41,134 nucleotides of DNA from a virus. Shown piece after piece: positions 1-41,134 of this stretch. Position 1 is the stretch's first letter. Every line of letters begins with the position of its first letter. A program made the position numbers and the translations under genes. Location of the stretch: the IMG/VR virus record IMGVR_UViG_3300023273_000524, positions 1 to 41,134 of that record; one strand, 5' to 3'. Below the pieces are notes generated by a model. It did not search any database. It saw only the letters and a program-made list of their open reading frames with translations, and was not told the DNA's origin.

Positions 1-103
1 CACTACCATTGCAACTAGCACCAGACTTCTTTACTCGTCCTGGTCTGCTTTTGCCTTTTACTTTACCGTCAGCAAAGTTTTCTGTAATCTCACTTACCAG
101 CAT
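1..103 (-). CDS. Conserved small phage protein, 3' part cut by window edge
   Basis: An open frame starts at ATG 103 and runs off the low-coordinate edge without a stop. It begins MLVSEITENFADGKVKGKSR and continues with a basic stretch, PGRVKKSGASCNG. I recognise this lysine/arginine-rich start with a conserved Cys as typical of a small protein found in many marine T4-like phages, but its function is unknown. The start overlaps the 3' end of the upstream gene by 14 bases. The ENFADGK motif also occurs near the C-terminus of that upstream protein, so the two may share a short docking segment. Identity rests on memory of the family and composition only. Confidence 0.6.
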   Translation of the reverse strand, partial: MLVSEITENFADGKVKGKSRPGRVKKSGASCNGS

Positions 104-986
104 GTTTAAAATACTCTATTTGTCCTAAACGTTTTTCAGCAGCCTTGCGACTGCTGTATGTGCCAAGTTTCTTTTTACCATCTTTGCTATAGATAACATA
201 TTTGTCACCTTGCTTGCGAATAGTTTCTTCTATAGTTTCTTTTTTCTTACCATCAGCAAAGTTTTCTATAAATTTTAGTTTGTCATAATAACTCGGATCT
301 TCGGCAATGTGATCTAATGCTATTTCTTTAGCAACTTCAAAATCACTAGTGTGTTCATATTCTGCTTCGATGCCCATTTCAAGTTGTTTTAGTATTTGTT
401 TAGCAGGTACACCGTGCATTTTAACAAGCTCTGCTATAGTTGGTGTAGGCTTGTCTAAGTCGTCTAAACTATGTCCACCTTCTATAATGGCCTGTTCCAT
501 TATGCTGCGAGCACTTTCAGTTTGTAGCACATCTCTAGCAGTGCGTATTGCTCTTGTGCCTTGTGGATGGTTAGGATTGATACTTACTACTTCACCGTTC
601 ATAAGTTCACTTATATTAGCAGCTTTGCCCACACGGTCTAATACTTGGTGTAGTTTATCCTTTGAATCATAGCCGCCGCTTTCGTAACCTTTTTTACCAC
701 GCACTTCAATACGTTGCTTGTCATTGGTGTCCATAATATGCAATACATCAATATTCTTATCACGTTCTAAACGCAACTTTATACCTTCGGTAAGTCCTAA
801 GTTAAACAGTACATTTGTACTTTTACCTTTAACTGCACTACTAAGTGTAGGAGGACGTCCATCTTTGTCTACTTTGTTTCCAAACTTACCTGCTTCTATA
901 CTGGTTTGATTCACTCCGACATCGGGCGTAGTGTTTACACCTTTTATAATACGTCCTACGCCTTCATCTAAGTGTTCAATCTTCAA
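90..986 (-). CDS. Conserved phage protein of unknown function (298 aa)
   Basis: A soluble, charged 298-aa protein with no signal peptide or membrane segment. The C-terminal half has an acidic helical region (AEYEHTSDFEVAKEIALDHI, about residues 210-230), which recurs in phage proteins as a small domain of unknown function. It is followed by a compact basic tail motif (YVIYSKDGKKKLGTYSSRKA, about 264-283) that also recurs at the ends of marine phage proteins. The start is TTG at 986, in a TTGA overlap with the upstream stop. An AAGGA ribosome site lies 8 bases before the TTG, and no ATG fits as well. Function is not assignable; a virion-associated role is possible from the neighbours. Confidence 0.75.
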   Translation of the reverse strand: MKIEHLDEGVGRIIKGVNTTPDVGVNQTSIEAGKFGNKVDKDGRPPTLSSAVKGKSTNVLFNLGLTEGIKLRLERDKNIDVLHIMDTNDKQRIEVRGKKGYESGGYDSKDKLHQVLDRVGKAANISELMNGEVVSINPNHPQGTRAIRTARDVLQTESARSIMEQAIIEGGHSLDDLDKPTPTIAELVKMHGVPAKQILKQLEMGIEAEYEHTSDFEVAKEIALDHIAEDPSYYDKLKFIENFADGKKKETIEETIRKQGDKYVIYSKDGKKKLGTYSSRKAAEKRLGQIEYFKHAGK

Positions 987-1441
987 CTGGTTTTTCCTTG
1001 AAATGCGTTTTGTACTGTACCTGCTACTGCATCTGTTGCTGCTCCACGAACTTTATTTGTAACAAAAGCAGCCGGATTAGCAACAAACATAACAGCATCA
1101 ACTACTCTAAAGAATCTAGCTAAATCTCTTTGTTGTTTAGCACGATTATATGAATTTACAAAATGTTGATTAAACGCTTGCAATGCAGCACGAGTCTGTG
1201 GACCCCATGTTCCGTCTACTGCTCCTGCATCATACCCATTACTGTTGAGCCACTGTTGAAGTTGTGCCAAATCTTGTTTGTTATCAACAAGCGCCTGTAT
1301 ATTTCCTTTAATAACTTTAAGTTCTGGAAACTGCGAATGCGACACAGCATACTTGGCATATACAGCCGGAGGCGGCTCCATATTTAAATAATCGTTTGTT
1401 TGTGCCCAAAGGCGTCCTTCGGTTATTTCTTGCATTCTCAT
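983..1441 (-). CDS. Peptidoglycan-binding-domain protein (152 aa)
   Basis: Residues about 58-92 match the core of a PGB_1-like peptidoglycan-binding domain: a leucine/glutamine-rich helix, then GYDAGAVDGTWGPQTRAALQ. The DG.WGP.T..A pattern is the family signature. No catalytic domain accompanies it. The C-terminal part has a hydrophobic stretch (VVDAVMFVANPAAFVTNKV, about 113-131) that could be a membrane helix or a buried helix. The start codon overlaps the upstream stop as ATGA; a second ATG two codons in is also possible. Two larger proteins in this window carry the same domain. The family binds cell-wall glycan or peptide, and here it probably acts in a virion or lysis-related protein. 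Confidence 0.75.
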   Translation of the reverse strand: MRMQEITEGRLWAQTNDYLNMEPPPAVYAKYAVSHSQFPELKVIKGNIQALVDNKQDLAQLQQWLNSNGYDAGAVDGTWGPQTRAALQAFNQHFVNSYNRAKQQRDLARFFRVVDAVMFVANPAAFVTNKVRGAATDAVAGTVQNAFQGKTS

Positions 1442-1638
1442 GTTGGTTTTTCGCCTGTTAGATGCGGCTGACTAAACCATAGTTTAAACCATTCTTCAGT
1501 GCCAGGTTGTATTTTTTTCTTGCGTTGTATCTTAGCTTTTTCAGTACCTGTGATACTCATGTTTTCAGGAACATAAGGTGTGTACCCGGTAAACTTATTG
1601 CGTATTCCTGCTAGGTGCTGTAAGTCTTTGATGTCCAT
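1438..1638 (-). CDS. Small conserved phage protein (66 aa)
   Basis: The open frame extends further upstream, but the true start is ATG 1638: it has a strong GGAGG six bases upstream and sits one base after the previous stop. The product begins MDIKDLQHLAGIRNKF and ends with an aromatic motif, IQPGTEEWFKLWFSQPHLTG. That tail looks conserved in marine T4-like phages, from memory. It is soluble, basic in the middle, and without recognised catalytic residues. It belongs to the run of small genes downstream of the 892-aa protein. Function unknown. Confidence 0.7.
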   Translation of the reverse strand: MDIKDLQHLAGIRNKFTGYTPYVPENMSITGTEKAKIQRKKKIQPGTEEWFKLWFSQPHLTGEKPT

Positions 1639-1639
1639 G

Positions 1640-2032
1640 TTAGCCTCCGTTAGCGTGGATCGCTGCCATGTGCTTTTTGTATGCTTTAGTACCTTTTTTA
1701 TGAGGACTTCTACCTTCAGAAATGTCTTCCATTTCATCTTGTATTATTTTTAATGCAAGTTCTTGTATATCACCTTCGCCCATTAGTTCGTCTGTTGGGT
1801 TAAGAATATTAAACTTTTGACAATACTGTCCTAGTCCGCCCTTGATCATATTTTCAATAGGCGAAGTATCCTTGTCATTTTCTTTGTATGTTTCTACCGC
1901 TGGGAAAAATGTTTTTCTATAAAACATAGGATCGTTACGCATAAAGATTAGTAAGTCTGCTGCTACATCATAGTCAGGCTTTGGAACAATCTCATCTGGT
2001 ATATCCATATCGTGAAATTCGTTTATTTTCAT
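1640..2032 (-). CDS. Conserved phage protein of unknown function (130 aa)
   Basis: An acidic 130-aa soluble protein beginning MKINEFHDMDIPDEIVPKPD. The middle is helical and rich in aromatic residues (LLIFMRNDPMFYRKTFFPAV). The end is a lysine-rich tail, SPHKKGTKAYKKHMAAIHAN, which recurs in phage proteins and may be an interaction or nucleic-acid-binding tail. It lies one base before the next gene and two bases after the stop of the upstream 45-aa gene, so it is translationally coupled in the same operon. No known domain is visible. Confidence 0.7.
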   Translation of the reverse strand: MKINEFHDMDIPDEIVPKPDYDVAADLLIFMRNDPMFYRKTFFPAVETYKENDKDTSPIENMIKGGLGQYCQKFNILNPTDELMGEGDIQELALKIIQDEMEDISEGRSPHKKGTKAYKKHMAAIHANGG

Positions 2033-2033
2033 A

Positions 2034-2171
2034 TTACTTCTCTTTAGATTTTTCTACTTTTACATAAAAAGGTCTTGCAGGAGTATTATCTTCTGCACTT
2101 TCATCGACCGGATTAATTTTTGAAAGACGATCGCCTAACTCTCTTATTAACTGTGCTTCTGATTTTACCAT
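2034..2171 (-). CDS. Small charged protein (45 aa)
   Basis: A 45-codon frame from ATG 2171 to TAA at 2034-2036, encoding MVKSEAQLIRELGDRLSKIN followed by an acidic then lysine-rich tail. A GGAG ribosome site lies nine bases upstream, inside the end of the 892-aa gene, and the two frames overlap by 7 bases. The frame exactly fills the space between two well-supported genes, and its spacing matches the tight packing of the neighbourhood, so I judge it real. Function unknown; the N-terminus may form a short helix. Confidence 0.6.
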   Translation of the reverse strand: MVKSEAQLIRELGDRLSKINPVDESAEDNTPARPFYVKVEKSKEK

Positions 2172-4843
2172 TTTCTGCAACTCCAATATCTTGCTTTATG
2201 TCTAGGTCCAGGATTATCGCAGTTGTGTCTTGCACGGAAACTGCGTCTACGTTCTGGATTGTTCTTTTTGATTTTAGCACCTTTTTGTCCAAAGTTAACT
2301 TTGACTACATTGCCCTTTGGATTCTTAACATATACTTTAAACTTTTTAACATCGCCAGCCATAGGCTTGCCAAGTTTAACTTTACGTCCTTGATACTCTG
2401 CTTCGTCTATAACATCGTCTTCATTGAACCACATAACACCGTAGTTTTCAAAGAACTTGTCATCATCTTCAAATGTTATTTCTGGAATAGCACGTTTGCT
2501 TTCTGTAATAAATGTACGTGGACGAGGCTTGCCGTTTGTGTAGTGTGTGCTTTCATACAGCGAACGCCATATAGCACGATCCTCAACCATAAATGCACCT
2601 TTGGGCATTGGTTCAACACTTTCGTTTGCTTCTTTACGAGTTCCGTCTGCGTTGTGTGTTCCGCCGTATTTTTGATCCCAATCATTTCTAGCATAGTCGC
2701 CTTGTACGCCGCTGGCAGTTGGTCTTGGTTCTACAGTGTTTCCGTCTGTTGTAACATCATCAAAGGTTGCCGGATCAAAATATACAGCGTCTGCATTTGT
2801 TCTGCTAGGTGCTTGTGGATTATCAGCGTCATATTCATATCCTGGTAAAGAGCTTCCACGATATCTTGACTGACCATTAAAGTTTCTTGTTCTACTAACA
2901 TCAACCTCAAAATATCTTTCGCCACGTTTTACTATTACTTTACCTTGCTCCATGCCATAGCCTCTAGGCTGATTGTCAAATATTTCAAGTTCTGGAGCCT
3001 CTGCTGCCTGTTGATCATTTGCTGCTGCTGCTATTGCTTCTCGCTGAGTAGCGTATTCTGTGTCAACTGGTTCGCCACCTTCTAAACCATATGTAAATAC
3101 AGGTGTTTCTTGTCGTTTAATAAACAGTGTATAACCTTCAGGTGCTGCGTTTGTATCAAGTTCTTCCCAATCTACTACTGATCCTGCTGCATCTTGTTGT
3201 TGATCATTTGCTGCTGTTCCAGTTTGTGCTTGGTCTGTTGCACTAAGTTCGCCTTGTTGCGTTGGGTTTGCATCTAATGCAGCTATTGTATCTGAGGCAA
3301 GGTCATCTGTATCATTGAGTGCATCTACATCTGCTTGATTAAGTTTTTCGCCGGTCATAGGATAGTTTGTTGGATTTATTGCTTTTAGTGTATCTGATTG
3401 TTCTTGTGTTGCAACATCACCTACAGCAACTCCTGCCGGTGCTTGTTGTTGATTAGCAACTGCTGGTTCTTCTGCTCCAGGAAAATCAGAACTGTCATCT
3501 GCTGCTTTTGCTGTAAGCCAATCATACAGCGTCCCTTCGCCTTCTGGGTTTTCTATCTCAGCAAATCTATTATAAAGAACTTGGTATTGATCAACGAGTC
3601 TTAGCACTGCAATATAATCTTTATCTGCTGTTGCTTGATTATATTGATCTGTTATATTTTGAGGTAATGCACCTTGAATACGTTCAGGTCCTGTTCCTAA
3701 GTTTGCATCTTGATCTACTTCTTGATCATTGTCAACGTCTATTTGATCTGCTCCACTTATTCTGCCATCAGCAGCAGCTTGATCTTGTGGCTCATCTAAC
3801 GGCGTCATTGTGATGTTAGGGTCTTCACGCTGCATCAACTTTTGAATAGTTCTTGGGCCTGCGTCTCCATCTACATACAAATCATTTTGTTCTTGGAATG
3901 CTCTTACTGCTGCTCTTGTTTGAGGACCATATTTGCCGTCAACTTCGCCATCAAGCAATCCTCTACGTTTTAACTCAGCTTGTAGTTCTTTGATAGCATC
4001 TACTTGCGATGGATTATTGGCAATGCCGCCTCTTCTACTAGTAGCAAATCCACTTAGTGCAGCAAACTGAGAGCGAGGATCAGACTTTTCAATCTCTGGA
4101 TTATCACCTGTATCTATTGCTGCCGATTGTTGTATAGCTGTATTAGTTTTTGGTCCTACAATACCGTCTGCTGCTTCACCTGGCATCATACGCTGTTGAA
4201 AATCTTTAACGGCTGCTTCAGTTGCTGGCCCAAATACGCCGTCTGCAGGCTGAACACCTAAATCTAGTTGTAGCTTTCTAACTGCTGGGCCTCTACTGCC
4301 TTTGCGTAAAGTACCATTACCTGCTGCTGCTGCTGGTGCTGCTGCTGGTGCTGCTGCTGCTGGTGCTGCTGCTGCTTGCGGTTGAGATATAGCAGCTCTT
4401 TGAGCTGCTACTCTTGGATCATTTGGACTAACTCTTACAAGAGCATTAGTATTGCCTACAATCCATACTAATCCGTCACCGGCATCTGTGCCTATTCTAC
4501 TGCGTCCTCTGTCATCTGTTCTAGCTACTGCTGCTACAGCTTGTGGATCTGCTTCATTAAGGCTTGATTCACTAAGACTAAACTCAATATCAAAGTTATT
4601 ATAACCTTTGTCAAATAGTTTATTGGCAAGTTTTTTTGCAAGATATGCTTGTTGTTTTTCGTTTAGTTCACGTGCAATAGGAATACTTAATACTTGTGTG
4701 TTATTTTCACTTTCGTATATTTCATATTCCATAGTATTTTCTAATAGCCCAATGTTAGCTGTATTTAAGACAGTGTCTAAGACGAAATCTCTGCTTTCAT
4801 TTATTCCATCGTTGTCTATTATTATACTAATAAAATGTTTCAT
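2165..4843 (-). CDS. Large multidomain protein with two peptidoglycan-binding domains (892 aa)
   Basis: Domain order: an N-terminal mixed domain (1-95); an Ala/Pro/Gln linker (about 150-175); a PGB_1-type domain (about 180-238, with two DG..GP.T signatures); a second PGB domain (about 283-337, DGKYGPQTRAAVRAFQ); a long acidic Gln/Ala/Asp-rich central region (about 340-620); and a conserved basic C-terminal domain (about 805-892). The last domain ends in an Arg-rich, Cys-containing motif (ARHNCDNPGPRHKARYWSC) that I recognise from other marine phage structural or prohead-region proteins. No hydrolase catalytic domain is seen, so a wall-contacting virion protein is more likely than an enzyme. 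An AAGG ribosome site precedes ATG 4843. Confidence 0.75.
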   Translation of the reverse strand: MKHFISIIIDNDGINESRDFVLDTVLNTANIGLLENTMEYEIYESENNTQVLSIPIARELNEKQQAYLAKKLANKLFDKGYNNFDIEFSLSESSLNEADPQAVAAVARTDDRGRSRIGTDAGDGLVWIVGNTNALVRVSPNDPRVAAQRAAISQPQAAAAPAAAAPAAAPAAAAGNGTLRKGSRGPAVRKLQLDLGVQPADGVFGPATEAAVKDFQQRMMPGEAADGIVGPKTNTAIQQSAAIDTGDNPEIEKSDPRSQFAALSGFATSRRGGIANNPSQVDAIKELQAELKRRGLLDGEVDGKYGPQTRAAVRAFQEQNDLYVDGDAGPRTIQKLMQREDPNITMTPLDEPQDQAAADGRISGADQIDVDNDQEVDQDANLGTGPERIQGALPQNITDQYNQATADKDYIAVLRLVDQYQVLYNRFAEIENPEGEGTLYDWLTAKAADDSSDFPGAEEPAVANQQQAPAGVAVGDVATQEQSDTLKAINPTNYPMTGEKLNQADVDALNDTDDLASDTIAALDANPTQQGELSATDQAQTGTAANDQQQDAAGSVVDWEELDTNAAPEGYTLFIKRQETPVFTYGLEGGEPVDTEYATQREAIAAAANDQQAAEAPELEIFDNQPRGYGMEQGKVIVKRGERYFEVDVSRTRNFNGQSRYRGSSLPGYEYDADNPQAPSRTNADAVYFDPATFDDVTTDGNTVEPRPTASGVQGDYARNDWDQKYGGTHNADGTRKEANESVEPMPKGAFMVEDRAIWRSLYESTHYTNGKPRPRTFITESKRAIPEITFEDDDKFFENYGVMWFNEDDVIDEAEYQGRKVKLGKPMAGDVKKFKVYVKNPKGNVVKVNFGQKGAKIKKNNPERRRSFRARHNCDNPGPRHKARYWSCRKW
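4320..4378. repeat. GCT/GGT trinucleotide tract coding the Ala/Pro linker
   Basis: A near-perfect run of GCTGCTGCT/GGTGCT units on the plus strand, read on the minus strand as Ala and Pro codons. It encodes the flexible linker before the first peptidoglycan-binding domain of the 892-aa protein. Such tracts can change length by slippage. The tract stays in frame, so it is coding low complexity and not a CRISPR array or an intergenic repeat. Confidence 0.8.
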
Positions 4844-4852
4844 GTCTCTACC

Positions 4853-5218
4853 TTAATGATTTAATAATATATTTGATATTGTTCCATCAGTCCAGTTACT
4901 GATATATGCACGTACCCAGACATAATTTCCTGTGAAGTTGTATAAAAATCCGCCATCTGCGTTGTTACTACTGTCATTTGCACTAGTATGTGTTGTTTCG
5001 GTTAATGTAAACCAATCACTACTAGTTGGTTCTACTGCTAATGTTGCTTGTATAACCAATGTACCAATAAAGCCATCGAGACTATATTGAACAGTATGGA
5101 ACCCGTCACTACGTCCGTAGTAACCATCCCCTTTGAAGTCGTCGCCGGTAACAGTTTCAGTTGTACTGTCTCCTGGATGAACTTGATTTGATAAAATTAT
5201 TTCACTTGAACTCGCCAT
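4853..5218 (-). CDS. Probable small virion protein, beta-rich (121 aa)
   Basis: A 121-aa protein rich in Ser, Thr, Gly and Asn with regularly alternating hydrophobic residues (VQYSLDGFIGTLVIQATLAV, about 43-62, and YVWVRAYISNW, about 98-108), suggesting a beta-sandwich. It has no signal peptide, membrane helix or catalytic motif. It resembles small decoration or baseplate-type proteins of marine myoviruses in composition only. The start is unusual: no Shine-Dalgarno precedes ATG 5218, and a GATAAATAC box ends three bases before it, which would fit a leaderless transcript. It lies directly upstream of the 892-aa gene, nine bases away. Confidence 0.65.
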   Translation of the reverse strand: MASSSEIILSNQVHPGDSTTETVTGDDFKGDGYYGRSDGFHTVQYSLDGFIGTLVIQATLAVEPTSSDWFTLTETTHTSANDSSNNADGGFLYNFTGNYVWVRAYISNWTDGTISNILLNH

Positions 5219-5221
5219 ATT

Positions 5222-5230
5222 GTATTTATC
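5222..5230 (-). promoter_or_regulatory. Late-promoter-like box GATAAATAC
   Basis: Read on the minus strand this is GATAAATAC, the same box found upstream of several structural operons here and one base from the T4 late consensus TATAAATA. It overlaps the stop codon of the 230-aa gene. If transcription starts about six bases after the box, as in T4 late promoters, the RNA would begin at or within a base or two of ATG 5218. No ribosome site is present. Confidence 0.45.
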
Positions 5231-5922
5231 TATTGTTTGATATAAACAAATTTATCTATGCGGCGTATATTATCACCAGCTATCATTTGTATTATCAACA
5301 GCGTTTTGAGATCTCTAACATGAAAATAATATCCATACACATAATCTTCATTTCTACAACCTTCTTTAGCTCTTATACCCATTGATGCAAGTTTTGGATT
5401 ACGTTCTATCCACTCGGCAAGTGCTGCAACACCTTTTTTATTTCCAAGAGTAACTTTATATTCATACTGCGGAGGTTTGTTTACTATGATAGCATTTTTT
5501 TCAGAACTCAGTGCTTGTATAGTTTCAGGATTTGGCTCCCAAAAAACAGTGTATTTTTGTCTAAGTTTGTTTCCTAAATCTACTAACATTTTTCTATTGT
5601 TACTGTAAATCATTAATTGATTATGTTCGCATCTTATTTTATAATCAGTGTGTTTGAGTAAATGTCTGTAAATATCAATAGCATCCCAAAAATGCTCAAC
5701 AGGAATAATATCGTTATAGCTTGTTGCTAATGGTACTTCAATGTTCCGATCATGAGTTGCCGGAACATAATGTTTGTTAACTTCATCAAGTTTGCGTCTA
5801 GCATATTTCAAACTTCCGTCTGTTTGAAACTCTGTTCTAAAATATCTTGCACAACAGTTCACTATGGCAAGTTTATAAAAGTATTTGCCATAGTGTAGTT
5901 TTTTAGTTTCATACAGTCTCAT
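5230..5922 (-). CDS. Conserved phage protein of unknown function (230 aa)
   Basis: A basic 230-aa protein rich in Tyr and Lys, beginning MRLYETKKLHYGKYFYKLAI. No catalytic motif is recognised. The first ~60 residues look like a structured alpha/beta piece (YFRTEFQTDGSLKYARRKLD). The C-terminal ~80 residues (KVTLGNKKGVAALAEWIERN, then YVYGYYFHVRDLKTLLIIQM) have the alternating pattern of a small domain I associate with uncharacterised proteins of marine T4-like phages. It overlaps the end of clpA by 14 bases, so it is translated from the same message as the chaperone genes. A role connected with ClpA, for example as an adaptor or regulator, is only inference from position. Confidence 0.7.
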   Translation of the reverse strand: MRLYETKKLHYGKYFYKLAIVNCCARYFRTEFQTDGSLKYARRKLDEVNKHYVPATHDRNIEVPLATSYNDIIPVEHFWDAIDIYRHLLKHTDYKIRCEHNQLMIYSNNRKMLVDLGNKLRQKYTVFWEPNPETIQALSSEKNAIIVNKPPQYEYKVTLGNKKGVAALAEWIERNPKLASMGIRAKEGCRNEDYVYGYYFHVRDLKTLLIIQMIAGDNIRRIDKFVYIKQ

Positions 5923-8152
5923 ATTCTATTTCACAATCGAGTTTAATCTCTTTCTCTCGATAATCAATAGTAACACTGCCACCAGCTTTTAGATCGCCAA
6001 ACAACATTTGACGACTAAGTGGACGTTTGATTTCGTTGTCAATAACACGTTGTAACGGACGAGCACCCATCTTAGGATCAAATCCTTTGTCTACAAGATA
6101 ATCAAGAGCATCATCTGTGATGTTAATAGCAATATCTTTTTTCTGTACTTGTGTTTTAAGTTCAACAAGAAACTTGCCAACAATCTTCAGCATGACTTCT
6201 TTGCTGAGTTTGCCAAACGTAATAACACCATCTAGTCTATTTCTAAACTCTGGAGTAAAGAACTTTTTAAGATCGACATCGTCATAATCTTTTTCCATAC
6301 TATCACTAAATCCAATAGTATTCTTTTCTGCCTCTTGCGCACCCAAGTTGGTAGTAAGAATCAGTGTACAGTTACGTGCATCTGCTTCTTTACCATTAGA
6401 TCCTGTAATCTTGCCATTGTCCATAATCTGTAGTAGTACGCTACTTACATCTGGATGTGCTTTTTCAATCTCGTCCAATAGCAACACACAGTTAGGATTC
6501 TCTTGAATCTTATCAATCAATAAACCGCCGGCATTGTCTTCGTATCCAACATATCCTGGAGGTGATCCGATTAGTTTACTAATACTATGTTTTTCTTGAT
6601 ATTCACTCATATCAAAACGTACAAGTTTTACACCGAGTTGGTTGCTAAGTTGTTTGGCAAGTTCAGTTTTACCTACACCTGTTGGACCCATAAACACAAA
6701 AGATCCTACTGGTTTGTTGTCACTTTTAAGTCCTGCTTGACTTACAAGTATTTTGTCAACAATATCGTCGATTGCTTTGTCTTGTCCGTACACTACCTTT
6801 TTCAAGTTATCTTCCAAGTGTGCAAGATTTTCACTTTCACGCTCTTTTATTTGTTCTTCAGGAAGTTTAATCATTTTTGCAAGTTCAAACTGAACACTAT
6901 CTTTGGTTACAACTTTGTCTTCAGTAATATCACGTACTTTAAATCTTGCACATGCTACGTCAATCAAATCAATAGCTTTGTCAGGAAGTTTTTTATCGTT
7001 TTGATATTTCATACTTAAATCAACTGCTGCTTCAAGTGCCTCCTGTTGAATATTAACACTATGAAACTCTTCGTAGTATGTTTTAATACCTTCAAGGATT
7101 TTTAGTGTAGTTTCTCTATCCGGTTCGTCAACACTTACTCTCTGGAATCGGCGCATAAGAGCCCGATCCTTTTCAAAGAACTTGCGATATTCTTCCCAAG
7201 TAGTTGAAGCAACAACATTGATGTTTCCTTTTGCAAGTGCAGGTTTTAACATATTAGCCAAATCATTCGATCCACCACTGCCGCCTGCGCCCGCACCACT
7301 AATCATGTGTGCTTCGTCAATAAACATAATAGTTTTGCCTTTGCCTTTTAACCCTGCAAGCACCATTTTAAAACGTTCTTCAAAGTCGCCGCGATATTTT
7401 GATCCAGCAAGCATAGCGCCAATGTCTAAACTAAACACTCGGTATTCTTTTAGAAACTCTGGTACATTTCCGTTAACAATCTGATAAGCAAGACCTTCTG
7501 CAATAGCAGTTTTACCAACACCTGGATCACCAACAATAAGAACATTTGATTTTGTACGGCGTCCTAATGCAAGAGCAACTTGTTCAATTTCTTCATCTCT
7601 ACCAATCACTGGATCAATCTTATTCATACTAACTTGTTGATTTAGATCTGTAGTAAAATCTCGTAGTGCTTTGTTAGCAATGCCTTTGTTTTCGTTTTCG
7701 TCTTGGTTATCATATATTTCTGTTTCTGCACTAATATAGTTCTGAAACTTTTCTTTGTCAATGCCAACTTTTTTTGTAATAAAGTATGCCCAACTTTTCT
7801 TTTCAGTTAAGATACTAATAAACACATCGGCAATAGTAATATCGTTTCTGCCTTGGAAAAGTACTTGTGTAAATGCACGATTTAAAACACGTTCTACTGT
7901 GGTAGTTTTCTTTGGTTTATATTTCTTTTCTTCAATCTTAATATCATTTAGATGTGTTTTTAAATAGTTTTCTAGTTCTTTACGCATATGTTCAGCGTCT
8001 GCACCATAACCTGATATCAAGGTTCCGAATGTTTCTTCGCAGAGCATAGCAAATAGTAAATGTTCTAATGTAATATATTCGTGCTGAAGTTTCTTAGCAT
8101 CGTTAACTGCTTTATCAAACACTGCCTGTAACTCTTTTGATGGTTCAACCAT
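5909..8152 (-). CDS. clpA: ClpA-type AAA+ unfoldase
   Basis: At 747 aa this is close to E. coli ClpA (758 aa). The N-terminal Clp double-helix domain (about 1-140) is followed by AAA+ module D1 with Walker A GDPGVGKT (208-215) and Walker B MFIDEAH (276-282). Module D2 has Walker A GPTGVGKT (489-496), Walker B LLLDEIEKAH (557-566) and the pore motif GYVGYED. The tripeptide IGF at 613-615 sits where ClpA carries its ClpP-docking loop, so this phage unfoldase could plug into a host ClpP. There is no ClpB/Hsp104-type middle domain. The start overlaps the peptide deformylase stop by 8 bases, in an operon with dnaJ. Family function is ATP-driven unfolding of substrates for proteolysis; which proteins it targets here is unknown. 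Confidence 0.95.
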   Translation of the reverse strand: MVEPSKELQAVFDKAVNDAKKLQHEYITLEHLLFAMLCEETFGTLISGYGADAEHMRKELENYLKTHLNDIKIEEKKYKPKKTTTVERVLNRAFTQVLFQGRNDITIADVFISILTEKKSWAYFITKKVGIDKEKFQNYISAETEIYDNQDENENKGIANKALRDFTTDLNQQVSMNKIDPVIGRDEEIEQVALALGRRTKSNVLIVGDPGVGKTAIAEGLAYQIVNGNVPEFLKEYRVFSLDIGAMLAGSKYRGDFEERFKMVLAGLKGKGKTIMFIDEAHMISGAGAGGSGGSNDLANMLKPALAKGNINVVASTTWEEYRKFFEKDRALMRRFQRVSVDEPDRETTLKILEGIKTYYEEFHSVNIQQEALEAAVDLSMKYQNDKKLPDKAIDLIDVACARFKVRDITEDKVVTKDSVQFELAKMIKLPEEQIKERESENLAHLEDNLKKVVYGQDKAIDDIVDKILVSQAGLKSDNKPVGSFVFMGPTGVGKTELAKQLSNQLGVKLVRFDMSEYQEKHSISKLIGSPPGYVGYEDNAGGLLIDKIQENPNCVLLLDEIEKAHPDVSSVLLQIMDNGKITGSNGKEADARNCTLILTTNLGAQEAEKNTIGFSDSMEKDYDDVDLKKFFTPEFRNRLDGVITFGKLSKEVMLKIVGKFLVELKTQVQKKDIAINITDDALDYLVDKGFDPKMGARPLQRVIDNEIKRPLSRQMLFGDLKAGGSVTIDYREKEIKLDCEIEYETV

Positions 8153-8669
8153 TAACTTTTTTTCCTTTTTTTAGACGCTTTTTTTCTGCCATGTCTAGTT
8201 TTAGTTTGCTGACTCTATCAATAAACTGAATACCATACAAATGATCATATTCGTGTAGAAATATTCGTGCATCGATATCGTCGTACTTTGCTTCTATATG
8301 TATAACATCCTTTAGGTCAGATGTCAAGGTATCAAATTCGACCATTACACTAACTGGCCGTCTTATTTTTAATATTAAATCTGGATGACTTAAACATCCT
8401 TCAACACCTGCTTCGATTTCTTCACTCAGTCCTTTGATAATAGGATTCATTACAATAACAGGATCTCCGTGTTTTTTGTTTAGTAATGCCTTCATTACAA
8501 AGATCTGCATAGGAAACCCAACTTGGTTTGCACTTAATCCTAATCCACTGTGTTGGTTCATTAGTTCAATCATATCTACTGCAACAGGCGCAGGATGCAT
8601 TTGTTCAAAATCAAATCTTTCAAGTTTTGTTTCTAGTCTACCATCAGGTGCCAGTAGTAGTTCCATCAT
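8145..8669 (-). CDS. def: Peptide deformylase
   Basis: A 174-aa protein with all three deformylase motifs: GLGLSANQ (42-49, motif GxGxxAxQ), EGCLS (90-94, metal-binding Cys92) and HEYDH (139-143, metal-binding His139 and His143, catalytic Glu140). The enzyme removes the N-formyl group from nascent proteins in the cytosol. Phage deformylases are known from marine T4-like phages, where they are thought to favour viral or photosystem proteins. This copy is a little longer than the minimal phage type, with a lysine-rich C-terminal tail. It overlaps the dnaJ 3' end by 26 bases. A second ATG directly follows the first, so the start could be one codon later. Confidence 0.95.
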
Positions 8670-9450
8670 TTATTTTCCTTATTGTGTCTAGTGTTTCCCA
8701 ATCTTCTATTTTGGGAGTAGTTCCTTTTATTTCTAAATACATATTACCGTTTCTACGGCCATTTATATCAGGTAACCCATGTCCTGCAATACTCATTATG
8801 GTTCCAGGATTTGTGCCAGCTGGTATTTTTACATTTACATCTTTTCCTGCCAAATCGGTTATTATAACATTTGTACCTAATATTAGTTCTAATACATTTA
8901 TACTACACTTTGTTCGAATATGCGACCTATCTCTTACAAAATCTGGATGATTTTCTACGATTATTTGTACGTTTAAATCGCCTCTTGGAAGTTGACGAAT
9001 TGAATCATCACCTAGTCCTTGATAACGCATTATTATTCCGCTTTCAATACCTGGTGGCAATCGTATAGTTGCAATCTCTTCTCTGCCTGTGCCAAGTCTG
9101 TATCTTCCAACAATATCTTTACCTGTCATTACATCATTTAAGGTAATTCTTACATTTATTGTAACGTCTTGATTTTTACGTGGCCTTTGTGCTTGTCTAA
9201 AGAACTGACCAAATATGTCATTCATATTTTGTGAATTCATATTAATGTCTGCTTGTGGCCGAGGATTATCGTATTGTTGTCTTTTGCTAGGATCTTTTAA
9301 TGTTTCGTATGCTTCATTAATGCGTTTAAACTGTGTATCATCACCGCCATTGCGGTCAGGATGATTAGCCATAGCAGACTTGCGGTATGCTTTTTTGATT
9401 TCATCCTGAGTTGCTTGTTTATTAACACCTAGTATATTATAATAGTCCAT
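8644..9450 (-). CDS. dnaJ: DnaJ-like co-chaperone (J domain plus C-terminal domains, no zinc finger)
   Basis: The first 65 residues form a canonical J domain with HPD at 30-32, the motif that stimulates the DnaK ATPase. A linker of about 25 residues lacks both the Gly/Phe-rich run and the four CxxC zinc modules. The rest (about 95-268) reads as DnaJ/CbpA C-terminal domains I and II ([48 protein letters not shown]). It is therefore a class B, CbpA-like DnaJ of 268 aa, shorter than bacterial DnaJ. It heads the operon dnaJ > def > clpA. No Shine-Dalgarno precedes ATG 9450, and a GATAAGTAT box ends four bases upstream, compatible with a leaderless message. Confidence 0.93.
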
Positions 9451-9454
9451 GCAA

Positions 9455-9463
9455 ATACTTATC
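9455..9463 (-). promoter_or_regulatory. Possible promoter box GATAAGTAT before dnaJ
   Basis: A one-base variant of the GATAAATA box, placed so that a start six bases downstream of its first eight bases would fall on the A of the dnaJ ATG. The dnaJ operon has no other obvious promoter in the 43-base gap and no ribosome site. This is weak evidence on its own, but the arrangement repeats at 5222-5230. Confidence 0.35.
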
Positions 9464-9493
9464 GCACAGACTATTAAGGTTGGTTAGTAGTGA

Positions 9494-9949
9494 TTATTTT
9501 TTCTTAGTATATGCTTGTGCGCCAAAAAACGCAGCAACAATACCAGCAACAGCAACAAAATATGTTGGAGCCATTGATCCTAGTGTTTTTGCAGCTTCGT
9601 CTAATCCTGCAAATACTGCTAGTACAACAGCAAATGGGTATAGTAGCATACCGAACAATGCAAACCATGCCATGTTACGTTGTGCATCACGCATTGCATC
9701 TGCATCTTCTAATGCCTTGCGTCTAAACTCAAGTTCCATTCGTTTTTCTTCTTCGTCAATATGCCCATCGCCGTTTATATCTGCAGGATGAAATCCAGAT
9801 GGTTGAGAAGCAACTACTGGAGTTGCAGCCACAGGTGCTGGAGTTACAGCAACTGATGGTTTTGCTGGCGCAGAACTAACTGGTTCTACTTTTGCCGCAG
9901 GTGCTGGTGTTGACTTACTTTTTAGTTCTTCCGGTTTTCTTCGTGGCAT
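9494..9949 (-). CDS. EF-hand membrane protein
   Basis: A 151-aa protein with a Pro/Ala/Val-rich N-terminal linker (about 12-52), one canonical 12-residue EF-hand loop DINGDGHIDEEE (57-68; Asp57, Asn59, Asp61 and Glu68 in ligand positions), a charged helix, and two hydrophobic segments (about 95-115 and 130-146) ending in a lysine tail. A GGAGG site lies before ATG 9949. Similar single-EF-hand membrane proteins occur in marine T4-like phages, from memory, with no known role. It sits next to the lysis cassette, so a calcium-linked membrane function such as holin or envelope sensing is possible but unproven. The gene overlaps the upstream small membrane gene by 35 bases. Confidence 0.8.
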   Translation of the reverse strand: MPRRKPEELKSKSTPAPAAKVEPVSSAPAKPSVAVTPAPVAATPVVASQPSGFHPADINGDGHIDEEEKRMELEFRRKALEDADAMRDAQRNMAWFALFGMLLYPFAVVLAVFAGLDEAAKTLGSMAPTYFVAVAGIVAAFFGAQAYTKKK

Positions 9950-10226
9950 TGTTACCCTCCAATTTTTGTAATCTGCTCTCTAGATCATCTATTTTTGCCG
10001 TGATTTTAGGATACTTTTTTCTCCATGCATCCTCTGGTTGTTCGAGCCATGTAAGACCCCAACGCTCAACAAGATAGTCTACAGCTAAGTCAAACTTAGC
10101 GTAGCCCCATAATCCTATTCTTGTTGTACTTAAATATGCTAGTACTACGGCGCCCAAAATACTGCCTGCTATACTAGTATAAATCCATGTGCGATCTCCC
10201 GCCATGTTTTGTATCATTTCCCACAT
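9915..10226 (-). CDS. Small membrane protein with coiled-coil tail (103 aa)
   Basis: One N-terminal membrane segment (about 14-33, IYTSIAGSILGAVVLAYLST) is followed by an aromatic amphipathic region and a charged C-terminal helix with heptad-like spacing (IDDLESRLQKLEG). There is a GAGGG ribosome site before ATG 10226 and a late-promoter-like box 24 bases upstream. It lies directly after the endolysin-spanin cassette and before the EF-hand membrane protein. Holin candidates are often small membrane proteins at such a place, but a single segment with a long soluble tail does not prove it. Function unknown. Confidence 0.7.
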   Translation of the reverse strand: MWEMIQNMAGDRTWIYTSIAGSILGAVVLAYLSTTRIGLWGYAKFDLAVDYLVERWGLTWLEQPEDAWRKKYPKITAKIDDLESRLQKLEGNNATKKTGRTKK

Positions 10227-10249
10227 ATAAAAGCCCTCTTATTATGTGT

Positions 10250-10259
10250 GTATTTATTC
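10250..10259 (-). promoter_or_regulatory. Late-promoter-like box GAATAAATAC
   Basis: Minus-strand GAATAAATAC overlaps the 3' end of the o-spanin gene. Transcription starting about six bases later would leave a short leader containing the GAGGG ribosome site of the gene starting at 10226. The position fits a T4-type late promoter driving the two small membrane genes. Confidence 0.55.
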
Positions 10260-10643
10260 GTTTACAACAGCATTATCCATTGCTTGTTCAGCCTGTTCAT
10301 AATAACCTTCGTATGCTGCTATGATTGCTTGCTGTTGTTGTACTAATGCTCTAATGTCACTAAAGTTTAATCCCAAGTCTCCGTACCCGTCACCACTTAA
10401 TCCGTATATAGCAAACGACTTTCCACTTGCTGCAAGTCTTGCTATTACAGCATCAACATTATCTTCATTGATAACAATCCACTCTAGTTTGCGCATGTTT
10501 AGTTCGTCAACAGGAGGCAGAGTTAGTGTAGGTTTTTCAATCGGTTTTGCACTTACTTCAATTACCTGTGGTTTCGTTGAGCAAGCCGCGAGACTTATAA
10601 TCATCGTAAAGCCAAGGACACTCTTTGTTAAAAGCGATGTCAT
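10254..10643 (-). CDS. Outer-membrane spanin-like lipoprotein (Rz1-type)
   Basis: Starting at ATG 10643, with AAGGA nine bases upstream, the product is 129 aa. It has a short signal sequence and a lipobox SLAAC with the lipidated cysteine at residue 21. The mature part is Pro-rich at first (KPIEKPTLTLPPVDELN), like o-spanins, then helical with a Gln-rich end. The longer upstream frame lacks a ribosome site. The gene begins inside the 3' end of the i-spanin gene in another frame, overlapping by 86 bases, the usual Rz/Rz1 arrangement. The family joins with the i-spanin to disrupt the outer membrane at lysis, implying a Gram-negative host. At about 109 mature residues it is longer than lambda Rz1. 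Confidence 0.7.
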   Translation of the reverse strand: MTSLLTKSVLGFTMIISLAACSTKPQVIEVSAKPIEKPTLTLPPVDELNMRKLEWIVINEDNVDAVIARLAASGKSFAIYGLSGDGYGDLGLNFSDIRALVQQQQAIIAAYEGYYEQAEQAMDNAVVNE

Positions 10644-11046
10644 TTTCTGCATTCCTTTCTCTGTCTGTAAGTTGTGCCCCTGATAGCAGTTCAAAGCATC
10701 TGCCTGCATTTTCTGTGCCTCTGTTTACAGCACGTTCAATGCCTTCCGCATTTGCTATTGCTGCTGCTGTTAAATCAATCTGTTGTAGTTTGTCTGCTAG
10801 TGCTTGATTCTGTCTGCGTATACTTGCATATGCATCATTCAGTCTAGTATTTTCTGCTTGGGCACTTGCATAACTTGTTTGCAAACTTTCTAATGCTGCT
10901 TCGTTTGTTTCTACAGCTATTTCAAGTTTAGCATTGTTTTCTTGTAGTATGGCCATACGTTCCTGTGTGTCATTGTAATACCAGTAGCCTATGCCACCCA
11001 TAATACACATCACTAAAAACATTACTCCTGCAAGTTTCATGCCCAT
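10558..11046 (-). CDS. Inner-membrane spanin-like protein (Rz-type)
   Basis: From ATG 11046 (GGTGG seven bases upstream) the product is 162 aa. An N-terminal membrane anchor (about 4-24) is followed by a long coiled coil (about 30-100, with repeats such as LQENNAKLEIAVETNEAALE) and a C-terminal periplasmic part with two cysteines. This is the architecture of Rz-type i-spanins. The gene follows the endolysin stop by 11 bases and overlaps the lipoprotein gene. A second ATG two codons later is possible; the longer upstream frame inside the endolysin gene is not supported. The assignment rests on topology and context, since spanin sequences diverge fast. Confidence 0.72.
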   Translation of the reverse strand: MGMKLAGVMFLVMCIMGGIGYWYYNDTQERMAILQENNAKLEIAVETNEAALESLQTSYASAQAENTRLNDAYASIRRQNQALADKLQQIDLTAAAIANAEGIERAVNRGTENAGRCFELLSGAQLTDRERNAENDIAFNKECPWLYDDYKSRGLLNETTGN

Positions 11047-11057
11047 ACCAATACCAC

Positions 11058-11921
11058 CTACCCTAATAACTTTCCCAGCGTGTTTGGTCCTACAATACCA
11101 TCGGCAACTAATCCGTTTGCCGATTGCCATTCTTTGACAAGTCTAGCAGTGCCTGGTCCAAAGATGCCATCAGCTGGTGCAATGCCCAGTATTTCTTGTA
11201 CTTCTTGTACTAATGGACCACGTGAACCTTGACGTATTGTTTGATTTGTGTTTAACTCTTTTTCTTCTTCCGGTTCAATTTCCATATCGCCACCTAGCAC
11301 ATCTAATGCGTGTGCCCAATGCTTTTTACGATCTTCCAGTCCAATAGTGCCGCCGTTGATACGTTTGGTCATTTTTAGTATGTCCATAGCATCGCAGTGT
11401 TTGTTGATGTTGTTTTCATCCCAGAACCAGCAAGCACTATCCAACGCACCTTTTTTAGTACGCACATAGTCTACTGCTTCTTCTGGTGTCATTTCGACAT
11501 CTTCGGCGAACTCGGTATAGTTGTATCTGCCTGTAAGTTGCAGAATGCCGCCGCCTCTAAATCTCCAGCCATCACCACTGTCGGTATCACCGTTGTCCAT
11601 TCTGTTTGCGTAAATAACGTTCGCAATTTTTTCAGGTTGTCTATGATATTCATTTGCATCTCTTCCTGCACGTTTAAAATATTTTGGAAAGATTGTGTTG
11701 AGTGCCTTAGCACTATAGTTTAAGTTTTCACTTAGTACCCTAAAACCGCCTGATTCGTGTCCGCATTGTGCAATAAATCCTGCAACTCTTGGTATTGTGT
11801 TTACATCCCATAGTGGAAGTATTTCAAGCATAGCTTCATACCATTCTTCCCAGTCGCTTCTGTGGATTAGTTCTTCAGCCATCCAAGGCTCAAAATCAAA
11901 GTCGAAATCTTCTTTAGCCAT
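11058..11921 (-). CDS. Endolysin: GH19-like lysozyme/chitinase domain plus peptidoglycan-binding domain
   Basis: Residues about 15-215 match the glycoside hydrolase 19 family as used by phage endolysins: FIAQCGHESGGF carries the presumed catalytic Glu56, followed by LSENLNYSAKAL, then GDGWRFRGGGILQLTGRYNY, the family's conserved substrate-cleft motif. The C-terminal 65 residues form a PGB_1-like domain (RQGSRGPLVQEVQEILG, then ADGIFGPGTARLV). The 287-aa size is normal for a modular endolysin. No signal peptide is seen, so export would need a holin. It cleaves cell-wall glycan at the end of infection and is followed immediately by the spanin pair. Confidence 0.92.
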   Translation of the reverse strand: MAKEDFDFDFEPWMAEELIHRSDWEEWYEAMLEILPLWDVNTIPRVAGFIAQCGHESGGFRVLSENLNYSAKALNTIFPKYFKRAGRDANEYHRQPEKIANVIYANRMDNGDTDSGDGWRFRGGGILQLTGRYNYTEFAEDVEMTPEEAVDYVRTKKGALDSACWFWDENNINKHCDAMDILKMTKRINGGTIGLEDRKKHWAHALDVLGGDMEIEPEEEKELNTNQTIRQGSRGPLVQEVQEILGIAPADGIFGPGTARLVKEWQSANGLVADGIVGPNTLGKLLG

Positions 11922-12091
11922 TATTTTTTATCCTCTATAGTAGTGCAGCGGCCGCATCTGCAATGGTCACATATTTTAGTTGTAACTGGCGGCTGATTAT
12001 AGTCTTGTAAGTCTTGATAGTATGGAACGCCACAATGTGATGGACGCCCGCAGTTGTTGCAGTGATTCTTATTAAAGTCTTTCAACGACAA
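11921..12091 (-). CDS. Small cysteine-rich, probably zinc-binding protein (56 aa)
   Basis: The frame has no ATG. The best start is TTG 12091, which has AAGGA seven bases upstream; the frame's upstream TTG at 12112 lacks a site. The product has seven cysteines in two knuckles, CNNCGRPSHC (11-20) and CDHCRCGRC (41-49), plus histidines, suggesting one or two zinc sites. Similar small Cys-rich proteins are common in marine T4-like phages with no known role. It overlaps the upstream gene by 20 bases, and its stop overlaps the endolysin start by one base. Confidence 0.7.
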   Translation of the reverse strand: MSLKDFNKNHCNNCGRPSHCGVPYYQDLQDYNQPPVTTKICDHCRCGRCTTIEDKK

Positions 12092-12791
12092 GTGTGTGTC
12101 CTTCGTTTTCAAACGTTAGTGTATTTTTACCAAATTTAGTAACATTGTAATCACCGAGATATTTAGTTAAAAATAATATTTCTGCATAATCATTCATGTT
12201 TATTTTTTCAGTTAAATTTTTATTTATATAATGAGTAGTGTTAAAATCTTTTATAGTAAACCCAACTGGATCAGCAAATGCTCGTTTAACTAGCAGTTGA
12301 TCTCCAAATATTTCAATACTTTCCATAAAGCTCTTACTAAAAAAATCTTTAAAGTTATTCATATTGCCTTCTTGAACAATAGTATCATTATAGATAAATT
12401 GATCTGCTGGTATCATCTCTGATAGATTATCTACACTTGCATCGTAGCTTGTAAAACTTTTATGATAACGAAACCTAAAGTTTTCAATCTCTGCTAGTTT
12501 TCCAACTCCGTCTAATAATTCTAAAATATTTGTAGGAACTTTGGTATTTCTTTCCATTTCTACAAATACTTTATAAACATTGTTTTCAATTTCTCCAGGT
12601 GTAGCATCTGCATCGAGTACAAATCCGTAGCCTTTTTCAATAAAGTCTACAAGATCTTTTGCAGCTTGTTCGTCTAGTACACTAAAACTTACTACTACAA
12701 TATCTTCGTCCGTTCCCATTTTACTTTGAAAACTATCTATTTCAAATACTGATTTTATTAAGTCGTGTAAATCGTTGGCTCTTAATCCCAT
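12072..12791 (-). CDS. Conserved myovirus protein of unknown function (239 aa)
   Basis: An acidic 239-aa protein beginning MGLRANDLHDLIKSVFEIDS. The sequence resembles a family conserved in marine T4-like phages (motifs SKMGTDEDIVVVSFSV, GYGFVLDADATPGE, ADQFIYND) that is usually next to the family of the preceding gene. No catalytic motif or membrane segment is seen. The start codon overlaps the upstream stop as TAATG, so the pair is translationally coupled. A virion or assembly role is plausible because a late-type promoter drives the pair. Confidence 0.75.
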   Translation of the reverse strand: MGLRANDLHDLIKSVFEIDSFQSKMGTDEDIVVVSFSVLDEQAAKDLVDFIEKGYGFVLDADATPGEIENNVYKVFVEMERNTKVPTNILELLDGVGKLAEIENFRFRYHKSFTSYDASVDNLSEMIPADQFIYNDTIVQEGNMNNFKDFFSKSFMESIEIFGDQLLVKRAFADPVGFTIKDFNTTHYINKNLTEKINMNDYAEILFLTKYLGDYNVTKFGKNTLTFENEGHTLVVERL

Positions 12792-13372
12792 TATACTGCT
12801 CCTGCTCCTGGTGCTGGCGCTTCGCCAGCGGCTGGTGCTGCTCCACCTACTGGTGCTGGTGCTGCCATTGGTGCTGGCATTGCTCCACCTGCTGGTGCTG
12901 GTGCACCTGCTGCATTTTTACTTTCAGTATCTGGTAGATCGATAGTTTCGACATCTCCACCAAAAATACTAATGATTAGTTTTTTAGGCATAGTTATATG
13001 CACTAACCATACTGGAACTTTATCAAGTTTACCTTTTTTAGTTCCAGGACGAATATCTCCTGGTTTTTTTATTTGACGTGGTTTAATGATACTTGATTTT
13101 TCATATTGTATTTTACAATCATAATCAAGCAAACGCTTACCACCTTGTGGGTCAGGCATACGTTTTCTTGGCCACATAAAACTACATTTGACCCAGTGAC
13201 GATCTATTTCTGGGCCAGCTGCTAGTTCGCCTTCTTCCCAGTTGTCATACACATACAACCCTAACTCATCAATGACTCTTTCAAAGTCTTTAAGTACTGC
13301 AAACGCACGATCGTTTTCATAGATCGAACTAAGATTTTCTATCACATCAAGAGTGTCTAATATATTAGGCAT
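12791..13372 (-). CDS. Conserved myovirus protein with Ala/Pro-rich tail (193 aa)
   Basis: The start is ATG 13372, with GAGGA five bases upstream; an upstream GTG at 13405 lies inside the promoter box. Residues 1-150 form a conserved domain (VYDNWEEGELAAGPEIDRHW, FMWPRKRMPDPQGGKRLLDY, PVWLVHITMPKKL) that I recognise from marine T4-like phage genomes without a known role. Residues 155-193 are an Ala/Pro/Gly-rich tail encoded by low-complexity DNA. It is the first gene of a minus-strand operon that continues through the lysis cassette, which suggests late expression. Confidence 0.75.
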   Translation of the reverse strand: MPNILDTLDVIENLSSIYENDRAFAVLKDFERVIDELGLYVYDNWEEGELAAGPEIDRHWVKCSFMWPRKRMPDPQGGKRLLDYDCKIQYEKSSIIKPRQIKKPGDIRPGTKKGKLDKVPVWLVHITMPKKLIISIFGGDVETIDLPDTESKNAAGAPAPAGGAMPAPMAAPAPVGGAAPAAGEAPAPGAGAV

Positions 13373-13394
13373 TGTTGTCCTCGCTTTATTATAA

Positions 13395-13403
13395 CTATTT
13401 ATC
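13395..13403 (-). promoter_or_regulatory. Late-promoter-like box GATAAATAG
   Basis: GATAAATAG on the minus strand lies 22 bases before ATG 13372, with the GAGGA ribosome site in between. The spacing box, start, ribosome site, ATG is what a T4-type late promoter would give. It diverges from the plus-strand phoH promoter. Confidence 0.65.
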
Positions 13404-13416
13404 ACCTATAGTAATG

Positions 13417-13445
13417 TTAATAAAATAATTCACTACGTATATAAT
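13417..13445 (+). promoter_or_regulatory. Sigma70-type promoter for phoH
   Basis: A perfect -10 box TATAAT (13440-13445) with a TTAATA -35 box (13417-13422, 4 of 6 consensus) at 17-base spacing. The start would lie near 13452, giving a leader of about 78 bases before phoH that contains a stable hairpin. The -10 match is strong and the -35 modest. Confidence 0.6.
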
Positions 13446-13473
13446 ACAATCATAAAAAGAGTAAATACGAGTG

Positions 13474-13507
13474 CAGGGAAGGTTTCCTGCAAAGGAAACA
13501 TCCCCTG
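13474..13507 (+). promoter_or_regulatory. Stem-loop in the phoH 5' leader
   Basis: An inner perfect stem GTTTCC (13482-13487) pairs with GGAAAC (13494-13499) around the loop TGCAAA, and an outer stem CAGGG (13474-13478) pairs with CCCTG (13503-13507). An alternative stem GCAGG/CCTGC (13473-13477 with 13486-13490) uses part of the same bases, so two folds compete. The structure ends 11 bases before the AGGAGG ribosome site of phoH (13519-13524). No U-run follows, so it is not a standard terminator. It may protect the message or regulate translation. Confidence 0.55.
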
Positions 13508-13529
13508 TTCTAACTCATAGGAGGACTAC

Positions 13530-14267
13530 ATGGGTAAAGCTAGAGCCGCTAAAAGGCAAGCACACATTAAATCAAATAATAACATTAATAATGTTGTTAA
13601 ACTAAACACTTTCCTTCCAAAAAAACAACGAAATGTTGATATACTTCCAAGAAATCGCAACCAAGAAGAATACGTCCTAGAACTACTGGATACGGATAAA
13701 AACATAGTTTTTGGTATTGGTCCAGCTGGTACAGGTAAAACACTTCTGGCATGTCAGAGTGCTGTTAAAGCATTTTTAAATGGCGAAATAGAACGTATAG
13801 TTGTTACAAGGCCGGCAGTAAGTGCTGATGAAGATTTAGGTTTTCTACCAGGTACATTAGAAGAAAAAATGGCACCTTGGACTAGGCCTATTTTTGATGT
13901 ATTTAGAGAACATTTTTATGCAAATGAAATTGAAGGTATGATAAAAGAAGGTGTTATTGAAATATCACCACTTGCATATATGCGAGGAAGAACTTTTAAA
14001 GATGCTTATATTATTGCAGACGAAATGCAAAATGCTACACCGAACCAAATGAAAATGTTGTTAACACGTATAGGCACAGGATCAAAAATGGTTGTTACAG
14101 GTGATTTGGCTCAAGCAGATAGATTAAAAGATAACGGATTACTTGACTTTGTTAACCATTTAGAAAACAGCTCATCAAGTCGTATTAGTACTGTTGTGTT
14201 TCATAAAGGCGACATCGAAAGACATGAAGCAGTTAAAGAAGTATTAGAGATTTACGGAGACGTTTAA
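13530..14267 (+). CDS. phoH: PhoH-like ATPase
   Basis: A 245-aa PhoH-family P-loop protein, the usual length in marine phages. After a basic N-terminus it has Walker A GPAGTGKT (64-71), the family motif VVTRPAVSADEDLGFLPG (91-108), Walker B AYIIADEMQN (159-168) and TGDLAQAD near 190-200. An AGGAGG site precedes ATG 13530. PhoH is widespread in marine phages and often used as a marker gene. It is an ATP-binding protein related to the N-terminal part of helicase superfamily 1, and its role in infection is still unclear. It is one of only two plus-strand genes, with its own promoter and structured leader. Confidence 0.95.
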   Translation: MGKARAAKRQAHIKSNNNINNVVKLNTFLPKKQRNVDILPRNRNQEEYVLELLDTDKNIVFGIGPAGTGKTLLACQSAVKAFLNGEIERIVVTRPAVSADEDLGFLPGTLEEKMAPWTRPIFDVFREHFYANEIEGMIKEGVIEISPLAYMRGRTFKDAYIIADEMQNATPNQMKMLLTRIGTGSKMVVTGDLAQADRLKDNGLLDFVNHLENSSSSRISTVVFHKGDIERHEAVKEVLEIYGDV

Positions 14268-14279
14268 ACTCTAACACTT

Positions 14280-14519
14280 TTAAACCCGAGAGGATGTTGA
14301 TACTTGGCATCCTCTCAACAACATTAACAAGTACTCATTTTCAGTATAAATGAGTTGCCAATATCTTGCTTTGATCGGCGGTCGGCCCATGGCATCAAAA
14401 TATATCTGACCTGTCCAATACGTCTTCAACCAGATACGTTTTTTACTCCAACTGCTACGCACGGGTAACCATGCATAGCGTTGTTTCCATTCTATATCTA
14501 TTTCAACTGTTTGGGGCAT
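14280..14519 (-). CDS. Small conserved phage protein (79 aa)
   Basis: A basic, Trp/Tyr-rich 79-aa protein (KQRYAWLPVRSSWSKKRIWL, YWTGQIYFDAMGRPPIKARYW). The pattern is familiar from small genes next to thymidylate synthase or DHFR in marine T4-like phages, from memory, with no known role. It is coupled to the thymidylate synthase stop by a TAATG overlap. Its last codons form one arm of the inverted repeat at 14288-14316, so the last ~10 residues may be shaped by an RNA signal. It converges with phoH. Confidence 0.7.
   Translation of the reverse strand: MPQTVEIDIEWKQRYAWLPVRSSWSKKRIWLKTYWTGQIYFDAMGRPPIKARYWQLIYTENEYLLMLLRGCQVSTSSRV
14288..14316. terminator. Inverted repeat between convergent genes, possible bidirectional terminator
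   Basis: GAGAGGATG (14288-14296) pairs perfectly with CATCCTCTC (14308-14316) across an 11-base loop. It lies just after the phoH stop (plus strand) and at the very end of the 79-aa minus-strand gene. A single hairpin between convergent genes suggests a shared terminator. Neither strand has a clear U-run after the stem, so factor-dependent termination or 3'-end protection is as likely as intrinsic termination. Confidence 0.5.
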
Positions 14520-15397
14520 TACACTGCCATAGGTGCAGAAATACTATCCATTGGAGTATAGTTGATCAGTTTGTAATCCATTGCTTTTGTAGCAATCAAC
14601 TCGTTTAGTGTGCTAAATGCTGGCATCAACAAATGCGGACCGCTGTGTGGTTCACGAGTGATTTGCTCTTTTACTTGATCCATATGATTTTGATAGATAT
14701 GACAATCGCCACCAGTCCAAATAAAATCACCAACTTTTAACTCTAACAGGTTAGCAAACATATGTGTAAGCAAACTATAACTTGCAATATTAAAAGGCAC
14801 ACCTAGGAACATATCAGCACTGCGTTGATAAAGTTGACAGCTTAGTTCACCGTCCTGCACATAAAACTGAAACATGGTATGACAAGGCGGCAATGCCATT
14901 ACAGGTACACGATCTGCGTTCCAGGCACTTACAATATGCCGTCTGCTGTCTGGATCGTGTTTAAGACCTTCTAACACTTGTGCAATTTGATCCACATATC
15001 CCAGCTGTGAATCCCAGGTGCGCCATTGGTGCCCGTATACTGGGCCCAAATCTTTTACAGTATCGGTATTTGTATAACCTAAATCTGCTGCCTGTTTATC
15101 AGCATTGGCAGTCCAAATAGTGTTCTTGCCTACTAGTTCTTCACGAGACTTTCCGTAATGTATTTCAGCAAGACGTCTTTCGTCCGAACTGCCTTCTAGG
15201 AACCACAGTAATTCGCTAACAACACTTTTCCAAGCAAGTTTCTTTGTAGTAACAGCTGGAAAACTTTCACGCAGATTAAAACGCATTTGGTAGCCAAACA
15301 CGCCACGTGTTCCTACCCCTGTTCTGTCGTTGCGGTCTTTGCCATTAGCTAAAATATATTCTAATGCTTCTAAATACTGTTTCAATATGCTCTCCAC
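14519..15397 (-). CDS. td: Thymidylate synthase (ThyA type)
   Basis: A 292-aa folate-dependent thymidylate synthase converting dUMP to dTMP with methylene-THF. Catalytic Cys172 lies in ALPPCHTMFQFYV. Other family motifs are DRTGVGT (24-30), the SRRHIVSAWN arginines (151-160), and RSADMFLGVPFNIASYSLL. Length matches phage and bacterial ThyA (264-290 aa). It overlaps the DHFR gene by 16 bases, forming the classical frd-td pair of T4-like phages, which regenerates tetrahydrofolate used up by the reaction. No intron or truncation is present. Confidence 0.96.
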   Translation of the reverse strand: MESILKQYLEALEYILANGKDRNDRTGVGTRGVFGYQMRFNLRESFPAVTTKKLAWKSVVSELLWFLEGSSDERRLAEIHYGKSREELVGKNTIWTANADKQAADLGYTNTDTVKDLGPVYGHQWRTWDSQLGYVDQIAQVLEGLKHDPDSRRHIVSAWNADRVPVMALPPCHTMFQFYVQDGELSCQLYQRSADMFLGVPFNIASYSLLTHMFANLLELKVGDFIWTGGDCHIYQNHMDQVKEQITREPHSGPHLLMPAFSTLNELIATKAMDYKLINYTPMDSISAPMAV

Positions 15398-15864
15398 TTA
15401 TCAATATATAAATCGCCTTCGTGTTGACTACTTACAAGACTAAACGTAGTTTCAATGAGTTCTCGCGGTAGAAATGTGTCGCAATCATACGTGCCATCAA
15501 TACGACTCAGCCAAACTTCGTCAATGATGTCGAGGCTATCAGCAACTAGTTTAGCGCCACCAATGATCCAAACATCATCAGTCATATTCATAGTAACACA
15601 ACGAGACTTGTAAATATCAGGACGCACTACTTCAATGCGCTCGTGACTGTTTTCTCTCATTGTTCTTGATACAATAACATTGTGTCGTCTAGGCATTGGC
15701 TTGGGCATGTCAGGATCATCCCAAGTTGCTCTACCCATAACAACTGTACTATTGATTGTACATTCTTTGAACCATTGCAGGTCGGCAGGGTTATGTGGCC
15801 ACGGAAGTGTTCCGCTTTTGCCAATGCCCCATGCATCGTCACATGCTAGTATTGCTCTAATCAC
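15382..15864 (-). CDS. frd: Dihydrofolate reductase
   Basis: A 160-aa DHFR. Key segments: [13 protein letters not shown] (the Met20-loop region, about 11-23), TVVMGRATW (NADPH-binding), RRHNVIVSR, and [11 protein letters not shown]. The acidic active-site residue is in the NPADLQWFK segment. It reduces dihydrofolate to tetrahydrofolate with NADPH and partners the thymidylate synthase encoded directly downstream. It overlaps the ferredoxin gene by 8 bases at its start, so ferredoxin, DHFR and thymidylate synthase are likely co-translated. Confidence 0.92.
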
Positions 15865-16198
15865 CTTGTCCTGGCTCCTCTGAAAAGTATTGCATTTTGC
15901 CTTCTACCCCATGCCATTCTTTGGCATCCTCAGGTACATCTTCTGGCCGCATTTCTGTAATCACAGGCCACAAGTCTGCATACTTTTGATTAAAGTCAAC
16001 CCACTCTGCTGCACCAGGTGCTGTATCAGGAAGAATTGCATCTGCAGGACATTCCGGCTCGCAGACGCCACAGTCAATGCATTCTATTGGATTAATAACC
16101 AGCATGTTTTCGCCTTCGTAGAAACAATCTACTGGACAAACTTCTACACAATCCATGTGTTTACATTTAATACATGCATCATTTACAATATATGTCAT
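15857..16198 (-). CDS. fdxA: 7Fe ferredoxin (FdxA type)
   Basis: A 113-aa ferredoxin with all ligands of the bacterial FdxA/ferredoxin II family: Cys9, Cys17 and Cys50 for a 3Fe-4S cluster, and Cys21, Cys40, Cys43 and Cys46 for a 4Fe-4S cluster. The start [20 protein letters not shown] and the C-terminal ending with [10 protein letters not shown] and EEPGQGD are close to alphaproteobacterial FdxA as I remember it, so capture from such a host is likely. It differs from the plant-type 2Fe-2S ferredoxin carried by cyanophages. It is embedded between the clamp loader (overlap 4 bases) and DHFR (overlap 8 bases). It could donate electrons to the radical SAM enzymes or to ribonucleotide metabolism; the partner is unknown. 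Confidence 0.95.
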
Positions 16199-17121
16199 AG
16201 TGCTCCTAGTCGAATAAGTGTTGCTGCTAAGTTGATCTCTGGATCTACAACAAGTGTATGATCAACTAACCCTTGCTTAATAATTAGCACTGCTTGATCC
16301 TGTTGAGCATCTGTTCCGAACAACTCAATGTTGTCATACAACCAGCGATAAATCTCTTCCATTTCTTCTGCTCGTACCGCGCCGCACAACAGTTTTCTTG
16401 CATCATGAATCTTGCCTGCTTTGAACAGTTCAACCATTTCAAGTTTCCAGTCAGCTTCGCCGCTGTCGCCTTCTTGTGGTGATATCAACTCGCCGTCTAC
16501 ACTATTCATTTGTACCATGTTGATACACTTGCGCAAGTCTGGATATGTTGCTTTTACATAAGTGTCCAGTGTGTCCAAGTCTGGAGTAATACCTTCTGTG
16601 ATAAGAATAGTTGCAACTCTGGCAGTAAATTCTGTTTGATCAACTTTAGCGATATGAAACCCTTGACAACGACTGTGAATCGCAGGAATGATTCTGTTGG
16701 GATAGTTGCATGTTAGAATAAAACGTGCTGTAGTATGATACTCTTCCATAACACCACGTAGTGCTGCTTGTGCGTTTGGCGACAAGTAATCAGCCTCATC
16801 AAGTAGTACAACTTTAAAGTCACCAAACGGAATCATCTGTACAAACGAAACAATCTTGTCTCGCACATCTTCAACGCTGTTTGTACGACTTGCGTTGATC
16901 TCAAGAATATCAAGAGGATTTACATCAAGTTCGTTGAACAACAGTTTAGCAAGTGTTGTTTTACCAATTCCGGCATTGCCACTAAACAGCAAGTGCGGAA
17001 TGCTTGCGTCTTTGATCCAAGTGTTTACTTGTGCTTTTTGTGCTTCATCTCGAAACACATACCCATCTACTGTTTTAGGTCTATATTTTTCTACCCAGAG
17101 TTCTTTCAATTTAACCACCAT
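16195..17121 (-). CDS. 44: Clamp loader ATPase subunit (T4 gp44-like)
   Basis: A 308-aa AAA+ protein of the RFC/gp44 type: the N-terminal [16 protein letters not shown] signature, Walker A GNAGIGKT (48-55), Walker B VVLLDEAD (104-111), sensor 1 LTCNYPNRI and the SRC motif (150-152) that acts on the neighbouring subunit. It loads the sliding clamp (gp45) onto primed DNA together with gp62; neither lies in this window. T4 gp44 is 319 aa. The start could be ATG 17121 or TTG four codons in, which has GGTGG five bases upstream. The 3' end overlaps fdxA by 4 bases. Confidence 0.95.
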
Positions 17122-17279
17122 CCTAATTTTGCGCCATTATGTATAATAATCATAAAGCAAGTTACCATATGTGTCAACCACCAAATGGTTCTAATAACAG
17201 CCACACTGTCTGCTTGGCTGTCTGTTTCTCCAACTTTCTCACCGAGGCTTTTTGCCCACAGTCTCCAAAGTTTTTTCAT
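17106..17279 (-). CDS. Small membrane protein (57 aa)
   Basis: The start is ATG 17279, four bases after the previous stop; the longer frame upstream overlaps that gene and lacks a site. It begins MKKLWRLWAKSLGEKVGETD and has one hydrophobic segment near residues 34-47 (WWLTHMVTCFMIII). Similar small proteins with a basic Trp-rich start and one membrane helix occur in marine T4-like phages. It overlaps the clamp loader start by 16 bases. Function unknown. Confidence 0.7.
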   Translation of the reverse strand: MKKLWRLWAKSLGEKVGETDSQADSVAVIRTIWWLTHMVTCFMIIIHNGAKLGWWLN

Positions 17280-17283
17280 CCTA

Positions 17284-17913
17284 TCAGTCCCACAAGTTCT
17301 CAAAGTAAGTTCCAAACAACTTAAAACCGTTGGTCATACGAGCTTGGTGAGCGTTACGACCTTCGTCATCAACCCATTCAAAGTGTCCGCTTAGAGGATT
17401 ATCATCCTCGCTTTCGATATACGGACCATAGTAATCTTCTCGCCAATCGTCACGACACTTTTGTTCAAACGCCCAAATCATTTCGTCCAGCACCCAATCC
17501 CAGCGTTCACAGTGTTTTGGATCAACATCGCCATTTTTTCTGTGTGCATCTAGTTGCTTTTTAGTAGCACGTAGTTCTTTTGGAACATCTTTCATGTCTA
17601 CCATAGGAGCGCCGTGTTTTGTTTCTTTCAACTGCACTAGCATAGGCAGGATGATAGGAGCAAGAGTATGATCCATACTCCAAGTATCCCAGCGGTCTAT
17701 ACGCACACGGATTTTTTGACTGTTACGCTTATCAAGCATAAAGTTGATCGTATGGTTGTAAATCCACTGCAACACATCTTCCGTCTTTTCTACAAAGTTT
17801 TCAAAACGTGTTTGTGTTTCAGGCCAATCGGTGTAGCCATACTTTTTGTTCATATAGCGGTCGTGGACATAACTCGTACAACGATCACGGTAACAACTTA
17901 TTTTAATCTTCAT
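17284..17913 (-). CDS. Conserved phage protein of unknown function (209 aa)
   Basis: The start is ATG 17913, with AGGA five bases upstream; the longer frame is not supported. The protein begins MKIKISCYRDRCTSYVHDRY and is rich in Trp, Asp and His (RIDRWDTWSMDHTLAPIILP, PKHCERWDWVLDEMIWAFEQ). I recognise it as a conserved family of marine T4-like phages with no assigned activity. The WDTWSMDHTL and ERWDWVLDEM motifs with many acidic residues could form a metal site, but this is a guess. It overlaps the 58-aa gene upstream by 11 bases and lies in the replication operon. Confidence 0.75.
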   Translation of the reverse strand: MKIKISCYRDRCTSYVHDRYMNKKYGYTDWPETQTRFENFVEKTEDVLQWIYNHTINFMLDKRNSQKIRVRIDRWDTWSMDHTLAPIILPMLVQLKETKHGAPMVDMKDVPKELRATKKQLDAHRKNGDVDPKHCERWDWVLDEMIWAFEQKCRDDWREDYYGPYIESEDDNPLSGHFEWVDDEGRNAHQARMTNGFKLFGTYFENLWD

Positions 17914-18079
17914 GACAATCCTGCATTTCGATACGACCTTTCTGAGTAAGTGCGGCAAATCCAAACTGCCAGGTTACTAGATCTTCTTTTATAAGTTCGC
18001 AATACTGACTGTACCAACGCTTGTGGTTTCCACCGTGTTTAGCTAATAGTAACAGTCTTTTCTTACGAAGTCTAGTCAT
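17903..18079 (-). CDS. Small basic protein (58 aa)
   Basis: The start is ATG 18079, in an ATGA overlap with the MazG-like gene. The N-terminus MTRLRKKRLLLLAKHGGNHK is strongly basic and the rest is amphipathic (YCELIKEDLVTWQFGFAALT). The size and charge could suit a small nucleic-acid-binding or regulatory protein, but no family is recognised. It overlaps the next gene by 11 bases. Support comes from coupling on both sides. Confidence 0.6.
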   Translation of the reverse strand: MTRLRKKRLLLLAKHGGNHKRWYSQYCELIKEDLVTWQFGFAALTQKGRIEMQDCHED

Positions 18080-18354
18080 TTTATAAGATCGCTCCAAGTC
18101 TTTAGTTTATCTCGCTTTACATTTACTCTAACACCTAATTCTTCATTTGTCAAGAGACCATGTTCTACCATTAGTTCAATCATACACAACACATCGCCTG
18201 CTTCTTCTAACAGTTTTACACGCTGTTTTTCTGTAGCATCTTCGATTGTTTCAAACTTGCGCATCATCTTTGAACAGCGTTGCGTTAGTTCACCGCACTC
18301 TTCCATAGTAATACACATCAGTTGTTGTAGTGTGTTAATAGGACTATTTTCCAT
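18076..18354 (-). CDS. MazG-like nucleotide pyrophosphohydrolase (92 aa)
   Basis: A short all-helical protein with the MazG-type motif pair: EECGEL (18-23, ExxE) and LLEEAGDVLCMIELM (48-62, ExxD), spaced as in the all-alpha NTP pyrophosphatase superfamily. The family hydrolyses nucleoside triphosphates to monophosphates with Mg2+. In phages it is thought to alter nucleotide pools or ppGpp, though the substrate is debated. It lies in the replication operon with dexA, gp44 and thymidylate synthase. A second, different member of the superfamily is at 21036-21392. Confidence 0.82.
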   Translation of the reverse strand: MENSPINTLQQLMCITMEECGELTQRCSKMMRKFETIEDATEKQRVKLLEEAGDVLCMIELMVEHGLLTNEELGVRVNVKRDKLKTWSDLIK

Positions 18355-18508
18355 CTTCTTGTTTCAACCTCCATTGACAATATATATCCATCCAAAGTTC
18401 ATGTACACCATAAGCAATAAATGCACCTAAGATAGGGATGGTGAAAAAAGCATTAATCATTGCACTTGCTACTAAAAATGCTATAGGATAATCATACCAC
18501 CGTATCAT
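18344..18508 (-). CDS. Small membrane protein (54 aa)
   Basis: A 54-aa frame from ATG 18508 to TAG at 18344-18346. It begins MIRWYDYPIAFLVASAMINA and has a long hydrophobic stretch (about 8-34), then a charged tail. The start overlaps the upstream stop as ATGA, and the 3' end overlaps the MazG-like gene by 11 bases, filling the space exactly. Marine T4-like phages carry similar one-helix proteins starting with K/R-W-Y-D-Y, from memory. Function unknown. Confidence 0.65.
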   Translation of the reverse strand: MIRWYDYPIAFLVASAMINAFFTIPILGAFIAYGVHELWMDIYCQWRLKQEDGK

Positions 18509-18687
18509 GCAAACCTCAAACTAAAATATGTTGCGTGTTTATCTTCTTTAAAAACAACTTCTGACAATCCACGAACTTTCCACTTACCTTGAATGGTAGG
18601 GCCATACTTTGTGTATAACCACATTATAGCCTCACGCCGTTCTTCTGTCGTCTTGCCAATGTTATTCAAATTAACTATCGTCGTCAT
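18505..18687 (-). CDS. Small conserved phage protein (60 aa)
   Basis: Most likely starts at ATG 18687, with product MTTIVNLNNIGKTTEERREA, giving 60 aa; the frame could extend 13 codons upstream to overlap the previous gene. Its fold cannot be guessed, but the TTEERREAIMWL helix and the basic C-terminal half (YFSLRF end) look like a small globular protein. The ribosome site (GAAGA) is weak. It is coupled to the 54-aa membrane gene by ATGA. Function unknown. Confidence 0.6.
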   Translation of the reverse strand: MTTIVNLNNIGKTTEERREAIMWLYTKYGPTIQGKWKVRGLSEVVFKEDKHATYFSLRFA

Positions 18688-18715
18688 TCTTTTCTTCACC
18701 CAAAATTCATACCAT

Positions 18716-18940
18716 CTAAGCAACATTAACTCCTATATTTTTTAATAGTTGCTTTCCATCTTCTACTTTGACCATGTCTTCGCATAATTCTTGTAACATC
18801 ATATTGTGCAGTGTCATAGCCATTTCAAACTTCTTCTGTGGAAGTGTTGCAAAAAATGCAAACAATTCGTCTGTAGAATCTCGTTTCCACATTTCATCAA
18901 GCATATTGCATTGTTCTTGTGTAAGTCCGTCGATTCTCAT
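18716..18940 (-). CDS. Small helical acidic protein (74 aa)
   Basis: A 74-aa protein beginning MRIDGLTQEQCNMLDEMWKR, with two amphipathic helices and many methionines (FEMAMTLHNMMLQELCEDMV). It resembles small proteins with a LTxEQxxxLDxMW start in marine T4-like phages, from memory; the function is unknown. Its start overlaps the exonuclease stop by 4 bases (ATGA-type), so it is co-translated with dexA. Confidence 0.65.
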   Translation of the reverse strand: MRIDGLTQEQCNMLDEMWKRDSTDELFAFFATLPQKKFEMAMTLHNMMLQELCEDMVKVEDGKQLLKNIGVNVA

Positions 18941-19455
18941 AGTCCAAGTTCCTTATATACCATTTGTACACCTTTTGCTTGAAAGTAAGCATCCGCTAGT
19001 GCGTTGTGTAGATCACTTTGCATTGCTTTACGTGGATCTACTTTTGCTAGTGCAAACAATGTACGACTATCACGCACTTGCCAAAACTGCCATGGAATAT
19101 TCTTTCCACGCTGCCGTAGCATATCTTCAATGATGGTAATATCAAATCCGTAGCCGTGTCCCCACAGCACATCTACACCTACCATCCACTTTGGAAGACT
19201 GTCTAAGAACACATCAACGTGCTCTCGTCCTTCAGTGCCAAATGCTTCGTCTTGCACTTTTTGATCCTGCTGACCCCACCAAGCAATAGTGCTATCATTT
19301 ACACTACGATCTTGTGAGTCTAAATCCAGTTTGTAGTAAAACTCACTGTGTGGTTCAGCATCACTGTTGGGATCAAACTTTACACCGCCAACTGTAAGCA
19401 CAGTTGCTTGTGGAGTTACATCTAGTGTTTCTAAGTCGATCATTGCGTGAATCAT
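18937..19455 (-). CDS. dexA: DexA-like 3'-5' exonuclease
   Basis: A 172-aa DEDD-family exonuclease with motif I DLET (Asp7, Glu9), motif II GHGYGFDI (Asp105) and motif III HNALADAY (His150, Asp155), which together place the four metal-binding acids and the catalytic His of the DEDDh subgroup. The sequence matches the phage T4 DexA/Rv2179c-like exonuclease family; T4 DexA is 227 aa, so this is a shorter version. It would degrade DNA or RNA from the 3' end, for host DNA turnover or repair. GAGG lies before ATG 19455, and a strong sigma70-like promoter lies 31 bases upstream, making it the first gene of the replication operon. Confidence 0.9.
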   Translation of the reverse strand: MIHAMIDLETLDVTPQATVLTVGGVKFDPNSDAEPHSEFYYKLDLDSQDRSVNDSTIAWWGQQDQKVQDEAFGTEGREHVDVFLDSLPKWMVGVDVLWGHGYGFDITIIEDMLRQRGKNIPWQFWQVRDSRTLFALAKVDPRKAMQSDLHNALADAYFQAKGVQMVYKELGL

Positions 19456-19485
19456 AATATGCCTCGTTGTTGTTTTGTATATTTT

Positions 19486-19514
19486 ATACTACGGCATAAT
19501 TTTCTTTTTGTCAA
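19486..19514 (-). promoter_or_regulatory. Sigma70-type promoter TTGACA-N17-TAGTAT before dexA
   Basis: On the minus strand a perfect -35 TTGACA (19509-19514) and a -10 TAGTAT (19486-19491) are separated by exactly 17 bases. The start would be near 19479, giving a short leader with the GAGG site of dexA. A GTATA-TTT-TATAC inverted repeat overlaps the region just after the -10 box. The promoter sits inside the 3' end of the radical SAM gene. The same element, with the same -35, -10 and spacing, is found at 22237-22265. Confidence 0.75.
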
Positions 19515-20397
19515 GTGAAATCTTTTCTACACTACCAGAGTTAATAGGACATAATACACATTGTGGTACACTATTTGAAAGTGCAGATACCTGTTCTTCT
19601 AGTGTATTTGAAAATGCATCAATGGGTTTATAGCTTTCATATAGATCTTTATCCTGTTTTCTTACAGGATATTTCTTAACAAACGCTTGTGCTCCTACAA
19701 CAGTACCGCATTTGTACATTTTACCTTTATATATATACGGACAGTCATTGTGCCAACATGCAGTGTGTGCCTGTTCTCTATCGCTTTCATAAAAGTTATA
19801 AACACCGTTGTCGATACTTTTTACACCCCATGGCATAAACTTGTCTTTATAGTTTATTATAAATGCTGGATGATCCCCTACAAGAATAGCTTCTTCATAA
19901 TAGCACCCAGCATGGCGTGCTTGATCTTTGATAAAGTTGTTTTTTGTTACTGTATATTTTTCGTATTTGCCGTCTAGTACTTCGTCAATAATTGCAAATG
20001 CTTTTGGAACATGATCCTGAGAATGAAAACTAAGTTCTACAGTAACTCCTCTGTCAAACCAGGCTTTCATTTTATCTGCATGTTTAGATAATAAAGTCCC
20101 GTTTGTTACCACTCTAAAATCTCTACAAGTGAATACATCACGTAATCCGTGAACCCAGTTGTCTAAATCATTGTTTGTAAAAGGTTCGCCACCAATAATA
20201 CCAAAATCATTTACATGAAGTTTTTCACTCCATCTCTGTGCTTCTCTTGCAAAGTCACTAAACTTTTCTTGTCCACTAATAGCAAAGTTATTAAAGTTAC
20301 TACAGTTTGTACAAGTTAAGTTACAACTATGACCGATATACCATTGTAATGCATGAACTAGTATTTTTTCGTTTTTAAGTATTCTACCGTTTAGCAT
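19489..20397 (-). CDS. Radical SAM protein with SPASM-like C-terminal cysteines
   Basis: A 302-aa protein with the radical SAM motif CNLTCTNC (Cys25, Cys29, Cys32, CX3CX2C) that binds the 4Fe-4S cluster cleaving S-adenosylmethionine, and the GGEP motif (69-72) for SAM binding. The C-terminus has five cysteines (214, 219, 230, 280, 283) in a layout like SPASM/twitch auxiliary Fe-S cluster domains, which are common in peptide- and protein-modifying members such as anaerobic sulfatase maturases. The substrate is unknown. The start overlaps the nitroreductase stop by 7 bases, so the two are likely translated together. Confidence 0.88.
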   Translation of the reverse strand: MLNGRILKNEKILVHALQWYIGHSCNLTCTNCSNFNNFAISGQEKFSDFAREAQRWSEKLHVNDFGIIGGEPFTNNDLDNWVHGLRDVFTCRDFRVVTNGTLLSKHADKMKAWFDRGVTVELSFHSQDHVPKAFAIIDEVLDGKYEKYTVTKNNFIKDQARHAGCYYEEAILVGDHPAFIINYKDKFMPWGVKSIDNGVYNFYESDREQAHTACWHNDCPYIYKGKMYKCGTVVGAQAFVKKYPVRKQDKDLYESYKPIDAFSNTLEEQVSALSNSVPQCVLCPINSGSVEKISLDKKKIMP

Positions 20398-21014
20398 TTA
20401 TCCACTTGTATTTTTTGTTTCTTCTTGGTAGGAAAAACAAAATCCTCTGCGTGATGTTCACGTCGTGGACGAGTTTCGTCTTTGAATCCTATACCCATCA
20501 ACAAATGTACATGTGTATCAATATCTAATATTTCTGCAACTTGTGCAGGATCAAAACATGCGCAACAACCTGTGCTATAACCTAGCATACTTGCTGTAAT
20601 ATTTGCATATCCTGCTGCAATACCCACTGCCATGTGTTTGTCTTTGAGCAAGTCTTCGGGCTTTTCTAAATCCTTGCTTGGAACAAATACATCTCCAAAA
20701 ATATTTTCTTTTGGTTCTTCGTTTGATTCTGCAAATACGACCAACAAATTTGCTAATACCTGACTGTTTGTAACAGTTTCATTTGTTTGAAAGTTAGAGA
20801 TAAAACCGTTGGTTGTTTGATATATACGTTCAATCTTATCTCTATCTGTAACAAATATAACTTTGTAATATGCTACATTTTGTTTACTAGGACAATCGGC
20901 AACGGCTGTTCTAATAACCTCGATATCCTCATCTGGAATAGTTTTACTTAAATCCCAGTTACGTTGACAATGTTGACTTCTAATGATTGCTTTTTTGATA
21001 TCAGATTTATTCAC
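20391..21014 (-). CDS. Nitroreductase-like flavoprotein
   Basis: A 207-aa protein matching the nitroreductase fold: an N-terminal RNWDLSKTIPDEDIEVIRTA segment (the S/R-x-R-x-F/W start that binds FMN phosphate), PSKQNVAYYKVIFVTD, and AVGIAAGYANITASMLGYST, the family's conserved helix. The C-terminal KDETRPRREHHAEDFV is a typical tail. The family uses FMN and NAD(P)H to reduce nitro groups, quinones, flavins or enones, or in modified versions to dehydrogenate peptides. The start is GTG 21014, with AAGGAG seven bases upstream. It lies directly before, and overlaps, a radical SAM gene, so joint action on one substrate is a fair hypothesis. Confidence 0.85.
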   Translation of the reverse strand: MNKSDIKKAIIRSQHCQRNWDLSKTIPDEDIEVIRTAVADCPSKQNVAYYKVIFVTDRDKIERIYQTTNGFISNFQTNETVTNSQVLANLLVVFAESNEEPKENIFGDVFVPSKDLEKPEDLLKDKHMAVGIAAGYANITASMLGYSTGCCACFDPAQVAEILDIDTHVHLLMGIGFKDETRPRREHHAEDFVFPTKKKQKIQVDKC

Positions 21015-21031
21015 AGCAGTTCTCCTTTGTA

Positions 21032-21040
21032 GTATTTAGC
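21032..21040 (-). promoter_or_regulatory. Late-promoter-like box GCTAAATAC
   Basis: GCTAAATAC on the minus strand overlaps the stop codon of the MazG-like gene and lies 17 bases before the GTG start of the nitroreductase gene, with AAGGAG between. It is a weaker match to the GATAAATA box than others here. If real, it would let the nitroreductase/radical SAM pair be expressed late. Confidence 0.4.
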
Positions 21041-21392
21041 CTACAAACTGTGCAAGTTGTGGCGGTTGCCAACCTTCTGGTTTTAGCACTTTGCCGTCTT
21101 CACGCTTGCGTACTTTGCCTGTTTCTGCATCAATCTTAGCAAAGTTTGTGTCCATTACTTCTTTCCATGCGCCTTCTCCGTCAAAGCCGCCTGCACGAAT
21201 AGCACCCATAGTTACAACAAGAATGTCTACAAGTGCATCGAGTTGTTCTACCTGGTCATCTGCTAAAACTGCTTCTACAAGTTCGCTTACTTCTTCGTCA
21301 ACAAGCGACAAATACATTTTGTAGTTTGCTGCACTGGGCTCTTGGTCACACGCTGTATGAAACGTGTCAATATCTTTAAATGGGTTTGTCAT
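21036..21392 (-). CDS. MazG-like / phosphoribosyl-ATP pyrophosphohydrolase-like protein (118 aa)
   Basis: A 118-aa all-helical protein with the superfamily motif EEVSELVEA (33-41) and a second acidic helix EQLDALVDILVVTMGA (49-64). The tail NFAKIDAETGKVRKREDGKV is typical of phage members annotated as pyrophosphohydrolases of the PRA-PH/MazG clan. It probably cleaves a nucleoside triphosphate, or a (d)NTP derivative, to the monophosphate. It is coupled by TAATG to the GroES-like gene. It is unlike the 92-aa MazG-like protein at 18076-18354, so the phage carries two distinct enzymes of this clan. Confidence 0.82.
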   Translation of the reverse strand: MTNPFKDIDTFHTACDQEPSAANYKMYLSLVDEEVSELVEAVLADDQVEQLDALVDILVVTMGAIRAGGFDGEGAWKEVMDTNFAKIDAETGKVRKREDGKVLKPEGWQPPQLAQFVG

Positions 21393-21799
21393 TATGCGCC
21401 GGCTCCAAATGATTCTGGACTAATCGTTGCATGATCGCCATCGTTGTATTCTTTACCAAACTGTACACCAGTGGGTTTTTCATTACTAAATGCTAAGATA
21501 CAATCTGCATCTACCATACGCAGTTCTAACTCTCCCGAACCTTCATCAATTTTTACACCACGAGTCCAACGACCGTGTTCAATCAATACCCAATCTCCGA
21601 TCTGATATGCTGAATCATTTTTAGGACCTTTTGCATGTACCTGTCCCCAGCGTGGATAGATACCACGAGTTGATCCGTTATCATCACTAATAATAATTCC
21701 ACTTTTAAGAGTTTGCTCTCCAAAGTACATATTGCTTACAATTACTCTATCATTAATAGGAGTTAGAGTACCTTGTATTGTATTCATGTTTAATGCCAT
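21392..21799 (-). CDS. 31: GroES/gp31-like co-chaperonin
   Basis: A 135-aa protein with the GroES fold signature: TPINDRVIV (13-21), a mobile-loop-like segment EQTLKSGIIISDDNG (28-42), VHAKGPKNDSAYQIGDWVLI (54-73), and a final strand DADCILAFSNEK (97-108). T4 gp31 replaces GroES on the host GroEL to fold the large capsid protein, and similar proteins occur in marine T4-like phages. The C-terminal extension (about 110-135) is unlike GroES. It starts at ATG 21799 with AGGTGA upstream, overlapping the previous stop as TAATG. Confidence 0.75.
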   Translation of the reverse strand: MALNMNTIQGTLTPINDRVIVSNMYFGEQTLKSGIIISDDNGSTRGIYPRWGQVHAKGPKNDSAYQIGDWVLIEHGRWTRGVKIDEGSGELELRMVDADCILAFSNEKPTGVQFGKEYNDGDHATISPESFGAGA

Positions 21800-22215
21800 T
21801 AATCACCTTTTTTTATAAAATTGCCATCTTCGTCTTCGACCCATTCATCTTGAATCTGGGCTGTTATGGGTTTAGGAGTTGGAGTTGATTTAGGAGGCGA
21901 TGCTTTTGGTTTTGCGGGAACAACTTCTTCATCAAACGCCATCAACTCTTCTTGTTCTGCTTGTGTTAGCTCTTCAGTTTGAGCTGCACTTTTTTCATGT
22001 TGTACAGGTTCACTTCCTGTACTATAATAATCCTTTACAACTTCTTCTCGTTTACGGATAATTTTTCCACCTGGTCCTAGCTCGTCGCCTCTAGCATTTA
22101 CTCTAGCATTGCCGACGGCAGGAGTAAGTTCATTTCTTTTAATCAACATATCTAAGTCTACAACTCTGCCTTGCATACTTCTGTATGTTTTACGACCTTT
22201 TTGTCTAGTTCCCAT
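21799..22215 (-). CDS. Conserved phage protein of unknown function (138 aa)
   Basis: The N-terminal half is basic and conserved in marine T4-like phages (KGRKTYRSMQGRVVDLDMLI, ELTPAVGNARVNARGDELGP). The C-terminal half is acidic and Pro/Lys-rich, likely disordered, and ends in an acidic tail with WVEDEDGNFIKKGD. No catalytic motif is seen. GGAG lies before ATG 22215, and a strong promoter lies about 15 bases upstream of the site, so this is the first gene of the operon that continues with the co-chaperonin and MazG-like genes. The name and role of the family are unknown to me. Confidence 0.75.
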   Translation of the reverse strand: MGTRQKGRKTYRSMQGRVVDLDMLIKRNELTPAVGNARVNARGDELGPGGKIIRKREEVVKDYYSTGSEPVQHEKSAAQTEELTQAEQEELMAFDEEVVPAKPKASPPKSTPTPKPITAQIQDEWVEDEDGNFIKKGD

Positions 22216-22236
22216 GTTTACGTATCTCCAATTATT

Positions 22237-22265
22237 ATACTATAACTACTTATGACATATGTCAA
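22237..22265 (-). promoter_or_regulatory. Sigma70-type promoter TTGACA-N17-TAGTAT with overlapping palindrome
   Basis: Minus-strand TTGACA (22260-22265) and TAGTAT (22237-22242) at 17-base spacing, identical in boxes and spacing to the dexA promoter. A perfect 12-base palindrome TGACATATGTCA (22253-22264) overlaps the -35 box and could be an operator. The start near 22230 gives a short leader with GGAG before ATG 22215. The promoter lies at the very end of the B12-type radical SAM gene. Confidence 0.75.
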
Positions 22266-24123
22266 GTGGTTTTTTATTTTTTGATGCATTGCATTTCCAG
22301 TATCCTATTTTTCTTTGATAATGATATGCTGTTCTGTGCCAATCATTTGTTGGTGTTGTCTTATCAAAATGATCAATATGTATACGATCTGCATCAATAC
22401 CTACCATATCACGTGCAACTTCTTTTAAAACAGTTACAGTAATAGGATATTCTATATCTTTTTCTCTGCACATTCTAAGATTGAGAGCAACGATATCACG
22501 TACTTTCCATTCCGATATTAGTTTTGTACTTAATAAAAAGTTATATAAATCTGTTTCTAGTCTATATACTGCTTTACTTATCCTTGCACTACTTGCGCCT
22601 TTGTATTCCCAAAGCATATCGTCTTCACCAAATGCTTGTCTACCCCACAATGCACGTTTTGCATATACATCTTCAAAACTTTTTTTAGTTTCTATGTATT
22701 CGTCATGTAATAATCCCGGATTGTGTTTGATCCATTCAAATAGTTTATAATACAGGTCAGTTTCTAAAATATTTTGCTTACGCATGTACTTAGCAAGATA
22801 ATGTCCCCAACCATAGTAATACATTAATATTACTAACCAACTATACATGTGCCCTTCGATAACTGTATCGTGGTCTGCTGTGTCTGTAGCGTATATTACA
22901 TCAGTGTATTCCGTAATATATTTTTCATCTGCATCTAAATACACAGTGTCTAATGCTATCTTACGCACATCTAAACCATGCTGCTCTTGATATGTTTTGT
23001 TACCCATTGGAGAGTTGTCAGTAACAACTAATGGGTGTATCATGAGATAGTTGTCTTGTCCTGCATCTATAAGTTGCTGTATACCAGACTTTAAACTATC
23101 GAATGTTTCTCCAGGCAATGGCCATATAAGTTCGCTATAAGTTTTAATACCATCTTTTTTATACTGATCAAAATATTTTTTAAGTTCGTCAAAGTCCAAA
23201 TTAAATCTATCTACATGTTCTAATGTATCATCGTTAAAACTTTGTAATGCTACTGTAATACCTTTGAAAATATCAACGCCACTATCGTGTGCATATTTTG
23301 CTATCGCATAGTTTTTATCGTGATTATTTTTACTCCAAGTTGCATCCCACCATTTGGGGTATCCGTATTTTTTCTTTGTTTCTAATACGTGTTGTGTTAG
23401 TTCATAATCTCTATCCAACATGCCCCAGTTGCTATCGCACACGCTAACATATTCAATACGGTTTTTACCCATCCATTCTATTTCTGCTTTACAACGTTCC
23501 ATATCAAACAATGTAAGTTTATTCCAGTAACTTTCACCTATATCACAAAAGCTGCAATGGTATGGGCAGCCCCGCAAACTTTCCCAAGTAACTTGAAACA
23601 TGGTGTCCTCAGGATACTTTGCCATAATAGGTTCATAAAAGCCTTCTAGTATAGGCGAAGGTATATCATTTATGTTTTTCCTACGCACTGCTGGCTCTGG
23701 CATATGATACAGTGTTTGTACGTTTGGTATAGTTTCCCAATCGTCGCCTGCAAGTATGCTTTTAAATGCTTCTTCACCTTCGCCATGTACAAACGCATCA
23801 AACATAGGATGCTTGTCAAAAAAGTCAGGATCGTATTTGTTTATTTGTGGGCCGCCTGTTATAACTTTGCACTGTCTAAACTTGCGTTTGATTTGTTTTG
23901 CGAGTTCTCTATTGTATTCCCAGTTCCATACATAACTACTCATAGCAACTAGATCAGGAGATTCCATAGTTGCTGCATAATCTACAGGTTCTGTTTTTTC
24001 TATTAGTACATCTTTGAGTGTCCAGTTGTCGTTTTTACCATAGCACCATTGATAACCTATTGCAAGTGGTAAAAATTTATTTGGTCCATGATTATCACTT
24101 GCTTGAATCAAGTATATATTCAT
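22246..24123 (-). CDS. B12-binding-type radical SAM protein (625 aa)
   Basis: The N-terminal ~150 residues read as a cobalamin-binding-like Rossmann domain (DLVAMSSYVWNWEYNRELAK, KVITGGPQINKYDPDFF, FVHGEGEEAF), the usual partner of class B radical SAM enzymes; it lacks the DxHxxG motif, as many of these do. The radical SAM core follows, with RGCPYHCSFC (Cys186, Cys190, Cys193, CX3CX2C) and a downstream barrel (CDSNWGMLDRDYEL, TVALQSFNDDTLEHV, LIWPLPGETFDSL). The last ~220 residues are a Tyr/Trp-rich helical domain that I cannot assign. Related enzymes often methylate unactivated carbons or rearrange skeletons; the substrate here is unknown. The start overlaps the DnaE-like gene as ATGA. Confidence 0.88.
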   Translation of the reverse strand: MNIYLIQASDNHGPNKFLPLAIGYQWCYGKNDNWTLKDVLIEKTEPVDYAATMESPDLVAMSSYVWNWEYNRELAKQIKRKFRQCKVITGGPQINKYDPDFFDKHPMFDAFVHGEGEEAFKSILAGDDWETIPNVQTLYHMPEPAVRRKNINDIPSPILEGFYEPIMAKYPEDTMFQVTWESLRGCPYHCSFCDIGESYWNKLTLFDMERCKAEIEWMGKNRIEYVSVCDSNWGMLDRDYELTQHVLETKKKYGYPKWWDATWSKNNHDKNYAIAKYAHDSGVDIFKGITVALQSFNDDTLEHVDRFNLDFDELKKYFDQYKKDGIKTYSELIWPLPGETFDSLKSGIQQLIDAGQDNYLMIHPLVVTDNSPMGNKTYQEQHGLDVRKIALDTVYLDADEKYITEYTDVIYATDTADHDTVIEGHMYSWLVILMYYYGWGHYLAKYMRKQNILETDLYYKLFEWIKHNPGLLHDEYIETKKSFEDVYAKRALWGRQAFGEDDMLWEYKGASSARISKAVYRLETDLYNFLLSTKLISEWKVRDIVALNLRMCREKDIEYPITVTVLKEVARDMVGIDADRIHIDHFDKTTPTNDWHRTAYHYQRKIGYWKCNASKNKKPLDICHK

Positions 24124-24677
24124 CGCAGGAATTCACGCCAATCTAAATTGTATTTAATACTGTCAATACGATGCACTCCAATCAAATACAGCACATAACT
24201 TGCTACACTTGATCCACGTCCTACACCCCATACAATGTTATTCTCACGCATAAAGTCTACAAGATACACCATATAGCGTAGCAGATCAAACATACCACGC
24301 TCTCTAAACGCTTCGAGTTCTTCGCAAACTCTAGTCCATTCTACTGTTTCTTGCATGTCATACGCATCAAAGATTTGCATATTGAGCATTAGGCGTGACA
24401 TTATATCTGCACCTATATCAAGTTCTTTATATTTGTCAGGCATAAACCATTCGCTTTGACATACACCGTCAAAAGTCTTTTGATCTACATCTAATGGGAT
24501 ATACTTTTGTAGTTTATCAAAGCCTTGCTCTTCCATAGCGGCATTGAATTTGTCTATTTCATCAGATTCGCTACACAGCACAACGTGTACTTTGTCAGCA
24601 TTACCTGAATAGATCATGTTAATTAAGTCTTTGTTTGTAAACCGTGGGATACCGAGAGTGTCTGTTTTCATTAGCAT
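24120..24677 (-). CDS. DnaE-like (DNA polymerase III alpha) fragment protein (185 aa)
   Basis: The last ~60 residues match the start of the DnaE palm: YMVYLVDFMRENNIVWGVGR then GSSVASYVLYLIG, ending IKYNLDWREFLR. In bacterial DnaE this GxGRGSxxxS segment (here 151-160) is followed at once by the PD(I/F)DxD catalytic aspartates, but here the protein stops just before them, so it cannot be a polymerase alone. The N-terminal ~120 residues are helical and unassigned (VHVVLCSESDEIDKFNAAME). Similar short proteins, annotated as PolIII-alpha-like, occur in marine T4-like phages, from memory. No ribosome site is obvious before ATG 24677; a second ATG is two codons in. Confidence 0.75.
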   Translation of the reverse strand: MLMKTDTLGIPRFTNKDLINMIYSGNADKVHVVLCSESDEIDKFNAAMEEQGFDKLQKYIPLDVDQKTFDGVCQSEWFMPDKYKELDIGADIMSRLMLNMQIFDAYDMQETVEWTRVCEELEAFRERGMFDLLRYMVYLVDFMRENNIVWGVGRGSSVASYVLYLIGVHRIDSIKYNLDWREFLR

Positions 24678-24686
24678 ACAGTAAGT

Positions 24687-24923
24687 TTAACTTACATTTA
24701 TTAAATCGTCAAGTGAATTATCTTCTTGATCTTCAATTTGTTTTCTTCTAGCTGCTGCTCTACGAGTTTCTATTTCAAGTTTGTAGCCATCTATTAACAA
24801 AATTATCTGCTGTCTTACATCAGAATTATCGGTTATGAAATACATATGATTCAACTTGAGTAGCTTTTCTTCAAGTTGTGTATCTGTAAACTCACTTAAA
24901 TCAGGCTGATGAGGATGTATCAT
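24687..24923 (-). CDS. Small conserved phage protein (78 aa)
   Basis: A 78-aa charged helical protein starting MIHPHQPDLSEFTDTQLEEK, with a middle helix likely to form a coiled coil (LLIDGYKLEIETRRAAARRK) and an acidic end. The MIHPHQPDLS start is characteristic of a small protein conserved in marine T4-like phages with no known role, from memory. It overlaps the fibre gene upstream as ATGA. A possible small structural or assembly factor. Confidence 0.7.
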   Translation of the reverse strand: MIHPHQPDLSEFTDTQLEEKLLKLNHMYFITDNSDVRQQIILLIDGYKLEIETRRAAARRKQIEDQEDNSLDDLINVS

Positions 24924-25510
24924 ACGTTTGCAAATGTTCCTAAATATTGTAGGAAAACATTTGTTCCATTATCATATGTAAATGCTTTGACAAGATGACT
25001 ACGAGTTACTACTGTATTTGTTGTAATAGCTGCGCCGCCGCCAAACTCAGTGCTTCCGTCAACTCTCATCTGACTTGCACCTGCACTATAAGTTGATGCA
25101 AAAGTTACTGTTCTATTAACAGCACCGTCGCCATACACTTGTATCAACATTTCAGCATATTCATTATTTGTAGGCCAATCTTCAAGTGTTAATGTAACAT
25201 CGTTTGAAGCTACTATCGTATAAAAATGTCCAGCATCAAAACTCAACGGCGTAGCACTACTGACATTAGTAGGACCAACGTGTGTTGTAGTTTCTTGTAG
25301 CTTGGTATATCTAGAAAGAGTGTTTTCAAAAAATACGTTGTCTGCATTTGTTTTAGCAGTATTATCCTGCAAGGTTTCAATTTCACTTTTTGCACTCGTG
25401 AAGTTTGTTTTTATAATGTTGAAGTTATCTCTAAATCCTTGACTATTATTATCCTGTCCAGCGACTGGATATGTATCGTCGATTGTATCGGGTACAATAT
25501 TACTTGCCAT
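24920..25510 (-). CDS. Probable virion fibre or baseplate protein (196 aa)
   Basis: Residues 1-45 carry a variant of the fibre N-terminal module (PDTIDDTYPVAGQDNNSQGF then RDNFNIIKTNF). The rest is a beta-rich Ser/Thr/Asn domain (HFYTIVASNDVTLTLEDWPT, QVYGDGAVNRTVTFASTYSA) typical of fibre or collar proteins in marine phages. A GAGGA site lies before ATG 25510, preceded by the best TATAAATA box in the window, so it is probably a late structural gene. Function by composition and context. Confidence 0.72.
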   Translation of the reverse strand: MASNIVPDTIDDTYPVAGQDNNSQGFRDNFNIIKTNFTSAKSEIETLQDNTAKTNADNVFFENTLSRYTKLQETTTHVGPTNVSSATPLSFDAGHFYTIVASNDVTLTLEDWPTNNEYAEMLIQVYGDGAVNRTVTFASTYSAGASQMRVDGSTEFGGGAAITTNTVVTRSHLVKAFTYDNGTNVFLQYLGTFANV

Positions 25511-25531
25511 GTTATTTCCTCTCTAGCAACA

Positions 25532-25540
25532 GTATTTATA
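25532..25540 (-). promoter_or_regulatory. Late promoter TATAAATAC
   Basis: Minus-strand TATAAATAC is an exact match to the T4 late promoter consensus TATAAATA. It overlaps the stop codon of the 1307-aa gene and is followed by GAGAGGA and ATG 25510 at a normal distance. It supports a gp55/gp33-type late transcription system in this phage. Confidence 0.7.
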
Positions 25541-28500
25541 CATTTAGTTTGTAATCATTAAACAGAATGAACTGTTGGTTTTCGTTATTTTCTGTTCTAT
25601 CAACTATATATCTATCTATGTCATAATCTAGCTGACTAAAATCAAAGTTTGCATTTTTAATATTCTCAATAATACTTGCACTTGTTCCTGGTTTGCAATA
25701 ACATATAGGCATTGCTGTTATATAATCAAGCTCTTGACCAGTAGTTGTTTGACTACTTCTCATCCATAAAGGTAAAAACTGTCTATCATTTGCACCAATA
25801 TCAGCAATACGTTTTCTCATATTTCCTATGTTACTAATAAATCTTTTTACATTTTGAGTTTGACTTGTTTTTACACCAACATTGTCAACTGTTAGTACAT
25901 TTGTTTTTGGCCTAAATCTAAATGGGTCTCCACTTGATGTTGATGTGGTTGAACTGCTTCTAACAACAACCACTAGTCCTGAGTTTAAAACTATTTCAAG
26001 TTGTCCAAGTGCTGGAACATCAACTTCACCACTTCGTGTCGTAATAGAAATACTACCACTACTAGCAGCTATTCTTACTGGATCACCTTCACGCATTGTT
26101 ATACGAAACGTATCGAGTCCGATCTCTGCTGCACTTTGATCATCTTTAACTTCAAGTTTAACTTGATTTATTTTTAAATCGTTTGCAGTAGGCGATGTTA
26201 TCGATACTGCTGTATTACCTTTGGTTGGCTGTTGTGGGTCTGTTATTTCAACATACACAACTTCATATAAAACTTCATTTGTTCCTTCTTTTTTAGCAAC
26301 TGCACTTTTTAAGTTTCCAAATACAAAACGTTTGCGTTTATGATTTAATGCTGTACTAGCAACAAAGTTAGCTAACTTTTTAGATTCAACGCCTGCATAT
26401 ACCAACGTTGTTAAGTCTTTCTTAAGACCAAAGTTTTCATCGTAGGGACGATATATACTTTCAGGTGTAAATATTGTGTAATCGTTGATAAAGTTGTTAA
26501 AAACTGTACGCTGTGATGGTTTTAAGTATGGCTTGATAAACACATTTGAATATACTTTATCATCTGTATCTGTAACATTTAGTGTAAACTCTTGTATACT
26601 GTTACTATAACCAAACAAATCACGTACTAGAACTTTGAATACATATTTTCTATCAATGGTTGTAGTGCTATTATCAAATGTTGTTGTTCTAGTATCAATA
26701 GTGGTCAAACCTAATGTTGTTCCAGTTGTATACTGATTGGGCTTTCCAACTATTTCGCCATCACGTTTTAGTGTTAATCCGTTGGGCAACTTTCCTCCAA
26801 CTAAATCATATCTTAAATTACTACCTGCCAACGTAGTATTAGCCACTAGTTGTAAGTAACTTGTTCTATTAGCAGGAATAGTACCCAAGTCTGGCTTGGT
26901 TATCCATGCTACTGTACTATCAACTTCTCCTAATATATTTACAGTGAATGTTTTTATAGTGCTTATAGTATCAACATTTGTTACACCGATTTTTTTAGTA
27001 ATCAGTGTATCTTTAAACACTCCTAATGTAATCTGCGGACCTGATTGTTCGTCTAACGTATTTGATAGATTAAATGCACGTTGCAGTGTGTTATCTAAAA
27101 ATACTTTAAAGAACTGTTGCCCACGAGTTATTTCCAAGTTTCCATACACACTGTCATCGGTATGAAACAGGTTTTGATTCATAATAGTACTTTCAACAAT
27201 AGAGTTACGTGGGATATCAAATATTAGTTGTGTAGGTGTTGAGCTTACTCTTTTGTACAAGTATGTAGTATCAATCCCTTTGCCTGCTAGCCAAGTTTCA
27301 AAATCTGCTACATAATCGCCCGTATCAACTATATTAGCAACACCGTAGTTTAAATCTAAGTTTCCTGAACTATCACCAGCATCGATAGTGTATCTTACCA
27401 TAGTATGCCATTTGCGTGTAATAGTTGTTCCAAGAATGTTTTGTTTATCATTATCTACTAAAGTATATGCTTCAGATGCACTATATTTTAGTGTTTTATT
27501 TTTCCAAGCATCTACTCTATTATCGCCGTCATCAAGTATGTATATATAATCCTGTCCAATGGCATTATTATATGCAGTTTTAATACGTTTAGCTTTGTAT
27601 GTTGGCTCTAAAGGTCTACTAAGATTTAATAAGTCGTATTCAGAATTTTCATTGTTAACACTTCTTACAGTGTAACTTAGATTATCAATAACTATGTCTT
27701 GCTCAATGAGGCTTAATAGATCGTCGACACCGTCGTCCCTACTAATAGGAAGTTTATTTATTTTTATTTGAGATGTGCCAGTGAGTGTATCTTCATATAC
27801 ACCGATATTTATTTCTACTACATCATCGCTATCTACTTCTTGTCTCAATGCTTCAACAGTAAACTTGTATTCTCTATTAACAGCGGGTTGATATGGTATT
27901 GTTCCTGCTAGTTCTCCTGTGATTCCATCGAGTACTAACCCTGGAGGTAGTACACTTGGAGTACCATCGTCATTAAATGGTTGTTGATTGTAGCTTATTT
28001 GACCTAGTAAGGAGTTTGGATCGTATACATCCAAGAAGATGGTAACATAGTTTTCTGCTCTCTTAACTCCAAGATTTCCAGATGTTAGCCATACTGGTTT
28101 GCGTAGATATGTATTATCTGCTGTAAATAATCCTGTGGCAGCTTTCATTATAGTATTGTCTGCACGTAAGAAATCATCTCCTACAACAAAAATACTAAAC
28201 TCACGTTTGCTAAAACTAGTATCATCTTCGACTGTTACAGAAAAGGTATACTTGCGATTTAGTTTTGTTGGACGTCTCGTTGGTGTACTAAATCCATAAA
28301 ATGTAGTGTCATAAAAATAACTATCGTAGCCATCGTCGTCCAATACAACCAAGTCCAATGGTACAGTATCGTACTCGCCGGTGTCATACCCTGCTGCGTC
28401 ATCCACATCCAAAGATAATAATGGATCAACAATACCTGATATTTTTCCATCCTCTGTAAGTTTCAGACCTGGAGGCAACTCTCCGTCTTCATCTGCAATA

Positions 28501-29459
28501 AAATATCTTAGACTTTGTCCAGTTGTTAAATCTCTATCTATTGCTTCTAACTGAAAGTCAACTATGCTGCTGTCTAAAATAAAGTAAGCAATATTAAGTC
28601 TATCTGGAGGAGTTGTACTATAAGTAGCATCAACCAGTTCCCAAATATTTTCGCTGTCATTATAAACTTTTATTTGAAAGTCAAATGTATCATCAAAAAT
28701 GTGAACCCATATCTGATCTTCAAACGGTGATATTGGAGGTGTTTTACTTACAACATAATCTAGTGGCTTCCATACCATTGCAACTTCGTCCCAATATCTT
28801 AATACTAGATTTAATCCGTCGTTGCTTTTATTGGTGTTGAACCAAAAATCATCTATGTTAGGATTAGGCACAGTACTTGAAATAGCAAGTGTTTTATCAT
28901 TACCAAGTATGCCTTGTATTTGTGTTGTGTTTATTCTATACCAGCGTGTATCGACTTTATACCAAAACTGTTTTAAACTGCTTACATAAGCATAGTCGCC
29001 ACTATTACCTGTTTCTCTACTCGGAATAGTTTCGTACACATCAACATCAACAGCCAACCAACTGCTACCAGCATTTGATTCATATATTCCCCACTCGGTA
29101 TTAAGAGTATCGACCCAGTATTGATTTCTGAAACTTCTAGTTAATCCTAGTTCACCTTCGGGTGTTTGCCACACAGGAGCATCGGCTCCTTCAACTACGA
29201 TTTTGTAAGTTCTGTCAGCTATTCCTTCAATATTACTTGCTCTCAAAACAAACTCAAACTCAGTGGTTTTACTAACTTCGACTGCAACACCTTTTATACG
29301 ATAATCATTAATACGAAGTCCAGTTGGCAATGCACCAGATATCAGCGTAACTGTTATATCACTTGTTTCTTCTAGCGGTAATGCAATGCTAACATCAGTT
29401 CTTTCTTGTATACTTGCAAGTTCTGATCCTGATATTTTAGTCCAGCTTGGTAGTGCCAT
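25536..29459 (-). CDS. Large virion protein with Ig-like (He_PIG-type) repeats (1307 aa)
   Basis: A very large Ser/Thr/Asp-rich protein with at least four copies of the putative-Ig signature LPxGL...G.I.G: near residues 43-57 (ALPTGLRINDYRIKG), about 325 (LPPGLKLTEDGKISG), about 505 (LPPGLVLDGITGELAG) and about 890 (LPNGLTLKRDGEIVG). Each is followed by a strand ending in FxVxVxD, as in cadherin/He_PIG domains. No signal peptide or membrane segment is present. Proteins like this in marine T4-like phages are virion fibres or surface-adhesion structures. A GGGG site lies before ATG 29459. It probably contacts carbohydrate or protein on the host surface. Confidence 0.82.
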   Translation of the reverse strand: MALPSWTKISGSELASIQERTDVSIALPLEETSDITVTLISGALPTGLRINDYRIKGVAVEVSKTTEFEFVLRASNIEGIADRTYKIVVEGADAPVWQTPEGELGLTRSFRNQYWVDTLNTEWGIYESNAGSSWLAVDVDVYETIPSRETGNSGDYAYVSSLKQFWYKVDTRWYRINTTQIQGILGNDKTLAISSTVPNPNIDDFWFNTNKSNDGLNLVLRYWDEVAMVWKPLDYVVSKTPPISPFEDQIWVHIFDDTFDFQIKVYNDSENIWELVDATYSTTPPDRLNIAYFILDSSIVDFQLEAIDRDLTTGQSLRYFIADEDGELPPGLKLTEDGKISGIVDPLLSLDVDDAAGYDTGEYDTVPLDLVVLDDDGYDSYFYDTTFYGFSTPTRRPTKLNRKYTFSVTVEDDTSFSKREFSIFVVGDDFLRADNTIMKAATGLFTADNTYLRKPVWLTSGNLGVKRAENYVTIFLDVYDPNSLLGQISYNQQPFNDDGTPSVLPPGLVLDGITGELAGTIPYQPAVNREYKFTVEALRQEVDSDDVVEINIGVYEDTLTGTSQIKINKLPISRDDGVDDLLSLIEQDIVIDNLSYTVRSVNNENSEYDLLNLSRPLEPTYKAKRIKTAYNNAIGQDYIYILDDGDNRVDAWKNKTLKYSASEAYTLVDNDKQNILGTTITRKWHTMVRYTIDAGDSSGNLDLNYGVANIVDTGDYVADFETWLAGKGIDTTYLYKRVSSTPTQLIFDIPRNSIVESTIMNQNLFHTDDSVYGNLEITRGQQFFKVFLDNTLQRAFNLSNTLDEQSGPQITLGVFKDTLITKKIGVTNVDTISTIKTFTVNILGEVDSTVAWITKPDLGTIPANRTSYLQLVANTTLAGSNLRYDLVGGKLPNGLTLKRDGEIVGKPNQYTTGTTLGLTTIDTRTTTFDNSTTTIDRKYVFKVLVRDLFGYSNSIQEFTLNVTDTDDKVYSNVFIKPYLKPSQRTVFNNFINDYTIFTPESIYRPYDENFGLKKDLTTLVYAGVESKKLANFVASTALNHKRKRFVFGNLKSAVAKKEGTNEVLYEVVYVEITDPQQPTKGNTAVSITSPTANDLKINQVKLEVKDDQSAAEIGLDTFRITMREGDPVRIAASSGSISITTRSGEVDVPALGQLEIVLNSGLVVVVRSSSTTSTSSGDPFRFRPKTNVLTVDNVGVKTSQTQNVKRFISNIGNMRKRIADIGANDRQFLPLWMRSSQTTTGQELDYITAMPICYCKPGTSASIIENIKNANFDFSQLDYDIDRYIVDRTENNENQQFILFNDYKLNV

Positions 29460-29469
29460 TTATATCCCC

Positions 29470-30171
29470 TTACAAAGCTTCATCGAATGTTGCGTTACTA
29501 TTTCCAAAATCAGCAGTGCCATCTGCAGGAGAGAATACATCTTGAGATGTACCAAAGTCAACATCTACTGATTTCAAAATAAAATCAATGATGCTAGTTC
29601 TATTTCTTGTTAGGTCTCCAAAGTCCCATTCAAACGCTTGTTCGAGTTCTGCCATAGTAATATCATTAAGAGAAGTAATGTTAGTAATAGGATTACTATT
29701 AGCATTTAGTGTTGCATTAAGTGTTGGAGTTGTTTCTCTCGAAAGCAAACTATCTATTGTTATACTAGGGGCAACGCCGCCTGCTACTGTTGCTTGTGCA
29801 GCACCAGTACCATTGATTGTAATAAAAGTCGTTGGAGATACAACAGCACTTGTAGTTCCGTCAGTTATTCTAGTATACCCAGTTGCACTAGCTAGATAAA
29901 CATTGTTGCCGTCATCACTAATACGTATACTCATCGTATCTGAATATAATGGATCGACTAATAGTTTTCTAAACTGGAACGTATTTGAAACTTCTTGTGC
30001 AAATATTCCGTAACCAGCATCGCCAATATTTTCTGCTGAGATTTCTGTGACGGCTGATACTTTTAAATCTAGCTCGTCAAAGTTTTGATTTACCTTAATA
30101 AATGCTTCTCGTAAATCATCGCCTGTGCCGTCGTTAGCAAGTAATCCTACATTAATATCTTGAATTGCCAT
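29470..30171 (-). CDS. Tail-fibre-type protein (233 aa)
   Basis: Begins with the fibre N-terminal module (INVGLLANDGTGDDLREAFI then KVNQNFDELDL, residues 6-36) shared with the 2363-aa and 99-aa proteins. The middle is beta-rich (DDGNNVYLASATGYTRITDG), and the end contains an aromatic helix and acidic turn (AELEQAFEWDFGDLTRNRTS). AGGAG lies before ATG 30171, with a GATAAATAT box upstream. The module suggests attachment at the same virion site as its neighbours; the receptor-binding part is unknown. Confidence 0.78.
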   Translation of the reverse strand: MAIQDINVGLLANDGTGDDLREAFIKVNQNFDELDLKVSAVTEISAENIGDAGYGIFAQEVSNTFQFRKLLVDPLYSDTMSIRISDDGNNVYLASATGYTRITDGTTSAVVSPTTFITINGTGAAQATVAGGVAPSITIDSLLSRETTPTLNATLNANSNPITNITSLNDITMAELEQAFEWDFGDLTRNRTSIIDFILKSVDVDFGTSQDVFSPADGTADFGNSNATFDEAL

Positions 30172-30189
30172 GTTAGTCTCCTGTTATAC

Positions 30190-30198
30190 ATATTTATC
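30190..30198 (-). promoter_or_regulatory. Late-promoter-like box GATAAATAT
   Basis: GATAAATAT on the minus strand, followed by AGGAG and ATG 30171, in the 38-base gap between two fibre genes. Same box and same spacing as at 13395, 31596 and 39384. Confidence 0.65.
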
Positions 30199-30209
30199 AG
30201 AAACTAGTA

Positions 30210-31574
30210 TTATACGTTTGACCAACTTGTTCCATTAAATACTACAACACTACTATTTGTTAAATCCCATGCTATCATTCCTTCATTGGATCCTTCTGCT
30301 GCGCTTGGCAAATCAGCATTTTCAAATGCAGGAAGTTGTAATCCAAGTATTGAGTTAAACGCTGGAAACATTACAGCGCCAGCACTTCCGCTGCCGTTGT
30401 CGCCTACATATCCGTAGAATGCACCGCCATCATAGAAAATTTGTCCTGCTACTGGACTTGTTGGTGGTAACGTGGTTGCTAGTAGTTCTAGCCTCCCGCT
30501 TTCGATCTTAAGAGCATTGTTTGTTCCTGGGTTTACCGAAATTGTAGCAGTATTCGTTATAGATCCAACTCCTGCAACTGTCGATGCATTTAATGTACTT
30601 AGAGCTGTTACTGTATTTCCAGTGACAGTACCTGTGTTTGCACTTATACTACCGCCTGTACTAAAGTTGGCTGCTGTACTTGTAATACTTGTTAAAATAT
30701 CAAGTGTTTCTATGCTCACATCTTTTAGTGTGTTAGTGCTTGTACTTGTAGGTGCTTGATTAAATGCATCTGCTTCGAGCGCCGTTGTAGTGGTTGCACC
30801 TCTGCTTGTAACAGTTGCAAGTGTGTCAGTTTCAATTGTTAACAAACCTGTTGCATCAAATGTAAGTGTAACTTGTCCGCTTGCTGCTGTAGCTGTAATT
30901 CTTCCGCTACCAATAACATCGCTTTGTTGTAAATAGTTGTTTGAATTAATCTCAGCAATGGTTGTAAATTCACTATCATTGGTTAGTAAACTAATATTAG
31001 AACCTGTAGTTAGTGCATCGGCCGGAGTAAATGTAAACACACCGGCAGCATTATATATCAAACTACCTTGACCGCTTGCTGGATTGGTTACAACACTAAA
31101 ATCAGCAAATCCTATACCGCCTGCTTCTGGTGATGCCTGCCAACTTGTTCCGTCATATTTTAATACATCATTTAAAACAGCATCGGCAACAAAAACGTCT
31201 CCGATATCATCTAGGTTGTCAATAGCTTGAAGATCTGGTTTGTTGAGAATAAATGCAGCACTGTTTGTATCTGTTTCAGTCCAATCACTTTGTACTTGCG
31301 GAACAACAAGATTCCCATTGAGTGTTAGCGAAGTTGCAGTCATTGTAGTTGCTGACAGTGTGGTTATTGTACTAGCACCAGTTACATTTAATGTACCGCC
31401 TAAGGAAACGTTTCCGGTGGTAGATAATGTACTACCGCTTAGTGATCCGCTTACGCTTAGACTAGTTAGGTTAGCAATGCCAACACTTGAAAAATCTAAT
31501 GAGTCGCCACTAGGGATTTCTTTCAGTCTGTTACCGTCATTTGTGTCTACTACTAGTGGAAATCTATTTGCCAT
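30210..31574 (-). CDS. Tail-fibre-type protein (454 aa)
   Basis: An N-terminal segment (MANRFPLVVDTNDGNRLKEI) is followed by Ser/Thr/Gly repeats of the kind LSVSGSLSGSTLSTTGNVSL and a linker DIGDVFVADAVLNDVLKYDG seen in many marine myovirus fibres. Later repeats (TATISVNPGTNNALKIESGR) and a C-terminal Gly/Asn-rich region suggest a beta-helical or beta-prism trimeric shaft. There is no autoprotease motif. A late box and a GGA site precede it. Fibre identity is from composition and context, not from a receptor match. Confidence 0.82.
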   Translation of the reverse strand: MANRFPLVVDTNDGNRLKEIPSGDSLDFSSVGIANLTSLSVSGSLSGSTLSTTGNVSLGGTLNVTGASTITTLSATTMTATSLTLNGNLVVPQVQSDWTETDTNSAAFILNKPDLQAIDNLDDIGDVFVADAVLNDVLKYDGTSWQASPEAGGIGFADFSVVTNPASGQGSLIYNAAGVFTFTPADALTTGSNISLLTNDSEFTTIAEINSNNYLQQSDVIGSGRITATAASGQVTLTFDATGLLTIETDTLATVTSRGATTTTALEADAFNQAPTSTSTNTLKDVSIETLDILTSITSTAANFSTGGSISANTGTVTGNTVTALSTLNASTVAGVGSITNTATISVNPGTNNALKIESGRLELLATTLPPTSPVAGQIFYDGGAFYGYVGDNGSGSAGAVMFPAFNSILGLQLPAFENADLPSAAEGSNEGMIAWDLTNSSVVVFNGTSWSNV

Positions 31575-31595
31575 TCTTTTATCCTATTGTTTTGT

Positions 31596-31604
31596 ATATT
31601 TATC
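31596..31604 (-). promoter_or_regulatory. Late-promoter-like box GATAAATAT
   Basis: GATAAATAT on the minus strand in the gap between the 99-aa and 454-aa fibre genes, 22 bases before ATG 31574, with AGGA between. It indicates that the 454-aa fibre has its own late start. Confidence 0.65.
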
Positions 31605-31610
31605 GTATAT

Positions 31611-31910
31611 TTACAATGCTGCTATTCTTGCTTTAAATGCATCAAAATCTGCACTTGCTGCTACTTCAGTTTGCAATGTTACAATGCTAATATATCCTGG
31701 TATAATGCCGTTTACAGCGTCTACAAGTAATGTACTATCGTCTGCAAACACACTGCCTTTGATATCAGTGTTGACTTGTCCATCTGCTAATCCTGCAATG
31801 TCTGCATAAACTTCTGTAAAGTTTTCATTGATTTTTATCATTGCATTGCGGAGGGGATCTCCCCCTCCGGTATTTGCTCCAGTGCCTACATTTATTGTTT
31901 GTTGTGCCAT
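31611..31910 (-). CDS. Short protein made mostly of the fibre attachment module (99 aa)
   Basis: Residues 5-38 (INVGTGANTGGGDPLRNAMI then KINENFTEVYADI) are the same N-terminal module as in the 2363-aa and 233-aa fibre proteins, but only about 60 further residues follow. It may be a short fibre, a connector that occupies an attachment site, or the remnant of a longer fibre; the frame is intact. The start overlaps the stop of the giant fibre gene as TAATG. A GC-rich hairpin lies inside its first codons. Confidence 0.7.
   Translation of the reverse strand: MAQQTINVGTGANTGGGDPLRNAMIKINENFTEVYADIAGLADGQVNTDIKGSVFADDSTLLVDAVNGIIPGYISIVTLQTEVAASADFDAFKARIAAL
31849..31869. other. GC-rich hairpin within the start of the 99-aa gene
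   Basis: CGGAGGGG (31849-31856) pairs perfectly with CCCCTCCG (31862-31869) across a 5-base loop. Such a GC-rich 8-bp stem is striking in this AT-rich DNA. It lies 41-61 bases downstream of ATG 31910 and encodes part of the Gly/Asp loop of the fibre module. It has no U-run, so it is not an intrinsic terminator, but it could slow ribosomes, stabilise the message, or mark a recombination joint between fibre genes. Confidence 0.5.
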
Positions 31911-34900
31911 TATACTCTCCCTACTACTACTTCAACAACACCACGTTCGCTGTCGTCTTTTGTTCCAACTGCCTTACCAATAACTTGTCCGACATTTGGT
32001 GTGTTGTTGACAATAGCATAACCTGGTACAGCACTTGTAACAAGCATGTCACCTTTGGCAACCTTACCAATAACTTTACAAGGGACTCTACCTTGCAATG
32101 CTACACCTACTACATGTTCGCCTTGCAATGCACTATTCATTAAGTGTGCTGGATTGGTTGTAACAACACCTGCTGCACTAGTTTGTCCTTTGGCAGTACA
32201 TGCAGTAACTTCTTCATCACCGCCAAATACAAGTACTGTTCCTGGTTCATATGCTGCATCACCTAAATAGTTCTCTGCAAGGTCGGCATATAATGCTGCT
32301 GTTGCTTCGCCATTAAATGTCGTTGCCCATACAGTATTGTATCTATTTGTACTACTACCAATACTAACACCGTTGTCAGCACCGCTGTTTGCAGGACCTA
32401 TAATATTGCCAGTGTGTGTAATACTACCTGTGATATTGATACCAACGGTACCACTAATAGTACCACTATCAAATGTAAGACCTGTTAAGCCTGTAATACT
32501 TGTACTTGTTGAACCAAGTGCAATACTAGTGCCACCAATAGTTACATCATCATTTGCTAGTTTAGCATTTACAACACCCAAGTCTTCGAGCTCTATCCAG
32601 CCATTGGTTGATGTAAACTGTGTACTATGGAAACTCGCCAACCCTAAGTCTGCTTGTGTAATACCAACTGCATTTACTCTTGTAGTCGCAGCATTCATAT
32701 TAAGTTTGCTTTGATCTATTGCAGCACTAGCATTAATATCATTGTTAACAATAACACCAGTATTGATATTTGCTGTAATACTATTACCACTTGTATATGT
32801 AAGTCCAATATCGCCAGTTACTTCAACATTCACACTTTGTTGATTAGTTCCTACAAATGCTAAAATGTTGCTAGTGATAGGAGCGCCTGTTCCTGTAATA
32901 GTTACATCGCCGATATCATTTAGTTGATCTGTTTTTTGATCTACATATTGTTTTGTTGTAGCATCACTTGAAGCAGTTGGTGTTCCTAAGTTAGTAATAC
33001 GATTACTACCCAAGTTCATGTCACTGTTCATAATAGTTTGACTAAACCCTGGACCACCTAAACTCATTACACCTGGACCGATAACTGTACCGCCTGTAGC
33101 GCCATCTCTATCAAATCCTAAACGTGCATCAATATAGCCTTCTGTTGCAGTTTGTGTTGGTACTGCATCGCCTTTGGCATCAGTAAACGTATCGTCGTTG
33201 CTAAACTCGTTAACACGCACACCACGCTTAAATCCAATACCATCAATGTTTGTAAGAACAAGTGCAGCATTAAATGTAACACTACCAGTACCTTGGTCGA
33301 CTGTAAAGAATCTACCTACACGGAAGAAACCATCTTGGTCAGTAAGTGTAGCAAAAACTCGACCTTTGTTGCGTTCTTGTACTTGTGCTGCACTTGCATT
33401 ACCAGTACTGTCGATTGCATCGCCGGATGAAACAGGAGCAAATCCAAATGGTGAACCGTAAATACGTTCTGGATAGTTACTGGTGTTAAATCCACCAGTA
33501 CCAATGTCCAACATATCGTGTCCTGTTGCTCTGTTGGTACTAATGTTAACAGTAATCTCTGCTGCTTCGCCAGATGATAATCCAGCTTTTAGTGTTATGC
33601 CACCACCATTAACCAATGTTTTAGCAAGTCCAGGATTCAATGCAGGCCAATGAATATCTGTATTAGCAACATCAGAAATCTGTATTACAGCCATTGCAAC
33701 AGTGCCGCTGCCACCTGTGTATGAGTATTCTGCATAGTCATCTATCTGATAGGTTTTACCGCCCCATGTAACAATCATATCAGCATTTGCTAAACGTGTT
33801 CTTTCGGTAGCATCTAGTTGCCCGATTGCAATAAATCTACTCCCGTCTGTGCTTGTAGTTGCAGCAGTAGCACCCATTGTAATAGTTGCACTTGGTGTGG
33901 CAGCAGCTACAATATCAGTATAGTTTGAGTTTACAGTACTGTTAGCACTAAAGAAACTTTCAGTAGCGGTTATTATACTTTGATTAACACTTAAATCTGT
34001 GTATCTAAAGTTACTATCAAATGTTACCATACGCTGGTTAGCCGCTGTAGTTACTCCATCAGTGATTTGGTTACCGAATAAAATAGTACGATATACATAT
34101 TCTGTAGTGTCTTGTGTAAACGTAAATGCTGTACTTGGACGAGTCGGTAGTTCTTCTGTGCCAAAGTCATCAAGCAAGAAGTTTTGCTTGTGACGTATTA
34201 CAAGTTTGGTATCGTGATCAGTATTTTCTTGTAAACCATTTGATGCTGTTCCTTCGAGTCCAGTACCAAAGTTTAACTTCCATACTTTACCATCACGCAC
34301 AGGAGTACTATCATCAAATCTCGGAGTACCTGCAATACTAGCAGCCGTTATTACTCCACCGTCTACATCTGTTGTTGTAATAGTAGCATCGTTAGCAGGT
34401 GTAGCACCGCCAAGTAGTGTACCTGGAATAATGATTGTTTCGCCAGCTGCACCTGCTCCACTACCGCCGCCTGTGATATCAACACTGTAGTTGTCAGCTC
34501 GTGTTTTCTTGACTTTAAAAATAGCTGTATCGGCAGTGTATGTACCTGTAAGTCCGACTGCACTACTAGTGTCAATATCGTAACTACTTAATGTAAAGTT
34601 AGCATCACTTGCGTTTGTTATTTCATATGGTTGATACAATCCAGTATTGTGTAGTATTTCAACTTCACTTACGTTATGAGGATATTCTTTTAAATCATAA
34701 ACATACATAAACAACGAATCTTCTGGTGCATCATTGTCTAGTGTTGTAACTGTTGCCGGAATACCAACATTTGTACTTGTAGGTGAAGTAATAGTTGCAG
34801 TTGTGTTGAATGTTCCTGTTGTGGTATGTACATACAATCTAGTAGGATCTCCACTACCATCTTCTTCACCTGTGAAACTTAGTATACCTGTTGCATTTGC

Positions 34901-37900
34901 TGCTCTAGTTGCAACACCGCCACTAGTGTATGCAGTGTTGGTTGAAGAATCATATGGAGAACTTAATCCAACGTCAGTGTACAATGTAAATTCGTTAACA
35001 TTTGTTACACTTACATAAAACTGCAAGCCATTTAGTTCTGTCATACCAACAACTCCAGATATTGTAACTAGATCGGCATTGGTTAGCCCATGTCCGGTTG
35101 CAGTAACTGATGCTGGACTTGCTTGTGTAACAGCGGTAATAGTAGCATTGATCAAGCCTTGTGTTAGTGTTTGTCCTGCACTGATATTTCCTGTAGACGG
35201 TGCAGCAGCTGAAAAATCTAATATGCCATCTGCTCTAAATGTTTTTCCTGGAAATACCATATTGGCACCTAATGTAACATCTGTAGCAACTTCATCTGGA
35301 TCTGCGCCTGCTGAAACCAGTCCGTAAATACCATAACTGTTGTTGCCTCCAAGACTACGTATTTGAGATCCGTCTAGTGCAAGATATCCAGTATGACAAT
35401 AGTATGTAAACATACTAACAAGTTCTGCTAGTGCGTTGTTAACACATAATGCACCAAACCCTAAATCGTTGATTTGTGTAAAGTCGTTTGCTAACATACT
35501 TCTGTTACCACCACTTTGTACAAATATGTCAACACCAGTGCTGCCAGTATACCCTCGACCAACTACAAACGTTTGAGCAAGTCCGCCGCCTGTGTATGCA
35601 CTAAATGCACTAGTATTATAACCTGCTGTTAGAGCTACATCGGTATATAGTTCAACTTCATTTGGATTGATTGTAGTTTTAACATACAACGTAGCACTGT
35701 TTATTTCAACCATACCATTTACATTACTGATTGTAATACGATCTGCATCTGAGTATGGATGTGCAGTAGTTGTGCGCATCACAGCGGTTGCTGCCTGTGT
35801 AATATTATCTATGTTGCGTGATGTACTTTCGCTTGGATTACTGGTTTCATCTAAAATAAATGTAGCAGTTCCGGTAGCTTTATCGTATGCAGATATTGTG
35901 TTAACTTGATATCTTGCACCGTTGATAAAGAACGGAAACGGTGTAGGAGGTCTTCTTACAAATAAACCTTGATCAGTTGGTGAACTTACACTAATACTAA
36001 ATGCACTATTTACTGTGTCAATAGTTGCAGGCATATTACCTGCATATCCGTCAACAAACAATCCGCCTGCAAAGTTTCTGTTTGTTCCTTTTGATTGTGC
36101 AAAACTTGATCCTGTTTGACAATAAGGCGAACGTGTTAATATTTGACCTTCTGGGTCAAGCACCATCATAAATCCGCCTTGTCTTTGTACAGTAATGTTT
36201 CTTACAATAGTACCATCATTACACAGTAGAACATCCATTTCACTGTTGTTTAATGGAGGATTATAGTTTACATTATTAAAATATGCAACACAATCGACCA
36301 ACGCATTAGATTGTGTATCTGATTCGGTTTCTGCTGCATAATCTTCATCAAATATCTGAGCAACACTTCCTGTTCCTGCATAACCATTGCCTGAATCGTT
36401 GGCTAGTACGTTTGTGATAATAGCTTTTAGATTTGTTATTGCTGCGGCAGTTTCTGTTTCTTGTCCTGCAACGGCACCTGCATAGTATGCGCCTTGATTT
36501 GTAAGAGTGTTTTCTCTTCCACCTACACGTAAATCTTTAACAATACCGTCAACAATCAATCCAGTATCTCTACGACATTTGGTTTCGTTGTAAACCAAGG
36601 AAGGATATGTTGCATTAACATATTCTATTGTTTCTTCTACCAGATAGGCTTTGTTGAGTTCAATCAATCTTGCAGCTTCTTTAAAGTTTCCAGGATTAGC
36701 TGTAGCATCAGTACCTACATCTGCTATTTTACTAGGATCAGAAACATAATGATATCCATATTTTCCTTGCTTGCCACTAATTGGATGTGTAAAGTGATAG
36801 CCGCCACCTGTAGTTGCAATATCAAATGTTAAGTCTGCGGCACCGCCAGCACCAATCTTACTATCATTAATAGTTATTGTTTCACCAACAATAAATCCAT
36901 CGCCGCCACTTGTAATGGTTACAGTACAGGCTCCACCTGATAAAACAATAACCTGGAATGTAGCTTTTACGCCAGCACCATTAGATCCCCAATCATCTAC
37001 ACCTATCTGATATGTTCCTAGTGTACGTGCCGGATCATCAGCAGACACATTTGTTAGTGTTGCAGCTGGTGAATATGCTGATATAAGTCCATCAGTTACA
37101 ATATCTCTATAGAAATATGTATGATTCCATTTACTCTGCGAAACACCAGGCTTTGGACGTAGAACAACTCGTCTAAACTCATCGCCTTTGATACTTACGT
37201 TTTCAGGTAACTTAATAGGAAGGTGTTCGTAATAAATACCACTTTCAATTCTTACTGTGATTTGGTTGTTTCTAGTAATATTACCAAATTCTAGTTCTTC
37301 ACCTGCAATAAACTCAATAGGTTCAACTAGGTCAACTACTACACTATCAGTAGTAACACTTGCGCCACGAGTGTAATCAGTAATAATACCTTTTGCACCT
37401 GATAGTTTCCCTACAATGATTTTACCTTCAATAAGATCAGGATTGCCTTCACCACCTTGATCAACTGCTGCGTTTGTACCATTAGTAAATGCAAATGTAT
37501 ATCCTGCGCCTGTAGCTGCAAGGGCAACATCTGTTCCTGACAAAATGTCAATGATTTCATTAAAACGATCAGTGTAGGCTGTAATAACACTTGCTGAGAT
37601 TGTGCCCGGTGCTGCTGTATTAGCGTCATTAAATGCACTAACCAACTGTGCTCTAACCAAAGCAATTGATGCTCGTGTAGCTGCTCCTTGATCTACTTGT
37701 GCTTTAATTGCACTTGGGTTTGCATTGTATCTTAGGCCTGCCCAACGTGATAGATAGTTTACTGTTAATCCTGCATTAACATCAAGTCTTACAGAATCGA
37801 TCATTAGTTGTACATCACGTTTACAAAGTTGTATATCGTATGTTAAGTCTGCAAAGTTAACTTCAATGTAATCTTGTACAAATTCTTGTATAGAGTTTGT

Positions 37901-39001
37901 ATTAGACACAGCTAAGTTACTAGCTGCTACTGCGGTTGCTGGACTGGTATATCCTGTAATACTATCAATAATACTATTAACAGCGCCATTGTCGTATGTT
38001 ACTTGCTGTACATAAGGACCAGGTTCGTATGGAGTAGCTTCAATAATCGATTCTGCTTTAATCATAGCAGCATTAACAGATTTGTAAGCATACTGTGGCG
38101 ACCTACCTTCTTGGCCAGCTGGAGCTGCTTTTTGTGAATCATCGCCAGATGTTGAAACATAAATGTTTGTTGCACTAGCATAGCCCTGTGTATCAACATA
38201 AAGTTTTGTAACAGCTTGTAAGTCATCCTTACCGTTTGGTGCACCAAACCCTTCAAGTGGATTTGGGTGATCCGCTAGGTAAAGTGTGTCTAACATACGT
38301 CTGTTGGTTTCGCTACCTGCTCGTGTAATAACTTCTTGTGTTTGTGGAACTTGTGTACCAGTAGCACTTGCTGGAACATTCAAAGCACCAGTCATGGTAT
38401 CGCCTGCTACATTTACATAGTTATCATCTGCATAACCCTTACTGATGATAACATTGTCAGTAGAAATAGCTGCCGATCCAGGATGTGTAGTTGCCCAGTT
38501 GGTAACAAGTGTGTTAATATCATCACCTGCTCCGGTATTTCTTAGTTTTGTATTAATAGCATTACTATATGCTGTTACTGCCTGAGCGTTTAACGGAGCA
38601 TTTAATACCGGATCAGGATCACGTTCAATATGTGGATCATTGATGATAATCTTGACTGTGCCGCTTTGATTAGGCGTAGCAGGATCTACATCATCAAACT
38701 CAACAACAACACTATTATTGATAGTATTAACTGCTTTCTCTGTGCCGTTGTTGCCAGTATCACTAACAAACTTATAAAAGTTTAACCCAGTTTCTGTACT
38801 GTTAACTGCTGTGATAGCACCTGTGTTTCCTAAATATGAATCTGGCACATCGTCAATGTTCTTAAATGATATTGCACCACCTAGCCCAAACACAGCGTAT
38901 AGTTCAGTGAAGTTTGTATTTACTTTTTTAAAACTTTCGCGAATACTATCGCCTGTGCCGTCATTACCCTCGATACCAATATCAACTTCTTGTCTTGCCA
39001 T
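31910..39001 (-). CDS. Giant tail-fibre/virion protein (2363 aa)
   Basis: The N-terminus is the fibre module (VDIGIEGNDGTGDSIRESFK then KVNTNFTELYAVFGL). A region near 280-330 (NIYVSTSGDDSQKA, GRSPQYAYKSVNAAMIKAES) and one near 600 (PENVSIKGDEFRRVVLRPKP) are typical of marine phage beta-helix fibres, followed by long Ser/Thr/Asn/Gly repeats. The C-terminus (about 2230-2363: SSTNRYNTVWATTFNGEATA, LYADLAENYLGDAAYEPGTV, KGDMLVTSAVPGYAIVNNTP) resembles the trimerising C-terminal chaperone/peptidase region of other phage fibres. AAGGA precedes ATG 39001. It is probably a long host-contacting structure; it takes 17% of the window. Confidence 0.85.
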   Translation of the reverse strand: MARQEVDIGIEGNDGTGDSIRESFKKVNTNFTELYAVFGLGGAISFKNIDDVPDSYLGNTGAITAVNSTETGLNFYKFVSDTGNNGTEKAVNTINNSVVVEFDDVDPATPNQSGTVKIIINDPHIERDPDPVLNAPLNAQAVTAYSNAINTKLRNTGAGDDINTLVTNWATTHPGSAAISTDNVIISKGYADDNYVNVAGDTMTGALNVPASATGTQVPQTQEVITRAGSETNRRMLDTLYLADHPNPLEGFGAPNGKDDLQAVTKLYVDTQGYASATNIYVSTSGDDSQKAAPAGQEGRSPQYAYKSVNAAMIKAESIIEATPYEPGPYVQQVTYDNGAVNSIIDSITGYTSPATAVAASNLAVSNTNSIQEFVQDYIEVNFADLTYDIQLCKRDVQLMIDSVRLDVNAGLTVNYLSRWAGLRYNANPSAIKAQVDQGAATRASIALVRAQLVSAFNDANTAAPGTISASVITAYTDRFNEIIDILSGTDVALAATGAGYTFAFTNGTNAAVDQGGEGNPDLIEGKIIVGKLSGAKGIITDYTRGASVTTDSVVVDLVEPIEFIAGEELEFGNITRNNQITVRIESGIYYEHLPIKLPENVSIKGDEFRRVVLRPKPGVSQSKWNHTYFYRDIVTDGLISAYSPAATLTNVSADDPARTLGTYQIGVDDWGSNGAGVKATFQVIVLSGGACTVTITSGGDGFIVGETITINDSKIGAGGAADLTFDIATTGGGYHFTHPISGKQGKYGYHYVSDPSKIADVGTDATANPGNFKEAARLIELNKAYLVEETIEYVNATYPSLVYNETKCRRDTGLIVDGIVKDLRVGGRENTLTNQGAYYAGAVAGQETETAAAITNLKAIITNVLANDSGNGYAGTGSVAQIFDEDYAAETESDTQSNALVDCVAYFNNVNYNPPLNNSEMDVLLCNDGTIVRNITVQRQGGFMMVLDPEGQILTRSPYCQTGSSFAQSKGTNRNFAGGLFVDGYAGNMPATIDTVNSAFSISVSSPTDQGLFVRRPPTPFPFFINGARYQVNTISAYDKATGTATFILDETSNPSESTSRNIDNITQAATAVMRTTTAHPYSDADRITISNVNGMVEINSATLYVKTTINPNEVELYTDVALTAGYNTSAFSAYTGGGLAQTFVVGRGYTGSTGVDIFVQSGGNRSMLANDFTQINDLGFGALCVNNALAELVSMFTYYCHTGYLALDGSQIRSLGGNNSYGIYGLVSAGADPDEVATDVTLGANMVFPGKTFRADGILDFSAAAPSTGNISAGQTLTQGLINATITAVTQASPASVTATGHGLTNADLVTISGVVGMTELNGLQFYVSVTNVNEFTLYTDVGLSSPYDSSTNTAYTSGGVATRAANATGILSFTGEEDGSGDPTRLYVHTTTGTFNTTATITSPTSTNVGIPATVTTLDNDAPEDSLFMYVYDLKEYPHNVSEVEILHNTGLYQPYEITNASDANFTLSSYDIDTSSAVGLTGTYTADTAIFKVKKTRADNYSVDITGGGSGAGAAGETIIIPGTLLGGATPANDATITTTDVDGGVITAASIAGTPRFDDSTPVRDGKVWKLNFGTGLEGTASNGLQENTDHDTKLVIRHKQNFLLDDFGTEELPTRPSTAFTFTQDTTEYVYRTILFGNQITDGVTTAANQRMVTFDSNFRYTDLSVNQSIITATESFFSANSTVNSNYTDIVAAATPSATITMGATAATTSTDGSRFIAIGQLDATERTRLANADMIVTWGGKTYQIDDYAEYSYTGGSGTVAMAVIQISDVANTDIHWPALNPGLAKTLVNGGGITLKAGLSSGEAAEITVNISTNRATGHDMLDIGTGGFNTSNYPERIYGSPFGFAPVSSGDAIDSTGNASAAQVQERNKGRVFATLTDQDGFFRVGRFFTVDQGTGSVTFNAALVLTNIDGIGFKRGVRVNEFSNDDTFTDAKGDAVPTQTATEGYIDARLGFDRDGATGGTVIGPGVMSLGGPGFSQTIMNSDMNLGSNRITNLGTPTASSDATTKQYVDQKTDQLNDIGDVTITGTGAPITSNILAFVGTNQQSVNVEVTGDIGLTYTSGNSITANINTGVIVNNDINASAAIDQSKLNMNAATTRVNAVGITQADLGLASFHSTQFTSTNGWIELEDLGVVNAKLANDDVTIGGTSIALGSTSTSITGLTGLTFDSGTISGTVGINITGSITHTGNIIGPANSGADNGVSIGSSTNRYNTVWATTFNGEATAALYADLAENYLGDAAYEPGTVLVFGGDEEVTACTAKGQTSAAGVVTTNPAHLMNSALQGEHVVGVALQGRVPCKVIGKVAKGDMLVTSAVPGYAIVNNTPNVGQVIGKAVGTKDDSERGVVEVVVGRV

Positions 39002-39012
39002 TTTTTTATCCT

Positions 39013-39369
39013 TTAAAACTGTGGTACTAAATTATCCATGTCAAAGTTGACGCTTACGCCACACCCACATGAACTCTGTGCATTTGGGTTGTTTATTTCA
39101 AAGTTAGCACCTACTATACTTTTTACATAATCAACTTCTGTTCCGATCAAAAACATCACGCTATCTGCACTGATTGCAAAGGTACCTTGATCGCAAGCAA
39201 CTACTTCGTCGCCTGGTTGTAGATCTTCTACCTGTGCTGTTCCCCAGTCGTATTCAAACCCTGCACAGCCACCACCTTTGATGTTAAGAGTGATAGCATA
39301 GCAATCATTCTCTTTGCATAGTTTGCCGATCTGCTGGTTTGCTGCTGGAGTTAGTGTTAGTATGCTCAT
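39013..39369 (-). CDS. iscA: A-type iron-sulfur carrier (IscA/SufA/ErpA-like)
   Basis: A 118-aa HesB/IscA-family protein with the three ligand cysteines in place: Cys35 in GGGCAGF, and Cys101 and Cys103 in SSCGCGVS. Family members bind and pass Fe-S clusters to target apoproteins; similar genes are carried by marine T4-like phages. AAGGA lies before ATG 39369, with a late-type GATAAATAT box upstream. The same phage encodes three Fe-S proteins in this window (ferredoxin and two radical SAM enzymes), which makes a dedicated carrier meaningful. Whether it feeds viral or host proteins is not known. Confidence 0.92.
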   Translation of the reverse strand: MSILTLTPAANQQIGKLCKENDCYAITLNIKGGGCAGFEYDWGTAQVEDLQPGDEVVACDQGTFAISADSVMFLIGTEVDYVKSIVGANFEINNPNAQSSCGCGVSVNFDMDNLVPQF

Positions 39370-39378
39370 AGTGTTCCT

Positions 39379-39407
39379 TTCTAATATTTATCGTTGTATT
39401 TTATAAT
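39379..39407 (+). promoter_or_regulatory. Possible plus-strand promoter for the zinc-ribbon gene
   Basis: A perfect -10 TATAAT (39402-39407) with a weak -35 (TTCTAA, 39379-39384) at 17-base spacing, directed toward the gene at 39437. It overlaps the minus-strand late box, so the two divergent starts could compete. Weak because of the -35. Confidence 0.4.
39384..39392 (-). promoter_or_regulatory. Late-promoter-like box GATAAATAT before iscA
   Basis: GATAAATAT on the minus strand, 15 bases before ATG 39369, with AAAGGA between. It places the Fe-S carrier under the same late-type element as the structural genes. Confidence 0.6.
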
Positions 39408-39436
39408 CTTAATGTAAATCAGTGGTAAATATACTT

Positions 39437-39724
39437 ATGTTTCTAAAAGAATATTTAATTGATACGTGGCACATGCGCCGCAGTAAACTCGGCAAACAAC
39501 ACACGTATAATCGTAAAAAAACAATGGTACTGCTACGTTGCGATAACTGCAACGAAGAGTTTGCTAGAGAGCGAGGAAGTATGGATCCAAAAAGACTCAG
39601 CAACAACTATTTCCATGTATGCGAAAACTGCGATGCAAAACGTTTTGCACAACAGCGTGGAGTGAATGCAAAGCAAGTATGGAAAATGTCAGCAAGCAGT
39701 AATATGCCTATTGGGAAAATATAG
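39437..39724 (+). CDS. Zinc-ribbon-like conserved phage protein (95 aa)
   Basis: A 95-aa basic protein with two CxxC pairs, LRCDNCNEEF (34-43) and HVCENCDAKR (60-69), expected to bind one zinc. It begins MFLKEYLIDTWHMRRSKLGK. A GTG five codons upstream is an alternative start; neither has a clear ribosome site. Small zinc proteins with this layout are conserved in marine T4-like phages, from memory, sometimes near homing-endonuclease-type genes, but no nuclease motif is visible. It is one of two plus-strand genes and converges, overlapping by 36 bases, with the SGNH-like gene. Confidence 0.72.
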   Translation: MFLKEYLIDTWHMRRSKLGKQHTYNRKKTMVLLRCDNCNEEFARERGSMDPKRLSNNYFHVCENCDAKRFAQQRGVNAKQVWKMSASSNMPIGKI

Positions 39725-40393
39725 CTTGTAATCATTATCTATATCTTCAAACGTCATTCCTTTTAAAATCTGTTTGTGAAAATCATTACACTTGTTTGTC
39801 ATAATAGGACTAATGTTAGTTTGTAAATATTCTGCGGCTTTTTCTGCTATTGAAATATGAGAAAGAATGTCAGGATGCCCATCTTCAAATGGTGTTTTTG
39901 ACCATTTAGCCCTTTGTATTTGATACCTTCCTTTAAAATTATCACTTAGTTCAGGTAAGTCTACACAGTCTATAAAATCAGTCATGGACATATGATATTG
40001 TTTTATTCCTATCTTATTACAAATTGCTTTTGTTGCTAAAATATAATTTTCACTTTTTTCAGTTTCAAAATCTTCATTGTACCACTCTTTAATTTTCTTC
40101 CAAATATACCTGTTTTCTACACTATGGGCAATATTGCCGTCATTATGTGTCCAACCGTCTTTTTTCAAGTAATCAAATCTAAAAGGGCTGGTCCATTGAA
40201 TAATAATTGCATCATAAAGATGCAACTGCTGTGTTTTATATAAGTGACATAATATGTAGAAGATGCGATCGTTGCCAATGCCTGCTTGACCAAACTTGTC
40301 TGCTTGAAGTACATCTGCATATGTAGGCCATATATAGTTTGTAAAACTACATCCAATGGCTGCGACTTTTAACCTTTGCGCCAAATAGTCCAT
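39689..40393 (-). CDS. SGNH-hydrolase-like protein (234 aa)
   Basis: The beginning, VAAIGCSFTNYIWPTYADVL (10-29), has a GCS motif in place of the GDS nucleophile motif of SGNH/GDSL esterases (Ser16 as presumed nucleophile). GIGNDRIF (38-45) supplies the Gly and Asn of the oxyanion hole, and DGHPDILSH (171-179) matches the late DxxH-type block with a catalytic His. The family contains esterases and carbohydrate deacetylases. Phage members of this type are common in marine T4-like genomes with unknown substrate. The start ATG 40393 overlaps the 54-aa membrane gene by 25 bases. Catalysis is not proven. Confidence 0.72.
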   Translation of the reverse strand: MDYLAQRLKVAAIGCSFTNYIWPTYADVLQADKFGQAGIGNDRIFYILCHLYKTQQLHLYDAIIIQWTSPFRFDYLKKDGWTHNDGNIAHSVENRYIWKKIKEWYNEDFETEKSENYILATKAICNKIGIKQYHMSMTDFIDCVDLPELSDNFKGRYQIQRAKWSKTPFEDGHPDILSHISIAEKAAEYLQTNISPIMTNKCNDFHKQILKGMTFEDIDNDYKLYFPNRHITAC

Positions 40394-40533
40394 GCTCCGT
40401 ATGCAATAGCACCATAAGCAATAAGTTTTGTTAATGGTGAAAAGATAATAATAGCTGCGCCTGCTGCTACCATTAGCACTCCATCAACGGTTGATCTTTC
40501 CTTCAATCGTGTTTCTATCCAGTTTTTGATCAT
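40369..40533 (-). CDS. Small membrane protein (54 aa)
   Basis: A 54-aa frame from ATG 40533 to TAA at 40369-40371, with AGGAG eight bases upstream. It begins MIKNWIETRLKERSTVDGVL, then has a hydrophobic segment (MVAAGAAIIIFSPLTKLIAY, 21-40) and a short aromatic end. Marine T4-like phages carry very similar small membrane proteins with no known role, from memory. It overlaps both neighbours (50 and 25 bases), showing dense packing. Confidence 0.7.
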   Translation of the reverse strand: MIKNWIETRLKERSTVDGVLMVAAGAAIIIFSPLTKLIAYGAIAYGAWTIWRKG

Positions 40534-40780
40534 TCGATAATCTCCTAATACGTTTGTCTTGTTCTTTTAGTTGTTGTTCTAATCTACTTAACTTTTCTTC
40601 AAGTGCAAAAACATATGCTTGAGTTGGTATTTGTTTTTCCATACCATCTTCGCCTAACATTGTAAAACTATTTACACCGGCGCCTTTTAAACCACCTAGC
40701 ACCCGGTTAGGATTTTTATTAGGCGCTTGTACTTGTGCTTGTGTACGTGCATACATTGTTTGTATAAAGTTGTTTCTCAT
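40484..40780 (-). CDS. Small coiled-coil protein (98 aa)
   Basis: The start is ATG 40780, with GGAG six bases upstream. The upstream ATG at 40792 falls at the expected transcription start of a late-type box and has no ribosome site, so it is less likely. The product has a Gln/Asn-rich N-terminus, a middle (VLGGLKGAGVNSFTMLGEDG), then a long charged coiled coil (ALEEKLSRLEQQLKEQDKRI, near residues 60-80) and a basic end. Function unknown; a scaffolding or assembly role would fit a coiled-coil late protein. Confidence 0.7.
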   Translation of the reverse strand: MRNNFIQTMYARTQAQVQAPNKNPNRVLGGLKGAGVNSFTMLGEDGMEKQIPTQAYVFALEEKLSRLEQQLKEQDKRIRRLSNDQKLDRNTIEGKINR

Positions 40781-40795
40781 GTTGTTCTCCATGCT

Positions 40796-40804
40796 GTATT
40801 TATG
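40796..40804 (-). promoter_or_regulatory. Late-promoter-like box CATAAATAC
   Basis: CATAAATAC on the minus strand, overlapping the stop codon of the edge gene and 16 bases before ATG 40780, with GGAG between. It matches T4 TATAAATA at all positions but the first. Confidence 0.55.
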
Positions 40805-41134
40805 CTGCTAGTTGCTTGGATTCTTCAGTCATGCTGTAAAGTTGTCCACTAGCCAAGTTCTTCATCTTAGCCTCTACCATAATGTCGGCCCATTGCCAAT
40901 GCGACAATGCCCATTCATTGACTGCATTATTCCACATGTAATCACTGTGTGCTCTTAGTTTTCCTTTTTTGTATCCACTTTCAAGCAGTGTTGCCATGTC
41001 TGGTCGTACACCTGGATCAAATTCTTGTAGTACATCCTCGCGGCTACAACTGTAATGCATAGCAGGACGCTCGCCACGCCAGCTATCGACAATACGTTTA
41101 ATACGGTCATCATCGGGTTCGATGTATTCTCCTT
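40800..41134 (-). CDS. Conserved phage protein, 5' end cut by window edge
   Basis: The frame is open from the stop at 40800 to the window edge without a convincing start. The ATG at 41060 has no ribosome site, and the upstream codons continue a charged N-terminal segment (EYIEPDDDRIKRIVDSWRGE) that is typical of a family in marine T4-like phages, from memory. At least 110 residues are visible. The rest is helical with several Trp (DYMWNNAVNEWALSHWQWAD). Function unknown. Confidence 0.65.
   Translation of the reverse strand, partial: GEYIEPDDDRIKRIVDSWRGERPAMHYSCSREDVLQEFDPGVRPDMATLLESGYKKGKLRAHSDYMWNNAVNEWALSHWQWADIMVEAKMKNLASGQLYSMTEESKQLAA

Follow-up and report, generated by a model that had tools for sequence, protein, structure and literature searches.

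The stretch of DNA analysed here (the window; 41,134 nt, IMG/VR record IMGVR_UViG_3300023273_000524) is a viral record which also encodes spanins, an endolysin, a peptide deformylase, an ATP-dependent protease and virion proteins; its source is a tailed phage, and its relatives come from marine samples and include marine phages. On the minus strand two genes overlap, a nitroreductase-fold gene (NR) and a radical SAM gene (RS), both of which are open reading frames over the coordinates reported in an initial annotation (Table 1). The 3' end of NR reads GTG GAT AAA TGC TAA and RS begins within it, which confirmed the 7-base overlap that the initial annotation had described. Given that a strong Shine-Dalgarno sequence precedes NR and that no good one of its own was found upstream of the RS start, translation of RS is likely to be coupled to that of NR, and the two genes are probably co-transcribed. 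Among relatives the junction varies: the genes overlap by 7 or by 4 bases, or stand 10 bases apart. The T4-type late promoter TATAAATA was not enriched (2 found vs 4.7 expected). Purifying selection acts on both genes (dN/dS 0.04-0.23 for RS and 0-0.12 for NR), and RS diverges faster than NR in more distant pairs (dN 0.29 vs 0.05 in contig L112). The pair is flanked by gaps of 21 bases on the side of a MazG-like gene and 33 bases on the side of an exonuclease gene. Some relatives (L018:5290-5976, also L021 and L114-L116) have, on the stretch from MazG to NR (or to the exonuclease), a gene for a Bax1-I family membrane protein which the window lacks.

Table 1. Features of the NR-RS locus and their positions in the window.
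Feature	Position	Strand	Basis
RS, predicted twitch-type radical SAM enzyme, 302 aa, ATG start	19489-20397	minus	ORF, profiles, motif, predicted fold
NR, putative nitroreductase-fold FMN oxidoreductase, 207 aa, GTG start	20391-21014	minus	ORF, PF00881 profile, predicted fold
7-base overlap ATGCTAA, NR stop within RS start	20391-20397	minus	sequence
Shine-Dalgarno region of NR (AAAGGAG)	21015-21028	minus	sequence
B12-binding radical SAM protein (KedN5-like), 625 aa	22246-24123	minus	profile, comparison

RS matched the Radical_SAM profile PF04055 slightly below the curated cut-off (E 7.6e-6, 26.6 bits against 29.5), and Fer4_12 was matched as well; its membership of the superfamily is shown by an invariant SAM-cluster motif CX3CX2C (C25-x3-C29-x2-C32) together with the fold matches described below. 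The five additional C-terminal cysteines mentioned in the initial annotation were all found (C214, C219, C230, C280 and C283). In an alignment of ten sequences, consisting of the window and IMG/VR relatives with 35-99% identity to the window RS, C25, C29, C32, C214, G225, C230, C280 and C283 were invariant. Four of the five C-terminal cysteines thus do not vary freely among homologues; the exception is C219, which is C or T (T in L008 and L018). A relative in the cyanophage S-SCSM2R, only 22-25% identical, retains every cluster cysteine. The SPASM motif has seven cysteines, CX9-15GX4C-CX2CX5CX3C-C (PMC6231123), and the twitch motif is made up of the first four of these, CX9-15GX4C...CX2C (PMC6231123, PMC9012708). 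RS contains C214-x10-G225-x4-C230...C280-x2-C283 (CX10GX4C...CX2C), and since RS has the first four SPASM cysteines and none after the CX2C at 280-283, the SPASM-like assignment of the initial annotation was replaced by a twitch-type one, for which one auxiliary Fe-S cluster is predicted rather than the two of SPASM proteins. RS would accordingly bind two Fe-S clusters, the SAM-cluster and the auxiliary one, as judged from its cysteines. Viperin lacks the C-terminal cysteines, and it was rejected as an identity for RS given that the similarity was weak, N-terminal and common to many radical SAM families. No relatives of RS were found in the plasmid collection searched.

The structure of RS was predicted with AlphaFold2 at moderate confidence (pLDDT 80.5, pTM 0.84), which was lowest around the SAM-cluster loop. 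The top full-length match in the PDB was SpeY (E 1.3e-10, TM 0.60, about 300 residues), so that similarity to the SpeY/BtrN type of dehydrogenase fold extends over the full length of RS; MoaA, EpeE and BtrN stood below SpeY in the list, and SkfB and SuiB were also among the matches. In a viral structure library the best matches were phage radical SAM proteins (TM 0.74 and 0.69). Dehydrogenase chemistry is known for the twitch enzyme BtrN (PMC9012708). At the sequence level the best matches of the RS core were MoaA models, and the lineage has a QueD-type (PTPS) protein (noted at L187:12105-12557 and at L190 of G003), both of which would fit a MoaA-like enzyme that acts on a nucleotide, with NR reducing the resulting base or cofactor. 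This reading seems highly improbable to us, given that the MoaA matches cover only about 110 N-terminal residues, that the full-length TM is 0.37 compared with 0.6 for SpeY, and that the auxiliary cluster of MoaA is held by three cysteines with an open site (PMC9012708) whereas RS has four conserved ones.

NR matched the Nitroreductase profile PF00881 well above the cut-off (E 3.2e-11, 44.1 bits against 23.5), and its model has a fold of the NfsB/RdxA/YdfN type (Foldseek E about 1e-9), which suggests that NR is an FMN oxidoreductase. Six short patterns retrieved at least 136 related stretches from viral contigs. In 84,980 prokaryote genomes the only match was a single 3.2-kb MAG contig that is possibly viral, and a bacterial source for NR was therefore discarded; the scan relied on a pair of peptide patterns and would not detect distant relatives in cells. 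No relatives were found on plasmids. The family thus appears to be almost exclusively viral, and we know of no characterised member of it. All of C16, C41, C150, C151 and C153 are present in 59 out of 64 distinct NR sequences, the five exceptions being divergent paralogues and the protein of the Pelagibacter phage Mosig, which is the sole NR relative found among cultured phages. When NR was aligned with YdfN, the five cysteines fell at or beside the FMN-contacting segments, as placed by reference to NfsB, and on this basis the flavin site of NR is probably lined with cysteines.

To what extent the two genes travel together was examined in the lineage of the window, for which twelve distinct contigs were compared, all of them fragments. 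NR, RS and a B12-binding radical SAM protein were all present in 7/12, and the order of the pair was kept in seven distinct related phage genomes, as the initial annotation had proposed to check. Four contigs (L114, L116, L117 and L118) carry the B12 protein, and neither NR nor RS was found along these fragments. The remaining contig (L021) carries NR with neither RS nor the B12 enzyme, and no radical SAM gene occurs on its 43.7 kb. RS without NR directly upstream was not seen. Well-supported branches in a tree built from five conserved neighbours force at least two switches of the NR+RS state. In this lineage NR and RS are usually inherited as a block, and given that related phages mostly keep or drop both genes, the pair probably functions as a unit.

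The B12 enzyme is present wherever RS is present. Since relatives without NR and RS also have it, it is a possible but not a necessary partner of RS. That NR and the B12 enzyme might be connected through BluB and cobalamin was considered and rejected, as the BluB model matched at E 0.028 only and the two genes occur independently. In several relatives a second RS-type gene, absent from the window, precedes the B12 enzyme and overlaps its start (L007:1424-2287, L008:225-1085 and L110:7169-8029), and a third RS-type gene (L196, G001:61021-61236) starts at the end of a contig, so that one phage may hold three RS paralogues. Two further genes on the minus strand of the window were noted. One (15857-16198) encodes a phage ferredoxin (phrog_8732) that is 79-92% identical across the lineage contigs reaching it, including contigs without RS, and it is a possible electron donor for radical SAM enzymes. 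The other (24120-24677) is a 185-aa ORF whose only match is to part of DNA polymerase III alpha (phrog_11127, PF07733); it stops abruptly inside the domain and is kept in the whole lineage.

Outside the lineage, NR occurs in both orientations next to radical SAM genes of other families (clusters 1, 2 and 86). About eight changes in this adjacency are seen on the NR tree, and starred branches require at least four of them. With radical SAM genes detected by motif plus HMMs, NR was adjacent to one in 11 contigs compared with 2.3 expected under a random-gene null (18 contigs). When only genes within five genes of a radical SAM gene were considered, 11/13 island contigs had NR adjacent compared with 5.2 expected (P 0.0012), a value that is indicative given that some contigs are related (the window and G001; G008 and G012) and that they were chosen by NR score. 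One reading of these data is that the cysteine-rich viral NR family supplies phage radical SAM enzymes with a dedicated redox partner, repeatedly recruited beside different families to form a two-enzyme module that makes modified sugars. We regard this as unlikely; if it were true, the CCxC flavin pocket of NR would constitute an active site of a new kind, either flavin-thiol or flavin-metal.

In many phages NR lies away from any radical SAM gene, for example near SpeD or Hsp20, or beside NrdB with NrdA close by. In L065, L075 and L087 (NR at 5989/5995) NrdB adjoins NR and one gene separates NR from NrdA, and this position between the large and small ribonucleotide reductase genes hints at a general redox role. 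Given that many phages carry NR without an adjacent radical SAM gene, NR has an independent function, and its substrate may differ from that of RS. The two could then be unrelated auxiliary genes that travel together: NR would be a general flavin oxidoreductase that serves redox balance or nucleotide metabolism, and RS would work alone or with the B12 enzyme. The contig with NR but no RS or B12 enzyme would be expected on this account, as would the retention of the same NR cysteines with or without an adjacent radical SAM gene, the constant company of RS and the B12 enzyme, and the RS paralogue overlapping the start of the B12 gene in several relatives. Nevertheless, L114-L118 keep the B12 enzyme without RS and NR, RS was never seen without NR, and NR adjoins radical SAM genes more often than other island genes do. 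We consider independence of the two genes a real possibility, though a doubtful one.

The initial annotation had proposed a two-enzyme unit for modification or detoxification, possibly of a peptide. The first part of this proposal is supported by the gene order in seven phages, by the joint gain or loss of the two genes and by the adjacency of NR to radical SAM genes, whereas the peptide part is not; for detoxification, the evidence points in neither direction. Peptides are the substrates of some twitch and SPASM enzymes, the twitch enzyme SkfB being one, and nitroreductase-fold dehydrogenases work in some RiPP pathways. RS could by analogy modify a phage or host peptide, with NR oxidising or reducing the product, and the presence of SkfB, SuiB and EpeE among the fold matches as well as weak partial NCBIfam matches to RiPP maturases are compatible with this. 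However, no conserved precursor gene was found near the pair, in agreement with the initial annotation, and the gaps on either side measure 21 and 33 bases; beyond the exonuclease gene, on its downstream side, lie small ORFs that the other NR+RS contigs do not share. Only 24 residues precede the CX3CX2C motif at residue 25, leaving no room for a peptide-recognition domain, although not every RiPP enzyme needs an RRE domain. SpeY and MoaA also rank above the peptide enzymes, and the cyanophage relative of RS has a sugar-gene setting. Peptide modification is thus the less likely reading and, in our judgement, an improbable one.

The surroundings of that S-SCSM2R relative contain glycosyltransferases, 2OG oxygenases, an annotated inosamine amidinotransferase and an annotated 3-amino-5-hydroxybenzoic acid synthase, which is aminotransferase-like. 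In the window's lineage, the longer contig G003 has genes for a phosphomannomutase-like protein, a cytidylyltransferase and a UDP-Glc/GDP-Man dehydrogenase. None of the genes directly next to the pair is a sugar gene, and the distance to those of G003 exceeds 20 kb. In a published set, two related pelagimyophage genomes are distinguished by radical SAM cassettes within their host-recognition region, and such regions typically carry glycosyltransferases (PMC7029224). A sugar-like substrate is favoured over a peptide on account of the SpeY-like fold, the S-SCSM2R cluster, the sugar genes of G003 and the pelagimyophage cassettes; the SpeY identity of only 14% and the moderate confidence of the RS model are points against it. 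Our preferred reading, which we put forward tentatively, is that NR and RS are inherited together as a redox module of two enzymes whose substrate is a small, sugar-like molecule and whose product feeds glycan or host-surface modification; the faster divergence of RS relative to NR counts against it.

By analogy with its family, RS would cleave SAM and the resulting radical would abstract hydrogen from a small molecule resembling a sugar or cyclitol. The second electron could pass to the four-cysteine auxiliary cluster, so that a sugar or cyclitol alcohol would undergo a two-electron oxidation, as with BtrN and, to judge by its name, SpeY. NR may act on that molecule too, in a paired two-electron step, or serve as an electron outlet, as its co-inheritance with RS would suggest. 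The product would probably enter glycan or host-surface modification during infection.

The literature searches made yielded nothing relevant on the NR-RS pair. The pair is real and conserved. Many phages hold numerous radical SAM genes, and a conserved pair with a solved structural counterpart for RS offers a concrete, testable entry into the radical SAM chemistry of phages; NR adds a flavoenzyme family that is widespread in viruses and whose pocket is probably lined with cysteines. Very dense radical SAM islands were observed, with 24 PF04055 matches on 76 kb (L055/G027), 16 on 53 kb (L039/G017) and 15 on 77 kb (L024/G004), and these islands also hold an Asp/Asn hydroxylase-like gene, an aldehyde dehydrogenase and B12-type genes.

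Compared with known systems, NR shares its fold and the order of its FMN-site segments with the nitroreductases NfsB, RdxA and YdfN, but identity is 14-20% and C16, C41 and TGCCxCF replace the usual FMN-contact residues. The nitroreductase-domain protein of phage Mosig (EXVC030M) is a distant member of the NR family (30% identity over 70%) which in the alignment keeps C16 and C150 whereas C41, C151 and C153 are replaced; its gene cluster includes an aminotransferase, a carbamoyltransferase and MoaA-annotated proteins. SpeY (PDB 7wzv, 7wzx and 7x0b), listed as a 'twitch radical SAM dehydrogenase', resembles RS in its full-length fold, its length of about 300 aa and its twitch domain; identity is 14%, and the phage gene differs in adjoining a nitroreductase. 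BtrN, the radical SAM dehydrogenase of butirosin synthesis, has the same combination of a radical SAM core and a single four-cysteine auxiliary cluster, but the fold match is weaker (TM 0.44), identity is 12% and the gene setting is another one. MoaA, the GTP 3',8-cyclase, shares the core domain, for which it gives the best sequence-level matches, and differs in the C-terminal domain and the auxiliary-cluster ligands, with a poor full-length fold match. The sole well-covered relative of RS among cultured phages is the 'radical SAM superfamily maturase' of Synechococcus phage S-SCSM2R (XQU50219.1), which lies in a glycosyltransferase/aminotransferase cluster without an adjoining nitroreductase but has in common with RS the core, the GGEPF motif and the four twitch cysteines.
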